DNA of 54,858 nt, from the NCBI GenBank assembly GCA_037478935.1, contig JBBFLR010000009.1:1-54858 (forward strand), written 5' to 3'. Shown here in pieces: positions 1-54,858 of the stretch (the first letter of the stretch is position 1; each line of letters begins with the position of its first letter). The stretch is from Candidatus Methanosuratincola sp. Its GTDB lineage: Archaea > Thermoproteota > Methanomethylicia > Methanomethylicales > Methanomethylicaceae. Under the pieces are notes generated by a model that saw only the letters and a program-made list of their open reading frames with translations, made no database searches and had not been told where the DNA came from. Made by a program: the position numbers and the translations under genes.

Positions 1-1095
1 CCAGGGGGGGAGCCGAAGGTGCTCCACTTCAGGAGGGCCAACGAGATACTCCCCCCGGCCCCGAAGGAGATCAAGCCGCACCTCCTGTCGATGGAGCCGG
101 GGGCTCTCCTTGAGATGAGGTCAAACGACACCTGCTGCACTACGGCAAAGCAGTTTCTGGTGAGGCATTTCGTCAGGATCTCCGAGGCCAAAGCCGAAGA
201 GCTGCTGAAGGCCTCCGGCCTTAAGCCGTCCTCCTCCCCGAAAGAGATCGACGTTGAGGCACTTCTGAAGGCCGCAAGGGAATGCGATCTGATGCGCCCG
301 CCCCTGGACGTCCTCAGCCCAATAGGCGAGGATGCCCTTCGCCAGTCGATAAGAAGGATATACCCGGACGCGGAGTTCATCTGCACCTCATCGAGGGACC
401 CGTGGTCATACCGCGGCGTTCCGTTCCAGATCGAAGTAGGATCGGCATACGGCGGGCAGTCCGTAATCGAAGACTGCGAGCGGGTTAAAGAGGGCGTCTT
501 CAAATCTAGGGTGATCCGTCTCGCGAACAAGTGCCCGCTGATCTACGACTCGAAGGACTGCCTCCTGTATAAGGTGGTCAAGGAGATAAATTGGAGGAAT
601 TACAAGCTTCCCCAAGACGAGGGCAACCTCCCCATGGCCCCGCTCGTGATCATAGTCTCGCTCGTCTCCACTAAGGTGCCCTACTCAGTCCCTGGCAAAT
701 TCGCAGTCGCATACCACGAGGAGATCCGGGAGCAGCTCAGGCTTGCCCTGCAGAGCCTCGGGAGGCTGATCCAGGGGTACATCTCCCGCAGGCAGAGGCA
801 GGAACACGAGCAGCACAGGCAGAGCATATTCCAGATCTACGCTAAGGAGGTCGCCAGGGATATTTCCGTCCTCACGGGCGGGGACCAGGCGGTGATCTAC
901 AGCAAACTGATTGAATCTATAAAATCTAAGCAAAAAGCCAAGGCTTCAAAAAAGCCCGAAGCACAGCCCCTTCCCATGCCTGCGCCTGAGGTCTTTCCGA
1001 TCCCTCCGGAAAAGAAGATGGTCGAGGGGATCGCAGAGATCCCGCCTCCGAAGCCGAAGAAACAGCAGTTCACCCTTGAGGAGTACCTGAGGTGA
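1..1095 (+). CDS. top6B: DNA topoisomerase VI subunit B, C-terminal part (5' end outside window)
   Basis: GHKL-type ATPase subunit of type IIB topoisomerase, which pairs with Top6A to pass DNA duplexes. The frame is open from the first base, so a GTG at 19 is internal. About 364 residues are visible, corresponding to the transducer domain and a low-complexity tail. The segment around RLANKCPLIYD and EINWRNYKL matches the conserved ANxxPLLY / INWxxYxL block of family members. The N-terminal ATP-binding Bergerat fold lies upstream and cannot be checked. The C-terminus is Lys/Pro/Ala-rich (about residues 300-350 of the visible part), probably a flexible tail. The stop overlaps the start of top6A, the usual archaeal arrangement. 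Confidence 0.93.
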   Translation, partial: PGGEPKVLHFRRANEILPPAPKEIKPHLLSMEPGALLEMRSNDTCCTTAKQFLVRHFVRISEAKAEELLKASGLKPSSSPKEIDVEALLKAARECDLMRPPLDVLSPIGEDALRQSIRRIYPDAEFICTSSRDPWSYRGVPFQIEVGSAYGGQSVIEDCERVKEGVFKSRVIRLANKCPLIYDSKDCLLYKVVKEINWRNYKLPQDEGNLPMAPLVIIVSLVSTKVPYSVPGKFAVAYHEEIREQLRLALQSLGRLIQGYISRRQRQEHEQHRQSIFQIYAKEVARDISVLTGGDQAVIYSKLIESIKSKQKAKASKKPEAQPLPMPAPEVFPIPPEKKMVEGIAEIPPPKPKKQQFTLEEYLR

Positions 1096-2258
1096 TCTTT
1101 CCCTTGGTCAAGAACAAAAAACCCGAACAGAACTTGCGGCCGCTGGAGAGCTTCGACGACTCTGCCAAGAAGCTCCGCCAGATCTTCATGAACCTCGCAT
1201 CCGACATAGACGCGTCAATGCCGCCTGTTCTCAGGATCCCTGTCAGGACCGCATCCAACACCGTTTACGACGAGCAACGCCGGATCCTGACGCTCGGTGA
1301 GCGGGTGAGCGAACGTAGGTTCAACGACATCAGCGAAGTGAGGTCGTTCATGCAGACGCTCCTCCTCGCAAGGGGCATATACGAGGCCCTACAGCACGAT
1401 GATCACCCTACGATAAGGGATCTCTACTACTACACGCTCCACACGATAGAGGGCACAAACATCGAGACCTTCAACAGCCAGGACGAGTCCAACAACATAT
1501 TCCAGGACATCGAGGTCATGACCGGGCTACTCCGCGAGCAGATGGGTGTTGTAGCGGAGTCCAGGGGCGCACTCGTCGGGGAGATCGTCTTGGAGTCGAA
1601 GGGGAACAAGATCGACTGCTCCAAATTCGGGATCGGCGCATTCAACATACCCTCGCTGTGCGACCAGATCCAGATAGTGAGCGTCGACGCCGACTACGTT
1701 TTGGTCGTCGAGAAGGACGCAATATTCCAGCGACTCAACGATTATGAGTTCTGGAGGAGGAACAAGTGCGTCCTCATCACGGGGAAGGGGCAGGCGGACA
1801 GGGCGACCAGGAGGATGGTGAGGCGCCTAAACGAAGAGTGGGGCCTTCCCGTCTACGTGCTGACCGACGCAGACCCGTTTGGGTGGTACATCTACTCGAC
1901 ATACAGGGCAGGCAGCATCAGCCTCTCCTACGAATCATTCCGGCTAGCCTGCCCCGAGGCAAAGTTCCTTGGCCTCACTATGACCGACCTCGATAAGTAT
2001 GAGGTCCCGAAGGATCACCTCATAAAGGCGAACGAGATGGACATCAAGAGGGCCAAGGAGCTCCTCGTGAGGGATCCAAAGACAAAGAAGCCGAGGTACC
2101 CGTGGTTCTACGACTCGAAACGCTGGCGCCAGGAGATCCACCTCTTCCTAGAGCGGCGCGTGAAGGCCGAGATCGAGGCCAAGTCGTCCAAGGGATTCAG
2201 GTTCCTCTCTGACGTTTACCTTCCTGAGAAGCTGGCGAGCAAGGACTGGATAGCCTGA
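1092..2258 (+). CDS. top6A: DNA topoisomerase VI subunit A (Spo11-like)
   Basis: Catalytic DNA-cleaving subunit of topoisomerase VI. 388 residues, normal for the family. The 5Y-CAP domain carries IRDLYYYTLH, aligning with the Spo11 catalytic block and making Tyr113 the likely nucleophile. The Toprim domain follows, with the metal-binding Glu in VLVVEKDAIF and the acidic DADPFGWY motif. The GTG start at 1092 sits inside the 3' end of top6B (4-nt overlap, GTGA), so the two are translationally coupled and made in step. The next gene starts right after the stop and may be in the same transcript. Confidence 0.96.
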   Translation: MIFPLVKNKKPEQNLRPLESFDDSAKKLRQIFMNLASDIDASMPPVLRIPVRTASNTVYDEQRRILTLGERVSERRFNDISEVRSFMQTLLLARGIYEALQHDDHPTIRDLYYYTLHTIEGTNIETFNSQDESNNIFQDIEVMTGLLREQMGVVAESRGALVGEIVLESKGNKIDCSKFGIGAFNIPSLCDQIQIVSVDADYVLVVEKDAIFQRLNDYEFWRRNKCVLITGKGQADRATRRMVRRLNEEWGLPVYVLTDADPFGWYIYSTYRAGSISLSYESFRLACPEAKFLGLTMTDLDKYEVPKDHLIKANEMDIKRAKELLVRDPKTKKPRYPWFYDSKRWRQEIHLFLERRVKAEIEAKSSKGFRFLSDVYLPEKLASKDWIA

Positions 2259-2621
2259 GTGGTCAGAATGGGCGTAAAGGCTAGCTTTGGTGAAGGGCGA
2301 TACCGGGTCTTTGCCGAAGCAATCCAGGCGGGGGACGACATCCTCGTTTTTATCGGGGGCGGAGACAGGCCCCACATCGGCGGATTCTCGTGGGCATCGC
2401 CCTCTGCCTCCCCCGCCTCTTTCTCAATCCCATTCCACAAAGACTTCGTGGTGTCGCACCAGGTCTCCGAGAAGGTCAGCAGGGCGACTGGGAAGAGGTG
2501 CCTCGCTGTCGCAGGCATACACGTCGAAAATGCCACCCGTGATGAGATCGTGATCCTCGTTCGGAACTCCCTCATCTGCACCGACATCCTCATCGATACG
2601 ATCAGGAAGAACGGTTTTTAG
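2259..2621 (+). CDS. LpdD-like prenyl-FMN chaperone / gallate decarboxylase subunit D-like
   Basis: About 120 residues. The centre holds a glycine-rich IGGGDRPHIGG stretch and the second half AVAGIHVENATRDEI, which resemble the small LpdD/VdcD family associated with UbiD-type decarboxylases and thought to help handle prenylated FMN. The start may be GTG at 2259 (immediately after the top6A stop) or ATG at 2268, giving 117 aa. It converges on a UbiX gene with a 4-nt overlap, and UbiX makes prenyl-FMN. That context supports the call, although no UbiD enzyme is in the window. Family assignment is from motif memory, not a search. Confidence 0.72.
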   Translation: MVRMGVKASFGEGRYRVFAEAIQAGDDILVFIGGGDRPHIGGFSWASPSASPASFSIPFHKDFVVSHQVSEKVSRATGKRCLAVAGIHVENATRDEIVILVRNSLICTDILIDTIRKNGF

Positions 2622-3181
2622 CGCTCTTCGCCGGCCCCCCACCTCCTGAACAGTTCGTGCTCTATGCCGAGCTGATCCAGCACCTTCCCTACCACATGGT
2701 CCACGAGGCCTTCGATCGTCTTTGGTTTGTGGTAGAATCCGGGCGAGGCTGGGAGCACTACCGCGCCTGCCGATGTGACCTTCAACATGTTTTCTATGTG
2801 GATGAGGCTGAGGGGCGTTTCCCTCGTCACGAGTATCAGCTTCCTCCTCTCCTTGAGCGCAACATCCGCTGTCCTCGAGATCAGGTTGGAAGACAACCCG
2901 TTGGCTATCTCTGCGAGAGTCTTCATTGTGCAAGGGGCGATTACCATCGCATCGAACCTGCAGCTGCCGCTGGCAGTCGGGGCCATCATGTCTGTGCTCC
3001 TGTACACCTCTCCGAACCCTTCAAGATCCTCCACACGCTTTGAGTCCTCCATCTGGAGTATCTTTGCCGCATACTCCGAGATTATTGTCGCAGTTTCAAC
3101 ACCATGTTCCTTCAGCCTCACAAGGAGCCTGTAACCGTAGATGGTCCCTGTCGCGCCGGTTATACCGACTATTACCTTCAT
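2618..3181 (-). CDS. ubiX: UbiX family flavin prenyltransferase
   Basis: Makes prenylated FMN, the cofactor of UbiD-type (de)carboxylases, by joining dimethylallyl phosphate to FMN. 187 residues, typical. Starts with MKVIVGITGATGTIYGYRL, the Rossmann-like flavin-binding N-terminus. The middle has VIAPCTMKTLAEIANGLSSN, and the C-terminal half LVTRETPLSLIHIENMLK with the conserved Arg/Glu of the active site, then PASPGFYHKPKTIEGLVDHV. The last bases overlap the 3' end of the LpdD-like gene on the other strand. ATG start at 3181. Confidence 0.95.
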   Translation of the reverse strand: MKVIVGITGATGTIYGYRLLVRLKEHGVETATIISEYAAKILQMEDSKRVEDLEGFGEVYRSTDMMAPTASGSCRFDAMVIAPCTMKTLAEIANGLSSNLISRTADVALKERRKLILVTRETPLSLIHIENMLKVTSAGAVVLPASPGFYHKPKTIEGLVDHVVGKVLDQLGIEHELFRRWGAGEER

Positions 3182-3358
3182 TCTATCCCCTCAATCTCTT
3201 CTCTGCGTCTGCCTTTTGATATCGCTTGCCGTTTTTGCCGCCTGGTTCTCAGCTCTCAATTCCCCTTTCCAATTTCTGTTCCAATCCATGCCCTTAGTAA
3301 AGCCCCGCCGGAAGGGTTAAAAAAGCATCCAGTGACTATTCTGAAGGGTGTGTTGTTA

Positions 3359-3592
3359 ATGGTGGGCGTGATCGCATACATGCTCCTTGTGACCGACACG
3401 GGCAAGGAGTACGAGATAATAAACGAGATAAAGAAACTGAAGGGCGTGACGGAATGCAGGGCAGTTTATGGTGAGTACGACGTCTTCGTCAGGTTTGAGG
3501 TCGACGACCTTAACGCGCTCGATGAGATAGTGACCATGATTAGGAGAATCCCAGGATCAATACAGTCAACCACCCTTGTGGGGTCGCCTTAG
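3359..3592 (+). CDS. Stand-alone RAM (Lrp/AsnC ligand-binding) domain protein
   Basis: 77 residues when started at ATG 3359. GTG at 3349 would add a few residues, and the longer open frame upstream to 3104 has no coding character. The sequence is one alpha-beta RAM domain, as in the effector half of Lrp/AsnC regulators: MLLVTDTGKEYEIINEI, then GVTECRAVYGEYDVFVRFEV, then IRRIPGSIQSTTLV. There is no DNA-binding helix-turn-helix, so it may modulate full-length Lrp proteins or bind an amino acid on its own. A TATA-like TTAAAAAA at 3317-3324 lies about 25-30 nt upstream. The 3' end overlaps ccdA by 4 nt, convergently. Confidence 0.85.
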   Translation: MVGVIAYMLLVTDTGKEYEIINEIKKLKGVTECRAVYGEYDVFVRFEVDDLNALDEIVTMIRRIPGSIQSTTLVGSP

Positions 3593-4206
3593 GCGGCGAG
3601 GAGAGACCAGACGATCCATGCGAGGGTCGCAAAAAGTACGATTATCTGCACCGCCTTCGTCCACCTGGAGGCCCTCATCAACCTCCTCCCTGCCCTGGCA
3701 AATGCCCCCATTATGACGAAGGGTATCCCAAGACCGGCTGCATATGCCACCAAAAGCGCGAGCCTCGATGCAAGCTCATCGACCGTTAGTGCGTATACCG
3801 ATAGGGCAGCCAGCAGGGGTAGGATGCATGGCGAGGCGATAAACATTATGAGCATGCCGAACAGAAAGCCTGCCATCACCCCTCTTCTGCCCGCCAAGAA
3901 CCCGGCCGATACTGGCCTGAGCCTGTGGGTGAAAACCGAGTCTATTATCAACAGAGAGATGATGACCGCTGCGGCAACGAGGAACCACCTGCCACCCAGC
4001 GCTTCGCCTGCAAACCCGACCAGCGCTGCTATGGCTGTACCGCCCACCATGATGCCAGAGTATACGACTAGTGATCCCTTCACGATGTCGAACCTCTCCG
4101 AACCAAATACAAATGCGAGGTAGCCGGGCACTAGGGGCAAGACGCACGGCGTGGCAGCACTCGCAAAACCGAGTGAGAATGCAAATGCGATCTGGAACAG
4201 GTCCAT
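3589..4206 (-). CDS. ccdA: CcdA/DsbD-family thiol-reductant membrane protein
   Basis: Carries reducing equivalents across the membrane to extracytoplasmic thioredoxin-like proteins. 205 residues with about six membrane segments arranged as two repeats. Each repeat carries the signature Cys-Pro motif: ATPCVLPLVPGY near residue 19 and ASPCILPLLAAL in the middle. Start ATG 4206 overlaps the stop of the thioredoxin-like gene by one base (TAATG), so the two are co-translated. The partner upstream is almost certainly its redox client. This gene ends the trpS-trx-ccdA operon. Confidence 0.93.
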   Translation of the reverse strand: MDLFQIAFAFSLGFASAATPCVLPLVPGYLAFVFGSERFDIVKGSLVVYSGIMVGGTAIAALVGFAGEALGGRWFLVAAAVIISLLIIDSVFTHRLRPVSAGFLAGRRGVMAGFLFGMLIMFIASPCILPLLAALSVYALTVDELASRLALLVAYAAGLGIPFVIMGAFARAGRRLMRASRWTKAVQIIVLFATLAWIVWSLLAA

Positions 4207-4634
4207 TACCTTATCCTCTCAATCTCCTTCTTCAGACCCTCGGCGTCTAAATAGGCTCCATCAAACCTGCTCACTACCAGCCCTTCCCTGTCTATGAAGA
4301 CTGTTGTTGGGACTTTAATGACCGACCAGTCCCTGAATACCGTAGCCAACTCCTGGGAGTACTTCAGGTAGACGAAGTTCAGCTGCTCGCCGTACTCCGA
4401 GTGCACGGCGTCCATTGAAACATCCTGGAGCATGCACACAGGGCAGCTGGGCGCAGAGAAATATACCACCGTCCCCCTGCCGCTCGAAACCGAGTCGTTT
4501 ATCTGGGGGTGGTCAAGAATCGCTTTTGCCCCTGGGAATCCGGGCCTCGGCGCTAGCAAAACCGTCGCCGTAGCCGCCACCAGAGCGAAGATCAGCGCTG
4601 CGGCGGCCAGAATTATTGCGTTCCTCTTCCTCAA
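4206..4634 (-). CDS. Membrane-anchored thioredoxin-like (TlpA/ResA-type) protein
   Basis: 142 residues. An N-terminal hydrophobic segment (about residues 6-27) acts as signal anchor and puts the thioredoxin fold outside the membrane. The redox site is SAPSCPVCMLQD (CxxC), and the cis-proline loop is IKVPTTVFID. The start is TTG at 4634, with AGGGAG lying inside the trpS 3' end a short distance upstream; the gap to the trpS stop is 5 nt. The one-base overlap with ccdA indicates that CcdA keeps this CxxC reduced. Substrate unknown; in other organisms such pairs serve cytochrome or metal-centre assembly. Confidence 0.87.
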   Translation of the reverse strand: MRKRNAIILAAAALIFALVAATATVLLAPRPGFPGAKAILDHPQINDSVSSGRGTVVYFSAPSCPVCMLQDVSMDAVHSEYGEQLNFVYLKYSQELATVFRDWSVIKVPTTVFIDREGLVVSRFDGAYLDAEGLKKEIERIR

Positions 4635-4639
4635 GCTGC

Positions 4640-5761
4640 CTACTCCCTGATCAGGAACTTATCCACAAGATCCTTTGCCTTTTCCCTCCGAGTTTTGTGG
4701 TCCTCGAGGAATCCTGCCACCTTCCTTGCCAGCCTCTCCTTGCACTCCCCGCAGATCAGCCCTCCTGACCTGCATGAAGCGTACGTCTCAGCCACAGCCT
4801 TGTCGTCATCGTCGAAGAGGCTGTAGAGGTAGCTGTAGACGACGCAGACATCCGGGTTGCCTCCCATCTCCTTCTGTTCCCTTATCGTAGGCTGCCCTCC
4901 CGTGAAAGCATTCTTTACCTTTCTCACCGCCTCCTCCTTTGTGTCCGAGAGGAAGATCGCCGTGTCCGGGAGGCTGGCGCTCATCTTGCCCCCGCTGCCG
5001 AGCCCGGGTATGAACTTGCTGTAGACCCCTGCGGGCTTCCTGTATCCCAGCTTTGGCGCGACGTCCCTGGAGATCCTCCAGTAGGGCTCCTGGTCAATCG
5101 CGCACGGTATGAGCACATGGGCGTCCTCCGACGTCAGGTACTGGTGGATGAAACAGGGCGCAGCCTGCATGGCTGGGAAGAATATCATCCCTATGTTCGA
5201 GCTCTCCGAGAACCCGAATGTAGCCTTGGCTGTGGAAAAGGTGACGTGCTTGGCGATCCTGACCGCCATGTTGTACAGCGGCTTTGAGTACGTTAGGTTT
5301 GTGAATATCTTGGTCCTCTCCGGGTCGAACCCGACGGCTATCACGTCAAGGAGGTTCTCCTTCGTGTACTCCGCCACCTGCTCGGTCGACAAATCCGGGT
5401 TGAAGAGGAACTTCTCGTCGTCGGTTATTTGGAAGTATAGGTCGCACCTGAAGGCGTCCTGCAAGTACTTGGTGAAGAGCCAAGGTATGAGGTGCCCCAG
5501 GTGGGTGTTGCCCGACGGCCCCCTGCCGGTATACAGGACGACCTTTACGCCCTTCTCGTAGGAGTCGATCCATTCGTTGAGCTCCCTGTGCGAGAAGAAC
5601 ATCCCCCTCCTCAGCAGCACGTGGAGTCCGCCCGCATGTCTCCTCAGCCTTTCGACGATCTCCGTGGTCAGGGGGTCCACCCCAAATTTCTCTATGAGCT
5701 CCCTGTAGTCGACCTCGCCCCTCACTTCCCAAGGGGTCACGATCGAATCCGAGTTCTCCAT
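4640..5761 (-). CDS. trpS: Tryptophanyl-tRNA synthetase (archaeal type)
   Basis: Class I aminoacyl-tRNA synthetase charging tRNA-Trp. 373 residues, in the range of archaeal/eukaryotic TrpRS and longer than the bacterial enzyme. The HIGH-like motif is GPSGNTHLGHLIP (about residues 81-93) and the KMSKS-like loop is GSGGKMSAS (about 255-263). AIDQEPYWRISRD is the conserved block before it. First gene of an operon with trx and ccdA. A TATA-like AATATAAAT on the minus strand (plus 5800-5811) lies about 40 nt upstream of the ATG at 5761. Confidence 0.96.
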   Translation of the reverse strand: MENSDSIVTPWEVRGEVDYRELIEKFGVDPLTTEIVERLRRHAGGLHVLLRRGMFFSHRELNEWIDSYEKGVKVVLYTGRGPSGNTHLGHLIPWLFTKYLQDAFRCDLYFQITDDEKFLFNPDLSTEQVAEYTKENLLDVIAVGFDPERTKIFTNLTYSKPLYNMAVRIAKHVTFSTAKATFGFSESSNIGMIFFPAMQAAPCFIHQYLTSEDAHVLIPCAIDQEPYWRISRDVAPKLGYRKPAGVYSKFIPGLGSGGKMSASLPDTAIFLSDTKEEAVRKVKNAFTGGQPTIREQKEMGGNPDVCVVYSYLYSLFDDDDKAVAETYASCRSGGLICGECKERLARKVAGFLEDHKTRREKAKDLVDKFLIRE

Positions 5762-5849
5762 CTCCAGGCACCTGTCCCTCTCATAGTCGCACCAAGGTCA
5801 TTTATATTGTTTGGCAGCCCCGAACCGCTCCTCCGTTTCCGTTTTTGAC

Positions 5850-5858
5850 AAACTATAT
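5850..5858 (+). promoter_or_regulatory. TATA box for the PHP gene
   Basis: AACTATATT, centred about 30 nt upstream of the ATG at 5885. This implies a leaderless or nearly leaderless transcript. Position and composition only. Confidence 0.45.
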
Positions 5859-5884
5859 TAGCCGTCCTGCATGTTATTTCCCTC

Positions 5885-6550
5885 ATGGACAGGCGGATCT
5901 GCGATTTCCACATGCACTCGTTCTACAGCGACGGTGACCTGCTCCCGTCTGAGATAGCGAGGCGGACTAGGGTGTTGGGGAACAGGCTTATAGCAATAAC
6001 TGACCACGCCGACGCCTCCAATCTCGAATGGGTGGTCAACGCAATCCGGCGAGCATCTGCGGAGGTCTCTAGGCATATAGAAGATTTCGATCTAGTGCCC
6101 GGCGTCGAGCTCACCCACGTCCCCCCCGCGAGCATACCCGAACTGGCTCGGGAAGCGAAACGCCTTGGCGCGAAGGTCGTCGTTGTACACGGCGAGACTC
6201 TCGTTGAGCCCGTGGAGGCTGGGACAAACAGGGCTGCGTGCGGATGTACCGACGTTGACATCCTCGCACATCCCGGGCTCGTCGCCGAGGAGGAGGTTCT
6301 GATGGCAAAGGAGAACGGCGTCTTCCTCGAGCTGTCGTACCGAGGGGGGCACTGCCTGGGGAACGGCCGCGTGGCAAGGCTGGCGATGGAGGCGGGTGCG
6401 GCACTCCTAGTCAATTCTGACGCGCACACGGTCGGTGACCACCTCACGCCGGAGCTGTCCTTGGCCGTCGCGCGCGGTGCCGGGCTTTCGGAAGAGGATG
6501 CCGAAAAGGTGGTATTCAGGAACCCAGATGAGTTGATAAAGAGGTTCTAA
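5885..6550 (+). CDS. PHP-domain phosphoesterase (histidinol-phosphatase-like)
   Basis: 221 residues. A TIM-barrel metal-dependent phosphoesterase. Metal ligands are visible as CDFHMHSFYSDG near the N-terminus, ITDHAD, PGVELTH, VVVVHGET, DILAHPG and LLVNSDAHT, the complete PHP set. Archaeal members are annotated as histidinol-phosphatase-like, but the substrate cannot be read from sequence and no his genes are nearby. ATG start at 5885 follows a TATA box. Confidence 0.88.
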   Translation: MDRRICDFHMHSFYSDGDLLPSEIARRTRVLGNRLIAITDHADASNLEWVVNAIRRASAEVSRHIEDFDLVPGVELTHVPPASIPELAREAKRLGAKVVVVHGETLVEPVEAGTNRAACGCTDVDILAHPGLVAEEEVLMAKENGVFLELSYRGGHCLGNGRVARLAMEAGAALLVNSDAHTVGDHLTPELSLAVARGAGLSEEDAEKVVFRNPDELIKRF

Positions 6551-6626
6551 TCTGTCGGGGTGGGGCCTTTGATACTTGGGAGCATTCGGAAGCGGGCGCG
6601 GTCCACCCCAGGGACTGCCTGCTTAA

Positions 6627-7832
6627 CTAACTCACTTCTAGCCCGTACTTCTCGGCGATCTCAAGAAATGCCCCCGCCACATACCTTACTTGGTCCCAGG
6701 TGAGCCCGTAGGTGTTGAGCTTGAAGTGCTTTGTCAGGCCGGGCTGTATCCCAACGATCTTCCTTGCTGCCAGCTCGTCGTAAAGGAAGTACCCCTTCCG
6801 CTTGTGGCTCTGGGAGACCCTGAAGAAGGGCTCGGTCTCAAAGTGGGTTAGCGTGTGTCTCTTCGGGCGCTCCCCGATCTGCTTTACCCCCTGAATGCGC
6901 TCGAGCTCCCCCACGAGGAACCTGGTCTTCTCGACCTCCTCGTCCCACCTCTCGACCCTCTCGACGACCGTGGGGAAGGACGCTATCAGGGTCAGCAGCG
7001 GCGCGCCCATCACGGTGCACCCGAGCAGGGCCAGCTCCTTCGAGACGAATCTCCTGCCCGTGAGGTCGCCCTGGACTGACGGCCTGCTAAGGAGCTTCTC
7101 CTCGAGGCTCTTCGCGAGTGCGAGTATGCCCGTGGGGGCGCTCGCAGCCCAGCTCTTGTGCCCGCTTCCGGTTATTACGTCGGCGTGGACCTTCCTCCCG
7201 TCTACCGGCATCACACCTGCGCTGTAAGCGCAGTTGAGTACGAACGGAACACCGTAGTCCTGGGCTATCCTTCCGACGACCTCTGCGGCATTGACGTTGC
7301 CGTACTGGTAGTCAACGTGCGTCAGGAGCACCGCCGCCGGCAGCCTCCCCGTCTCCGACTTCACTTCCTCGATCTTCGCCGCGTAGGCGTCGAGGTCGAC
7401 CTTGTACTGGGGCGCCCCCCCGACGGGGACTTCCTTGACCCTCAGCCCTGCCAACTCAGCGGCGATGTAAGTCGAGTAGTGTGCCAGCCCGTCCACCACG
7501 ACGCAGTCCCCGGGCTGACCGAGCATCCGGAAGGCAATGAACTTTGCTTCCCTACAGCGCGTCACCACCCTCGCTGTGTCCATGCCGAGGAACTCAGCCA
7601 GGTCGACGTAAAAGTCCTTGATCGGCGGCCTCTCTATCATGTCGAGCCGGGCCGACTTTGGAGGGCACCAGTCGCAGGTCGAATAGCCGTCCCCAAACTC
7701 GATTATCGCCCTCATCGCCTCCTCGCTGAGGACCCCTCCCCTCTGGATGGGCTGGAGGTTCACGTGGTCCTCCTCGGAGAAGTCCCTCTTCAGGTTCCTG
7801 TACTTGTCGAGCCTCTTTCTTGGTATCTTCAA
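6627..7832 (-). CDS. pscS: O-phosphoseryl-tRNA(Cys):Cys-tRNA synthase (SepCysS)
   Basis: PLP enzyme that converts Sep-tRNA(Cys), made by SepRS, to Cys-tRNA(Cys). Strong match to archaeal SepCysS: GYSTCDWC (Cys53/Cys56) and LLGCTVMGA (Cys272) hold the three catalytic cysteines, GSGHKSWAASAPTG holds the PLP Schiff-base Lys (about 226), and TRYFKL-like KHFKLNTYGL closes the fold. About 401 residues from TTG at 7832, whose TTGA overlaps the stop of the 61-aa gene upstream. The frame is open to 7883, so a longer N-terminus is possible. SepRS is not in the window. Located just downstream of a tRNA-Cys gene. Confidence 0.93.
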   Translation of the reverse strand: MKIPRKRLDKYRNLKRDFSEEDHVNLQPIQRGGVLSEEAMRAIIEFGDGYSTCDWCPPKSARLDMIERPPIKDFYVDLAEFLGMDTARVVTRCREAKFIAFRMLGQPGDCVVVDGLAHYSTYIAAELAGLRVKEVPVGGAPQYKVDLDAYAAKIEEVKSETGRLPAAVLLTHVDYQYGNVNAAEVVGRIAQDYGVPFVLNCAYSAGVMPVDGRKVHADVITGSGHKSWAASAPTGILALAKSLEEKLLSRPSVQGDLTGRRFVSKELALLGCTVMGAPLLTLIASFPTVVERVERWDEEVEKTRFLVGELERIQGVKQIGERPKRHTLTHFETEPFFRVSQSHKRKGYFLYDELAARKIVGIQPGLTKHFKLNTYGLTWDQVRYVAGAFLEIAEKYGLEVS

Positions 7833-8014
7833 GGCTGATGAACACCGGCCTCTTCTCTTATCCTCTTCAGCAGCGCCTCGCAACTCTCGGCAGCTTCCTC
7901 TATCCTCTTCAGGTCCGCTTCTGAGAACCTGTGTAGCGGGGCTGTCCTCCTCAGGATCTGCCTCAACGCCAGCATCTCGCTAATTATCCCGTCCACGCTC
8001 TCGGAAAGGCCCAT
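7829..8014 (-). CDS. Small helical protein between tRNA-Cys and SepCysS
   Basis: 61 residues, highly charged and predicted mostly alpha-helical, containing LALRQILRRTAP and EADLKRIEEAAESCEALLKR. ATG at 8014 has GGTGA six bases upstream; TTG at 8017 is the alternative. Its stop overlaps the SepCysS TTG start. No family recognised. From its position it could be a small accessory protein of the SepCysS pathway, perhaps playing the role that SepCysE plays in methanogens, where it bridges SepRS, SepCysS and tRNA; that is inference. It lies only 12 nt from the 3' CCA of tRNA-Cys. Confidence 0.7.
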   Translation of the reverse strand: MGLSESVDGIISEMLALRQILRRTAPLHRFSEADLKRIEEAAESCEALLKRIREEAGVHQP

Positions 8015-8026
8015 CAAGAATCACCA

Positions 8027-8102
8027 TGGAGCTAGGGTAGGGATTTGAACCCCAGTGAAACGGGTCTGCAGCCCGTCGCCTAAACCACTCAGCCACCCTA
8101 GC
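8027..8102 (-). tRNA. tRNA-Cys (GCA)
   Basis: Full cloverleaf on the minus strand: acceptor stem GCTAGGG / CCCTAGC, D-arm, anticodon stem ACGGG / CCCGT with loop CTGCAGA (anticodon GCA), T-loop TTCAAAT. The discriminator is U73, the known tRNA-Cys identity base, and CCA is encoded. No intron. Sits at the head of the 61-aa / SepCysS unit, so the amino-acid acceptor and the enzyme that finishes its cysteine may share a primary transcript. Confidence 0.96.
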
Positions 8103-8171
8103 ACGGAATCAGATTCTCCTTGCAAAGCTATTTATTTTTTCTTATGAGTGCAACGTAGGCATCGGAATGGC

Positions 8172-8178
8172 ATATTTA
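8172..8178 (+). promoter_or_regulatory. TATA-like element for the E1-like gene
   Basis: ATATTTA, centred about 37 nt upstream of the ATG at 8212, with a second candidate CTATTTATTTTTTC at 8128-8141. It favours 8212 over the upstream ATG 8167 as the start. Confidence 0.35.
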
Positions 8179-8211
8179 TGCAATCGCGCAGAATTGTATT
8201 TGGTATGCGAT

Positions 8212-8961
8212 ATGGAACTCAAGGAAAGCGAAAGAATCCGGTACAGCAGACAGACCCTGATTAAGGGATGGGGCGAGGCGGCCCAGCTGAGGCTGAAGGC
8301 ATCAAAGGTCGCTGTAATAGGTGTCGGCGGTCTTGGGAGCCCCGCTTCTCTCTACCTGGCTGCGGCAGGCGTCGGCTACATACGCCTGATCGACTGCGAC
8401 GTGGTCGATCTCTCCAACCTCAACAGGCAGGTCCTCCACTGGAGCAGCGACCTCGGAAGGCCAAAGGTCGAGTCTGCGGCGATGAAGTTAAGCCAGCTCA
8501 ACCCCGAGATAGCGGTAGACCCGGTAAACGAAGCCCTCACCATTGACAACGTGACCGAGCTGCTGAAGGGCATTGATGTGGTCGTAGACGGCCTCGACAA
8601 CCTCAAGTCCCGGTTCCTAGTCAATCAGACTTGTGTGGATCTGCGGGTTCCGTACGTCTACGGGGCAGTCTACGGGATGGAGGGGTTCCTGACCACCATC
8701 GTTCCCGGTAGGGGTCCGTGCCTCAGGTGCGTATACCCCTCGGCACCGGCTGCCGCCGAGACCTTCCCGGTGCTCGGTACAGCGCCCGGCGTGATAGGAT
8801 CCCTGGAGGCAGCCGAAGCCCTAAAGCTGATAACCGGTCATGGTAGACCTGCGGTCGGGCGACTGATAGTGTACGACGGCGAGCTCATGCGCTTCGACGA
8901 GATCGCAATAAAAAAGGATGAGAGGTGCCCTACCTGTTCAGGGCAGAGGCCTACTCAATGA
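8212..8961 (+). CDS. E1-like adenylyltransferase (HesA/MoeB/ThiF, UbaA-type)
   Basis: Activates ubiquitin-like sulfur carriers by C-terminal adenylation, for molybdopterin, thiamine or tRNA thiolation, or for SAMP conjugation. 249 residues from ATG 8212 (an in-frame ATG at 8167 would add 15 that fit the family poorly). Contains the ERIRYSRQ opening, the nucleotide loop VIGVGGLGSPAS, DLSNLNRQVL, DGLDN, and two zinc pairs CLRC and CPTC. A small archaeal modifier protein is not seen nearby. Its 3' end overlaps the next convergent gene by 11 nt. Confidence 0.9.
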   Translation: MELKESERIRYSRQTLIKGWGEAAQLRLKASKVAVIGVGGLGSPASLYLAAAGVGYIRLIDCDVVDLSNLNRQVLHWSSDLGRPKVESAAMKLSQLNPEIAVDPVNEALTIDNVTELLKGIDVVVDGLDNLKSRFLVNQTCVDLRVPYVYGAVYGMEGFLTTIVPGRGPCLRCVYPSAPAAAETFPVLGTAPGVIGSLEAAEALKLITGHGRPAVGRLIVYDGELMRFDEIAIKKDERCPTCSGQRPTQ

Positions 8962-9313
8962 ATTCGCGCCCGGTCTTCTTGAGTAGCCGCTCCCTGGCAA
9001 CCCTCAGAGCCTCCTCTTCCCTCCTTGCTTCTTCCTCTATGCTCCTCGCTGGTCTGGCGACCTCCCTCTCCTGAAGCCCGCAGGTGCCGTTTGGTAGGAG
9101 CGCCCTCTTCTCGCAGAAGGCGTAGTTGCACCTCGCTACTACACAGATGTCCCCAACCCAGTTGCAGAACGGAGTACCATCCCTGTTCGCCCTCTGCTCC
9201 CAGGGGTTGCTCCGGAACCCTCTCGGCTGGGGGGCGCTCGATTTTATATACAGGGCCCTTTGGCCGCATCTGAAAAATTGGCAAGTTGCTTTGCATTGGG
9301 GCAGTTTTCTCAA
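8951..9313 (-). CDS. Eight-cysteine protein with charged C-terminal helix
   Basis: About 120 residues from TTG 9313, which has GAGGT seven bases upstream; TTG 9319 is an alternative. Cysteines fall in two groups: about residues 7, 11, 16 (QCKATCQFFRC) and 50, 57, 62, 67, 78 (FCNWVGDIC, RCNYAFC, NGTCG). This suggests zinc or Fe-S binding. The last 40 residues are a Glu/Arg-rich helix. No family recognised with confidence. Convergent overlap of 11 nt with the E1-like gene; the neighbour is a sulfur-carrier activator, so an Fe-S role is possible but unproven. Confidence 0.65.
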   Translation of the reverse strand: MRKLPQCKATCQFFRCGQRALYIKSSAPQPRGFRSNPWEQRANRDGTPFCNWVGDICVVARCNYAFCEKRALLPNGTCGLQEREVARPARSIEEEARREEEALRVARERLLKKTGREFIE

Positions 9314-9417
9314 TTCCAAGACCTCACATTCGAAAATCCAAATGTCTGCATCCTGCTCTCGAAAACTACGTTAGTAGATTAAATTCAGCGAATAAATAAA
9401 GTTTATGGGAAATAGAT

Positions 9418-9900
9418 TCACCGCTTGTAGCCTATTCTTCTGAGAAATGCCTTCCTGCTCTCCCTTTCGGCGTCCGACTCCACGCCTTTGGGGGCATCGC
9501 CGTCTATCACGCCCAGCACTCCCCGCTTGCCCTCCGCCTCGGCAACGACCACCCAGAGGGGGTTCGCGGTGGCGCAAAACACATTGCACACCTCTTGGAC
9601 CGATTTTATGGCATTCAGCACGCTTATCGGGTACGCCTTCCTCATGATCAAAACGAATACGTGCCCTGCGCCTATCCCCATGCATATGTCTGCAGCGGCC
9701 CTCTCTAGCTCCTCGCAGTTCCCGTCGTGCCTTATCAGGCATGGTCCGGAAGCCTCGGAAAATGCGATCCCGAACTCCGCACTGGAAGCGTGTGTCGCCA
9801 TAACCTCGTAGAGATCCTCAATGCTCTTTATGAAGTGTGTCTGGCCTATCACTATATTGGATTCAGACGGTGTGCTAACCTGGACCAGTTTAATATCCAT
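9418..9900 (-). CDS. Adenosine-specific-kinase family protein (DUF355)
   Basis: 160 residues, the typical length of the PF04008 family found in archaea and some bacteria. Conserved blocks: QTHFIKSIEDLYEVM, EFGIAFSEASGPCL, AGHVFVLIMRKAYPISVLNAI, VFCATANPLWVVVAE, and GVLGVIDGDAPKGVE. The family name comes from structural work; its cellular substrate is uncertain. ATG at 9900, transcribed divergently from uspA. Confidence 0.9.
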   Translation of the reverse strand: MDIKLVQVSTPSESNIVIGQTHFIKSIEDLYEVMATHASSAEFGIAFSEASGPCLIRHDGNCEELERAAADICMGIGAGHVFVLIMRKAYPISVLNAIKSVQEVCNVFCATANPLWVVVAEAEGKRGVLGVIDGDAPKGVESDAERESRKAFLRRIGYKR

Positions 9901-10048
9901 AGATCACACCAGATGTATCTCCACGGCTGCGGTATAAATCATTAACACTTTTTTCCGTTACAACCTCCTAAAAAAGCCCCGGAACTCGAACAGAATGCTA
10001 AACTATAATAACCCTTCTCGGCTAAATAATAATCTAAAGTGATGAAAA

Positions 10049-10489
10049 ATGTACAGGACAATAATGGTTGGAGTTGACGGGTCCAAACCCGCAGAGGCGG
10101 CCTTTGAGACAGCAATGGCCTTGGCAAAGACACACGATGCAAGACTCCTGATAGTTACCATCTATGCCCCTCCAGCGATAGGTCTTCTCGGAGACATCCC
10201 GCCTTATCCCCCAACGGTGCCTAAGGAGGTAAGTGAGAAGATGGAGCCCCTCCTGAAGCAGTACGAAGAGAGGGCAAAGAAGGAGGGCGTGAAGGCAGTC
10301 GAGACCAAGATCGTCCCCGTATGGAATACTGTCGGTGCTGGCTTCGTGACAGAGGCAGAGAGGCAGGGCTGCGCCCTCACGGTTATAGGATCGAGGGGCA
10401 TGACTGGTCTGAAGAGGACCTTGCTTGGCAGCGTCGCCGAGTACGTCTCAAAGAACGCGCACTGCGACGTTCTCATAATAAGAAGGTAA
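10049..10489 (+). CDS. Universal stress protein, UspA family
   Basis: 146 residues, one Usp domain. N-terminal MVGVDGSKPAEAA is the first strand with the ATP-contacting Asp; the C-terminal VIGSRGMTGLKRTLLGSVAEYV is the G-2X-G-9X-G(S) ATP-binding signature. ATP-binding class of Usp. The ATG at 10049 follows AT-rich promoter sequence (CTATAATAA near 10003-10011). Monocistronic by context. Confidence 0.93.
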   Translation: MYRTIMVGVDGSKPAEAAFETAMALAKTHDARLLIVTIYAPPAIGLLGDIPPYPPTVPKEVSEKMEPLLKQYEERAKKEGVKAVETKIVPVWNTVGAGFVTEAERQGCALTVIGSRGMTGLKRTLLGSVAEYVSKNAHCDVLIIRR

Positions 10490-10529
10490 AGTATAATACT
10501 GTAAACCTCCTTTTTTTACCCTGATTTTT

Positions 10530-11018
10530 ATGAAGCTGCGCATATATGGCATTGAGCTGGATGTCCCAAAGGAGTACTTTGTCTCGATCACTAAGGGCTC
10601 CCTTTACTTCAAGGGAGACCTCGAGGTTTCAGACCACTTCAAGCATGTCATCCGGGTCTTCTGGGACGACCTCGACGACTTCAGGAAAATCTACCCGGCG
10701 CCCGAGGATTTCTTCCAGGAGAAGGTCTCGGCGATAAGGAACGACAGGGACCTCGTGGGAATAAATACCGAAATCTTCAGTTGGGAGGGCTCAGACGCAA
10801 ACCATCCTGCCCACTTCCACAAGATATCCTACTCAACAAAGAAGAGGTTCACAAAGGAGCTCCACCACTGCATAGTCGGACTGGTGGCGTTCTGCGAAGT
10901 CTGCAGCAGGAGGTACCTGCTTTTCAACGAGTACTATGAGAACAAAAATGAATTTGAGGAGACTGCATTGAAGATTCTTAGCTCTTTCAGGTGCCGTTGC
11001 GACGAGGATCAAGAATGA
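10530..11018 (+). CDS. Hypothetical protein
   Basis: 162 residues, soluble, rich in aromatic and acidic residues, with no signal peptide. Visible blocks include KGDLEVSDHFKHVIRVFW, HPAHFHKISYSTKK and a central CEVCSRRYLLFNEYYE, with a CRC pair near the C-terminus. I do not recognise the family. Position 41 nt downstream of uspA on the same strand allows co-transcription, though a TATA-like GTATAATAC at 10490-10498 could give it its own promoter. Confidence 0.6.
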   Translation: MKLRIYGIELDVPKEYFVSITKGSLYFKGDLEVSDHFKHVIRVFWDDLDDFRKIYPAPEDFFQEKVSAIRNDRDLVGINTEIFSWEGSDANHPAHFHKISYSTKKRFTKELHHCIVGLVAFCEVCSRRYLLFNEYYENKNEFEETALKILSSFRCRCDEDQE

Positions 11019-11062
11019 TTGAACAAGCAAAATGAAATAACAAAATAAAAGTAAAAATAGTC

Positions 11063-11767
11063 CTAGCGCGTAAGCGCGCCTTCATACTCGTTGTACTCCC
11101 AGGAGCCGCCGCTGCAGCAGTCCGCAGGCCACCCTCCGAAGATGTCGTATATTATGACTATCGTATCCTTATGCGCGAGAGTGAACTTGTCCGGCGATGC
11201 CGTAAGATAATTGAAGGTCTTCTTCTCCGCGTCCCAGAAGTATATCATCCATTGGGCCATCGTCGCGGGGTCGCCCTTGATCCCGTTGATCTCGTCGATG
11301 TACCTCATGCCCGATATGTTCCCGTAAGTGACCTTGAAGTCTACGCTGTCTGGGTCCTCAACAAGGATCCTCTCGAATAAAGACGTGTTGTTGAGGTCGT
11401 AGACTCTCAACTCCATTATTTTCGCCTTCTTTATGCTCTGGATAGCATCTATTATTGTAGACCCGTATGGCAGCTCTATCTCCTCAAACCAGTAGGCAAC
11501 ACCGTGGGTATCGTTGTAGGTCGTGTTAAGATCGAATCCTATGTCGACTTTCACCATCTTCTCCCCCATCGGCGTTTCGTAGTACAGAAGTCTTCCGCCC
11601 CTCCCTATCTCGTAGAGGTTGTACTTGTTCATGTTCTCTATGAATCCTGACCCAAAGGTTTGGAATCCTATCGCGCTGCCTACAGAGATCACTGTAACCA
11701 AAAATACTAACATCATAGCCCAGTATTTGAACGGAGGCACCACGTTCTCTTCCATTTCCATACCCAT
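11063..11767 (-). CDS. Membrane-anchored extracytoplasmic protein with DUF4430-like domain
   Basis: 234 residues. One N-terminal membrane segment (about residues 15-36) anchors a large external domain with several N-x-S/T sites. IELPYGSTIIDAIQSI followed by INGI...WMIYFWD and PDKFTLAHKDTIVIIYD resembles the DUF4430 / transcobalamin C-terminal fold seen in archaeal surface proteins. The C-terminus holds a CC pair. Function unknown, perhaps ligand binding at the cell surface. Divergent from the SSS transporter pair across a 241-nt AT-rich promoter region. Confidence 0.65.
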   Translation of the reverse strand: MGMEMEENVVPPFKYWAMMLVFLVTVISVGSAIGFQTFGSGFIENMNKYNLYEIGRGGRLLYYETPMGEKMVKVDIGFDLNTTYNDTHGVAYWFEEIELPYGSTIIDAIQSIKKAKIMELRVYDLNNTSLFERILVEDPDSVDFKVTYGNISGMRYIDEINGIKGDPATMAQWMIYFWDAEKKTFNYLTASPDKFTLAHKDTIVIIYDIFGGWPADCCSGGSWEYNEYEGALTR

Positions 11768-12008
11768 CTAAAAACAAAACGCCTTCCCTAATATCTGTTG
11801 TGTCGTTCTATTCTTTTAAATACGAAGAAAATAAAATATATATTTTTTTTATTATATTTGTAATATATCCGTTTCAATAAACAAAAAAGTTAATTTTTTG
11901 AGGGTTTTCGGCACGGTTCTGTATATAAAGTCTTTTATGGCTTTTCGTAAGCTATATTAATCCCTCTGGTCGAAAGTTCTTTTCAAGAAAACTAAATGGT
12001 GGGAAAAC
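11768..12008. promoter_or_regulatory. Divergent AT-rich promoter region
   Basis: 241 nt without a gene. Contains long A/T runs (11826-11875) and a TATA-like GCTATATTAAT at 11951-11961 upstream of the small membrane-protein gene, which has GGTGGGA (11999-12005) just before its ATG. Minus-strand TATA candidates for the DUF4430-like gene lie in 11790-11870. No palindromic operator stood out. Confidence 0.5.
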
Positions 12009-12233
12009 ATGTTCGAATTGTTTCTGATGAACGAATACTCTACATTGATTCTCTTGGACATGCTACGAGGCGTCTTCGGCACATACGGCTGGGGCCTGCC
12101 AGCTGCATGGACAGGCACATGGGCAATCGTCTACCTCGAGGAGTTCATCCTCTGGTGGTTTGTTCCGATCGTTTCGATGCTGTGGTGGCGTGCTTGGATC
12201 AAAAAGCATCCGGAGCTTGCTGAGGAGATATAA
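12009..12233 (+). CDS. Small membrane protein, probable SSS transporter partner
   Basis: 74 residues with one or two membrane segments (about 30-63), a Trp-rich stretch FILWWFVPIVSMLWWRAW and a basic end. Clear ribosome site GGTGGGA before the ATG. Ends 13 nt before the SSS transporter, with which it must be co-transcribed. Bacterial SSS transporters often have a similar small partner (DUF485, DUF997 or DUF3311 types). The sequence was not matched to any of these families. Confidence 0.72.
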   Translation: MFELFLMNEYSTLILLDMLRGVFGTYGWGLPAAWTGTWAIVYLEEFILWWFVPIVSMLWWRAWIKKHPELAEEI

Positions 12234-12246
12234 GGGGGTATAAAAA

Positions 12247-13830
12247 ATGGACGAAGCAGCATTTGCAACAGGAAAATTGATTGAAGGCATAATTATCGTG
12301 ATTTGGATTGCGCTGATCCTCGGCGTCGGACTTTGGTCCAGGAAGAGGGTCAAGGCCTCTGGCGACTTCATGGTCGGCGGCAGGGCGATCCCCGTCTGGA
12401 TGCTCGGGATGTGGAGCGCTGGCGCCTCTGTGAGCGCTTGGGCCTTCTTCGGTCTTCCTGGAGGGATATACGCAGCAGGCGCATGGCAGCACTGGGCTAT
12501 CTGCACACCTATGATCGCAGGCTTCCCGCTCACCGTGATCTTCCTCGGAAGGTGGATGCGGATCTCTGCGAAGAAATACAACCTTATGACGATGCCTGAC
12601 TTTCTGGGGGAGGTCTACGGAGGTAAGCTGATTAGGATCTTCGCGGCCATCGGAATCGTGATTGCATGCGTCTTCTACGCGACTGCGCAGTTCAAGGCCA
12701 TCGGAGTCCTCATTGGGACACTGCTGAACATCCCGTACCAGCCCGCAGCTGCACTCGGGATCGCGATCTCGGCGGTCTACGTGCTCCTTGGGGGCTTCAT
12801 CGCGGGTGCAATTATAAACTCGCTCAACGTCTCGATGATGATCATCGCTTCGTTGCTCGCCGTGGGTCTCGGATACACATGGACTGGTGGCTACGGCAAG
12901 ATGCTCTACACGATCTCACAGGCGACTGGTGGAACTACTTGGCTGAACAACGACGCCGCACTCGGCGGGATGGCATGGTTCTTCTGGATCAGCTGGGCGC
13001 TGTTTCTCTCCAGCTTCGGTCTTGTCGGGCAGCCCGCAATAGTCCAGAAGCTTTACGGCATCAAGAAGCCCAGCACGCTCTGGCTGTGGGGTCTCATGGG
13101 CGGTATAATCTTCGGAGTCACCTGCCCTGCCTACTGCTACCTGGGTGTCGTGACAAAATACCTAGCTGTAACCGACCCGACAGTTGCACCTGCAATAGCC
13201 GGTCTTGGCTTGGGCGCTGACGGTGTGATCGCTTGGCTGACCGTCTACAAACTCGGAGTCGAGGCGCCTATTCTGGGCGGCCTTCTGATCGCCGGAGTCA
13301 TCGGCGCTGCGTGGAGCACAATCGACGGCTTCATCATGATGGGCGGAGCCGCAATCGTGAGGGACATAATCAACAAGTGCTTCAGGCCCAACTGGACCGA
13401 CAAGCAGCTGCTCAGGAACTTGAGGATAGCGATGCTTGTGGTCGGCATCATAATGGCAATTGAGACACTATTCCCCTCTGAGATCATCACATGGCTGGCA
13501 GCGATCGGATGGGCTCAGTTTGCAGCCACCCTCGCACCTGCGCTACTCCTGGCTACCACCTGGAAGGGTGTGACCAAGTGGGGAGGTGCGGCTGGCGTCG
13601 GTGTCGGCATGGCCGTCTGTGCATTCCTGACACTTGTCTACCGTCTGCCTCCAACATCGTCGCCTTGGGGTCTTGGAACCGCTGGATTCATGAAGACGTT
13701 CTACCTTGATGCCGGAGCCTGGGGCATGATACTCGGCTTCTTGACCATCATCGTCGTCTCCTTGGTAACCAAGAAGGAGCGCGGTCCGCTCTACTACGAC
13801 ATCCACAAGGACGTACCGAAGCCTCAGTAA
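12247..13830 (+). CDS. Sodium:solute symporter (SSS family)
   Basis: 527 residues with about 13 membrane segments. Early residues show the SSS opening: a first helix, RKRVKASGDFMVGGRAIP, then WMLGMWSAGASVSAWAFFGLPGGIYAAG. The SSS helix with small residues is AAWSTIDGFIMMGGAAIVRDI, corresponding to the Na2-site STxD-like stretch of the family. Uses a sodium gradient to import a solute; the substrate is not deducible. Strong GGGGGT ribosome site at 12234-12239. Followed by a T-run terminator. Confidence 0.92.
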   Translation: MDEAAFATGKLIEGIIIVIWIALILGVGLWSRKRVKASGDFMVGGRAIPVWMLGMWSAGASVSAWAFFGLPGGIYAAGAWQHWAICTPMIAGFPLTVIFLGRWMRISAKKYNLMTMPDFLGEVYGGKLIRIFAAIGIVIACVFYATAQFKAIGVLIGTLLNIPYQPAAALGIAISAVYVLLGGFIAGAIINSLNVSMMIIASLLAVGLGYTWTGGYGKMLYTISQATGGTTWLNNDAALGGMAWFFWISWALFLSSFGLVGQPAIVQKLYGIKKPSTLWLWGLMGGIIFGVTCPAYCYLGVVTKYLAVTDPTVAPAIAGLGLGADGVIAWLTVYKLGVEAPILGGLLIAGVIGAAWSTIDGFIMMGGAAIVRDIINKCFRPNWTDKQLLRNLRIAMLVVGIIMAIETLFPSEIITWLAAIGWAQFAATLAPALLLATTWKGVTKWGGAAGVGVGMAVCAFLTLVYRLPPTSSPWGLGTAGFMKTFYLDAGAWGMILGFLTIIVVSLVTKKERGPLYYDIHKDVPKPQ

Positions 13831-13837
13831 ACAACAA

Positions 13838-13866
13838 CCTTTTTTTATTATTTTAAACTTTTATTT
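13838..13866 (+). terminator. T-rich terminator after the SSS gene
   Basis: Seven Ts at 13840-13846 followed by further T-rich sequence, with no hairpin needed in archaea, directly after the SSS stop. Confidence 0.55.
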
Positions 13867-13874
13867 TTCAAAGT

Positions 13875-13885
13875 CTTTATATAAC
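13875..13885 (+). promoter_or_regulatory. TATA box for mscS
   Basis: CTTTATATAAC, centred 30 nt upstream of the ATG at 13910, predicting an untranslated leader of only a few bases. Confidence 0.6.
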
Positions 13886-13909
13886 ATGCGCATTCACTAC
13901 TAGATTGCA

Positions 13910-14845
13910 ATGGCGTTCGAATTTGTCGATTTTGACGGCTTCTGGCTCCCTCTATTGAACTTTGTCATAGGGGTCTCTGTGACCCTTATCATAGCATACT
14001 TGATAAACCGCACCCTGCACGTCCGCATAGCAAAGATCATAGAGCGAAACCCGAGCCTTGAGACCAGCTACTGCTTCATAAGGCGCCTGGTTCTCGCCGT
14101 AGTAATCATAATCGGGGTTACTTCCGCCACGTTCGCCGCCTTCCCTGAGCTAGGGGCTTCGATCGCCTCGATATTCGTGGCTGCTGGCTTCGCCTCGATA
14201 GTCGTGGGCCTCGCTGCCCAGTCGACTCTCTCAAACATACTGGCAGGGATGACAATATCGATATTCCAGCCGATCAGGATCGACGAGGCAGTCATGTTCA
14301 ACAACGAGTTTTGCTTCGTCGAGGACATCAAACTTATGCACACTGTGCTCAGGACCTGGGACAACAGGCGGCTGATGGTTCCCAATTCCAGGCTGCAAAA
14401 CGAGGTTATCGTAAATTACACGAGGACTGACCCTAGCAAACTGACTCCGGTGCTCGTCTCCATAAGCTATGAATCGGACTTGGATAAGGCGATGCAGATC
14501 ATGGTGGACGTCGCGAAGCGCCACCCTGACTGCCTCCCGATGGGGGACCTCCCAAAGGTACAGGTAATAGAGTTTGGGGACTCTGGGATAACCCTCCGGC
14601 TCTTGAGCCGGGCCAAAGACCAGGGCACTTCATTCCAAATGGCTAGGGACCTGCTCAAAGAGATCAAAAAGGAATTCGACGCGAACGGCATAGAGAAACC
14701 TTACCCGCGGCGATACCTCGTGGTGGACCCCAAGATCCAGAGGCTCCTGGAGGAAGGCATCCTCAAACCGAAACCGAAGCGGACACCAAGGAAGAAGGGC
14801 GACCAGGCAAACACTGAGAGCGAAGCTGCCCCGACCGCCAAGTAA
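13910..14845 (+). CDS. mscS: Small-conductance mechanosensitive channel (MscS family)
   Basis: 311 residues. Three or four N-terminal membrane segments end in the pore helix IFVAAGFASIVVGLAAQSTLSNILAG (read as overlapping motif blocks), the hallmark Gly/Ala-rich TM3, followed by the beta domain with PIRIDEAV and VPNSRLQNEVIVNYTR. The C-terminus is a Lys/Pro-rich cytoplasmic tail. Releases solutes on osmotic down-shock. Leaderless start supported by the TATA box. Confidence 0.94.
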   Translation: MAFEFVDFDGFWLPLLNFVIGVSVTLIIAYLINRTLHVRIAKIIERNPSLETSYCFIRRLVLAVVIIIGVTSATFAAFPELGASIASIFVAAGFASIVVGLAAQSTLSNILAGMTISIFQPIRIDEAVMFNNEFCFVEDIKLMHTVLRTWDNRRLMVPNSRLQNEVIVNYTRTDPSKLTPVLVSISYESDLDKAMQIMVDVAKRHPDCLPMGDLPKVQVIEFGDSGITLRLLSRAKDQGTSFQMARDLLKEIKKEFDANGIEKPYPRRYLVVDPKIQRLLEEGILKPKPKRTPRKKGDQANTESEAAPTAK

Positions 14846-14893
14846 CACAAATATACCTGCGCTTACCTATCCGAATGCATTGGAGGTCCTTCT

Positions 14894-15265
14894 TTGGCAG
14901 AAAAAGTCAAGCCGAGTCAAGTTCCCGGCGAGGTCAAAATACTCGCCGCCATCGAAGCTTTTGCAGGCGTCACTTACATACTCTACCTGATAAGGTTCCA
15001 GACCATCGATCCCTTCGTCGCGCTGCCATTGATCATGGCGGCTGTGAGCTTTGGCATAGCCTATGGGCTGTACAAGATAAAGCGCCTCGCATGGTTCCTG
15101 TCGATGGGCTTCTCCCTATTCGGATTGATATTCGGGACGGCGGGGGTGTTGGTTTCGGGACTAACGGCTGAGTCGGTCCTTCTCGACCTGCCCAAGCTCG
15201 TATTGGACTTTATAACCATCCTGCTACTGCTTTCCAAGGACGTGCGCAGGGTCTTTAGGATTTAG
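14894..15265 (+). CDS. Small four-helix membrane protein, hypothetical
   Basis: 123 residues with about four membrane segments. The start is TTG at 14894, chosen because GGAGGT at 14882-14887 is correctly spaced. The opening VPGEVKILAAIEAFAGVTYI and the motif AYGLYKIKRLAWFLSMGFS resemble small archaeal membrane proteins of unknown role. Follows mscS by 48 nt on the same strand and may be co-transcribed. Confidence 0.68.
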   Translation: MAEKVKPSQVPGEVKILAAIEAFAGVTYILYLIRFQTIDPFVALPLIMAAVSFGIAYGLYKIKRLAWFLSMGFSLFGLIFGTAGVLVSGLTAESVLLDLPKLVLDFITILLLLSKDVRRVFRI

Positions 15266-15348
15266 CTCAACCGTTGACCCAAAAGTCCAAAGTATTGTGC
15301 TGCAAACTTTTTTAATCACTTCGCCTTCTTGTCTTGCAGTGCTCCCAA

Positions 15349-15990
15349 ATGATAGAATCGGCGTTCTTCAGCCTCTCTGATCTGTCCTATTGGCCTTACC
15401 AAGTCGCACTTGTTTCGGCCCAGATCTTCGCAATACTCAATCCAGTCAGCGTCCTGCCAGTCTTCCTCTCCCTTACCGAAGACCTGAATCCTGCATCCAG
15501 GCACCGAATAGTGGCCAGATCCTCATTAGCCGTCTTCACGATCTGCCTGGTAATGGCAATAGCGGGGAACTATATCCTAGGCTTCTTTAACATAAACATA
15601 GCCAGCCTCAGAGTGGGGGGAGGTATCCTCTTGATGGTGATCGCGGTGGAGATGCTTGGGGGCTTGCCCAGGACAAAGAGCATCGACGCGAGGGAAGAAG
15701 TCGCAATAGTTCCGATTGCAACCCCCCTTTTAGTAGGCCCCGGCACGATGACCACTGTTATACTCTTGTCTGCAAGCGTTCCATTAGCAGTACTCGTTTC
15801 GAGCATAATTTTCGTTGTGCTGCTTACATACATCATACTCCGGTACTCGGAGCACCTGATCAGGCTAACCGGAAAGAACGGAATAAGGGCTTTGGGAAGA
15901 TTCATGACAATAATAATTGCAGCCTTCGCAGCCCAGCTCCTCTACTCTGGACTAACTGAATGGTTGCTTTCTTGGGGAATGATAAAGTAA
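15349..15990 (+). CDS. MarC family integral membrane protein
   Basis: 213 residues with six membrane segments. FAILNPVSVLPVFLSLTE and the second-half repeat VPIATPLLVGPGTMTTVILLS are signature MarC blocks (NPxSxxP and PLLxGPG). Family sometimes described as amino-acid exporters, but the role is unproven. ATG 15349 preferred; TTG 15334 in frame is less likely. A TTTTTTAATC element near 15308-15317 could be its promoter. Confidence 0.9.
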   Translation: MIESAFFSLSDLSYWPYQVALVSAQIFAILNPVSVLPVFLSLTEDLNPASRHRIVARSSLAVFTICLVMAIAGNYILGFFNINIASLRVGGGILLMVIAVEMLGGLPRTKSIDAREEVAIVPIATPLLVGPGTMTTVILLSASVPLAVLVSSIIFVVLLTYIILRYSEHLIRLTGKNGIRALGRFMTIIIAAFAAQLLYSGLTEWLLSWGMIK

Positions 15991-16223
15991 AATCAGAAAG
16001 GAGTTTTTTCTGTTTTCGGGCTCTCTTGAACCTATCAAAAACAAGAAGCTTTTAATGAAGATAATAAAAATTATAAAAAAACAAGAATTAACAGTTTACC
16101 TTATAGTAAAAACAGAATCAAGCTCGGTAGGTACGGAGGATAATTAAAAGGGGTTCAACGATCAAGGCTTTGTGATGCAGCATTGAAGAAAACAAAAAAA
16201 GGGGCTGCTTATGTGTGCTATCG
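15991..16223. other. AT-rich intergenic region, no confident gene
   Basis: 233 nt, markedly AT-richer than its surroundings. T-run at 16004-16009 after marC. A 30-codon open frame (ATG 16055 to 16147) exists, but nothing else supports it. Several TATA-like stretches (for example AATTATAAAAA around 16069-16079) precede the ClC gene. Confidence 0.5.
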
Positions 16224-17897
16224 ATGAGCAAATATAGCGATGATGTACGGCACTATTTGCTGGTCGTCACTGTTGGCTTGGTAGCTGCCTTCTTCGCAGT
16301 TGCGTTTTACCTGCTGTATTCGGCTTTGTGGAGTTCAACTCAAATTGCTTTCAGCTCTTCCCTGCTCTTCCTCCTGCCTGCAGCTTTCGTTTCTATCGGC
16401 TTATCTTACGCACTTGTAAAGCTGTTTGCGAAAACAAAAACAGCAGGTTCAGGAACCCATGCCTTGCTTGAAGCGTATCACCTGACCAACGGAGAAATAA
16501 GCCTAAGAGACGTTATCGTTAAGCCTGCCGCTGCTATCTTAACTATAGGATTTGGTGGAAGCGCTGGACCCGAAGGGCCGAGTTTGCTGGCTGGAGGGGG
16601 AGTAGCTGCCGCACTGTCCAGATATTTTAAAGTTCAAGCCGACCTGCGGAGGAGGTTATTCATCGCCGGGGCCGCGGCTGGGCTGGCAGCCACTTTCAGG
16701 ACTCCTCTAACAGCAATTCTCTTCGCCCTAGAGATCCCTTATAAGAATGACCTGGAAAGGGAAGCCTTTATTGAAGCTACCCTTGCTTCTGTTCCCGCGT
16801 ATTTGCTTTCTATAGTTATGCTTGGAAGCGAATCCATCTTTGGTGCCGTAGACAGTTTCTCCCTAACACTCGATAACATTTTTCTCTCACTGTTGCTTGG
16901 ATTGGTATGCGGGTTTTATGCGCTGTTCTTCATCAAAACCTTTTCTTGGGTCGAAAGGGTTGCCTTCAGGATGAGGAAAAAAATTGGCAACATCCGCCTA
17001 ATATTTCTTGGCGCGATTATGCTGACTGTTTCAGGTGCTTTCTCGGTTTACACTCTGGGTGCGGGCTTGCACCTTGTGGACGCCATGCTGCAAGGAACTG
17101 CGTTCAGCATCGTGGTTCTGGCATTGATAGTGTTGCTCAAGACTTTGATGACGTCCATAACTTTGAATTTCGGTGGAAGCGGTGGGCTCTTCTTCCCAAC
17201 TATTGCAATCGGCGCTGGGATAGGCTACATTTTTTCGTCAATTTTCAACCCAAATTTAAATGCGATGTTTATTGCTGTGGGGATGGCTGCACTGCTGTCC
17301 GGGACGCATAAAATCCTGTTGACTCCTGTGGCTTTCGTGGTGGAATCTTTAGGTGGCGTATTTGCCATTCCGGCGCTTTTGGCAAGCGGAGTGAGTTACC
17401 TTGTATCGGGAAAGTACTCGTTTTATCCTTTGCAACCACGTGCAAAATTGAAGACTAAGGAGTTGGCACTGGAAAGATTCTACTTCAAAGGAAAGGAGTT
17501 TGTTCCTGAAAAATTAAAAAGTATTCTAGCGAGCGAATTTATGACCAAAAATCCGGTTGTACTGCATCAGGGGACGACGGTGCAGGAGGCACTCAAGACG
17601 TTCAAGAAGAGAAACCTGAGGGTGTTGCCGGTAGTTGATGATAAAGGAAACGTTGCCGGCGTCGTTAACCTCGAAGACATTGGATGCGTTGATGCACGCC
17701 GCCAGGAAATCAGCCTCTCTGAAACGGTAATGCACAAACCTGCGTTAATTGATGAAGATGCCAGTCTGGAACAAGTTGCCCTGTTCATGATCGAAAAACA
17801 GGAAGACCACGTTTTCATACTTGATAAACACGGGAAACTCGCTGGCGTGATATCCAGCATCGATGTCGTGAAGAAGATCCTTGAACTTTTGTCTTAA
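16224..17897 (+). CDS. ClC-type chloride channel/transporter with two CBS domains
   Basis: 557 residues from ATG 16224 (GTG 16215 possible). The ClC core of about ten helices carries the anion-pathway motifs GSGTHALLEAY, GGSAGPEGPSLLAGGG (with the gating Glu) and GGSGGLFFPTIAIGAG. A C-terminal CBS pair (about residues 430-555; FMTKNPVVLHQGTTVQEAL and KPALIDEDASLEQVAL) probably senses a nucleotide. Codon use is clearly AT-richer than the neighbouring genes, and the upstream spacer is too, suggesting possible transfer. Ends at a T-run shared with the convergent methyltransferase. Confidence 0.93.
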   Translation: MSKYSDDVRHYLLVVTVGLVAAFFAVAFYLLYSALWSSTQIAFSSSLLFLLPAAFVSIGLSYALVKLFAKTKTAGSGTHALLEAYHLTNGEISLRDVIVKPAAAILTIGFGGSAGPEGPSLLAGGGVAAALSRYFKVQADLRRRLFIAGAAAGLAATFRTPLTAILFALEIPYKNDLEREAFIEATLASVPAYLLSIVMLGSESIFGAVDSFSLTLDNIFLSLLLGLVCGFYALFFIKTFSWVERVAFRMRKKIGNIRLIFLGAIMLTVSGAFSVYTLGAGLHLVDAMLQGTAFSIVVLALIVLLKTLMTSITLNFGGSGGLFFPTIAIGAGIGYIFSSIFNPNLNAMFIAVGMAALLSGTHKILLTPVAFVVESLGGVFAIPALLASGVSYLVSGKYSFYPLQPRAKLKTKELALERFYFKGKEFVPEKLKSILASEFMTKNPVVLHQGTTVQEALKTFKKRNLRVLPVVDDKGNVAGVVNLEDIGCVDARRQEISLSETVMHKPALIDEDASLEQVALFMIEKQEDHVFILDKHGKLAGVISSIDVVKKILELLS

Positions 17898-17920
17898 TAA
17901 ATGCGGGAAGGTTAGTATAA

Positions 17921-17936
17921 TCCTTTTTTTATTTTC
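17921..17936. terminator. T-run between convergent genes
   Basis: T7 at 17924-17930 plus further Ts lies between the ClC stop and the methyltransferase stop. It can end the plus-strand transcript. Confidence 0.45.
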
Positions 17937-18609
17937 TGAAGACATATACCGCCCATCCCATAGTTTCCCTGCCTCTTTGTAGATAGAGATTCTTCTCACG
18001 CTTCTTTCGTTCTACTAGCTCGTGGATATCAGGGTCGTCGGGGTGAGCCCTGATGTACTCGTCAATAGACCACCATTGAAGCGTTTCATAATGGTCCCAA
18101 TCGTCGTAGCCACTCACAAGCGTGTAAAGGCAGGTTAACCCTTCGTCCTCCCCCACTTTTACATTGTCACAATGTCTGCCAAAATCATCTTTTTTGATCC
18201 CTGCGGCCTCCAAATACTCTTGGCTCGGTTCCCTCGACCAAAAAGGTTCTCCGACTACAATTAGCCTTCCCTCCTTCACCATCCCTTTCAAAGCTTGAAT
18301 CGTCCCTAGATAACCGCCGTACACCCAACTCGCCCCGATGCAAAGGACCAGGTCAAATGAACATGGGGCTTCAGGTTTATAGTCCGCACAATCCATCTTC
18401 ACAAATTTAATGCCTGAGTTTGGGGCTCTCCTCCTACGTTTTTCCTCGCATTCTCGAATGCAGTAGGGAGAAATATCGATGCCTGCGCCTGCAATATCAT
18501 AGAGCTCCGCCAGCCTGATGAGAAACTCTACTTTCCCACAGGCTATGTCTAGGACACGTTCTCCTTGCTTCAATCGGATGAGTTGACACGGACGCTCAAA
18601 GAAATCCAC
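17929..18609 (-). CDS. Class I SAM-dependent methyltransferase
   Basis: 226 residues from GTG 18609. Motif I VLDIACGKVEFLIRLAE, acidic motif II GAGIDISPYC, then KFVKMDCADYKPEAPCSFD and LVLCIGASWVYGG (motifs III-IV region). The C-terminal part has SWSREP-type and Trp-rich segments (ETLQWWSIDEYIRAHPDDPD) and ends in a beta strand GWAVYVFRK. Substrate unknown. A minus-strand TATA (plus 18630-18637) lies about 25 nt upstream of the GTG, so it seems leaderless. Just downstream of tRNA-Gln. Confidence 0.87.
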   Translation of the reverse strand: MDFFERPCQLIRLKQGERVLDIACGKVEFLIRLAELYDIAGAGIDISPYCIRECEEKRRRRAPNSGIKFVKMDCADYKPEAPCSFDLVLCIGASWVYGGYLGTIQALKGMVKEGRLIVVGEPFWSREPSQEYLEAAGIKKDDFGRHCDNVKVGEDEGLTCLYTLVSGYDDWDHYETLQWWSIDEYIRAHPDDPDIHELVERKKREKNLYLQRGRETMGWAVYVFRK

Positions 18610-18650
18610 GAAAACCAGCCCTTGAAAAGCATAAATTCGCGCCCAGACGG

Positions 18651-18726
18651 TGGTAGCCCGGAGGAGATTCGAACTCCTGTCGGCGGGTCCAGAGCCCGCT
18701 ATGCTTGGCCGCTACACCACCGGGCT
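18651..18726 (-). tRNA. tRNA-Gln (CTG)
   Basis: Cloverleaf on the minus strand: acceptor AGCCCGG / CCGGGCT, D-arm GTG...CAT, anticodon stem GCGGG / CCCGC with loop CTCTGGA (anticodon CTG), T-arm AGGAG TTCGAAT CTCCT. Discriminator A and an encoded CCA follow. No intron. In archaea without GlnRS this tRNA is charged as Glu and amidated by GatDE, but neither is in the window. Confidence 0.93.
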
Positions 18727-18886
18727 GAATACTCAAAAATATTTGGTAAATTTATCCTTATCGGATGCTGTTTTTGAATCTACTATACGTGCGGTGTATT
18801 TCTCCTCAGCTGCGAAATGCTTTTTATTGATCAAGGCAAAACTCTTAAAAGAGACGTTTTCGGCTATTTTATAAACAAATCGAAAC

Positions 18887-18898
18887 GTTTATATAAAC
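18887..18898 (+). promoter_or_regulatory. TATA box for the TFB gene
   Basis: GTTTATATAAAC, a palindromic TATA element. It predicts transcription start near 18918-18921, a few bases before the ATG of a short leader ORF at 18924. A second AT-rich element (TATTTTATAAAC, 18865-18876) precedes it. Confidence 0.6.
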
Positions 18899-18923
18899 CT
18901 AAAAGGTTAGTTTCTACCCCTTC

Positions 18924-18950
18924 ATGTCAGATTTACCTTCAAAAAGGTGA
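18924..18950 (+). CDS. Possible eight-residue leader peptide before TFB
   Basis: ATG at 18924 opens an eight-codon frame (MSDLPSKR) ending in TGA at 18948-18950, which overlaps the GTG start of TFB at 18947 (GTGA). It is the first ATG after the predicted transcription start, so ribosomes may translate it and reinitiate at TFB. It could instead be a chance ORF. Confidence 0.3.
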
Positions 18951-19945
18951 AGTTGTTGTCCTCAAAACTTGAGACAAAGAACGATAAGGCTGCCGGGAAA
19001 GTGAGTAGTGCGGATCAGGAACCCGAAAACGAGTCCGCTTCCCTCAAGTGTCCATCCTGCGGTGGTACGAGTTTCGTAAGGAGCTTCGAGCGGGGGGAAG
19101 TCACCTGCACGAACTGCGGTCTGGTCGTCACTGAAAAGATCATCGACCGTGGCCCCGAATGGCGGGCATTCACCTCGGAGGAGCGTGACAAGAGGAGCAG
19201 GGTGGGCTCGCCGCTTTCCCCGACGGTCCACGACAGGGGTCTCTCAACGATAATCGACTGGCGCGACAAGGACGCCATGGGCAGGAAGCTTGAGCCGAAG
19301 AAGAGGATAGAAATACTTAGGTGGCGGAAGTGGCAGATCCGAACCCGCGTCCACAGCTCCATGGACAGGAACCTCGCGCAGGCTATGAGTGAGCTGGACC
19401 GGATAAGTTCTCAGATTGGCCTTCCAAAGAGCGTGAAGGAGGAGTCCGCGGTGATATACAGACGCGCCGTGGAGAAGGGCCTCGTCCGGGGGAGGTCTAT
19501 CGAGTCGGTTATGGCCGCGGCCATCTATGCCGCGTGCAGGACGCAGAAGGTGCCCCGTACACTCGATGAGATCGCAAGGTACACGAAGGCCGGCAGGAAG
19601 GACGTCGCCAGGTGCTACCGGCTCCTTCTGAGGGAGGTCGATGTCAACATCCCGATAGCCGACCCGATCGACTTCATAACGAGGATAGGTGGGGCTCTCG
19701 AGCTGAGCGGGACCACGCAGCACAAGGCAGCTGAGATAATCAGGGACGCCAAGAAGATGGGGATCACCGCCGGGAAAGACCCCGCCGGCCTTGCGGCTGC
19801 CGCGATATACGTGGCGTCGCTCCTCGAGAACGAGCGCCGGACACAGAAGGAGATCGCGCAGGCAGCCCAGGTCACCGAGGTCACGGTGAGGAACAGGTAC
19901 AAGGAACTGATGAAGGAGCTGAATATCGAGGTACCTATACAGTAG
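18947..19945 (+). CDS. tfb: Transcription initiation factor IIB (TFB)
   Basis: Recruits RNA polymerase to TBP-bound promoters. 332 residues. An unstructured charged N-terminus of about 33 residues comes first, then a zinc ribbon (CPSCGG and CTNCGL), the B-reader [19 protein letters not shown], and two cyclin-like repeats (about residues 130-225 and 225-330). The C-terminal HTH near [17 protein letters not shown] reads the BRE. The GTG start overlaps a short upstream ORF; TTG codons right after it are alternatives. Confidence 0.95.
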
Positions 19946-19947
19946 CC

Positions 19948-20166
19948 CTACCTGCCTCTTCTTTCCTCTCTGGCTCCCTTGAGATCCGACGCTTCTACTT
20001 CGGGGAATATTGTGCTCTGGAATCCGCATTTGTTGCAGACGTAGGTCGGCTGGGTGATGTAGCCAGTCATTGTTATAGGGGAGATATCTGTGCTGCCGCA
20101 CTTGGGGCAGACTTTTATCCCCCTGCCCCGCCGCAGGGAGGCAATGGTGTCCTTTATTTCTACCAT
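19948..20166 (-). CDS. Zinc-ribbon protein
   Basis: 72 residues. One four-cysteine zinc ribbon, KVCPKCGSTDIS and TYVCNKCGFQS, with a basic C-terminus. Twenty bases downstream of the aIF1 gene on the same strand, probably one operon. No specific family assigned; such archaeal proteins are often linked to transcription or translation. Stop lies 2 nt from the TFB stop. Confidence 0.8.
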   Translation of the reverse strand: MVEIKDTIASLRRGRGIKVCPKCGSTDISPITMTGYITQPTYVCNKCGFQSTIFPEVEASDLKGAREERRGR

Positions 20167-20186
20167 CTGTGCCGTTCCTTCAAAGA

Positions 20187-20495
20187 CTATTCGACGTCGA
20201 TGTTGTCGCTGGGAAATCCGCTCTCCACGAGGATCTCAGCAGCCCTCTCCCGGTGGTCGCCCTGCAGCTCGATCCTGCCGTCCTTGTCCGTCCCTCCGCA
20301 TGCCAGTTTGCTCTTGAGCCTCCCCGAGAGCTCCTTCAGGTTTATGCTCTTCTCGTCGATGCCCTCGATTATGGTGACGTCTCTCCCCCACTTCCTCTTT
20401 TCCAAGAACACCCTAATCCTCTGTTGCTCTTTTACTATCGCTTCACAAACACACAAATCTTTCGGAAGTCCGCACTTAGAACATATTTCGCTCAA
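20187..20495 (-). CDS. Translation initiation factor aIF1 (SUI1)
   Basis: 102 residues, the full length of archaeal aIF1. N-terminal zinc-like cysteines (ICSKCGLPKDLCVCE) precede the SUI1 fold: KWGRDVTIIEGID, then LKSKLACGGTDKDGRIELQGDHRE, the ribosomal P-site contacting loop. Monitors start-codon selection on the 30S subunit. First gene of an operon with the zinc-ribbon protein. Confidence 0.95.
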   Translation of the reverse strand: MSEICSKCGLPKDLCVCEAIVKEQQRIRVFLEKRKWGRDVTIIEGIDEKSINLKELSGRLKSKLACGGTDKDGRIELQGDHRERAAEILVESGFPSDNIDVE

Positions 20496-20539
20496 GTTTG
20501 TGCTTCACCTGAATTACGGTTGTTTTAATCTGGTATCGC

Positions 20540-20556
20540 CATATTTATAAAATAAT
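20540..20556. promoter_or_regulatory. Shared bidirectional TATA region
   Basis: CATATTTATAAAATAAT works as a TATA element in both directions: for aIF1 on the minus strand (ATG 20495) and for the small zinc-ribbon gene on the plus strand (ATG 20611). Confidence 0.45.
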
Positions 20557-20610
20557 CGGATTACCTTAACCGTGTCTGGGAAATAATTGCTCCAAGTGGT
20601 GGCGGGACTA

Positions 20611-20826
20611 ATGCTCTATTCTGTGATGCTTTGCAAGAGGTGCGGCCAGCCAGGCGCCGTGCGGGAGGGATCGAAGACCTTCAAGTGCGTCTACTGCGGG
20701 TCTAGAAACGAAGCCTCTAGGAGCGTCACGGTTCTTGAGCACGTAGAGTCGAGGGATGTGCCCGCAGTCATCGGAAAGCTGAAGTCAGCCCGTTCAAAGG
20801 AGAACGGCTTGATCAAAAGATATTAA
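20611..20826 (+). CDS. Small zinc-ribbon protein (DUF1922-like)
   Basis: 71 residues from ATG 20611, which has GGCGGG upstream; ATG 20626 and TTG 20587 are alternatives. Cysteine pairs CKRCGQ and CVYCGS form a zinc ribbon at the N-terminus, followed by a helix (PAVIGKLKSARSKENG). Resembles small archaeal DUF1922-type proteins of unknown role. The pattern KTFKCVYCGSRNE suggests nucleic-acid binding. Confidence 0.75.
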   Translation: MLYSVMLCKRCGQPGAVREGSKTFKCVYCGSRNEASRSVTVLEHVESRDVPAVIGKLKSARSKENGLIKRY

Positions 20827-20849
20827 TCGGGACGTCCAAACTTGACCAT

Positions 20850-21872
20850 ATGAACAAAAGAGCGTTTTCTGCATTAGCCCTGTTAATAGTGGCAGTTATT
20901 GTTCTTGCGGGGGCCTTCCTCTTTTACAGCCCTCCTCAGACGAACATACGCATAGGCTACCTGCCCGCGGCCAGCTACGGCATCGTATGGGTTGCCTACG
21001 AAGGCGGCTACTTTGGGGAGCAGGGGCTGAACGTCACCCTTGTCGAGTACAATAGTGTGGGCGACCTAGTAGCCGCATTCAACAAGAAAGAGATCGACGG
21101 CGCGCCCATCACCTCTGTGGCAATAGCCGCATTCATAAAGAACATCGATGCGCTTATCGTCGCGGGCAATTCTCTGGACGGCACCGCCCTGGTGGCCAAG
21201 AATTCTTCCGGGATCAATTCGATAAGCGACCTCGAGGGGAGGAGAGTAGGGACCGTGCTCTACGTGCCTGGCGACTTCATATTCAAGAAGGTCATTGCAG
21301 AGGAGGGCATAAACGTATCCTTATCCACATACCTCTCCCCTGCAGACGCCCTCCTGGCGCTTGAAAACGACCTGGTGGACGCCGCCTTCCTTTGGGAGCC
21401 ATACTCTTCATGGGCTTCCTATCGTGGCTTGGACCTCGTACTGTGGGACAAGGAAGTCTATCCGGTTGATTACCCGTGCTGCCTCCAGGTCTTCCATACT
21501 TCGTTCGTTTCAAAGAACCCAGAAGCAGTAACTAAATTCATAAAAGCCCTCATAAAGGCTGAGGCGCTCATATACTCCAAGCCCGGGGAGGCATTGCCCA
21601 TGGTTAAGAAGTACCTGCCAGGAATGCCATGGGAGATAATTTACGACAGCATAATAAGGATAGACCCGGACATAAACCAGCCAAGGAACCCGCTCAGCGG
21701 CTACTTCAACAAGAGCGAGCTCCAGTCTTTCTACGGATTGCTAACCCCCTCCCTCCTGTCAGCAAACGACTATAACACTCTGGTCTCGAGACTGGATAGC
21801 AGCTACTATGCGAGAGCAGTCTCGGAGCTGAAAAAAGAGGGTTTTAATCTACCTCAGATATACTATAGGTGA
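20850..21872 (+). CDS. ABC transporter substrate-binding protein (NitT/TauT, NMT1-like)
   Basis: 340 residues. An N-terminal hydrophobic anchor (about 6-27) exports a type II periplasmic-binding fold. IRIGYLPAASYGIVWVAYEG and the glycine-containing GGYFGEQGLNVTLVEY open the domain; DGAPITSVAIAAF, AALLWEPY-like DAAFLWEPYSSWA and LPGMPWEIIYDS follow. The family binds thiamine precursors, sulfonates or nitrate. No permease or ATPase is adjacent, so its partners are elsewhere or lost. Overlaps the next ORF's alternative start only. Confidence 0.87.
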   Translation: MNKRAFSALALLIVAVIVLAGAFLFYSPPQTNIRIGYLPAASYGIVWVAYEGGYFGEQGLNVTLVEYNSVGDLVAAFNKKEIDGAPITSVAIAAFIKNIDALIVAGNSLDGTALVAKNSSGINSISDLEGRRVGTVLYVPGDFIFKKVIAEEGINVSLSTYLSPADALLALENDLVDAAFLWEPYSSWASYRGLDLVLWDKEVYPVDYPCCLQVFHTSFVSKNPEAVTKFIKALIKAEALIYSKPGEALPMVKKYLPGMPWEIIYDSIIRIDPDINQPRNPLSGYFNKSELQSFYGLLTPSLLSANDYNTLVSRLDSSYYARAVSELKKEGFNLPQIYYR

Positions 21873-21886
21873 GGTGCTCTGCTGAT

Positions 21887-22213
21887 ATGACGATGTCGAC
21901 GACAATTTACTACTTCGTCAATGACCTCTTCCGTCTGAGGGGGCAGCGCATAACCCTAAAGGATCTCGAGGAGATCGCTGGCAGATACGGATCCAGGGTT
22001 ACGGCACTCCCGGACAAGATCGGGGCACCGGGTGCCATGTCAAGGATCCTCCTGAAGGTATACCAGATTGACATTATGCGAATAACTGTGGAGGCTGAGA
22101 GCGAAGAGGCGATCCGGGAGACGCTTAGGGGGATCAAGGCACTTTACGGGCCTTATGAGACTTTTATGGGCAAGGAGAGCTCGATTGCGAAGAAATATAA
22201 GGATTCTGTGTAA
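21887..22213 (+). CDS. Hypothetical protein
   Basis: 108 residues from ATG 21887 (GTG 21869 would overlap the previous stop). GAGGTG at 21871-21876 lies ten bases upstream. Soluble alpha-beta protein: TIYYFVNDLFRLRGQRIT, LKVYQIDIMRITVEAESEEAIRETL and ALYGPYETFMGKESS. No family recognised. It directly follows the substrate-binding protein and may be co-transcribed. Ends just before the dtxR promoter palindromes. Confidence 0.65.
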   Translation: MTMSTTIYYFVNDLFRLRGQRITLKDLEEIAGRYGSRVTALPDKIGAPGAMSRILLKVYQIDIMRITVEAESEEAIRETLRGIKALYGPYETFMGKESSIAKKYKDSV

Positions 22214-22215
22214 AT

Positions 22216-22243
22216 TAAATTTTTCGTAAATACGAAAAATTTA
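22216..22243. promoter_or_regulatory. Perfect palindrome upstream of dtxR-feoAB (candidate DtxR operator)
   Basis: Two perfect 13-bp arms (TAAATTTTTCGTA and TACGAAAAATTTA) separated by AA. It overlaps the TATA element at 22241-22249. Placed immediately upstream of a DtxR-family regulator and feoAB, it is a likely autoregulatory iron-responsive operator that blocks TBP/TFB. The palindrome is seen directly; the regulator assignment is inference. Confidence 0.75.
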
Positions 22244-22248
22244 TATAT

Positions 22249-22268
22249 TTTTTAGGTGAACCGAAAAA
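22249..22268. promoter_or_regulatory. Second, imperfect palindrome (candidate DtxR operator)
   Basis: TTTTTAGGT-GA-ACCGAAAAA, with a single mismatch between the arms, lies between TATA and the dtxR ATG. The TTAGGT half resembles the TTAGG core known for DtxR/IdeR family operators, so this may be the actual regulator site. Confidence 0.55.
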
Positions 22269-22280
22269 CTGTGCATTCAA

Positions 22281-22709
22281 ATGGACTACCGCGAACACAA
22301 GAATCCGGAGGACTACCTCGAGTTCATATACGTTCTCTCCGAGGAGTTCTCCAAAGGTCTGGTTAAGATAAAGGAGATCTCAAGCGCCCTCGGCGTCTTC
22401 CCTTCGACGGTCACCGAGACGATGCAGCGCCTCTCCGAAAAGGGGCTGGTCATTAGGGTAGATTACGAAGGAGTCCGCCTGACCGAAACAGGTCGAGCGA
22501 TGGCAAGGGCCGTGCTCTCAAAGCACAGGATACTCGAGTGCTTCTTCTACCAGTACCTCGGGATGTCCCCTGAGGAGGTCGCAGATGAAATCTGCGGGAT
22601 TGAGCATCACATAAGCGACAGAGTGCTGATGCGGCTTTACGAAAAGTTGGGTAAACCGAAATGCTGCCCTCACGGCAAGCCTATACCCGTGTGCCCCCAG
22701 GAGGAATGA
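22281..22709 (+). CDS. DtxR/MntR-family metal-dependent transcriptional regulator
   Basis: 142 residues. N-terminal winged helix (EDYLEFIYVLSEE, then IKEISSALGVFPSTVTETMQRLSEKGLVIR) and a dimerisation/metal domain with ECFFYQYLGMSPEEVADEICGIEHHIS, containing the Cys, Glu and His ligands. Short C-terminus with CCPHGKPIPVCP. No SH3-like third domain, so MntR-like in size. Promoter holds two palindromes, suggesting autoregulation, and its ATGA overlap with feoA shows an operon with the iron transporter; Fe(II) is the likely co-repressor. Confidence 0.93.
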   Translation: MDYREHKNPEDYLEFIYVLSEEFSKGLVKIKEISSALGVFPSTVTETMQRLSEKGLVIRVDYEGVRLTETGRAMARAVLSKHRILECFFYQYLGMSPEEVADEICGIEHHISDRVLMRLYEKLGKPKCCPHGKPIPVCPQEE

Positions 22710-23146
22710 GCTTGTTCAGAATCCCCCATATGGCGTTTCTATTCCTGTTCGGCAGAAAACCGGAGGACAGCGGTTGCGGTGGCAAAGGAAGCGCCTGCAG
22801 CACCCCCCGCTCGGAGTCCGAGGCTAATTGGTCTATCGGTGATGATGAAAAAAGGCGCTCCAGAACCGCTAGAGAGTACTACACGTTTTCAAAGGAGAAG
22901 AGATACCCTCTGGAGGAACTCGTCCCCTTGGCGGAACTCGAGGAGGGGCAGGAGGGCAAGGTAGTCATCGCGTTCGGAGACCGTAAGCTGATATGCAGGC
23001 TCTGTGACCTCGGTCTCATTCCCGAGACGCAAATCAGGGTTCTGAAGAGGGGTCTGATGGAAGGGCCGATAATCCTCGAGGTCAGATCCTGCGAGATAGC
23101 CATCGGCAGGGAAATAGCCTCGAAGGTGCTCGTTAAGCCTCTCTGA
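22706..23146 (+). CDS. feoA: FeoA-domain protein with unusual N-terminal extension
   Basis: 146 residues. The C-terminal 75 (VPLAELEEGQEGKVVIAFGD through SCEIAIGREIASKVLVKPL) are a FeoA SH3-like domain, the FeoB accessory. Usual FeoA is about 75-85 residues, so about 70 extra residues precede it: a short hydrophobic stretch (IPHMAFLFLFG), a Cys/Gly-rich SGCGGKGSAC and a charged linker. The ATG overlaps the dtxR stop (ATGA). The extension could be a membrane tether or an iron-binding part, but this is inference. Confidence 0.85.
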   Translation: MSLFRIPHMAFLFLFGRKPEDSGCGGKGSACSTPRSESEANWSIGDDEKRRSRTAREYYTFSKEKRYPLEELVPLAELEEGQEGKVVIAFGDRKLICRLCDLGLIPETQIRVLKRGLMEGPIILEVRSCEIAIGREIASKVLVKPL

Positions 23147-23156
23147 GGGGTTTGGT

Positions 23157-25127
23157 ATGGGCGCAGGGAAAGATGATGTGGAAGAGAAGAGGATCGAGAT
23201 CGCACTCGTCGGAAACCCCAACGTCGGGAAGAGTACGCTGTTCAACCAGCTCACCGGGCTCAACCAGTCGGTAGGCAACTGGCCCGGCAAGACCGTCGAG
23301 GTTGCCAAGGGCACTCTGGTATTCAAGGGCCTCAGGATAGATGTGGTCGACCTACCGGGGATATACTCACTATCGGCATTCTCCGAAGAAGAGGTGGTAG
23401 CGCGGGATTACATCCTCTCCGGGCGCCCTGACATACTAGTGAATGTTGTTGATGCAATGGCACTGGAGCGGAACCTCTACCTCTCGATGCAGTTGATGGA
23501 GATGGGGGTGAGACTTGTCCTCGCCCTGAATTTCGTCGAGGACGCTAAGGCGAAGGGCATAGAGATAGACGCCGGTTCGCTTTCAGCGGGGCTAGGCGTT
23601 CCCGTGATCGCAGTCAACGCCATATCCGGATCTGGGATCGCCGAGCTTGTAGAGCTTGCGATAAGCCACGTGTCGGCAAAGCCGCCTAAGAGACCTGCCT
23701 ATGGAAAGGAAGTGGAAGTCTACATCTCTGAGATCTCGGGAGCAATAAGGACAACTGACTTTGGAATCCCTGCCGGGATCAGCCCGGAGTGGTTGGCCAT
23801 TAAGCTGATTGAAGGCGACCCTGCAGTGCTTGATCGCTTCCCAAAACTTGCGCACCTGGATAGCAAGATAAAAGCCGTGAAGAACAAGCTTGAGATGGTC
23901 CATGGCGAAGAACCAGCCGTCGTTATAGCATCGGAGAGGTACTCCGCGATACACAAGATCGTCAGATCCTCGTCGGTGATGCACACCTCCCCTATAACTA
24001 CACGCTCGGAGAGGATAGAGGCCATCCTGACCCACCGCTTCTTTGGGTACCTCATACTCCTCCTGGTCTTGGGTGGGATGTTCTTCTCGATCTTCGCAGT
24101 AGGGGGAATGTTGTCGGAGATCTTTGATGAAGCGTTCCGTCTTCTGAACGATCATGTAATTGGTGCCCTGGTAGTGCTGGGGGTAGCCCAACCAATTTCC
24201 GACATATTGATCAACGGCATCCTGTTCGGCGTAACAGCTGCGCTGTCGATAGTGATCTCTTACATCTTCATCTTCTACCTCGCCCTGTCGGTCCTTGAGG
24301 ACACAGGATACCTGCCAAGGGCAGCATTTCTCCTCGACTCCCTCATGCACAAGTTGGGCCTACACGGAAAGGCCTTCATACCCATGCTGCTGGGATACGG
24401 GTGCAGCGTACCTGCATGCGTCTCCTGCAGGATAATGGAGACCTGGAAAGAGCGGGTCATTCTTGGGGCTCTGGTGGTAATGATCCCTTGTTCTGCAAGG
24501 TCGGTCATAATCTTGGGGGTGGCTGCGCAGTACCTAGGTTTCGCGGCTGCGATGGGGATATATGTTCTCGACATCTTTGTGGTCCTCTTCATCGGTCGTC
24601 TGCTCTTCAAGGCAATGCCAGGCGAGTCTGTGGGGCTCATAATGCAGATGCCGAGGATCCGCATTTTCAAACCCTGGCTGGTTCTGAAAAAGACATGGTT
24701 CAAGACAAAGGACTTCATCTATATCGGTCTGCCACTGATCGTGGCTGGATCGGTCCTGATAGAGGCGCTCCGCGTCACCGGTCTCATAGATCAGGTGATA
24801 CTGGCACTCTCTCCCTTCACCTACGGACTGCTAGGGATGCCGGTGGCGGTAGGTATCTCGATCGTCTTCGGTATACTAAGGAAAGAGATGGCGCTCGCCA
24901 TGCTCGCGACATATACAAACACGCTGGACTTCTCCTCGATCATGTCCCCAGTACAGATGGTTGTCTTCACGATCTTCATGGTGCTCTACGTCCCTTGCAT
25001 AGCGACCATCGCCGCGCTCTTCAGAGAGTACCGCGCCAAGTGGTCACTCCTCATAGTGGCTATGAACATGTCCGTAGCCACCGTAGTAGCCTTCGGCGCC
25101 CGGATCCTCCTCAGCCTGTTCCTCTGA
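23157..25127 (+). CDS. feoB: Ferrous iron transporter FeoB
   Basis: 656 residues. An N-terminal GTPase (GNPNVGKST at 19-27, DLPGIYSL at 65-72) with a helical spacer, then about eight membrane helices including PMLLGYGCSVPACVSCRIME and MIPCSARSV gates. Imports Fe(II). The G4 motif reads NFVED where NxxD is usual, so Asp is replaced by Glu at residue 128. Third gene of the dtxR-feoA-feoB operon. The 3' end overlaps the HIT gene by 17 nt. Confidence 0.96.
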   Translation: MGAGKDDVEEKRIEIALVGNPNVGKSTLFNQLTGLNQSVGNWPGKTVEVAKGTLVFKGLRIDVVDLPGIYSLSAFSEEEVVARDYILSGRPDILVNVVDAMALERNLYLSMQLMEMGVRLVLALNFVEDAKAKGIEIDAGSLSAGLGVPVIAVNAISGSGIAELVELAISHVSAKPPKRPAYGKEVEVYISEISGAIRTTDFGIPAGISPEWLAIKLIEGDPAVLDRFPKLAHLDSKIKAVKNKLEMVHGEEPAVVIASERYSAIHKIVRSSSVMHTSPITTRSERIEAILTHRFFGYLILLLVLGGMFFSIFAVGGMLSEIFDEAFRLLNDHVIGALVVLGVAQPISDILINGILFGVTAALSIVISYIFIFYLALSVLEDTGYLPRAAFLLDSLMHKLGLHGKAFIPMLLGYGCSVPACVSCRIMETWKERVILGALVVMIPCSARSVIILGVAAQYLGFAAAMGIYVLDIFVVLFIGRLLFKAMPGESVGLIMQMPRIRIFKPWLVLKKTWFKTKDFIYIGLPLIVAGSVLIEALRVTGLIDQVILALSPFTYGLLGMPVAVGISIVFGILRKEMALAMLATYTNTLDFSSIMSPVQMVVFTIFMVLYVPCIATIAALFREYRAKWSLLIVAMNMSVATVVAFGARILLSLFL

Positions 25128-25596
25128 ACCCTGCTCTTATCCTCTCTAAGGTTCGTAAGAGGTGCTCTGGCATCACCTTGGTCGATGCGAGAACAGGCAT
25201 GAAGTTTGTATCCCCTGTCCAGCGCGGCACCACGTGCATGTGTATGTGCTCGAATCCGGCACCCGCCGCCCTGCCGATGTTGAAACCTACGTTGAACCCT
25301 TCCGGACGCATCTCCTTCCTGAGCACAGCAATCGAGTCCCTCAGCAGTGCGAAGAGATCCTCGACCTCTTCCTTCTGGAGATCCCCGACGTCAGTGACAT
25401 GCCTGTACGGGGCGATCATCAGGTGCCCGCTGTTGTAGGGGAATCTGTTCAGCATCCCGAATACCCTCTCCCTCCTCTCGAATATTAGGGACTCTGGATC
25501 ATCCTCGGACGGCTTTTTGCAGAATATGCACCCTTCTTTCTTTGCCGCAGAGACAAACTCGCCGCGCCACGGTGCCCACAGTATCCTCTCAGACAT
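25111..25596 (-). CDS. HIT-family hydrolase
   Basis: 161 residues. Histidine triad HIHMHVVPRW preceded by the nucleotide-binding fold (FGMLNRFPYNSGHLMIAPYRHV). An N-terminal CIFCKK pair probably binds zinc, as in many prokaryotic HIT proteins. Family members hydrolyse or transfer AMP, for example Ap4A; the substrate is not deducible. Convergent overlap with feoB; upstream is a repeat pair. Confidence 0.92.
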   Translation of the reverse strand: MSERILWAPWRGEFVSAAKKEGCIFCKKPSEDDPESLIFERRERVFGMLNRFPYNSGHLMIAPYRHVTDVGDLQKEEVEDLFALLRDSIAVLRKEMRPEGFNVGFNIGRAAGAGFEHIHMHVVPRWTGDTNFMPVLASTKVMPEHLLRTLERIRAGFRGTG

Positions 25597-25712
25597 AATT
25601 AGGAGTCTGTGGTGGATCTTTTTAACCTGTTCGGCAGGATCGCTTGCATTCCTTCACCGTCATACTTCCTCACGAAACCTCACTGCCATTTCTCGTGTGT
25701 TGTAGTGAAAGG

Positions 25713-25808
25713 ATAGGCCTGACCTCTAGTGTTAAGAAAAACGTTTTCCATTATCAACCACCTGTTGAGGCCTGTTCTATAGGCCTGACCTCTAGTGTTA
25801 AGAAAAAC
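25713..25808. repeat. Two 30-nt direct repeats with 36-nt spacer
   Basis: Identical 30-nt copies at 25713-25742 and 25779-25808, starting ATAGGCCTGACC and ending AGAAAAAC on the plus strand. Spacer 25743-25778 is 36 nt and unrelated. Size and spacing match a minimal CRISPR unit (repeat 30, spacer 36), but there are only two copies and no cas genes in the window. A duplicated regulatory or terminator element is the alternative. Lies between the HIT start and the 3' end of the LAGLIDADG-like gene, both on the minus strand. Confidence 0.8.
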
Positions 25809-25824
25809 CAAACCGTGGGGTCTA

Positions 25825-26832
25825 CTAGCCGAGCATTATTCTTCCCAATAGCGCACTCAGCTCGAAGTTGCTGTTGCAGACTGCAGTCTCCACGAACCTC
25901 TCGGCGGATTGGGGCGTCTCAAAGTAGACCCTGCTGGCAACCAAAGACGCTTTCAGAACCGAGTTCTTCTCGCTGCCGGCATGCCTGCCCTTCTTGACTA
26001 TGCTGCCCTCCACAAAGCCCCCCATCTCTAGAAATGCGCTGCAGGTATCTGCGTCGTAACTTATCAGATATCCTGTATCCGGATACCTCGAGTCTGAGTA
26101 GGTGTTGAATTTCATTGACAGGGACTCCGTCAGGATTTTGTACTCCTCGTTCAACTGTAGCGGGTTCGAGGAGCCGAGTCCAATCCTTGCGACAACGGAA
26201 TATCCGTATGCAGTCCTCTTGATCAACGGGTTCACCCACCCTGAGACAGACATGATGACCCTAAAAGACTCCTGCCTGATGCTCCTGTTCCCCTCCAGGA
26301 TGTATCCTATTGTGGGGATCCCGCCTTTCCGCGCGTTCATCTCAGGCGAGAGCTCGTTGATCTCAACGACGGCGTCCTTGCAGTAGAGCTGTGTCATGTA
26401 ACTCCCCCTGGTGGGGATCTGTATTGTGCTCGGAGAAGCACGGTAGAGTTCGTAGGAGAGTCCGGAGAAGACTTGGTGCATGGTATAGTCCTTCCCATAG
26501 AACCTGATGCAGTACTTTCCTCCGCGGCTGTATACCGAGCCCCCGGCGACGACCATGCCCAGGAACAGCCTCTTGAGGTCGCCTGAGTTGAACCTGTTCG
26601 CAACCTTCTTGACGTACCCGCTCTGGTAGTACATCAATAGGCCCAGCGCCGCGGCGCCTGATGTCTGGAGCATTATTGCGTTGTACTGCACCGGTACCGT
26701 CGGGGCTTCTTGTCCGCACTCCGAGATCAGAGCCCCTTCAAGAGACATTGTAGACTGAATTGCTTCGAATGCCGCGAAGATGAGCAATGCCAAACCGAAA
26801 AGGCTCAGGATCTGCCCCGTGCTGGCTCTCAA
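25825..26832 (-). CDS. Membrane-anchored LAGLIDADG-like protein
   Basis: 335 residues. Two N-terminal membrane segments (about 8-25 and 52-69) are followed by what looks like a two-repeat LAGLIDADG fold: KRLFLGMVVAGGSVYSRGG (motif 1, 88-106), GKYCIRFYGKDYTMHQVF, RGSYMTQLYCKDAVVEI, then SFRVIMSVSGWVNPLIKR (motif 2, 189-206). The acidic residues expected in each helix are Ala/Gly or Ser, so nuclease activity is unlikely. Resembles homing-endonuclease-derived domains that turned to DNA or other binding. No family matched by search. Followed by a JAMM protease gene on the same strand. Confidence 0.6.
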   Translation of the reverse strand: MRASTGQILSLFGLALLIFAAFEAIQSTMSLEGALISECGQEAPTVPVQYNAIMLQTSGAAALGLLMYYQSGYVKKVANRFNSGDLKRLFLGMVVAGGSVYSRGGKYCIRFYGKDYTMHQVFSGLSYELYRASPSTIQIPTRGSYMTQLYCKDAVVEINELSPEMNARKGGIPTIGYILEGNRSIRQESFRVIMSVSGWVNPLIKRTAYGYSVVARIGLGSSNPLQLNEEYKILTESLSMKFNTYSDSRYPDTGYLISYDADTCSAFLEMGGFVEGSIVKKGRHAGSEKNSVLKASLVASRVYFETPQSAERFVETAVCNSNFELSALLGRIMLG

Positions 26833-26845
26833 CCTAGATACCCGA

Positions 26846-27223
26846 CTAATCTACGGTGAACTCTATCTTAATTCCTTTACTGTTGTAAGCCGCCACGCTG
26901 GCCCTGTTGTATGGGTAAGCTGCTATGAGCATCACCCTCCCGTAGAAGTTGTTCATGTCCTGATCGGATGGGCGGTTGTCGCCGGAGGGGTGTGAATGCG
27001 CGATCCCGATTATGCTCAGGTCGAAAGGTATCATGTGGGTGGGGAAGGACGAGAAGCCTTCGCCGTATGTTGAAAACGGCGGTATAAGGAACTCCCTTAT
27101 TTCTGCCCTCTCGCCCCTGACCTTGCCCCTGATCAGCATTATGTTCTCGCGGGGGAAGACTTCCCTGCACATCTCGAGGAATATCTCGAGGACCTCGCCG
27201 TTCACGGCGACTTCCTTCAGCAC
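26846..27223 (-). CDS. JAMM/MPN+ metalloprotease
   Basis: 125 residues from GTG 27223, with GGGGGA seven bases upstream; the frame is open further to 27418 but that part overlaps the SSS gene. The JAMM zinc site is complete: Glu26 (PRENIMLIRG), His76 and His78 (IAHSHPSG), Ser86 and Asp89 (RPSDQD), the HxHx10D pattern. Archaeal relatives release ubiquitin-like SAMP modifiers or process sulfur carriers. An E1-like gene is elsewhere in the window. Tightly spaced with the SSS gene upstream and the LAGLIDADG-like gene downstream, so likely one operon. Confidence 0.88.
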   Translation of the reverse strand: MLKEVAVNGEVLEIFLEMCREVFPRENIMLIRGKVRGERAEIREFLIPPFSTYGEGFSSFPTHMIPFDLSIIGIAHSHPSGDNRPSDQDMNNFYGRVMLIAAYPYNRASVAAYNSKGIKIEFTVD

Positions 27224-27234
27224 CGCAGATCCCC

Positions 27235-28671
27235 CTAAGCCTCCCTTATCTTCTCCCCTCCCTCCGGGATCCTCTCGAAAGATCCAAGGGAGACATAAAT
27301 GAGTGAGGATACAGCCAAGGTCCAAAGGTTCATCGGAAGCCCCAGCGGGCTGAGCCTCAGATAGTATAGCACCGTCGCAGTTGCGAACCCTGCTACAAGC
27401 GAAACGAGCGCCGACCACCTACCTCCCCTCCCCCATAGGAAGCTCCCAAGGACGAGCGGCGCTACCGGGAGCAGCAGTGAGGAAGAAAGCACGGAGAGAT
27501 CGACTATGAGCCCGGGCCTTGAGAGCGAGAAGATCATGCACACCAACGCCAGGACGAGCATAACCGCCCTGCCCACCGCTATCTGTTCCCTCTGGCCCAT
27601 CCTTGGCCGCAGGGGGAGGAAGATGTCCCTTATTGACATCGAGCTCAGGCTTAGTATTATGCTGTCAATCGTCGAGATCGACGCTGCGATTATCGCGACG
27701 AGCCCAAGGATTGTGATCCATGGAGGCAGAATGCTCAGGAGCGTCGGCGTCACCGAGTCCCTGTATGCGACCGAAGGGAACCCTCCTGCAACAGTGGCCC
27801 CCCTCAGGACGAACCCAAGGAAGCAGACCAACACCGTGAAGAACAGCCCATACGCCCCGAAGAGTACGATCATGTTCTTCTGCGCCTCCTTGCTCTTGGG
27901 CGCAAAGAGTCTCTGGACTACCTGTGGGTTGGTGATCGCGAAGAAGAACCAGGGGATCGTCATGTTCAGGAATGTCTGGGGCGTCCAAAAGCTGTTTGGC
28001 ACATAGCCCAGATCCCCTGGCAGGAATGAAAACGAGGGAAGGCTGAGCGCCCAGTTGACCGTCCACCCCAAGATCACCACCCCGGCAGCGATCATGAGCG
28101 CACCTTGGTATACGTCTGTCCAGCCGACGCTCCAGACCCCTGCCACGACCGACCAGAGAAGGGCCAGTGATACGGCTATTATGACTGCAATTGTAAACGG
28201 TATGGCCCCTCCTGAAGCCCCCTCGGCTGCGAAAGCGATCCCCATTATCTGGGCTGAGGAGTAGGGTATCAGCGCGACGAGAGAGATCAGAGTCACCGCC
28301 ATCCCCACCGCGGGGCTGCCGTACCTGTCCGTCAGGACCTCTGCGGGCGACACATACCCGTGCCTGCTGTGGAGCGAGTAGTACTTCGGGGCCAGGTAGT
28401 AGAGGAGGAAGAGTGTGCCGACGAAGTACACCAGTTCGAACCCCATCGCCCCTACTCCGCTCTGATAACTCAGCCCGACTAGACCGATGAACATGAACGC
28501 ACTGTACGTGGTCGCTGCGTAGGAGAGGGAAACGACCAGCGACCCGAACCTGCCTCCAGCTGTGTAAAAGTCCCTCGCATCCTTCCTGAGCCTCTTCTTG
28601 GCAAACCAGGCTATGGTCGTGCCCGCTGCTATGTAGATCGCTATCGCCAAGTAGGTCGGGAGCTCCTCCAT
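27235..28671 (-). CDS. Sodium:solute symporter (SSS family)
   Basis: 478 residues with about 13 membrane segments. Typical blocks: RKDARDFYTAGGRFG, SLSYAATTYSAFMFIG, and IIAASISTIDSIILSLSSMSIRD (the Na+-site helix), with FFAITNPQVVQRLFAPKS between. Substrate unknown. The ATG at 28671 is one base after the stop of a 54-aa membrane protein, so the two are co-translated. Differs from the SSS at 12.2 kb. JAMM gene follows 11 nt downstream. Confidence 0.92.
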   Translation of the reverse strand: MEELPTYLAIAIYIAAGTTIAWFAKKRLRKDARDFYTAGGRFGSLVVSLSYAATTYSAFMFIGLVGLSYQSGVGAMGFELVYFVGTLFLLYYLAPKYYSLHSRHGYVSPAEVLTDRYGSPAVGMAVTLISLVALIPYSSAQIMGIAFAAEGASGGAIPFTIAVIIAVSLALLWSVVAGVWSVGWTDVYQGALMIAAGVVILGWTVNWALSLPSFSFLPGDLGYVPNSFWTPQTFLNMTIPWFFFAITNPQVVQRLFAPKSKEAQKNMIVLFGAYGLFFTVLVCFLGFVLRGATVAGGFPSVAYRDSVTPTLLSILPPWITILGLVAIIAASISTIDSIILSLSSMSIRDIFLPLRPRMGQREQIAVGRAVMLVLALVCMIFSLSRPGLIVDLSVLSSSLLLPVAPLVLGSFLWGRGGRWSALVSLVAGFATATVLYYLRLSPLGLPMNLWTLAVSSLIYVSLGSFERIPEGGEKIREA

Positions 28672-28672
28672 C

Positions 28673-28837
28673 TTAACCCCTCCTAAGTTCCAGCCATACG
28701 TATGCCAGGTATGCCGCGGATACTGCAGCCCAGAGGAGCGCGGTGTAGGGCCCCTCCACTCCGCTGAGCAGGGTAAATGGCGCCAAGTACATCGTCAGGA
28801 TCGCTGCCATAGAAATGAAAAAGAACCTAGTTCTCAT
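28673..28837 (-). CDS. Small two-helix membrane protein, SSS partner (DUF3311-like)
   Basis: 54 residues. Two hydrophobic helices with PFTLLSGVEGPYTALLW between and a basic end LELRRG, the layout of DUF3311/DUF997 small proteins that accompany SSS transporters. ATG at 28837; the TAA stop is followed by one base and the ATG of the transporter. Missed by size cut-offs. Probable accessory subunit or stabiliser. Confidence 0.72.
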   Translation of the reverse strand: MRTRFFFISMAAILTMYLAPFTLLSGVEGPYTALLWAAVSAAYLAYVWLELRRG

Positions 28838-28944
28838 GACTCTCTTGGAAAAGTCCTTTTTGTAATAAGTATTTTCGTGGGTGCAATGATAGACTTTTTA
28901 GAATCCAAAACTTAAATACTCCCTGCCGAAGATACGATTCTAAC

Positions 28945-31551
28945 ATGCCGTACGAGGTGCAGAGGTCTCCTGTTGGCTCTGTCTTGATAGGCGCAGCTGC
29001 CCTGGTTTCCTTCTATTCCATCTCTTACTACACGCTGCCAGTGGCAGTACTTCTCTCCACTGCCGTCGGAGTGCTGTCGTATTTCAGGCCAAAGGTCACC
29101 CCGTTGTTCGTACTCGGTTCGCTGGCGATCCCCTCAGCTGAAATCGTGCTTTCATCGCCGATGAGCCCCGGCGGAGTCCCGTACCAGGGCCTCCTCATAG
29201 CAGTGCTTTTTCTGGTTGCTTTCGTAGGGTGCCTGGTCGACTGGCTCGGCTCCCTAGCAGGGCTCTTCTTGGGGATGGCTGTGGGCGTCAGCTTCAGCAC
29301 TGCTCTCGTCCTGCCGGCTATAGCGGTCTTTAGCGCACTGAAGTCGGGGCGGGCCGGCGCATCTGTGCTAATACTGTATTCTGCATTCGGGACCTACTTC
29401 CTGTACGGGCAGTATCTCGGTTACACCCTCCCGGCTGGCTATGCCTTGGAGGTTTTCTTCCCAAGCATCTCTGACCTCTCATCACTCTATTTTCCTTCAC
29501 TGCTGATGGGGGTCTTCCTTGGGCCTGGCTGGCAAGACGGGCTCTCTTCCTCTTCATCCGCAAGGTACTTCTTTGAGCTGACTCCTCTCTATTTCGCGAG
29601 CATAGGTTCGGTTATCATCCTTGTCTCCGCCTATGGCAGGAAGTTCTTCAACCTCCTGGGCCTTAACGCCCATCTGACAAGGGTGGTTGCGGCTGCAGTA
29701 GGCACGGTCATTGGCGGCTTTCTGATCCTCGGCTCACCGGAGGAGATCGCAGTATCCGCGCTCTTCTCCATTGCCGCGACATTTGCCTTCCTGGCGTTTA
29801 GGCCGGTCTTTAGGCCGAGGCCGCAGCTCAGTTCGAGCGGCTTGATCGATCTCTTCTCGAGGTCGCCGATCTACGATGCCAAAGGCGGTTCGGGGGCGAT
29901 TGGAGGGAATCCAAAGTCATCGGACCTCAGGTACTGCTGGGAGAACACAAAGGGCTTGGATCACATAAAGGGCGAGTTGCTCCGCAGCGTCGCCCTCCCG
30001 ATCAAGTACAAAAAGGAGGCAACCCGATTCGGCGTCAAGCCCGCAAGAGGCATCCTCCTGTACGGGCCGCCAGGCACGGGGAAGACCACGCTCCTGCGCG
30101 GCTTGGCTTCCCAGCTGGGAGTCAGGTACTACGAGGTAAGCCTCAGCGAATTGCTTTCAAAGTGGTATGGCGAGAGCGAGCGCAAGATCAGCGAGCTCTT
30201 CAGTAACGCGCGCGAGAATGCCCCTTGCCTCCTCGCCATAAACGACATCGACTCGATAGGCAAGGACCGCACGATGTACAAGAGCGATGACGTGACCCCG
30301 CGCCTCATGAACGTACTGCTCTCGGAGCTCGATGCAATAAACCAGAAAAATGTTGACGTGATAGTGGTGGCGACTACAAACAAGCCCCAGCTGCTCGACA
30401 GGGCGTTGATCAGGCCCGGCAGGTTCGACAAGATAATCTACGTAGGCCCTCCTGACAAGGACTCGAGGAAGGAGATCTTCAAGTGCTACCTCGAGGGGAG
30501 GCCGGTCTATCCTGGGATCGACTACGACCGGTTGGCGGAGCTCTCCGAGCGCTTCACTGGCGCAGACATCGAGGCCGTGGTAAACAAGATATTCTCGTCC
30601 GCCTTCTACGAAGGCCTCAAGGACGGCAAGTCGTCCCCCATCTCGCAGGAGGCCCTCGAGGACGCGATAAGGGGCACGAGGCCTTCAGTAGACTATTCTA
30701 TGCTCGAGGAGTATGAGCGTTTCAGGGTCGAATTCGAACGTGACCGGCGTGTTACAAAAAGCTGGGAATCCGGCATCCCTGAAGTCACCTTCGACGATAT
30801 AGGAGACCTGGATGGCGTAAAGGCTGAACTAAGGGAGGCTTTCGAGCTCCCGATAAGGCGACCTGACTTGATGGAACGGCTCAGAGTGAGGGGGGTGAAA
30901 GGGGTGTTGCTCTATGGCCCGCCGGGTTGCGGGAAGACGCTCCTGGCAAAGGCGGTGGCAAACGAAGTCAAGGCGAACTTCTTCCCCGTGAGCGGGGCTG
31001 AGCTTTCCAGGGGGAACATACACGAGGCAGCCGCCAAGATAAACGATATATTCAGAAGGGCAAGGGACAATGCGCCAGCGATAGTCTTCATCGACGAGAT
31101 TGATCAGATCGCCCCTGACCGCAGTAATGCCGCCGGAGCCCAGTTTGTCCCGGTGACGACCCAGCTGCTATCTGAGCTAGACGGGCTCCAAGATCTCAAG
31201 GGCGTGATGGTGCTCGCAGCAACTAACAGGCACGAGTCAATAGATCCTGCTCTACTCAGGCCCGGCAGGATCGAGAAGCACATACACGTGAAGCCTCCTG
31301 ACGAGAAGGCCAGAGCCGAGATCATAAGGGTCCACCTCAGGGACGCCCCGGTCGGATCAAGCGTAGTAGTCGAGGAGATATCAAAACTGACTGAGGGATT
31401 CTCCGGCGCCGGTCTCCAGGAACTCGTCAACGAGGCTAAGAAATCCCTCATCAGGGCTACGCTGAAGGGCGAGGTCCGTGATGTGCTCGAGATGGAGGAC
31501 TTTCTCGATGCACTGAGGAGGATGAAAGAGTCTTCGATCGTTGACAAATGA
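28945..31551 (+). CDS. Membrane-anchored double AAA+ ATPase (CDC48-related)
   Basis: 868 residues. About nine membrane helices in the first 290 residues replace the CDC48 N-domain. D1 (about 330-590): Walker A GPPGTGKT 374-381, pore loop KWYGES 406-411, Walker B AINDID 431-436 (Asn433-Asp434 in place of Asp-Glu), Arg finger region RPGRFD. D2 (about 610-868): Walker A GPPGCGKT 658-665, normal Walker B FIDEID 715-720, but the pore-loop segment reads LSRGNIHEAAAKI. A proteasome-free unfoldase or membrane extractor is plausible. Nearest relatives are Cdc48/VAT; the membrane domain was not recognised. Confidence 0.88.
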   Translation: MPYEVQRSPVGSVLIGAAALVSFYSISYYTLPVAVLLSTAVGVLSYFRPKVTPLFVLGSLAIPSAEIVLSSPMSPGGVPYQGLLIAVLFLVAFVGCLVDWLGSLAGLFLGMAVGVSFSTALVLPAIAVFSALKSGRAGASVLILYSAFGTYFLYGQYLGYTLPAGYALEVFFPSISDLSSLYFPSLLMGVFLGPGWQDGLSSSSSARYFFELTPLYFASIGSVIILVSAYGRKFFNLLGLNAHLTRVVAAAVGTVIGGFLILGSPEEIAVSALFSIAATFAFLAFRPVFRPRPQLSSSGLIDLFSRSPIYDAKGGSGAIGGNPKSSDLRYCWENTKGLDHIKGELLRSVALPIKYKKEATRFGVKPARGILLYGPPGTGKTTLLRGLASQLGVRYYEVSLSELLSKWYGESERKISELFSNARENAPCLLAINDIDSIGKDRTMYKSDDVTPRLMNVLLSELDAINQKNVDVIVVATTNKPQLLDRALIRPGRFDKIIYVGPPDKDSRKEIFKCYLEGRPVYPGIDYDRLAELSERFTGADIEAVVNKIFSSAFYEGLKDGKSSPISQEALEDAIRGTRPSVDYSMLEEYERFRVEFERDRRVTKSWESGIPEVTFDDIGDLDGVKAELREAFELPIRRPDLMERLRVRGVKGVLLYGPPGCGKTLLAKAVANEVKANFFPVSGAELSRGNIHEAAAKINDIFRRARDNAPAIVFIDEIDQIAPDRSNAAGAQFVPVTTQLLSELDGLQDLKGVMVLAATNRHESIDPALLRPGRIEKHIHVKPPDEKARAEIIRVHLRDAPVGSSVVVEEISKLTEGFSGAGLQELVNEAKKSLIRATLKGEVRDVLEMEDFLDALRRMKESSIVDK

Positions 31552-31648
31552 TCCTGGCAGGGACTGCTGGAACGGAGATCACCCCATCAGAATTCAATTC
31601 CAAAATTCTTTAATTTTATCTTTACGAGCTTATGGTGGAGGCAATTGT

Positions 31649-32308
31649 ATGAAGAACTACGTTCTCCCCGTAATATTTGTGGTTGTGGCCGCCGCGATCA
31701 TTGGTTCATCCGGATACCTCTACTACCAGTACTATGCAACCCCTAGGTGTGAGGTATGCGGCATGCTTATCACTCCTGAGATGGAAAGAAACATCATCAT
31801 GGTCGATGCTGACACGGGCCAGCGCGTATGGACATGCTGCCCAGGCTGCATGCTCAGGAGCGTGGCAGCACACCCGAATGTGAACATCACTGCACTCGAC
31901 AGCTGGTACGGAACATCTGCGCCGAACATACAAATCATAATCAGAAACGGGTCGGAGGTCAGCGTGACTCCCGAGAGCGCTAGGATACTTTTAGGCTCCA
32001 AGATCGTTAAGAGCTGCGCCAACAACCGAATCGCCATCAACCAGACCTCGATCGATCTGCTGCTTGCAAACGGCTGGAACCCCGATAACCCGCTGGCGGT
32101 CTTCAAGAACCCGCTTCCTGAAGGGACACCCGTGGTAACCGTTGCAGGGGCTCTTCCTGGCCTTAAACAGATGGGCATATCCTACGTCCCGCCATCGATG
32201 GCGTTCATCGGCGGAATCGCCTTGGTTGGAGTTTTGGTGCTGGTCTTTGGCTTGGTGGCATGGAAAAAGCTTTCGCCCCCCGTAAAAGCCGCGGCCCAGA
32301 AGAGTTAA
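31649..32308 (+). CDS. NosL-like cysteine-rich membrane protein
   Basis: 219 residues from ATG 31649 (GGTGGAGG at 31634-31641); the longer frame from 31541 overlaps the AAA gene. N- and C-terminal membrane segments flank an external domain. CEVCGMLITPEM (Cys34, Cys37) recalls the NosL CxxCGM copper-binding signature, and WTCCPGCML (63, 64, 67) gives three more cysteines. Five clustered Cys could bind copper or another metal. N-glycosylation-type sites suggest exposure outside. Function unproven. A T-run follows the stop. Confidence 0.68.
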   Translation: MKNYVLPVIFVVVAAAIIGSSGYLYYQYYATPRCEVCGMLITPEMERNIIMVDADTGQRVWTCCPGCMLRSVAAHPNVNITALDSWYGTSAPNIQIIIRNGSEVSVTPESARILLGSKIVKSCANNRIAINQTSIDLLLANGWNPDNPLAVFKNPLPEGTPVVTVAGALPGLKQMGISYVPPSMAFIGGIALVGVLVLVFGLVAWKKLSPPVKAAAQKS

Positions 32309-32319
32309 ATAAAAAACCA

Positions 32320-32334
32320 TCTTTTTTTGTTGTA
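32320..32334 (+). terminator. T-run terminator after the NosL-like gene
   Basis: T7 at 32322-32328 just past the stop, ending the plus-strand transcript before the convergent Cas2-like gene. Confidence 0.5.
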
Positions 32335-32389
32335 ACATTCAACATTATTTTTATGCATAGTGCCTTTCGAAGCAAGTTGCTTTATCTAT

Positions 32390-33352
32390 CTATTTATCTC
32401 TCCATATCTCCTTCGGTACAGTCTTTATCATTGCATTTTCCAGCGAATCTACTTTCAGTTTTCTGCCCTTCATGAAGAGCCGCCCGCCCATTATGTCGAC
32501 GATCCTTCCTCCCTCTGCAATGAGGTATACCTTTTCTGACAGGCACTCTCCCACCTCTTTGCCATTGACGATTATTCGGTCTCCGATCTCTGCGTACTGA
32601 ATCTGTCTTATCTCCCTCTCACCGTTGACTGTGACCTTCCTGATCTCTAGGCTGGGTGTAATCGCCGGTATCACCAATTCCTTTGCAACCTCCTCCGCCA
32701 AGGCTCTGCCAGAGTCATTCCAGATGATTGCAGCCGAGTCTGGCTTTCCGGGGCTCTCGATCTGAAGCACCGGGAGCGAAGTCATGCTTCTCAAGACCTT
32801 TGTTTTGGTAAGCGTCTGCGCAACATAGGTAATGCCACTCTGGGAGGTCCTCCCGCTGTTCAGGATCACAAGGGCATCGAGATCGTCCAAAACAAGCTCG
32901 TCAAGCAGTCTGCTCGTTGTCTTTTCTCTTGACGAAAAGTCCAGCCTCTCGCCGGAAAGCTTCGAATATTCAACCATAGCGCTCTCGCTTACAGGCTTCA
33001 CCTCGACCGTATAGCCCATCTTTTCGAAGAGCTGGCCTATCTTTATATGCCACTTCTCGATGAGCGGTTCAGCTCCGATGACGGCTAGGAATAGCTTCTT
33101 CATACCCTTTGCTGTCGGAGCGATCTCCCCGATGGATCTCGGAAGCCATTCTGACAGCTTTATCTTCCCGCCAGCCCTCCTGAATTCGTCAAGAATCCTG
33201 AGCAGATCTGGTGTCGGCGTCTCCATTATCCACACTGATCTCTGTATCTGGAGTGCCCCGGATCTCCTCAATGTCCTGACCAGCCTTATCCTTATGCCAT
33301 GCGGGTCTCTTTTAGCCTCGATATCATAGATCACTAGGAACAAGTCTTCCAC
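32390..33352 (-). CDS. Cas2-like N-terminal domain fused to a DUF2117-like domain
   Basis: About 320 residues. Start set near GTG 33352 (TTG 33355 and 33358 also fit), because a minus-strand TATA (plus 33379-33387) lies 25-30 nt upstream; the frame is open to 33430. The first 80 residues read LVIYDIEAKRDPHGIRIRLV, SGALQIQRSVWIMETPTP, LRILDEFRRAGGKIKLSEW, the Cas2/VapD-like ferredoxin pattern with Asp after the first strand. The remaining 230 residues (from KKLFLAVIGAEPLIEKW) resemble archaeal DUF2117 proteins, with GERLDFSSREKTTSRL and DLDALVILNSGRTSQSG. No cas1 in the window. Domain calls are from pattern recognition. Confidence 0.6.
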   Translation of the reverse strand: MEDLFLVIYDIEAKRDPHGIRIRLVRTLRRSGALQIQRSVWIMETPTPDLLRILDEFRRAGGKIKLSEWLPRSIGEIAPTAKGMKKLFLAVIGAEPLIEKWHIKIGQLFEKMGYTVEVKPVSESAMVEYSKLSGERLDFSSREKTTSRLLDELVLDDLDALVILNSGRTSQSGITYVAQTLTKTKVLRSMTSLPVLQIESPGKPDSAAIIWNDSGRALAEEVAKELVIPAITPSLEIRKVTVNGEREIRQIQYAEIGDRIIVNGKEVGECLSEKVYLIAEGGRIVDIMGGRLFMKGRKLKVDSLENAMIKTVPKEIWRDK

Positions 33353-33359
33353 CAACAAC

Positions 33360-33387
33360 TTTAACTTTAGCCTACCCCAATAAATCG
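33360..33387. promoter_or_regulatory. Overlapping divergent TATA elements
   Basis: TTTAACTTTA (33360-33369) is 26 nt upstream of the plus-strand GTG 33391. ATAAAT (33380-33385; TATA on the minus strand) is about 30 nt from the Cas2-like start. Both genes are therefore predicted leaderless and mutually exclusive at initiation. Confidence 0.5.
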
Positions 33388-33390
33388 GCA

Positions 33391-34305
33391 GTGGTACCGA
33401 TGGGCTGTTACCCTGCAGCTTCGATCGCACGACACCCGCCAGCAGTTGTGCTCTCCGAGAACGCTTCTGTTGGCGGAGCCATCAAACAAATGGATCAGAA
33501 GAGCGTAAGGCACGCCTTAGTCTCTGAGGACGGTATTAGGCTGCAAGGGATAGTTTCGGCAAAGGATCTTCTGAACCTCCTCGGCGGAGGGGAGAAGTTT
33601 GCTTCTGTCCAAGCTGTTGCGGGAAAGAGCGTCCAGACCCTGCTCAACTCCCCAATCTTACCAATAGTCAATAGGAGACCGATCCTCGGTAGGGTTTCAT
33701 CCCCGCTCCCCGAGCTGATGTCCACAATGGCCAGACATGATATAGGGATGCTCCCACTCATAAACGAGGACGGCACGATATGGGGCGTGCTTTCGGAGCG
33801 GCATCTCTTTAAGCTCTTTGAGGCTCAGCAGATGTTCGTCAGGGTCTCAGAGATAATGTCAACCCCCCTAATTACGCTGGATATCAGGACAAGCCTCTTG
33901 GACGCAATGAAGGTGATGATCAAAAACGACATCAGGCGTGTCCTAGTGACGAAAGGGTTGGACGTCTGGGGCATCGTTACTGTAAAGGATGTCATGAGAT
34001 TCCTCGCGAGCCCCTACGTCGATGCCCTCGTCGAGAAAGGGCTGTCTGATTACCTGCTAAATGTGAACATATCAAAGATCGCGACAGCCAACCCAAAGAC
34101 GGTGGATCCGGATCTCGACCTCTGCGATGCCGTGAAGGTCATGAACACATACAACATAGGGTCCCTGATCGTTGTCTCAGACGGCAAGCCGATCGGGATG
34201 CTGACCGAGCGGGACTTTCTGCTGAAGTTGCCCAAGCTGAGAGGCGTCGAGTTCATGACCGATATTACCCGTAACCGCGTTCTCGTCGGCAGGATCCATT
34301 TCTAA
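33391..34305 (+). CDS. Protein with four CBS domains
   Basis: 304 residues from GTG 33391, which fits a leaderless start 26 nt past its TATA; ATG 33400 is the alternative. Two CBS pairs (Bateman modules) in series: LVSEDGIRLQGIVSAKDLL, MLPLINEDGTIWGVLSERHL, RRVLVTKGLDVWGIVTVKDVM and GSLIVVSDGKPIGMLTERDFL. No catalytic domain, so likely a nucleotide (AMP/ATP/SAM) sensor that regulates another protein. Twelve bases before the CPBP protease gene. Confidence 0.92.
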   Translation: MVPMGCYPAASIARHPPAVVLSENASVGGAIKQMDQKSVRHALVSEDGIRLQGIVSAKDLLNLLGGGEKFASVQAVAGKSVQTLLNSPILPIVNRRPILGRVSSPLPELMSTMARHDIGMLPLINEDGTIWGVLSERHLFKLFEAQQMFVRVSEIMSTPLITLDIRTSLLDAMKVMIKNDIRRVLVTKGLDVWGIVTVKDVMRFLASPYVDALVEKGLSDYLLNVNISKIATANPKTVDPDLDLCDAVKVMNTYNIGSLIVVSDGKPIGMLTERDFLLKLPKLRGVEFMTDITRNRVLVGRIHF

Positions 34306-34317
34306 ACGTGACATCTA

Positions 34318-35301
34318 ATGGCGATGGTAAAGGCAGTTCTACCATTACTTAGACGACTGTACCTTATCTTTGCAATCTCTTCACTGTCAATGTACCTGTT
34401 ATCCATGGTTTTTGCTATAGTCGTGGTAGGCTCCCCCATTAATCGTTCTTTATTAATTCAATCGTATCCGATCCAGTCCTACAGGCTTCTATTATGGGAT
34501 CTTGACCCGGTCTTACTCCTACCGTCCCTCCTCCTCGTTATGGTTCTTGCCTTCATATTGGCGTTCTCGCTTTCAGGCATTTCTGAACCGAACTTCTGCA
34601 GATCATCCCTGGACTTCCTTAAAGGGAAGGCGGATCCCACTCGAATGAACTTCCTGCTTGTAATGCCGTTCATCTGTTCGTCCACCTTCTTCTGCTTCTA
34701 TGTATTGCACTATCTGGAGGAGTCTGCGGGGATCCCTGTGGGCGGAGTAGTATTCCGGAATCTCTTTGAAGAGATCTTACTCTCATCTTATGCAGTCTTC
34801 GCCGAAGAACTCGCCTTCAGAATGTTGCCCGTACTATTTCCAGTTGCACTACTTCTACTCATTTCTACACGTGGAAGCGGAATGAGATTCAGGACTGTTT
34901 TACTTGCCTTGTTCAAGCCCAGGCTTTTCATTGAGGTCTATGATGATGGCAGGGTTTCCGTACCTCCTCGAGGATTTGTCGCAACGCTTGTTGTATTATC
35001 CTCCATGATATTTGCTTATGCGCACCTCGCCTCGGGCTCTTGGGGGGTAGGAAAGGTTCTGACCGCCTTCATAGCCGGCTTGGTACTTGGTTTTTCGGCA
35101 TTCTACTACGGATTCGAGAGTTCAATCTTAATCCACTGGTTCTATAACTCTTATTGGCCTGCCCTTGCCTTGGCCTCCGAGTTTCTTTACCCCTTCGGTG
35201 GAGTTTATGCTTTGGCATTCTATTACACGATGATCTCAGGGGCTATTATGTCGATCCTCATGCCTTGGGTGATTCGCTCCGGCATTATGGCCCGTGTCTG
35301 A
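34318..35301 (+). CDS. CPBP family intramembrane metalloprotease
   Basis: 327 residues, about eight membrane helices. CPBP/CAAX motifs: AVFAEELAFRMLPVL (EExxxR), FAYAHLASGSWG (His) and SSILIHWFYNSYWP (HxxxN) with the glutamates and histidines of the active site. Cleaves within membranes or after prenylation, as with Rce1. Next to a polyprenyl synthase and a CBS sensor. Substrate unknown. AT-richer near the start. Confidence 0.88.
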   Translation: MAMVKAVLPLLRRLYLIFAISSLSMYLLSMVFAIVVVGSPINRSLLIQSYPIQSYRLLLWDLDPVLLLPSLLLVMVLAFILAFSLSGISEPNFCRSSLDFLKGKADPTRMNFLLVMPFICSSTFFCFYVLHYLEESAGIPVGGVVFRNLFEEILLSSYAVFAEELAFRMLPVLFPVALLLLISTRGSGMRFRTVLLALFKPRLFIEVYDDGRVSVPPRGFVATLVVLSSMIFAYAHLASGSWGVGKVLTAFIAGLVLGFSAFYYGFESSILIHWFYNSYWPALALASEFLYPFGGVYALAFYYTMISGAIMSILMPWVIRSGIMARV

Positions 35302-35399
35302 TCTTCAATGGATGAGGAATCGTCTCGGAAGCCGCTTTCTGTCGGTCTTCCCACCACTGCCATAGTTAAGTGCTTCTTTCTGAAAAATCTAAACCAGCG

Positions 35400-35407
35400 T
35401 TTAAAAA
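35400..35407 (+). promoter_or_regulatory. TATA box for the polyprenyl synthase
   Basis: TTTAAAAA, 27 nt upstream of ATG 35431. Supports 35431 rather than the more upstream in-frame starts (35308, 35413). Confidence 0.5.
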
Positions 35408-35430
35408 CTCTGATGGCTAAACAATTTAGT

Positions 35431-36390
35431 ATGCCCGACGTGAAGCATGCAAAAGACCCCTTGAAAACTCTCGGTGCACCGTTAGTCGAGTCGGCCATAA
35501 ACGACATGCTCGGCGCGAGGATAAAATCCGTAACCGCAAGGCGCGCCATTCGTAGCTTTTCACGGAAGTGGAAGGACTATTCGAGGGCCGCCCTCATGGT
35601 GATGGCCTGCAAGGCTGTCGGAGGATCCCCAGAGATGGTCTCGCCTGCGGCAAAAGCGCTTATACTCTCCGGTGCTGCATTTGATCTCCACGACGACATA
35701 GTCGACAATTCGTACGTCAGGACGGAAAAGAACAGAAAGACTACGATGGGGTTGTTCGGCAGAGAGGTGACGCTTCTCATCGGGGATGCCTTTCTTATAG
35801 AGGGGTTATCCCAACTCTATGAGCTCAGGGAAACGATGCCTTACGACAGAGTGAATTTAGTCATAAAGACTATAAAAGATGGGCTTTACGAACTCGGCTC
35901 AGCAGAGGTGGACGAGCTCAGGCTCGTTAGGAACTTCAATGTGACGGCGAATCAATACCTAAGGATAGTGAGGATGAAGGCCGCTGATGTAGAGTCTTAC
36001 ACCAGAGTTGGTGCGATAATCGGGGGAGGAACCGAAGATGAGATTGACACACTAGGGGAGTTCGGCAGGCTCCTGGGCATGCTTGTGATTCTCAGGGATG
36101 ACATAAATGACACATTCAACGACAAATCTGAACTAGTCTCTCGGGTAACCAAAGAAAGCCTGCCGTTGCCAATCATATACTCATTAAATGATAAAAGAGT
36201 GCTGAAGAAACTTAATTCACTTATTGAAGACAATTCGGCAGAGAACATCCAGGGACTTTTGGACCTGGTAGACGAGAACAAGGGCTTCGAAAGGACCAAG
36301 GCCCTGATGGAGGATTACGTATCTAAATCCAAGGCGCTCCTTAGCAGAATCAAAGATCCTAAGGAACTCCTATCCCTTTTCAACTATTAA
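35431..36390 (+). CDS. Polyprenyl synthetase family protein
   Basis: 319 residues from ATG 35431 (ATG 35413 would add six). Trans-isoprenyl diphosphate synthase fold: first Asp-rich motif DLHDDIVDNS (about 85-94), second motif ILRDDINDTFND. The first motif is the typical DDxxD, the second DDxxD-like DDIND. Makes C15-C25+ chains for archaeal lipids or quinones from IPP/DMAPP; chain length is not deducible from motifs alone. Stop lies within the first of the 54-nt repeats. Confidence 0.9.
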   Translation: MPDVKHAKDPLKTLGAPLVESAINDMLGARIKSVTARRAIRSFSRKWKDYSRAALMVMACKAVGGSPEMVSPAAKALILSGAAFDLHDDIVDNSYVRTEKNRKTTMGLFGREVTLLIGDAFLIEGLSQLYELRETMPYDRVNLVIKTIKDGLYELGSAEVDELRLVRNFNVTANQYLRIVRMKAADVESYTRVGAIIGGGTEDEIDTLGEFGRLLGMLVILRDDINDTFNDKSELVSRVTKESLPLPIIYSLNDKRVLKKLNSLIEDNSAENIQGLLDLVDENKGFERTKALMEDYVSKSKALLSRIKDPKELLSLFNY

Positions 36391-36533
36391 CCAGGAACCC
36401 ACAGTCTTACGGGAGTCGGGTTATAACTCTTCATTTTTTTCCCTCCATTTTTTGTTTTTCTTTATTTTTTCACTTTTTCTTAACCAGGAACCCACAGTCT
36501 TACGGGAGTCGGGTTATAACTCTTCATTTTTTT
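36387..36533. repeat. Two 54-nt direct repeats with 39-nt pyrimidine-rich spacer
   Basis: Identical 54-nt copies at 36387-36440 and 36480-36533 (93-nt period). They begin TTAACCAGGAACCCACAG and end in seven Ts; an AACCC...GGGTT pair could form a weak stem before the T-run. The first copy includes the polyprenyl synthase stop. Spacer 36441-36479 is T/C-rich. Could be a duplicated terminator or small-RNA element. Not matched to any insertion sequence. Confidence 0.85.
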
Positions 36534-36638
36534 AATCACCCACAATTGTTATGTTTGTTTTTCAGTTATACAATTATACAGCAATCTAACTTAAAAAGTT
36601 TTCGTATTCGTAAAGCTCAGGGATATTGAATTGCAAGT

Positions 36639-36647
36639 CTTAAATAC
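36639..36647 (+). promoter_or_regulatory. TATA box for the MFS gene
   Basis: CTTAAATAC, 29 nt upstream of the ATG at 36672. It sits in the AT-rich remainder of the 281-nt intergenic region that also holds the 54-nt repeats. Confidence 0.45.
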
Positions 36648-36671
36648 CCCATGAATTAAACCCTGTTAACG

Positions 36672-37874
36672 ATGCCTGTACTAAAGTCCTTGGGGAGGTC
36701 CCTGAAGCAAGGGGCGGAGGTCCTGAACGCAAACAAAGCTACGTCTGCCTATGTTAGCTTGTCGTTGGCTTCGGTCTACCAAATAGTGACCTTTCACTCC
36801 TTCATATCCCAGGCCATCGGATCAGAATATTATTACACTTTCCTGTCGGCTTTGTTCTTGGTCTCTATGCTTTCCATGTTCCTAGGGGCCGTAGCGCGAG
36901 AAAAAATCCAAAAAGAGATCCATTTGATCTGGAACTTTCTAGGGGTGCTGTTTGCCGCATCGATACTTCTAAGATTAGAGGGCATGCCTGGGCTGATCGT
37001 ATACTCAATTCTAGGCGGTGTTGCTGCGGGCCTGTGTATCCCTGACGTGGTCTGTCATCTGTTCGAGATTACTAACTTCGAGAACAGGGGTGCAGTATCG
37101 GGACTTTTTATATTTTCAATATACGTCATCATATTCTTCTCATCAACGATTATCTCTTCGGTCAATGATTTGGCAATATTCATTTTGATCCTCAAATCCA
37201 TCTCCATGTTGCTGGCCTCAAAAAGAAGATTTCAAAAGGTAAAAATTGAGGAACCTGCCTTCGTAAAACACCCCCTGAGGGTTCCCTTGCTTTACATGTT
37301 TGTATGGTTCATCTTCCTGCTGGTAGATGTGATTGTTACCAACATGGCTTTGCAGAAGTTGACCCAAAGCGAAATCTTTGTTATCCAACTGGAATCCGTC
37401 CTGCTCGGTTTGACGGCTATGGTGATCGGCGGTGCACTGGCAGATAACATTGGAAGACGCAAACTGATCATATTTGCATACTTGTACTTGGGAATTGAGT
37501 ACTCCTTCGTCTCTCTCTCCTCGGGCGAACTGATAAGATACACTTTTATTGACGGTATCGCTTGGGGAATACTCTCGGCTTTATTCCTCCTTGTTATATG
37601 GGGCGATATCGGGTCGATCCGGGCCCGCCCTATCTACGCGGCCTCCGCCCTCACCATAGGCATTGCTTCGATATATTTCAAGAACCTTGTCCCCGCTCTT
37701 TGCCTCCATTACGACTTGACACAGGCGTTCCCGCTTACCAGCATTTTCCTCTTCTTATCTGTAGTCATCACTGCCTTCATTCTCCCTGAAACCCTCCCAG
37801 AGAAAATCATCCAGTCTAGGGAACTCAGGGACTACATCGAAACAGCCAAAAAGATAAGAGAAAAATTCGCCTGA
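36672..37874 (+). CDS. MFS-type transporter
   Basis: 400 residues, about 12 membrane helices. The second half carries GGALADNIGRRKLIIFAY, a clear MFS motif A between helices. The first half is diverged (NKATSAYVSLSLASVYQIV). A charged tail follows the last helix (EKIIQSRELRDYIETAKK). Substrate unknown. Codon use AT-richer than average. Stop lies 5 nt from the convergent ParA stop. Confidence 0.8.
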   Translation: MPVLKSLGRSLKQGAEVLNANKATSAYVSLSLASVYQIVTFHSFISQAIGSEYYYTFLSALFLVSMLSMFLGAVAREKIQKEIHLIWNFLGVLFAASILLRLEGMPGLIVYSILGGVAAGLCIPDVVCHLFEITNFENRGAVSGLFIFSIYVIIFFSSTIISSVNDLAIFILILKSISMLLASKRRFQKVKIEEPAFVKHPLRVPLLYMFVWFIFLLVDVIVTNMALQKLTQSEIFVIQLESVLLGLTAMVIGGALADNIGRRKLIIFAYLYLGIEYSFVSLSSGELIRYTFIDGIAWGILSALFLLVIWGDIGSIRARPIYAASALTIGIASIYFKNLVPALCLHYDLTQAFPLTSIFLFLSVVITAFILPETLPEKIIQSRELRDYIETAKKIREKFA

Positions 37875-37879
37875 TCTGA

Positions 37880-38662
37880 TTAAAGTAGCTCTATCTTTGC
37901 AGCTATAACCCTGAGCATCTCTGTGAACGGATGTTGCGGGTAGTTATACGAGAAGATGGATGCCCTCTTCACCTTCCCGACTTCGCAGTAGCACGGTAAT
38001 ATCCCTATTATTGCCTGTCTGTATTTTTCTTGCAGGGCATTTACGATCTTTGACTTGTCGAGGTCGCTCATCTCGCATCCGCCGATTGCCTTGTTCACCA
38101 CTATCGCAACCCTCTTCTGAAATACTTCGTACAGCTCGTTTATCATCTTGGTTGTGCCGTATATATCCGAATCGTCGAGCGTCGATACCACTATCGCAAC
38201 ATCAGCAGCTACGACCGCATTGATTGACGAGTACTGTATGCCCGGGCTAGTGTCAGCTATGCAGACATCGAAATTCATCTTTTCAAGAAGATCCTTCCTC
38301 ATGACAAGGATCCTCTGTAGTGCCTCGGTCTCCCACTTTCGCCCTTTGGATATCATGTCCCTGATTGCCTCGGTAGAAAAGTCAGCAAAGCCCACATACA
38401 GCTTGCCCTTGTTCTCGATCTTCTCCGAGCAATCGATGATGCAGTCCTTAACCTCTGCGGTGCCGTTCATTACATCATTCAACCATCTCTTTACGTTCTT
38501 GGGCTCAAAGACTATGTGTTGAGTGGGGGCCCTAAAGTCCATGTCCAGTAGGCAAACCTTCTTCCCTTGGAGGGCATAGATGGTCGACAAGTTGGCTGCC
38601 AAATAACTCTTGCCCGTTCCTCCCTTGAATGAGTGTATCGTGATGAATTTCTTCATAATCAT
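37880..38662 (-). CDS. ParA/MinD-type ATPase
   Basis: 260 residues. Deviant Walker A SFKGGTGKSYLAANL at about 11-25 with the signature Lys, Walker A' (CLLDMDFRAPTQHIVF) and Walker B (DVCIADTSPGIQYSS). Family members partition DNA, position proteins or regulate assembly. Its ATG overlaps the stop of the coiled-coil wHTH gene upstream (ATGA). The C-terminal half (YNYPQHPFTEMLRVIAAK) lacks a MinD amphipathic tip. No centromere-like repeats were seen next to it. Confidence 0.9.
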   Translation of the reverse strand: MIMKKFITIHSFKGGTGKSYLAANLSTIYALQGKKVCLLDMDFRAPTQHIVFEPKNVKRWLNDVMNGTAEVKDCIIDCSEKIENKGKLYVGFADFSTEAIRDMISKGRKWETEALQRILVMRKDLLEKMNFDVCIADTSPGIQYSSINAVVAADVAIVVSTLDDSDIYGTTKMINELYEVFQKRVAIVVNKAIGGCEMSDLDKSKIVNALQEKYRQAIIGILPCYCEVGKVKRASIFSYNYPQHPFTEMLRVIAAKIELL

Positions 38663-39042
38663 TCCTCATTGTTAATTGTGAAGTATATCTGGTGCTTCCT
38701 CCGCACCTTCTTGACGTAACCCAACCTGACGAGTTGGTTAAGATAGCCGCTCTCAATCGCCCTGGCCCTCTGGGTTATGTCTGCTACTTCATCTGCACGG
38801 GCCTCAACGAGCTTTGCGAGCGCCAGCATCGTCTTCCTCAAGTGATCCGGGAGCCTCAACAGAATGCTTATGTCCAAGCCGTCGGCGGGAAGCTCTGATT
38901 CCCCTTGTCCATCCTTGACTCTGACCTTCTGAACAAGCTGCTGCTGGAGGGAGAGGATCTGCTCTAGCATGAACTTTATCGAAGAGATCTCCTTTTCAAG
39001 CTTTTCCAACACTGGCTGCAGCTCCGCGGGTTGTGTAGTCAT
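38659..39042 (-). CDS. Coiled-coil winged-helix partner of ParA
   Basis: 127 residues. A coiled coil (about 10-45: VLEKLEKEISSIKFMLEQIL) leads to a C-terminal helix-turn-helix-like region (AIESGYLNQLVRLGYVKKVR, then RKHQIYFTI, a wing). Overlaps ParA by 4 nt. Layout resembles a SegB/ParB-like adaptor that binds DNA and tethers ParA, or a regulator of the operon; no family recognised. ATG at 39042; an AT-rich promoter lies in 39050-39100. Confidence 0.65.
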   Translation of the reverse strand: MTTQPAELQPVLEKLEKEISSIKFMLEQILSLQQQLVQKVRVKDGQGESELPADGLDISILLRLPDHLRKTMLALAKLVEARADEVADITQRARAIESGYLNQLVRLGYVKKVRRKHQIYFTINNEE

Positions 39043-39152
39043 CTTACACAGCTCTTAGTATTGCTGTTTAACAGTTAAGCTAATAATGAATATATACTTT
39101 TCCTCAGAACAATTGATTTTAATATGTCTTCTTTCCTTACAAGCAGCGAGGG

Positions 39153-40214
39153 ATGTTTGTGAGCAAGATCAAAGTCGTGGTGGCAGGCGTGGGTAACTGC
39201 TGTTCAGCCTTGGTTCAAAGCATCCATTATCATGCTGAAAACCCGAAGGGGTTGATGAATTACGATCTGGGCGGCTTCAAACCGTGGGATATTCAGATTG
39301 TTGGAGGGATCGATATCGATTCGAGGAAGGTCAGGCGCGACCTTTCGGAGGCAATCTTTGCCGAGCCGAATGTCGCTCCAAGATTCTGCAGTGTCCAACC
39401 GACTGGTGTTGTGGTTGCAAAGGGACCAGTTCTGGACGGCGCAGACGGCGTTCTGAAGGATGTGATCAAGGTAGACGATTCCCCTCCCGTCGATGTACTC
39501 TCATACCTCGAGGGACTCGACGCGGACATCCTAGTATGCCTACTCCCTACAGGGGCCCAAAAGGCGGTTGAGTTCTATGCTGACGCAGCGCTAAAAGCAG
39601 GCTATGCTTTCATCAACTGCACTCCCGCAAAAATTGCCTCAGATAACCGTTGGGCAGAATCCTTTGAAGACAGGGGTCTGCCGCTGGCCGGTGATGACCT
39701 TATGAGCCAGATGGGCGGGACCGTCTTTCATATAGGAGTGCTTGACTTTTTGGCAAAAAGGGGCATTGAAGTGACAAAGACATACCAGCTCGACATAGGT
39801 GGGACTGTCGAGGCGTATGGCGTGCTCGAGGACTTCAGGCGGGAAGAAAAGCGAAAAATAAAATCTGAAGCGATAAGGCAGGTCCTTCCAGCCGATTCAA
39901 AAGTCGCCACAGGCACATCCGACTATGTTGGGTTCATGAGGGACTGCCGCACCGGTTACTTCTATGTGGAGGGAAAGAATTGCCTTGGAAGCGATGTAAC
40001 AATCGATATTTATCTAAGGACACACGACAGCGCGAACGGGGCCGGTATACTGCTCGATGTGATTAGGGGCGTAAAGATTGCGATCGAGAGGGGAGTCGGG
40101 GGGCAGCTTACCAGCGTCTCATCATACGGTTTCAAGAACCCCCCGATTAGATCATCCCTGAATGAATCCATGGAGTGGTTTATGTCTTTTGTAAAAGGCG
40201 AGAGGAAGCGGTGA
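39153..40214 (+). CDS. ino1: myo-Inositol-1-phosphate synthase
   Basis: Converts glucose 6-phosphate to inositol 1-phosphate, precursor of archaeal phosphoinositol lipids and di-myo-inositol phosphate. 353 residues, archaeal size. N-terminal NAD fold VVVAGVGNCCSALVQSI, then LVCLLPTGAQKAVEFYAD, FINCTPAKIASD, LAGDDLMSQMGGTVFH, and the catalytic-region Lys-rich KVATGTSDYVGFM, with CLGSDVTIDIYLRTHDSANGAG (read as blocks). Promoter TTTTAATATG near 39117-39126. Monocistronic. Confidence 0.95.
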   Translation: MFVSKIKVVVAGVGNCCSALVQSIHYHAENPKGLMNYDLGGFKPWDIQIVGGIDIDSRKVRRDLSEAIFAEPNVAPRFCSVQPTGVVVAKGPVLDGADGVLKDVIKVDDSPPVDVLSYLEGLDADILVCLLPTGAQKAVEFYADAALKAGYAFINCTPAKIASDNRWAESFEDRGLPLAGDDLMSQMGGTVFHIGVLDFLAKRGIEVTKTYQLDIGGTVEAYGVLEDFRREEKRKIKSEAIRQVLPADSKVATGTSDYVGFMRDCRTGYFYVEGKNCLGSDVTIDIYLRTHDSANGAGILLDVIRGVKIAIERGVGGQLTSVSSYGFKNPPIRSSLNESMEWFMSFVKGERKR

Positions 40215-40299
40215 GCAAGGGAAAGCTTATTTATCTGCTTCCCGTTTCCTTTTTTCAGCCCTCCCGTCTGGGAGGTATTAAACAATAAAGTTGGATTGA

Positions 40300-40719
40300 A
40301 TGATGTCTGAAATAAAGAAGATAGAAGAATTAAACCCCGCTTCAAGGAGCGTTGACATTCTCGTAAAGGTTCTCGAAATAAGCCCTCCTAGGGAGGTCTC
40401 TACTAAGGACGGTTCGCAACACCGGGTCTCCGAGGTCCTCGTGGGCGACCCTACGGGGTGCGTCTTGATGAGCCTCTGGGACAGCGATGTCGAGAAGGTG
40501 CAGGTCGGAAAGTCCATATGGGTGAGGAACGGTTACATCTCGCTCTTCAGGGGAAATATGCGTCTAAACACTGGCAGGTATGGTGCAATTGAACCATCTG
40601 AGGAAGAGGTTATAGCAAACACTGAAAACAACATATCGAACAGGTCTTATGACCAGAAGATACCAAAGTTCAGGCCACTCTTCCACGACGATTCGCGTAG
40701 AGATCGGCGCAGGCGCTGA
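40300..40719 (+). CDS. ssb: Single-stranded DNA-binding protein (single OB fold, crenarchaeal type)
   Basis: 139 residues. One OB fold (about 1-100): SVDILVKVLEISPPREV, GDPTGCVLMSLWDSDVEKV, GKSIWVRNGYISLF, MRLNTGRYGAIE, followed by a disordered Arg/Asp tail. This is the Sulfolobus-type SSB rather than multi-domain RPA. ATG at 40300 or 40303. The following gene's open frame runs into its 3' end but its likely start is 40781. Confidence 0.9.
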   Translation: MMSEIKKIEELNPASRSVDILVKVLEISPPREVSTKDGSQHRVSEVLVGDPTGCVLMSLWDSDVEKVQVGKSIWVRNGYISLFRGNMRLNTGRYGAIEPSEEEVIANTENNISNRSYDQKIPKFRPLFHDDSRRDRRRR

Positions 40720-40780
40720 TTTTACAGACCCAAATCCAAACCCTTTTATTCATACTGGAAGAATCCTTTCAACGATAGGG

Positions 40781-41158
40781 ATGCCAATATCGTATCGACC
40801 CGCCCCCGACCTCGAGGCCATGGTCCGCGAGGTCGTCAAAAAGGCGGGCATGAACTACATCGACCCGGACAGGGTTTTCTGCTTCCGGAGCCGCGGCTCT
40901 AGGTCAAAAAGTATCATTGCAAGGTGCTACTCGCTCCCAAAGATCTGGCAGATGGGACTGAACACGCCAGCCCACTACATAATCGAGGTCGTTTCGGAGC
41001 GCTTCGACAAGTTGACCTACGAGGAGAAGGTGAAAGTAGTCATACATGAGCTGCTCCACATACCGAAGACTTTTGGCGGGGGGTTGCGCCCACACAGGGG
41101 ATATGTCACAAATCGGGCAATCAACGAGATCTATGGGAGATTCAAGACGAAAAAATAG
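40781..41158 (+). CDS. Putative zinc metallopeptidase-like protein (HELLH)
   Basis: 125 residues from ATG 40781; the open frame further upstream overlaps ssb and looks noncoding. Contains VVIHELLHIPKTFGGGLRPHRGY, giving HExxH with a downstream His in the HELLH...H pattern typical of small archaeal putative metallopeptidases. The N-terminus has APDLEAMVREVVKKAGMNYID. Function unknown. CTTTTATTCA near 40743-40752 could be a TATA. Confidence 0.75.
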   Translation: MPISYRPAPDLEAMVREVVKKAGMNYIDPDRVFCFRSRGSRSKSIIARCYSLPKIWQMGLNTPAHYIIEVVSERFDKLTYEEKVKVVIHELLHIPKTFGGGLRPHRGYVTNRAINEIYGRFKTKK

Positions 41159-41240
41159 CGACCTGAACATATAAAACATATGCCCATAACAGAAAATATT
41201 ATATCTAAAAAATTTTGATTATTAATTGAGGAATATAAAA

Positions 41241-41306
41241 ATGGCTGCAGCAAAGAAAAAGGAGTACAAGAAGAAGGAAGAAAAGGCAGTGAAGAAAAAG
41301 AAGTGA
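41241..41306 (+). CDS. 21-residue lysine-rich peptide
   Basis: ATG 41241 to TGA 41304-41306: 11 of 21 residues are Lys, the rest Ala, Glu, Tyr, Val. GAGG lies nine bases upstream (41228-41231), and TATTATATCTAAAA near 41197-41210 gives a good promoter. The isolated location with its own promoter and ribosome site supports expression. Composition recalls basic nucleoid or ribosome-associated peptides, but nothing more can be claimed. Confidence 0.5.
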   Translation: MAAAKKKEYKKKEEKAVKKKK

Positions 41307-42131
41307 TCAGAGCAAAAAGTCCGGAACGAAAGGTCTTTCTTTCCAGTAGTTGTTTTTTCTTATATCCTCAATTCTAATCGGGGTGCATACTCTGCTCACC
41401 AGTCCGTTCAGGGAAAATGGCACCCTCGCCAACCGTGCCTCACCGTCGGTCACCCATTGATCTATGGGAAACCCTTTCTCCACCAGGGACTCTGCGAGCC
41501 TCTTCCTTTCCTGGAAGTCCATCGAGCGGCCCGCCTCGTCCAGCACATAGATGTGGAACCCTCTGCCTGAAAAAACAACAGAGAGGTTGTTGAAGCCCCT
41601 CTCCAGCAGCTCGCCATGGAGCCTTACGGTCTCGTCGATCGCCTTGTTGAAGCAGATGTAGCAGAACTTGAAGGTCGAATGACCTTTTACCCTGTCCTCA
41701 AGCGACCCGCAGTTCGGGCAGTCTATGTTCTCAGGATCGACGTCGAACATGAGCTCCTGCCCGACCAGCTCTTCGCAACCTATGCACCTCTCGCCCCTAT
41801 CGTCGCACTCTGCACAGCGATCCTGATCCCTGTAAAAGTTCCTATCGTAGTAGAGATCCTCAGGAAGAAACTCCAAGACCATCTCCTTCAGCTCCTCCGA
41901 GGTCCCTGCGGTGAAAAAGAGGAGAACACCTGCCTTGTCGGCATACTTTCTCCTGAAATATCCGGACTCGTTTCCAGGATCAAGTTGGAATATCGGCATC
42001 TTCGCCCTTCTGGCGCTATCCTTGAACCAGGATTCAATCCTACCGAAGTCAAGCCTGCTGTAGTACCCTTCCCTTTCCCTTACCTTTGAGGGTCTGTGGT
42101 TCACCGGATAGCAGTGCCTGAGCCTCGACAA
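41307..42131 (-). CDS. Archaeo-eukaryotic primase small-subunit-like protein
   Basis: 274 residues, shorter than typical PriS (about 330). Two cysteine clusters (CAECDDRGERCIGC and CPNCGS...CYIC) sit around the AEP acidic motif ELMFDVDPENID (DxD), and SVVFSGRGFHIYVLDEAG matches the SGRGxH motif II. The third acidic residue is probably in the C-terminal part (GFPIDQWVTDG). Could be PriS itself in this lineage or a separate primase-polymerase. The ATG at 42131 is close behind the DHS stop, so they form one operon. Confidence 0.75.
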   Translation of the reverse strand: MSRLRHCYPVNHRPSKVREREGYYSRLDFGRIESWFKDSARRAKMPIFQLDPGNESGYFRRKYADKAGVLLFFTAGTSEELKEMVLEFLPEDLYYDRNFYRDQDRCAECDDRGERCIGCEELVGQELMFDVDPENIDCPNCGSLEDRVKGHSTFKFCYICFNKAIDETVRLHGELLERGFNNLSVVFSGRGFHIYVLDEAGRSMDFQERKRLAESLVEKGFPIDQWVTDGEARLARVPFSLNGLVSRVCTPIRIEDIRKNNYWKERPFVPDFLL

Positions 42132-42137
42132 AGACCA

Positions 42138-43103
42138 TCACTTCACAATGGCGCCGGCGAGCAGTGGGAGGGTGATTGTGACGTCTCCGAAGACTGCGAT
42201 GTGCCTAGCCTTCGGCTTGACCTTGCCCCAGGAGATTGCCTCCTTCGGCAACGCGCCTGATAGGCTTCCGTCGTACTCTTGTGCCGTGGTCAGGTATATA
42301 CAGTAGTCCAGCCCTTCCTTGAACTGGTTCCACCATATCACGTGGTGCTTGCTTATGCCGCCGCCTATTATGAGGGCGCCAGTCCTCTTGGAGTCGAAGA
42401 CTGTATTCAATATCCTGCTCATGTCGCTGAAGAGGTCGAGGGTGAACCTGTTGGTCTGCGCGTAGAAGAAGAGGTTTGTGCCGAAGGATCCGTCGATGAC
42501 CCCTGGGACATACACCGGGACCCCCTTCTCGTATGCCGCCCTGAGGAAGGAGTGCTCGTCGTCAATCCTCTTACCAAACTCGAATGCCAGCTCGCTGGGT
42601 GAAATCGAAGATCTTCCCTTTAGGATATCAGGGAGCTCCTTCCTCATCACCTTCTCAATCAGCGGACCATAATCCTCGAGCGGGATAAGCACATTTCCGA
42701 GCCGGTGTATCTCCAGCTCGTTGAGCATGACGTCATCCAGCTCGAACTCGCCAGCGGAGTATCGTGCGCCGAAGCTCCTTGCGATGTCGTGATCCAGGGC
42801 ACCGCAGGTGGTAACGATCACGTCCGCCCAGCCTCCCCTGACCAGATCGGCTACCACGCCCCTGAGACCCGTCGAGATTATGTTGCCTGTGAATGAGAGA
42901 AACTTCACGCACCCCTCGGCACTCATCTCCTCCATGATCTTCGTCGCCTCGCTGAGCTTTGGCGCCATGAAGCCGCCCATCCTGCCGAACCCTTCCACAA
43001 GTCCCCTCACGCTAGCGCATTCCTTGACCGAAAGGTCCTCCACCTTCCTAGAAAGCAAACTCTCCCTAGCCCTCGTCTTTTCGTCTCTGCTCAGCTCAAC
43101 CAT
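42138..43103 (-). CDS. dys: Deoxyhypusine synthase
   Basis: Modifies a lysine of aIF5A with spermidine-derived aminobutyl. 321 residues. FLSFTGNIISTGLRGVVADLV, VIVTTCGALDHDIARSFG, YAGEF-like YSAGEFELDD, GGGISKHHVIWWNQF, ALPKEAISWGKVKPKA containing the catalytic Lys (SWGK), and FGDVTITLPLL. NAD-dependent. Operon with the primase-like gene downstream and MBL hydrolase upstream (10-nt gap). Confidence 0.95.
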   Translation of the reverse strand: MVELSRDEKTRARESLLSRKVEDLSVKECASVRGLVEGFGRMGGFMAPKLSEATKIMEEMSAEGCVKFLSFTGNIISTGLRGVVADLVRGGWADVIVTTCGALDHDIARSFGARYSAGEFELDDVMLNELEIHRLGNVLIPLEDYGPLIEKVMRKELPDILKGRSSISPSELAFEFGKRIDDEHSFLRAAYEKGVPVYVPGVIDGSFGTNLFFYAQTNRFTLDLFSDMSRILNTVFDSKRTGALIIGGGISKHHVIWWNQFKEGLDYCIYLTTAQEYDGSLSGALPKEAISWGKVKPKARHIAVFGDVTITLPLLAGAIVK

Positions 43104-43113
43104 GATTCCACCC

Positions 43114-43770
43114 CTAGACCTCTAAACTCTCCCCTTCCTTCATTATTACGACCTTCGTGCCGACCCTCTCCTTTACCAATGCAGCGAAACGGTAAGGGTC
43201 CTGCCTTATTGCCTCGAATGTGTTGTAATGCATCGGTATTACCAGCTTGGGTCTTATGAGCTCGGTGGCGACCGCAGCCTCCTCGGGCCCCATCGTGAAT
43301 CTGCCTCCTATGGGCAACATCGCCACGTCAGGTCTGCAGATTTCCCCTATCAGCTTCATGTCCCCGAATAGCCCTGTGTCCCCGGCGTGGTAGAGCCTGC
43401 CCTCCCTGCCGGAAAATATGAAGCCGCAGGGATTACCCGTATGCAGTGCCGGGACGCAGTCGATCTTAACTCCCCTCACGAGGCAGGAGCCTCCCACGTT
43501 CACTGCCTCGGCTCTCTCTACCCCCTCCCTCTCGGCAATCTCGACAGTCTCATATATGGCCACAAAGCATGCCCCGTCCCTCTTTGCGATCTCTGCAGAG
43601 TCCCCGAAGTGGTCAAAGTGCGAGTGCGTGACTGCGACTATGTCTGCTTTCGAGACGTCCGCCAGTCTGAGTCTCGAAGAAGGATTCTTTGTGATGAACG
43701 GGTCCACCACAATGGTTATTCCATCCAAAACCACCTCAAAGCCCGCGTGACCCAAGTAGCTGATCTTCAC
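43114..43770 (-). CDS. Metal-dependent hydrolase, metallo-beta-lactamase fold (UPF0173 type)
   Basis: 218 residues from GTG 43770, chosen for the GGGGTGA before it; the TTG at 43785 is an alternative. KISYLGHAGFEVV opens the fold; HSHFDHFGD is the HxHxDH zinc motif; ALHTGNPCGFIF, YHAGDTGLFGDMK and IPMHYNTFEAI supply further ligands. The family is conserved in archaea and bacteria with unknown natural substrate. First gene of the MBL-DHS-primase-like operon. Confidence 0.92.
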   Translation of the reverse strand: MKISYLGHAGFEVVLDGITIVVDPFITKNPSSRLRLADVSKADIVAVTHSHFDHFGDSAEIAKRDGACFVAIYETVEIAEREGVERAEAVNVGGSCLVRGVKIDCVPALHTGNPCGFIFSGREGRLYHAGDTGLFGDMKLIGEICRPDVAMLPIGGRFTMGPEEAAVATELIRPKLVIPMHYNTFEAIRQDPYRFAALVKERVGTKVVIMKEGESLEV

Positions 43771-43857
43771 GAAATCACCCCACAAAGGGATATTGCTGCA
43801 TTCATAGGCAATCTATTTTTATTCAGGTGCCCTAGTATAAAAACGACGGTGCAAAAA

Positions 43858-44127
43858 ATGGAAGTGGAGAACACTGGAGAGGCCTTCATGATAAGGCTCT
43901 CCCCAAGGAGCTCGGCTGAGTTGGCATACCACATCGAGGGCAGCCTCATTTTCCTCGATTCCACCTATACGCCGGAAGAATTCCGCGGGAGGGGGGTCGG
44001 CGCCAAGCTGGTCGAGGCTGCCATAAGCTATGCAAAGGAGCGGGGTCTCAGGATCGTCCCTGTCTGCCCCTTCGCATTGGAATACTTTAAAAAACATCCT
44101 GAGCACGATGACATCCTGTCGCAGTGA
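43858..44127 (+). CDS. Small GNAT-family N-acetyltransferase (YjdJ type)
   Basis: 89 residues from ATG 43858. Compact GNAT domain of the short YjdJ/PF14542 kind: AELAYHIEGSLIFLDSTYTP and EEFRGRGVGAKLVEAAISYAKE, with the acetyl-CoA loop RGRGVGAKL and VCPFALEYFKKHPE. TATAAAA at 43836-43842. Its TGA overlaps the GTG start of the SpoIIM-like gene. Confidence 0.9.
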   Translation: MEVENTGEAFMIRLSPRSSAELAYHIEGSLIFLDSTYTPEEFRGRGVGAKLVEAAISYAKERGLRIVPVCPFALEYFKKHPEHDDILSQ

Positions 44128-44708
44128 TTGAGATGAGGCCTCTTAGAGATAATGCCAAGTACTTGGGTATCACAACCGCCCTCTTCCTCGTCGGGATGAT
44201 TTTTGGAGTCGTTTCGGGATACTCGGGAGGGACAGGTGGATCGGACTCCATAATTGAGGGATTGGAGCCCCTCTTCCAATTCTACAGGCCTTACCAGCCA
44301 CTCACGGTGGTATTCCTATTCTTCAAGAACCTGCTGACTGCTGGGATGGCATTCGCCCTTTCGCCGCTGATCGTAGTGCCTGCAGCGATCCTCCTCCTCA
44401 ACGGCTACCTCTTAGGGCTGGTTGGGACTATCGTGTCAAGAGAGATTTCGTTTTTGGCTGCCCTTGCCGCGTTGGCTCCCCACGGGATCTTCGAGATGCC
44501 CGCGTTGGTGATCGCGGCAGCAGCAGGATTCAGGCTCGGAATCGCAGTTCTTAGGAAGATAAAGTCCAGGATGGTGCGGGCCGATTTCTCTGTATCGGCT
44601 GACTTTGAAAAATCTTTGAGACTCTTCATACTTTCGGCGATCCTTCTCTTCGTCGCCGCGATAATGGAGACCTATGTCACTCCGTTTTTTATGGGCGTCA
44701 GCCCGTGA
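44124..44708 (+). CDS. Stage II sporulation protein M-like (DUF95) membrane protein
   Basis: 194 residues, five or six membrane helices. SpoIIM/DUF95 signatures: ALFLVGMIFGVVSGY, FFKNLLTAGMAF, and AALAPHGIFEMPALVIAAAAGFRLG. Archaeal homologues have no link to sporulation and their function is unknown. GTG start coupled to the GNAT stop. 3' end overlaps the regulator gene by 11 nt. Confidence 0.88.
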   Translation: MIEMRPLRDNAKYLGITTALFLVGMIFGVVSGYSGGTGGSDSIIEGLEPLFQFYRPYQPLTVVFLFFKNLLTAGMAFALSPLIVVPAAILLLNGYLLGLVGTIVSREISFLAALAALAPHGIFEMPALVIAAAAGFRLGIAVLRKIKSRMVRADFSVSADFEKSLRLFILSAILLFVAAIMETYVTPFFMGVSP

Positions 44709-45735
44709 CCTCTACCACGTTCCCTGTATCCGGAGTGCATCGGAGACCTGGCTCCTCCTCGACTCTGATCCGGAACTCTTCACTCCGGAGGACATTTAGA
44801 AAGGTTTGCAGCCCCTTTTTGTGCAGCCTCCTCTTCTCACAGACGAAATCGAATTCCTCATCACAGATCTTTATAAAATCAAGACCGAAACGTTCCGCTG
44901 CCGCCCTGAGGCCGATGCCAATCGCTGCCCTCCCCTCGTATACCTCCTTCGCAACCTCCTCGTGCGTCCTGAGTTCGTGCTCGTACCCTCTTAGTTTGGA
45001 AGGATCAATCCCATCCTGGAGGATCAGCCTCTCCAAAATGTTTCGGGTCCCCGAGCCCGCATTTCTGTTAGCAATCTTGTACCCTTTCTTTACCACATCC
45101 CTCAACGAATAGATCCTTTTGGGGTTCCCGCTCTCCACAATGAACCCCTGTTCCCTCAGGTATCCCTTTATTAGTAAAGCCGAACCGGCTGGCCAGAACT
45201 TTCTGATGAAGGGCGCGTTGTACTTCCCGCTCTCCTCGTCGTAGATATGTAGCCCCGCTAGGTCCGCTTCGCCTATCATCACTGCCGTGATGCCCGCAGT
45301 AGATCCAACTTCAGCTATCTCGACCGACAGTCCCTGCATCAGCCCAGAGATCACCTTGATCCCCATACAACTGCTGCCCACAATTACAAGATCCGCTCTC
45401 CTGACTTCGCGGAATACCCTTGGAGTCCTTGCACCAAGGCAGGCACCCACTTTAGCTTCGATCCGGAGATATTCTTCCAGAAGCTCCTCTCCTTTTGCGG
45501 TAAGCGAAGTCCCGCCGCCGTCCTCCCCGCCCCTCCTGGAAAACACGATGGCTTCGCCCAGCCTTCTAGACATATCCTCAACCAAATTCCATGCATGGGC
45601 ATACGTTATTCCTGCTGATTTTGCTGCCGCGATCAAGGAGCCATAGTTCCTGACGCCCTCAAGGATTCTGGCCTCCTTCTCTCCTATAATGTACTTTCCT
45701 TTCTCTTCAAGCCAGACTAGATACCTCGGTTCCAT
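44698..45735 (-). CDS. ModE-like HTH regulator with substrate-binding domain
   Basis: 345 residues. Residues 1-105 are a LysR/ModE-like winged helix (RILEGVRNYGSLIAAAKSAGITYAHAWNLVEDM, read as blocks). Residues 110-345 are a PBP-like domain (VIVGSSCMGIKVISGL, STAGITAVMIGEADLAGLHIYDEESGKY, ANRNAGSGTRNILERL) related to tungstate/molybdate-binding proteins. It is divergent from the tup operon over an 80-nt intergenic region with a tandem 13-bp repeat. Likely senses the oxyanion and controls the operon and itself. Confidence 0.92.
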   Translation of the reverse strand: MEPRYLVWLEEKGKYIIGEKEARILEGVRNYGSLIAAAKSAGITYAHAWNLVEDMSRRLGEAIVFSRRGGEDGGGTSLTAKGEELLEEYLRIEAKVGACLGARTPRVFREVRRADLVIVGSSCMGIKVISGLMQGLSVEIAEVGSTAGITAVMIGEADLAGLHIYDEESGKYNAPFIRKFWPAGSALLIKGYLREQGFIVESGNPKRIYSLRDVVKKGYKIANRNAGSGTRNILERLILQDGIDPSKLRGYEHELRTHEEVAKEVYEGRAAIGIGLRAAAERFGLDFIKICDEEFDFVCEKRRLHKKGLQTFLNVLRSEEFRIRVEEEPGLRCTPDTGNVVEVTG

Positions 45736-45763
45736 GTAAGTCTCTCCTAAGATCTTTAAGAGT

Positions 45764-45789
45764 GATAAGCTATATAGATAAGCTATATA
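45764..45789. promoter_or_regulatory. Tandem 13-bp operator candidate for the ModE-like regulator
   Basis: GATAAGCTATATA occurs twice back to back (45764-45776 and 45777-45789) and covers the TATA elements for both divergent genes. A ModE-like protein binding here could repress both promoters. CGCTATAAGCG at 45805-45815 is a further palindrome. Confidence 0.7.
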
Positions 45790-45821
45790 TACTCAAGAAT
45801 ATATCGCTATAAGCGGTGTCA

Positions 45822-46748
45822 ATGATGAAATCTTACAAATTGGTTTTACTTGCATCTGCTGCAGTTTTGGCAATATTCTTTACTTTAACCTTCTTTGGAG
45901 CATCATCCGAAAAAAAGCTTCTTATTGCAACAACTACCAGCACTGTTGATTCGGGTCTAATGGATTACATTAAACCTTATTTTGAATCAAAGTACGGTAT
46001 AAACCTCTCGTGGTTATCGCTGGGCACCGGGCAAGCTCTAGCTGTAGCTTCAAGGGGGGATGCTGATCTACTGCTGGTACACGATAGAGAAAGGGAGGAA
46101 GCATTTGTTTTATCCGGAAACGGATCCCTCAGGGTTACTGTATTCTACAACGACTTCGTTATCGTAGGTCCTGAGAAAGACCCTGCTAACGTCTCCTCTC
46201 TAAATGCAACGGCTTGCATGGAGAGGATTGCTATCGCAGGAGAATCGGGATCCGCTCTATTCGTCTCCCGCGGTGATGGGTCAGGGACGCACGCGCTTGA
46301 GAAACGCATATGGAAAGCACTTGATATGCAAGGATATGAAAATTCGGAATGGTATAAGGCTGCAGGGTCAGGAATGTCTGCAACTTTGAGGCTCGCAAAC
46401 GAACTTGAGGCTTACACATTAGCTGATAGAGCAACCTTCATCAGACTAAAGGATTCGATGGGCGAGGCGCTAAAGCTTAAAGTGGTCTGTGAAGGGGATC
46501 CTATGCTGTTAAATCCGTACAGCATAGTATTGCTCAATTCATCGAGGTTTCCAAATATCCGATACGAACAAGCAGTAGATTTCCTTCTTTTCATCACTAG
46601 CACCGAAGGGCAGCGGCTCGTCGGTGATTACACCATATCTGGAGAGCACATCTTCTTCCCGATCTACAATATGACGGAATCGATTGGTCTTCCCTCAGAA
46701 GATGCTGAAGTAAATTTCGTTGAGGATCTAAGAGCCAGCAGGAAATAG
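45822..46748 (+). CDS. tupA: Tungstate/molybdate ABC transporter substrate-binding protein (TupA-like)
   Basis: 308 residues from ATG 45822 (GTG 45816 and ATG 45825 possible). Lipo- or anchor signal segment (about residues 6-24), then KLLIATTTSTVDSGLMDYIKP, the TTSTxxSG anion-binding opening of TupA, LGTGQALAVASRGDADLLLVHD and VSRGDGSGTHALE. Binds WO4/MoO4, the cofactor metals for formate and aldehyde oxidoreductases. AT-richer codons. Heads the tupABC operon. Confidence 0.92.
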   Translation: MMKSYKLVLLASAAVLAIFFTLTFFGASSEKKLLIATTTSTVDSGLMDYIKPYFESKYGINLSWLSLGTGQALAVASRGDADLLLVHDREREEAFVLSGNGSLRVTVFYNDFVIVGPEKDPANVSSLNATACMERIAIAGESGSALFVSRGDGSGTHALEKRIWKALDMQGYENSEWYKAAGSGMSATLRLANELEAYTLADRATFIRLKDSMGEALKLKVVCEGDPMLLNPYSIVLLNSSRFPNIRYEQAVDFLLFITSTEGQRLVGDYTISGEHIFFPIYNMTESIGLPSEDAEVNFVEDLRASRK

Positions 46749-46759
46749 AGGATGTTCGG

Positions 46760-47470
46760 ATGGCCGGAATCGAGATCTTTCTTGAGGGCTTCTCAAAGGC
46801 ATTCGAACTGATTCTCGCTAATGACCCAGGAATACAGGCGATAACCGCCCTCTCTCTCAGAGTCTCCCTTACTGCAACCTTACTGGGCTCCGCTTTCGGC
46901 ATTCCTTTAGGATTTCTTATTGGCAGCCATGGCTTTCGCGGCAAATCAATGGTCATTGCAGTGGTGAATACTCTCATGGGAATACCGCCTGTCGTTGTAG
47001 GTCTTGTAGTGTACCTTTTACTTTCCACAGCTGGTCCTCTAGGCTTCCTTAGAATACTTTACACGCCGGAAGCAATGATCCTCGCACAGATATTTCTAAC
47101 GTTTCCGGTCGTATGTGGCATAACCATTTCGTCCGTTCTCGGACTAGACAAGCGTCTGAAGGAGACCTTACAGTCCTTATCAGCTCCGAAGCTATGGGAG
47201 GCTGTAATACTACTGAGAGAGTGCAGGATTGGTCTTCTCACGGCGGTAATGGCTGCATTTGGTGCCGCAATCTCTGAAGTGGGGGCGATCATGATGGTGG
47301 GGGGGAACATCCTTGGATATACAAGGGCCCTCACCACCGCTATAATGCTCTACACAAATACTGGTGAGTTCGCCCTCGCGATTGCCTTGGGAATTATCCT
47401 CATGCTTCTTGCGTTTGGAGTCAACTTGACGCTAACGGTCATTCAGGTAAAGCACGGGAAAAGGAGGTAG
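46760..47470 (+). CDS. tupB: Tungstate/molybdate ABC transporter permease (TupB-like)
   Basis: 236 residues, five or six helices. ABC permease EAA-type loop SAPKLWEAVILLRECRIGLL and GAAISEVGAIMMVGGNILGYTRALTTAI are strongly TupB-like. 11 nt after tupA and 4 nt before tupC. Forms the membrane channel for the oxyanion. Confidence 0.93.
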   Translation: MAGIEIFLEGFSKAFELILANDPGIQAITALSLRVSLTATLLGSAFGIPLGFLIGSHGFRGKSMVIAVVNTLMGIPPVVVGLVVYLLLSTAGPLGFLRILYTPEAMILAQIFLTFPVVCGITISSVLGLDKRLKETLQSLSAPKLWEAVILLRECRIGLLTAVMAAFGAAISEVGAIMMVGGNILGYTRALTTAIMLYTNTGEFALAIALGIILMLLAFGVNLTLTVIQVKHGKRR

Positions 47471-47474
47471 TCTT

Positions 47475-48197
47475 ATGGTATATGCAGAGCTACGATCAGT
47501 CCGAAAAAACTACTCGGGCAAGGAGATACTGAAAGGCATTTCAATTGAAATCCAGCGCGAAGATTTTATTTCAATAGTCGGCCCAAGCGGCTCGGGTAAG
47601 ACAACACTGCTCAAGATTATTGGCGGTTTAGACTTTCCGGATCAGGGGGAAGTCTATATCGGCGGGAGTAAGCTCACAAGAGAGAGTGCGGTTAGGATAA
47701 GACCAAAAATCGGGATGGTATTCCAGAGTCCTGTTCTGTTCGATGCTTCAGTATATCAAAATGTCGCTTTCAGCCTAAAGTTCCGTGGTGTGCCGAATGA
47801 ATTGATTGAGGAGAGGGTTAAGGACGTCCTTGAGATGGTCCAGCTAAAAGATCTTCTGAAAAGGAACGCACTGACCCTTTCCGGAGGTGAGGCCCAGAGG
47901 GTTGCACTTGCACGGGTGCTCGTGTTCAGCCCGGAGCTCATACTCCTCGACGAGCCAACTGCGAACCTCGACCCTGCAAATGTGCAAATTATTGAGGGCG
48001 TGTTGAGGAAAGCAAACCTTGAGGGGAAGACTATTGTCCTGGTGACGCATAATATATTCCAGGCCAAGCGACTCGCCAAGAGGGTCGCACTCCTTTTTGA
48101 AGGCGAGATGATCGAGGTCCAGGACGCCCAATCCTTCTTCAGCGCCCCACTCGATCCTAGGACCCGGCGCTTCATTGAAGGAGATCTTGTCTACTGA
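47475..48197 (+). CDS. tupC: ABC transporter ATP-binding protein (TupC-like)
   Basis: 240 residues, no C-terminal regulatory domain. Walker A GPSGSGKTTLLKIIGG, Q-loop MVFQSPVLFD, signature LSGGEAQRVALARVLV, Walker B LILLDEPTANLD, H-loop VTHN. Powers the tup permease. Last gene of the operon; its 3' end overlaps the MTH1187-type gene by 26 nt. Confidence 0.94.
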   Translation: MVYAELRSVRKNYSGKEILKGISIEIQREDFISIVGPSGSGKTTLLKIIGGLDFPDQGEVYIGGSKLTRESAVRIRPKIGMVFQSPVLFDASVYQNVAFSLKFRGVPNELIEERVKDVLEMVQLKDLLKRNALTLSGGEAQRVALARVLVFSPELILLDEPTANLDPANVQIIEGVLRKANLEGKTIVLVTHNIFQAKRLAKRVALLFEGEMIEVQDAQSFFSAPLDPRTRRFIEGDLVY

Positions 48198-48507
48198 GCT
48201 TCTCCTCCACTGCCCTCACCTTGTCCTCCATTGATCTTTTTTTGTCCCTCCTGTCGTCTATCCTGACGCAGGTGAGTACCCTCATTGCCCCTGCTTCCAG
48301 CACTGCATCATGTGCAGACTTGATAACCTCCAGGGCCCGCTCAATGCTTCCTGCTTCAAATACGGTGCCCATTGGGGTAAGCTGATACTTCACCCCAGAC
48401 CCCTTCACTGCCTTGCACGCTCTTGCGACGTATTCGCTGAGGCTTGTCTCAGAGGACCCAATTGGGATGATGCTGAACTCCACAACCACGGTATTCCCAG
48501 AAGACAT
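48172..48507 (-). CDS. MTH1187-family thiamine-binding-like protein
   Basis: 111 residues. VVVEFSIIPIGSSETSLSEYVA, KYQLTPMGTVFEAGSIERAL and AVLEAGAMRVLTCVRIDDRRDK fit the UPF0045/MTH1187 fold, tetrameric and in some members thiamine-binding. Very often adjacent to uptake genes. Here it is convergent with tupC (26-nt overlap), and an ECF S-component lies 2.5 kb away. ATG at 48507. Confidence 0.92.
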   Translation of the reverse strand: MSSGNTVVVEFSIIPIGSSETSLSEYVARACKAVKGSGVKYQLTPMGTVFEAGSIERALEVIKSAHDAVLEAGAMRVLTCVRIDDRRDKKRSMEDKVRAVEEKLSRQDLLQ

Positions 48508-48622
48508 CTCAAATCACATTAAGGATTGCTTCCACTACGATCTATCTATCCATCTATCTATGTTTCACTCAGCCTCAAAAAAGATATCGCAGAAGAAAGC
48601 CAGATCAGTTGGGTCCTGTTTT

Positions 48623-49378
48623 ATGTTAAAGATAGGTACATGCGGGTGGGCGGTTCGGGGCGGAAGGAGTGCCTACTTCCGGGAGTTCCCCGTAATAGAG
48701 CTGCAGAGCACGTTTTACAGGCCCGTCTCCCCCAAGATCTTGCAGAAGTACAGGGAGGATGCGCCGGCCGGGTTCGAATTCGTGGTCAAGGCCTGGCAGG
48801 CGGTCACCCATCCGGTCTCGAGCCCGACCTGGAAGAGGGCAGGGAGAATCCCGGAACTGGGGGATCCCCGTGGTTTGGGCCACCTGAAGCCGACACCGGA
48901 GAATTTCAGGGCATGGGATCTCATTCTGGACGAGTGCCGTCTCCTCGGCAGCCGTTTCGTGGTCGTACAAACGCCCCCAAGCTTTACCTGCAACGAGAAG
49001 ACAAAGTCGGACATGATCGCTTTCCTGTCACAAATCGAAAGGTCCTCCCTCGTTCTAGGATGGGAGCCAAGAGGGGACTGGAACCAGTACCCAGGTGAGA
49101 TCAGCAGGATTTGCAGGAGTCTCTCCCTTGTCCATGTCGTCGATCCTTTCAGGAGGCTGCCCCTCTTGGAATCGGAGGTCGTCTATTTCAGGCTGCACGG
49201 GTTGGGGGCTGGCGAAACTAACTACAGATACAGGTACACCGATGCTGATCTCTTGACGCTCGCGTCGATCATCTCTTCCTACGACGAGTCCAAAAGGATC
49301 TATGTAATGTTCAATAACATAGGAATGGGCGAGGACGCCCTGCGATTCAAAGGTATGATGAAATCAATGATGCGCTAG
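48623..49378 (+). CDS. DUF72 (YecE-like) protein
   Basis: 251 residues from ATG 48623; the open frame back to 48413 is opposite another gene and reads through tandem CTAT repeats. LKIGTCGWAVRGGRSAYFREF, LQSTFYRPVSPKILQKY, FEFVVKAWQAVTHP and VVQTPPSF are DUF72 blocks, a TIM-barrel-like family of unknown function. The C-terminus has RLHGLGAGETNYRYRYTD and IYVMFNNIGMGEDALRF. Confidence 0.92.
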   Translation: MLKIGTCGWAVRGGRSAYFREFPVIELQSTFYRPVSPKILQKYREDAPAGFEFVVKAWQAVTHPVSSPTWKRAGRIPELGDPRGLGHLKPTPENFRAWDLILDECRLLGSRFVVVQTPPSFTCNEKTKSDMIAFLSQIERSSLVLGWEPRGDWNQYPGEISRICRSLSLVHVVDPFRRLPLLESEVVYFRLHGLGAGETNYRYRYTDADLLTLASIISSYDESKRIYVMFNNIGMGEDALRFKGMMKSMMR

Positions 49379-49455
49379 TTGATACACGTCTGCTACGCGC
49401 GCTTTCTCGAATTCGTGGATGGATCCCGTATAAGGAGATGGTAAAAAGAGGGCAC

Positions 49456-50061
49456 TCACTCGATGGGGATCGACTCCCCCCTCGGTCTCCTGCCCTCTTT
49501 CTTCTTTAAGAGGATCACCTCGAGGATTCCGTTCTTGTAGTTCGACCTTGAGTTGCTGGGGTCGACCTCAACCGGCAGCTCAAGCTCCTTGTAATAGCTG
49601 CGTTCCTTGCCCGAAACGTCGATTGTAATGGTCTTTTCAGTGGCGTAAACCTTTATATCCTCCTTTTCAACCCCGGGGAGCTCTGCCACCACCCTCACAT
49701 CGTTCTCGCCCTCGATTATGTCCACAAGGGGCTCCCTCTCCTCCTTTAGGCTGAATGCAGGCTCCCATGGGGCTCTACCTGAAGGCTTCATGTTCCCGAA
49801 CTCTGTGATCACTGGCTTCCTGTCCGGACCGAATGTGACCGAAAAGCCGTAAACGAATGGACCCATCTCCTTGATCACGCCGCCCTCAGGGAGTCTCCTC
49901 TCCCTAACGAGCTTCTCTGGGACCCTCCCTTCAAATTCCCTGAACATCCTCTCCATCTGCGCTTCCATTTCCCTCATCCACTCGTCTAAGTCTCTGAACC
50001 CCGAAAAGCCGCTGCTGAAGAACGGCGGAAACCTCTTCCTGAACCATTCATCCCACGACAT
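49456..50061 (-). CDS. Hsp20/alpha-crystallin small heat-shock protein
   Basis: 201 residues from ATG 50061 (GTG 50070 possible). A Met/Phe-rich N-terminal arm (about 1-70, EWMREMEAQMERMFREFEG) precedes an alpha-crystallin domain: EPLVDIIEGENDVRVVAELPG, DIKVYATEKTITIDVSGKER and the C-terminal SNYKNGILEVILLKKK. Holds unfolded proteins under stress. Family length is usually 140-180, so the N-terminal arm is long. Confidence 0.93.
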   Translation of the reverse strand: MSWDEWFRKRFPPFFSSGFSGFRDLDEWMREMEAQMERMFREFEGRVPEKLVRERRLPEGGVIKEMGPFVYGFSVTFGPDRKPVITEFGNMKPSGRAPWEPAFSLKEEREPLVDIIEGENDVRVVAELPGVEKEDIKVYATEKTITIDVSGKERSYYKELELPVEVDPSNSRSNYKNGILEVILLKKKEGRRPRGESIPIE

Positions 50062-50180
50062 TTTGGACACCCGTAATATCCGATCTTTTGGTAGAATTTC
50101 AATATTTTGATCACCTGGAAAGGAAGGCTCAATAGAGATTTAAACCAAACACGATGAAATATATCCAAAGGCGATAAAAG

Positions 50181-50906
50181 ATGAATTCTAACGAGGATAA
50201 GTTGGTAATGGCTGCCCTGTCAGCGGGCGCATCGTTGGCCGGCACAGCATCGCTCGAGACTTTGAGAGACCTGCCATCGTACGGAGGGGTCGATCTCTCC
50301 TCCTTCAAATCCGCCGTCTCCTATTGCGTTGCCCTGCCGGACTATGCAGTCGATCTGATCACCGTGCGTGATCCAGGGAACCTCTATGCTTGGGCATACA
50401 AGACCGCAAACATGCTCCTCGACCAGATAGGGATGCGCGTCGCAGGTGCCGTAGCAGAGCTTGGAGGCAAGGCCCTGGCCGTTCCCTCGAGCCTAAGAAT
50501 AGACCCAGAGCGGGAGGTAGGCAATGTCTCCCACAAGGCATTTGCCCTTGCAGCTGGGCTAGGGTGGATAGGAAGAAACGGTCTCTTCATCGCTCCCAAG
50601 TTCGGTCCAAGGGTCAGGCTAGGGACAGTCCTGACCGATCTCCCATTGAGGTCTGGTACTCCGATGGAAAACCAATGCGGGGACTGCAGGATCTGCATCG
50701 ATTCATGCCCGAGCAAGGCGATAAAGTATGCCGAATTCAGATTCCGCCCGGGAGCAAGGGAAGATATATTTGATCCCAAGAAGTGCTCCTCAAGGCTATC
50801 GGAGAACAAGGAGCTCCTCTCAAAGAAGCCGGGAATGGCGGACTACGCGGTTACTGTATGCGGAGTCTGCATAAAGGTCTGCCCCTATGGGGGCACTAAG
50901 CTTTAA
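50181..50906 (+). CDS. 4Fe-4S protein, epoxyqueuosine reductase-like
   Basis: 241 residues. C-terminal double cluster CGDCRICIDSCPSKAI and CGVCIKVCPYG. N-terminal part (ALSAGASLAGTASLETL, AVSYCVALP, AWAYKTANMLLDQIGMRVAG) is the QueG-like corrinoid-reductase type fold. QueG reduces epoxyqueuosine, but shorter archaeal members may reduce corrinoid proteins instead. ATG at 50181. No neighbours that settle the substrate. Confidence 0.85.
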   Translation: MNSNEDKLVMAALSAGASLAGTASLETLRDLPSYGGVDLSSFKSAVSYCVALPDYAVDLITVRDPGNLYAWAYKTANMLLDQIGMRVAGAVAELGGKALAVPSSLRIDPEREVGNVSHKAFALAAGLGWIGRNGLFIAPKFGPRVRLGTVLTDLPLRSGTPMENQCGDCRICIDSCPSKAIKYAEFRFRPGAREDIFDPKKCSSRLSENKELLSKKPGMADYAVTVCGVCIKVCPYGGTKL

Positions 50907-50980
50907 GGCGGATCTTATACTCTTTTTTGAGTAGATACTCTTAAATTCAGGCGTTTTCTGACTAGTCAGCCGTGGTCAAT

Positions 50981-51583
50981 ATGTCGAGGGCAGCCTCAAG
51001 GGCATATAAAATGACGGTCCTCTCTTTTATGATAGCCTTAGTCTATGTATTTGAGATCGTAAACAGGGCTCTCCCGCTAAGGGTGCCGTGGGGGATGTCT
51101 ATTGACTTCGTGGCTCTCCCCGTCATGATAGCATTCTTCGTCCTCGGGACGAGGTATGCGCTGGCCACGGGGGTCGGCATGTACCTCATCCTGATAATCT
51201 TTGGTTTCGCAAACTTCGTCGGGGCGACAATGAAATTTGCCTCTACCATCGCCATGGTGCTGGTCCTTGGGCTATTTGTATACGTCTGGTCCAAGAAGCG
51301 CGGATCTCCGACCCTCCCGCTACTGCTGGTCCTTCCCGCCTCAGCTCTTGCGCTCGCGGCAAGGTGCCTCGTCGCCGCCTTCCTCAACTACTATTGGGCT
51401 ATCCCGATATTCCTGGCAATGCCGATCGAGGATGTGATAAACACGATGTTCTTTGGTTCCATCTGGGGTTTTCTTGCATTCGTCTCGTCGATGAACCTAG
51501 TCCAGGGTGCGATCGACCTGGCGTTGTCTTGGACAATCTCCTTCGGATTCTTGAGACGGGAGCGCCCCGCTCCCGCTACCTAG
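50981..51583 (+). CDS. ECF transporter S component
   Basis: 200 residues from ATG 50981 (GTG 50972 also possible). Six membrane helices. The opening KMTVLSFMIALVYVFEIVN and IDFVALPVMIAFFVLGTRYAL match vitamin-binding S components; energised by a shared EcfAT module not present here. Vitamin not identified, but riboflavin- or thiamine-type. 3' end overlaps the DUF2111 gene by 8 nt. Confidence 0.85.
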   Translation: MSRAASRAYKMTVLSFMIALVYVFEIVNRALPLRVPWGMSIDFVALPVMIAFFVLGTRYALATGVGMYLILIIFGFANFVGATMKFASTIAMVLVLGLFVYVWSKKRGSPTLPLLLVLPASALALAARCLVAAFLNYYWAIPIFLAMPIEDVINTMFFGSIWGFLAFVSSMNLVQGAIDLALSWTISFGFLRRERPAPAT

Positions 51584-51929
51584 CCGGCCTCCTGCGACCG
51601 ATTATGTTAGCCTCGCTATAGATTCCGTAGGTGACGTCTACGACCCCTATGGCCGCGATCGTCTCTCCCCCCTCCTTCAAGGGGACGACTACGACCGGTA
51701 TGCCCTTGTACACGCCTGCTGCAGGCACCTTCCTGATGATCTCTCCCTTATCGAGCACTTCCTCCAAGACCGGCCCCGTGTAGTCCCTGTCGATTACCTT
51801 TCCGTTCTCGATCCTCAGCCCGTTCCTCTCCTTCGATCTCCCGGTCACAGGCATGCCGTTCGTCAGCTCATGCACTGCCATGCAGAGGGGCTCCAGTTCC
51901 TCTGGGGTCGAGCTCTTAGTGATCTTCAA
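51576..51929 (-). CDS. DUF2111 protein
   Basis: 117 residues. LEPLCMAVHELTNGMPVTGRSK, RNGLRIENGKVIDRDYTGPV, GVYKGIPVVVVPLKEGGETI and AAIGVVDVTYGIYSE. This domain is known mainly from methanogens and has no assigned function. Supports a methanogen-related host. ATG at 51929. Confidence 0.88.
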   Translation of the reverse strand: MKITKSSTPEELEPLCMAVHELTNGMPVTGRSKERNGLRIENGKVIDRDYTGPVLEEVLDKGEIIRKVPAAGVYKGIPVVVVPLKEGGETIAAIGVVDVTYGIYSEANIIGRRRPAR

Positions 51930-52061
51930 AACAGAATTGCCCCGTAGAGACTTATGCTCTCAGCGCTGATATAATTTTTCTGATCTGAAAACCTCCAGAC
52001 TGGCTGCCCTGTCAAACCGCAACCATTAATTACGACCCTTTAGCTTCTCTTTGTTGTAACG

Positions 52062-52754
52062 GTGTGCGATTTGGTTTCGGGCGTCCTCTTCGATCTCGAC
52101 GGCACCCTCTTGGACTGCATTGTCCCTATGGAGCGGATCTTCATAAGGGTCGTTGAGAGCCTCGGATTCATGATAACCGCCGAGAAGAGGAACGAAGCGG
52201 CTGCCAACTTGAGAAGGATACTCCTCCACGGGTCAGCGCCCTTCGACGGGATCCGGTTGCTGTGGAGGATAGGGCACTTCATTGGGATGCCCCCTCACAG
52301 GAGGATAGCGATGATCCTCCTCACATACCGGGCCCTCAGGGATGCCTTTCTCAACTCGCCGCTGCTGCCCGGAGCAGAGGACGTCCTTCGAACGCTAAAG
52401 AAGAAGGGCTTTCCCATCGTGATAGTGACTACGAGGAGCGCCAAGGAAGCCCTCCACGTCCTCAGGCGCCACTCGCTGGAAGGGTACTTCGATCTGGTCG
52501 TCTCGAGGGACCAGGTGAGGAGGGGGAAGCCCTATCCGGACCCCGTGCTCTTCGCCTTGAAGAGGATCGACCTCGACCCGAGGGAGGCGGTGATGATTGG
52601 AGACATGCCGACCGACATCGAAGCAGGCAAGGCCGCGGGCACCAAGACGCTAGGTGTGGCGGCGGGCATATTCAACGAGGAGTTGAGGCGATCCCAGCCA
52701 GACGCAATAGTCTCTTCGCTCTACGAGATCCCAGAGGTTCTTGAGAGGCTCTGA
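52062..52754 (+). CDS. HAD-superfamily hydrolase (phosphoglycolate phosphatase-like)
   Basis: 230 residues. HAD motifs: FDLDGTLLDC (nucleophile Asp), IVTTRSAKEA (motif II), RRGKPYPDP (motif III Lys) and GDMPTDIEAGKAAG (motif IV). A helical C1 cap lies between motifs I and II. Dephosphorylates a small metabolite such as phosphoglycolate; substrate uncertain. GTG start at 52062 with AT-rich TTAATTA at 52026-52032 upstream. Confidence 0.9.
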   Translation: MCDLVSGVLFDLDGTLLDCIVPMERIFIRVVESLGFMITAEKRNEAAANLRRILLHGSAPFDGIRLLWRIGHFIGMPPHRRIAMILLTYRALRDAFLNSPLLPGAEDVLRTLKKKGFPIVIVTTRSAKEALHVLRRHSLEGYFDLVVSRDQVRRGKPYPDPVLFALKRIDLDPREAVMIGDMPTDIEAGKAAGTKTLGVAAGIFNEELRRSQPDAIVSSLYEIPEVLERL

Positions 52755-52770
52755 AAACCGGCTCTTGCCC

Positions 52771-54066
52771 TCATCGTTCCGCCCGTTCTATCCGCCTCTT
52801 CCCCTGCATATACGGCACCAGCACCTCCGGGATGTCCACGCTCCCGTCCGCGTTCTGGTAGTTCTCAAGGATTGCCACGATCGTCCTCTCGGTTGCCACC
52901 AACGTGCTGTTCAGCGTGTGGACGTACTTAGTCGGCTCGTTCGGTCTGTCCCTGAACCTGATGTTGGCCCTGACCGCTTGGTAGGAGGTGCAGTTGCTGC
53001 AGGAGACCTCCTCCCTGTACTTCCCCTGCCCGGGGAGCCAGGCCTCCAAGTCATACTTCTTTGCGGCCACAGTGCCGAGGTCGCCGCTGCAGACGTTCAC
53101 CACCCTGTAAGGTATCCCGAGGCTCTGGAAGAACTCCTCTGCGTTCCTGATGAGGAGCTCGTGCTCTGATCCCGAGTCTTCTGGTCTGCTGTAGATGAAT
53201 TGCTCGACCTTCTCGAACTGATGGACCCTGAAGATCCCCTTCGTGTCCCTGCCGTGCGCGCCCGCCTCCTTCCTGAAGCACGGACTCACGCCGCAGTAAC
53301 GCAGCGGCAGGCTCTTCCCGTCCAGTATCTCGTCAGAATGGAGCCCCAGGAGGGCGTGCTCAGCCGTCGCTATCAGGTAGAGATCCTCGCCCTCCACCTT
53401 GTAGATCGTGTCCTCGAAGTCGGATAGCGAGACTGCCCCCTCCAGAACCTTCCTCTTCATCATGTACGGCGGCTGGTAGGGGGTGAACCCCCTGCCGACG
53501 AGGAAGTCCAGGCCGTACCTTATCAGCGCGTAGTTGAGCCTCACAAGGTCGTTTTTCAGGTAGTAGAACCTGGCTCCCGCCACCTTGGCCGCCCTCTCGA
53601 GGTCCACAAGGTCGAGACCCGCCGCGATATCTATGTGATCCTTCGGCGCGAATGCCATCTCGCGCGGCTTGCCCCAGCTCCTCACGACCACGTTCTCCGT
53701 ATCGTCCTTGCCGTAGGGGACTGACTCGTCCATGATGTTCGGAAGCCTCATCAGGATCCCGTCCATCCTGGCCCTCTGCGCCTCCATCTCGCCCTCGAGC
53801 GCCTTTATCCTCTTCGGGATCTCCTCCGCCTCCCTTATCTTATCCGAGGCGTCCAGCCCTTGCTTCTTCATACGGGCAATCTCTTCTGTTATCCTGTTCC
53901 TCATCGCGCGGAGGTTGCCGACCTCCGTGAAGAGCCTCCTCCACTCCCTGTCGGCTACAAGGAGCTCATCGTACAGCCTTAGAACCTCTTGGTCATTCCT
54001 CCTGGCAAGGTTAGCCCGGACCCCATCGGGATTTTCCCTAATCACCCTGATGTCCAGCACGAGCAT
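52771..54066 (-). CDS. serS: Seryl-tRNA synthetase (standard class II type)
   Basis: 431 residues. N-terminal long coiled-coil arm (about 25-110), then a class II core with TPYQPPYMMKRKVLEGAVS, motif 2 CFRKEAGAHGRDTKGIFRVHQFEK and motif 3 STLVATERTIVAILENYQ. It is the common type, not the rare methanogen SerRS. Charges tRNA-Ser with the serine from which phosphoserine routes also draw. ATG at 54066 is one base past the stop of the aldolase gene. Confidence 0.96.
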   Translation of the reverse strand: MLVLDIRVIRENPDGVRANLARRNDQEVLRLYDELLVADREWRRLFTEVGNLRAMRNRITEEIARMKKQGLDASDKIREAEEIPKRIKALEGEMEAQRARMDGILMRLPNIMDESVPYGKDDTENVVVRSWGKPREMAFAPKDHIDIAAGLDLVDLERAAKVAGARFYYLKNDLVRLNYALIRYGLDFLVGRGFTPYQPPYMMKRKVLEGAVSLSDFEDTIYKVEGEDLYLIATAEHALLGLHSDEILDGKSLPLRYCGVSPCFRKEAGAHGRDTKGIFRVHQFEKVEQFIYSRPEDSGSEHELLIRNAEEFFQSLGIPYRVVNVCSGDLGTVAAKKYDLEAWLPGQGKYREEVSCSNCTSYQAVRANIRFRDRPNEPTKYVHTLNSTLVATERTIVAILENYQNADGSVDIPEVLVPYMQGKRRIERAER

Positions 54067-54708
54067 CTACCCCTTGTAAACCCTCTTGATCAGCTCAACC
54101 TCTTCCTCTGGGATAACCTTTGCTCCCCCCATAAGCGAGGCGACGAATGTGGTGACGGCTCCTTCCTCGAGGACCTCGACTGCGGTCATTGCCTCAAGGA
54201 GATCCCGCCCCACCGATACGACGCCGTGGTTCTGGAGAATGAGCGCGCGCCTGCCCATGATCCGGCTCCCGACCAGCTTCCCGAGCTCGTCCGTCCCAGG
54301 GCATGCGTACCGCACAGTCTCGACGTCTTGCAGGATCAGCGCCACCTCCGGAGTAATTGGGCCGATCCCCCTCCCTGCAATCGCAAGCCCCGTCGTATAG
54401 GGGCTGTGCACGTGGACTACTGCGTTGACATCCTCCCTCTTCCTGTAGATCTCTGCGTGCATCCGCCACTCGCTCGAAGGCTTCCACCGGCCAGCAACAA
54501 CGCTGCCGTCGAGCCTCATCCTCACGAGGTCCTCCTCTTCGAGCTCAGCCTTGTACACGCCGCTCGGGGTGATAAGGATCTCGTCCTTGTCACCGAGCCT
54601 TATGCTGGCGTTGCCGCCTGATCCCGTGATCAGCCCCCTCGCGTGGAGTGACCTCATGCACCAGACCAGCCTCCTGCCCCCTTCCAACGCTTTCTTGTCC
54701 ATGTCCAT
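54067..54708 (-). CDS. Class II aldolase/adducin family protein (fuculose-phosphate aldolase-like)
   Basis: 213 residues. Zinc-dependent sugar-phosphate aldolase fold: ITGSGGNASIRLGDKDEILIT, VNAVVHVHSPYTTGLAIA with two zinc His, and ILQNHGVVSVGRDLLEAM with the third. The archaeal family includes fuculose-1-phosphate aldolase, used for deoxyribose/ribose or methylthio-pentose salvage. TATA-like GATATAAG on the minus strand (plus 54729-54736) is about 25 nt upstream of ATG 54708. Its stop abuts the serS ATG. Confidence 0.92.
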   Translation of the reverse strand: MDMDKKALEGGRRLVWCMRSLHARGLITGSGGNASIRLGDKDEILITPSGVYKAELEEEDLVRMRLDGSVVAGRWKPSSEWRMHAEIYRKREDVNAVVHVHSPYTTGLAIAGRGIGPITPEVALILQDVETVRYACPGTDELGKLVGSRIMGRRALILQNHGVVSVGRDLLEAMTAVEVLEEGAVTTFVASLMGGAKVIPEEEVELIKRVYKG

Positions 54709-54858
54709 CTTGCCCCCCTCGGTCTGCTTATATCGGTTCGATTAAGAAGCATTTTACCGTATCCTTTTTAGAAGACCTATGTATTTGTTTGTTTGGCTTC
54801 AAGGGCTGTTTGGATGAACCGGGCATTTGGGGTTCACTCTATGGAAGGGGTCGTGGTC
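54709..54858. other. Intergenic end of window
   Basis: 150 nt. Holds the aldolase promoter. On the plus strand an ATG at 54814 opens a frame that runs off the edge (15 codons), too short to judge. Confidence 0.4.

Follow-up and report, generated by a model that had tools for sequence, protein, structure and literature searches.

A tRNA-Cys, SepCysSn and SepCysS gene cluster conserved in the Methanomethylicales

Introduction

The question raised by this locus is whether a tRNA-Cys gene, a 61-aa open reading frame (ORF) and the gene for Sep-tRNA:Cys-tRNA synthase (SepCysS), packed together on one strand, work as a unit, and what the small protein between them is. The locus lies on a 54,858-nucleotide stretch of DNA, here called the window, from a relative of Candidatus Methanosuratincola (Methanomethylicota). 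A first-pass annotation grouped the three genes as a single cysteine module that could couple the supply of tRNA and enzyme, and suggested that the small protein could act like SepCysE. In SepCysE of Methanocaldococcus jannaschii, SepRS is bound by the N-helix (residues 1–24), the SepCysS dimer by the N-terminal domain and tRNA by the C-terminal domain (111–213) (PMC5688128). In the main text of Mukai et al. (2017, PMC5424206), the peptide homologous to the N-terminal domain is named SepCysSn if encoded separately and SepCysSN if fused.

Results

Gene order and junctions

The tRNA-Cys gene, the small ORF and SepCysS follow one another on the minus strand (Table 1). ARAGORN and the sequence confirmed the tRNA-Cys(GCA) of the first-pass annotation, with discriminator U73 followed by an encoded CCA. 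The 12 nt between this CCA and the ATG of the small ORF, TGGTGATTCTTG, contain GGTGAT, which is complementary to the 3′ end of archaeal 16S rRNA, and the stop codon of the ORF (TGA, 7831–7829) overlaps the TTG start of SepCysS to give TTGA. The ORF had thus been placed and described correctly, including its good ribosome site and the overlap.

The search for SepCysS covered 151 related genomes. In each of the 19 family genomes in which the locus is assembled (the window's and 18 others), the order is tRNA-Cys, a 56–61-aa ORF, SepCysS, and the identical order was present at 14 of 14 named Methanomethylicales loci (L083–L096), the nearest named genomes being Candidatus Methanosuratincola. Because the same order recurs in the 19 family genomes and the 14 named loci, the arrangement is more than chance, and reading the three genes as one cysteine module was right. 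The earlier proposal to look for this order in related genomes was thereby borne out; loss of the ORF from relatives that keep SepCysS, which would have spoken against the module, does not occur within the family, where the ORF is conserved throughout.

The junctions are conserved as well. GGTGA stands immediately 3′ of the tRNA in every locus of the family, the ribosome-binding site starts 1–3 nt past the CCA in nearly all members, and the gap from CCA to start codon is 10–12 nt, with no T-run, in nearly all family genomes. The small ORF and SepCysS overlap by 4 nt in 15/19 family genomes, the remainder having gaps of up to about 23 nt. A separate promoter and terminator between tRNA and ORF, which the first-pass annotation had named as evidence against a shared transcript, are absent, the 12 nt being too small for both. 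A folding scan of the tRNA–ORF junction found no special RNA structure (z 0.23), and no conserved alternative structure was found there.

On the other side of the tRNA, a TATA-box-like element, AAAAAATAAATA, ends 26 nt upstream of the tRNA-Cys 5′ end. A AAATAAATA-type element lies at an equal distance from the tRNA in nearly all of the 14 named loci, and the conserved TATA-like element occurs upstream of the tRNA only. ARAGORN, run both with and without introns on the other tRNA matches of the genome, revealed no second tRNA-Cys gene. Unless one is missing from the incomplete assembly, this is the tRNA on which SepRS and SepCysS must act. CysRS, also encoded in the genome, may charge the same tRNA-Cys.

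Table 1. Coordinates of the features discussed; positions without a locus or contig name are those of the window.
Feature	Position	Strand	Basis or remark
TATA-box-like element AAAAAATAAATA	8129–8140	minus	sequence; putative promoter
tRNA-Cys (GCA), G37, U73, encoded CCA	8102–8027	minus	ARAGORN and sequence
Ribosome-binding site GGTGAT	8020–8025	minus	one base past CCA
sepCysSn, 61-aa ORF (ATG at 8014)	8014–7829	minus	conservation, selection, profile, predicted structure
sepCysS (Sep-tRNA:Cys-tRNA synthase), TTG start at 7832	7832–6627	minus	TIGR02539
ThiF/MoeB-like E1 gene	8212–8961	plus	PF00899, 246 bits; divergent neighbour of tRNA-Cys
SepRS, window's genome	G000:C11:13629–15188		597 bits
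TRAX	L049:6215–6868		PRK14562 and cluster type
Truncated CysRS	L048:1993–3165	minus	
Truncated CysRS	G000:C6:46070–47164		
Truncated CysRS	L163–L178		
SepCysSn gene, unclassified archaeon	L112:2822–2998		E=4e-19
SepCysSn-like ORF, Nezhaarchaeota	L191:2555–2770		
SepCysSn-like ORF, Nezhaarchaeota	L192:2320–2544		
SepCysSn-like ORF, Nezhaarchaeota	L193:2251–2463		
SepCysSn-like ORF, Nezhaarchaeota	L194	reverse	

Identity of the small ORF

When the window's ORF was compared with those of five congeners, dN/dS values of 0.21–0.48 were obtained, indicating purifying selection, and the other two frames showed no synonymous excess; together these results mark it as a protein gene. Neither Pfam nor NCBIfam has a family for the 61-aa ORF, and a single-sequence PDB search gave no match. 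Only a family profile (A1) revealed SepCysE: built from 18 family members, it had as its best PDB match SepCysE (MJ1481) of M. jannaschii (3wks_C, E=5e-8, hmmsearch; 3wkr_C, E=1e-7), the result of a profile comparison that the first-pass annotation had advised. The homology to SepCysE rests on this family profile and not on a single sequence. The match spans residues 51–97 of SepCysE, in its SepCysS-binding N-terminal domain, and SepCysSn and SepCysE have in common the motif L-x-K-x-(A/S)-P-x-H-x-L between two helices. AlphaFold predicted a two-helix hairpin (residues 3–24 and 32–56, pLDDT 92). When this model was compared with 350,542 PDB chains by Foldseek, the top five were all the SepCysE N-terminal domain, with an rmsd of 1.1–1.2 Å; the E-values were weak (0.5–0.8) though the ranking was clean, reflecting the small size of a 61-residue hairpin fold. 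The profile match and the structural matches of the hairpin identify the small ORF as SepCysSn.

Profile A1 was also run on 398 genomes of the phylum (E≤1e-5), where it matched 26 genomes, all 26 of which have SepCysS. Elsewhere in the phylum, SepCysS of other families carries this domain as an N-terminal fusion (L029, L030, L031), and in L028 a split copy of the domain precedes SepCysS. As a positive control, the profile picked up a longer ORF upstream of SepCysS in two Asgard loci (L153, E=8e-6; L162, E=0.004); at about 219 aa, this ORF is as long as full SepCysE.

In more distant relatives (Hadesarchaea, Nezhaarchaeota and Methanoperedens), SepCysSn is not adjacent to SepCysS, and this includes Hadesarchaea that are among the near relatives of the window's SepCysS. 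As the small ORF is missing beside SepCysS in these distant relatives, it is not a universal partner. Absence next to SepCysS need not mean absence from the genome: that reading was rejected for the Nezhaarchaeota, which have an unlinked copy. There, a stand-alone SepCysSn-like gene encodes 70–75 aa and is linked to neither SepCysS nor tRNA-Cys; its surroundings are conserved, and in L191–L193 it sits between a gene for a conserved membrane-protein-like product of about 335 aa and a convergent gene of about 513–582 aa. At the unclassified archaeal locus L112, a SepCysSn gene precedes SepCysS and has no adjacent tRNA-Cys.

Cysteine enzymes and the divergent neighbour

SepCysS matched TIGR02539 with 495.5 bits (cut-off 365) and PRK09331 with 558 bits. 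Its PLP lysine K226, in SGHKS, and C53, C56 and C272 are invariant in an alignment (A3) with 16 relatives. SepRS of the window's genome is on a different contig. It belongs to a TYW1-TRAX-SepRS-EndoV-RFK (riboflavin kinase) cluster, a type reported in PMC8762117; the assignment of TRAX rests on the PRK14562 family match and on that reported cluster type.

In 17 genomes, the CysRS of the family ends about 80–100 residues early, with the catalytic motifs intact and the C-terminal anticodon-binding region missing. Its extent is like that of the ligase MshC (TIGR03447, 20–411/411), and it scores higher as CysRS than as MshC (400 vs 247 bits). CysRS is full-length in other families of the class, and two family members (G012, G016) have no CysRS above the cut-off. 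In the window's genome no cysK/cysM-type cysteine synthase scored above the TIGR01136 family cut-off; matches over the cut-off are also absent in most of the family, and strong in G010, G018 and G020. The truncated CysRS of the family and the missing cysK/cysM match point to the indirect route as the chief supplier of cysteine.

The ThiF/MoeB-like E1 gene lies divergently beside tRNA-Cys in 14/14 of the named Methanomethylicales loci. In six loci of the Hadesarchaea type (L097, L099, L101, L102, L106, L109), a gene of this kind immediately precedes SepCysS in the same orientation. For the window's gene, a start at 8212 is likelier than one at 8167; most ThiF/MoeB-like alignments start at about residue 16. 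The E1 protein is a possible sulfur-delivery partner of SepCysS; our literature search found no paper naming both ThiF and SepCysS.

Discussion

Taken jointly, the results make it very likely that the window holds a tRNA-Cys-sepCysSn-sepCysS operon whose small protein is a SepCysS-binding hairpin helper, with SepRS supplied from another cluster. Co-transcription of the three genes is plausible, and strongly implied by the conserved TATA-like element ahead of the tRNA and by the 10–12-nt gap, which is too short for a terminator and a promoter; a single transcript from which the tRNA is excised is the natural reading. This transcript would start at the putative TATA promoter just upstream of the tRNA. 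Excision of the tRNA would leave a very short 5′ leader starting with the sepCysSn ribosome-binding site, and SepCysS would be translated through termination–reinitiation at the TTGA overlap. By homology, SepCysSn corresponds to the hairpin with which SepCysE grips the SepCysS dimer; it would bind in the same way and is most likely a small dimeric clamp, stabilising or positioning SepCysS. SepRS would then charge tRNA-Cys with phosphoserine, which SepCysS would convert to cysteine. The earlier suggestion that tRNA and enzyme supply are coupled is plausible.

The three genes could instead be merely close, with the tRNA transcribed and terminated alone and SepCysSn–SepCysS driven by a weak promoter within the tRNA gene. 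Promoter-like sequence can occur in tRNA genes, and the lack of special structure in the folding scan would fit. However, the short gap is filled by the ribosome-binding site and free of T-runs in nearly all family genomes, and the conserved TATA-like element stands before the tRNA only, so that we regard this explanation as quite unlikely. Conversely, the layout might be a regulatory device, in which SepCysSn/SepCysS output responds to tRNA 3′ processing, or to the charging state of the tRNA as sensed while the transcript is being made. The nearly constant position of the ribosome-binding site just past the CCA favours such control, as does the use of the genome's only tRNA-Cys gene, but plain operon compaction predicts the same layout and a conserved alternative RNA structure is not seen; we therefore hold regulation of this kind to be unlikely. 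Also unlikely is the reading that in the Methanomethylicales the sole tRNA-Cys serves as the 5′ leader of its own enzyme's mRNA, so that maturation at the tRNA 3′ end would generate the 5′ end of the mRNA, a single base ahead of the ribosome-binding site, and thereby gate the synthesis of SepCysSn and SepCysS. A literature search on archaeal tRNA–mRNA transcripts and tRNase Z yielded nothing directly usable.

Other readings concern the small ORF itself. Its shortness and its lack of a Pfam or NCBIfam family could point to a spurious open frame, a reading already refuted: the ORF is conserved in 19 genomes, evolves under purifying selection, has a ribosome-binding site of its own and is homologous to SepCysE. 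That same homology might suggest a full SepCysE substitute, also binding SepRS and tRNA; this is very improbable, as only the N-terminal domain is represented and 61 aa leave no room for the N-helix or the C-terminal domain. The first-pass suggestion of a SepCysE-like action therefore holds for the homology, and fails for SepRS and tRNA binding, since the N-helix and the C-terminal domain that serve them in SepCysE are absent.

With SepCysSn as a helper of SepCysS, a whole order of methylotrophic-methanogen-related archaea is placed firmly among the users of tRNA-dependent cysteine synthesis. The very compact, conserved tRNA–mRNA operon is also one in which tRNA 3′ processing and the expression of a tRNA-acting enzyme could be studied jointly.

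The arrangement is real and conserved, and of a kind already described. With SepCysE of class I methanogens (MJ1481; PDB 3WKR, 3WKS, 5X6B, 5X6C) the window's protein has in common the SepCysS-gripping hairpin domain. It differs in that the homologous hairpin starts after only about five residues, where SepCysE has its SepRS-binding N-helix, and in that it ends after helix 2, without the tRNA-binding domain; lacking both, SepCysSn cannot do everything SepCysE does. The SepCysSN fusions carry the same domain, which in the window is a separate gene. From SepCysSn as described in the main text of PMC5424206 the window's ORF differs in nothing essential: it is homologous to the SepCysE N-terminus, stands as a separate gene directly before SepCysS and has no C-terminal domain, the features by which a SepCysSn is recognised. 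That main text does not describe SepCysSn or the operon for Methanomethylicota, and the main-text literature mentions SepRS, and not the operon, for the Methanomethylicales lineage. Mukai et al. do report a 'compact operon encoding tRNACys, SepCysSn, SepCysS, and SepRS' in Ca. Bathyarchaeota BA2. The window likewise combines tRNA-Cys, SepCysSn and SepCysS in a compact cluster, whereas SepRS, part of the BA2 operon, is on another contig. Since SepCysSn and an operon of tRNA-Cys, SepCysSn, SepCysS and SepRS were described earlier, the window is a further example of this kind.
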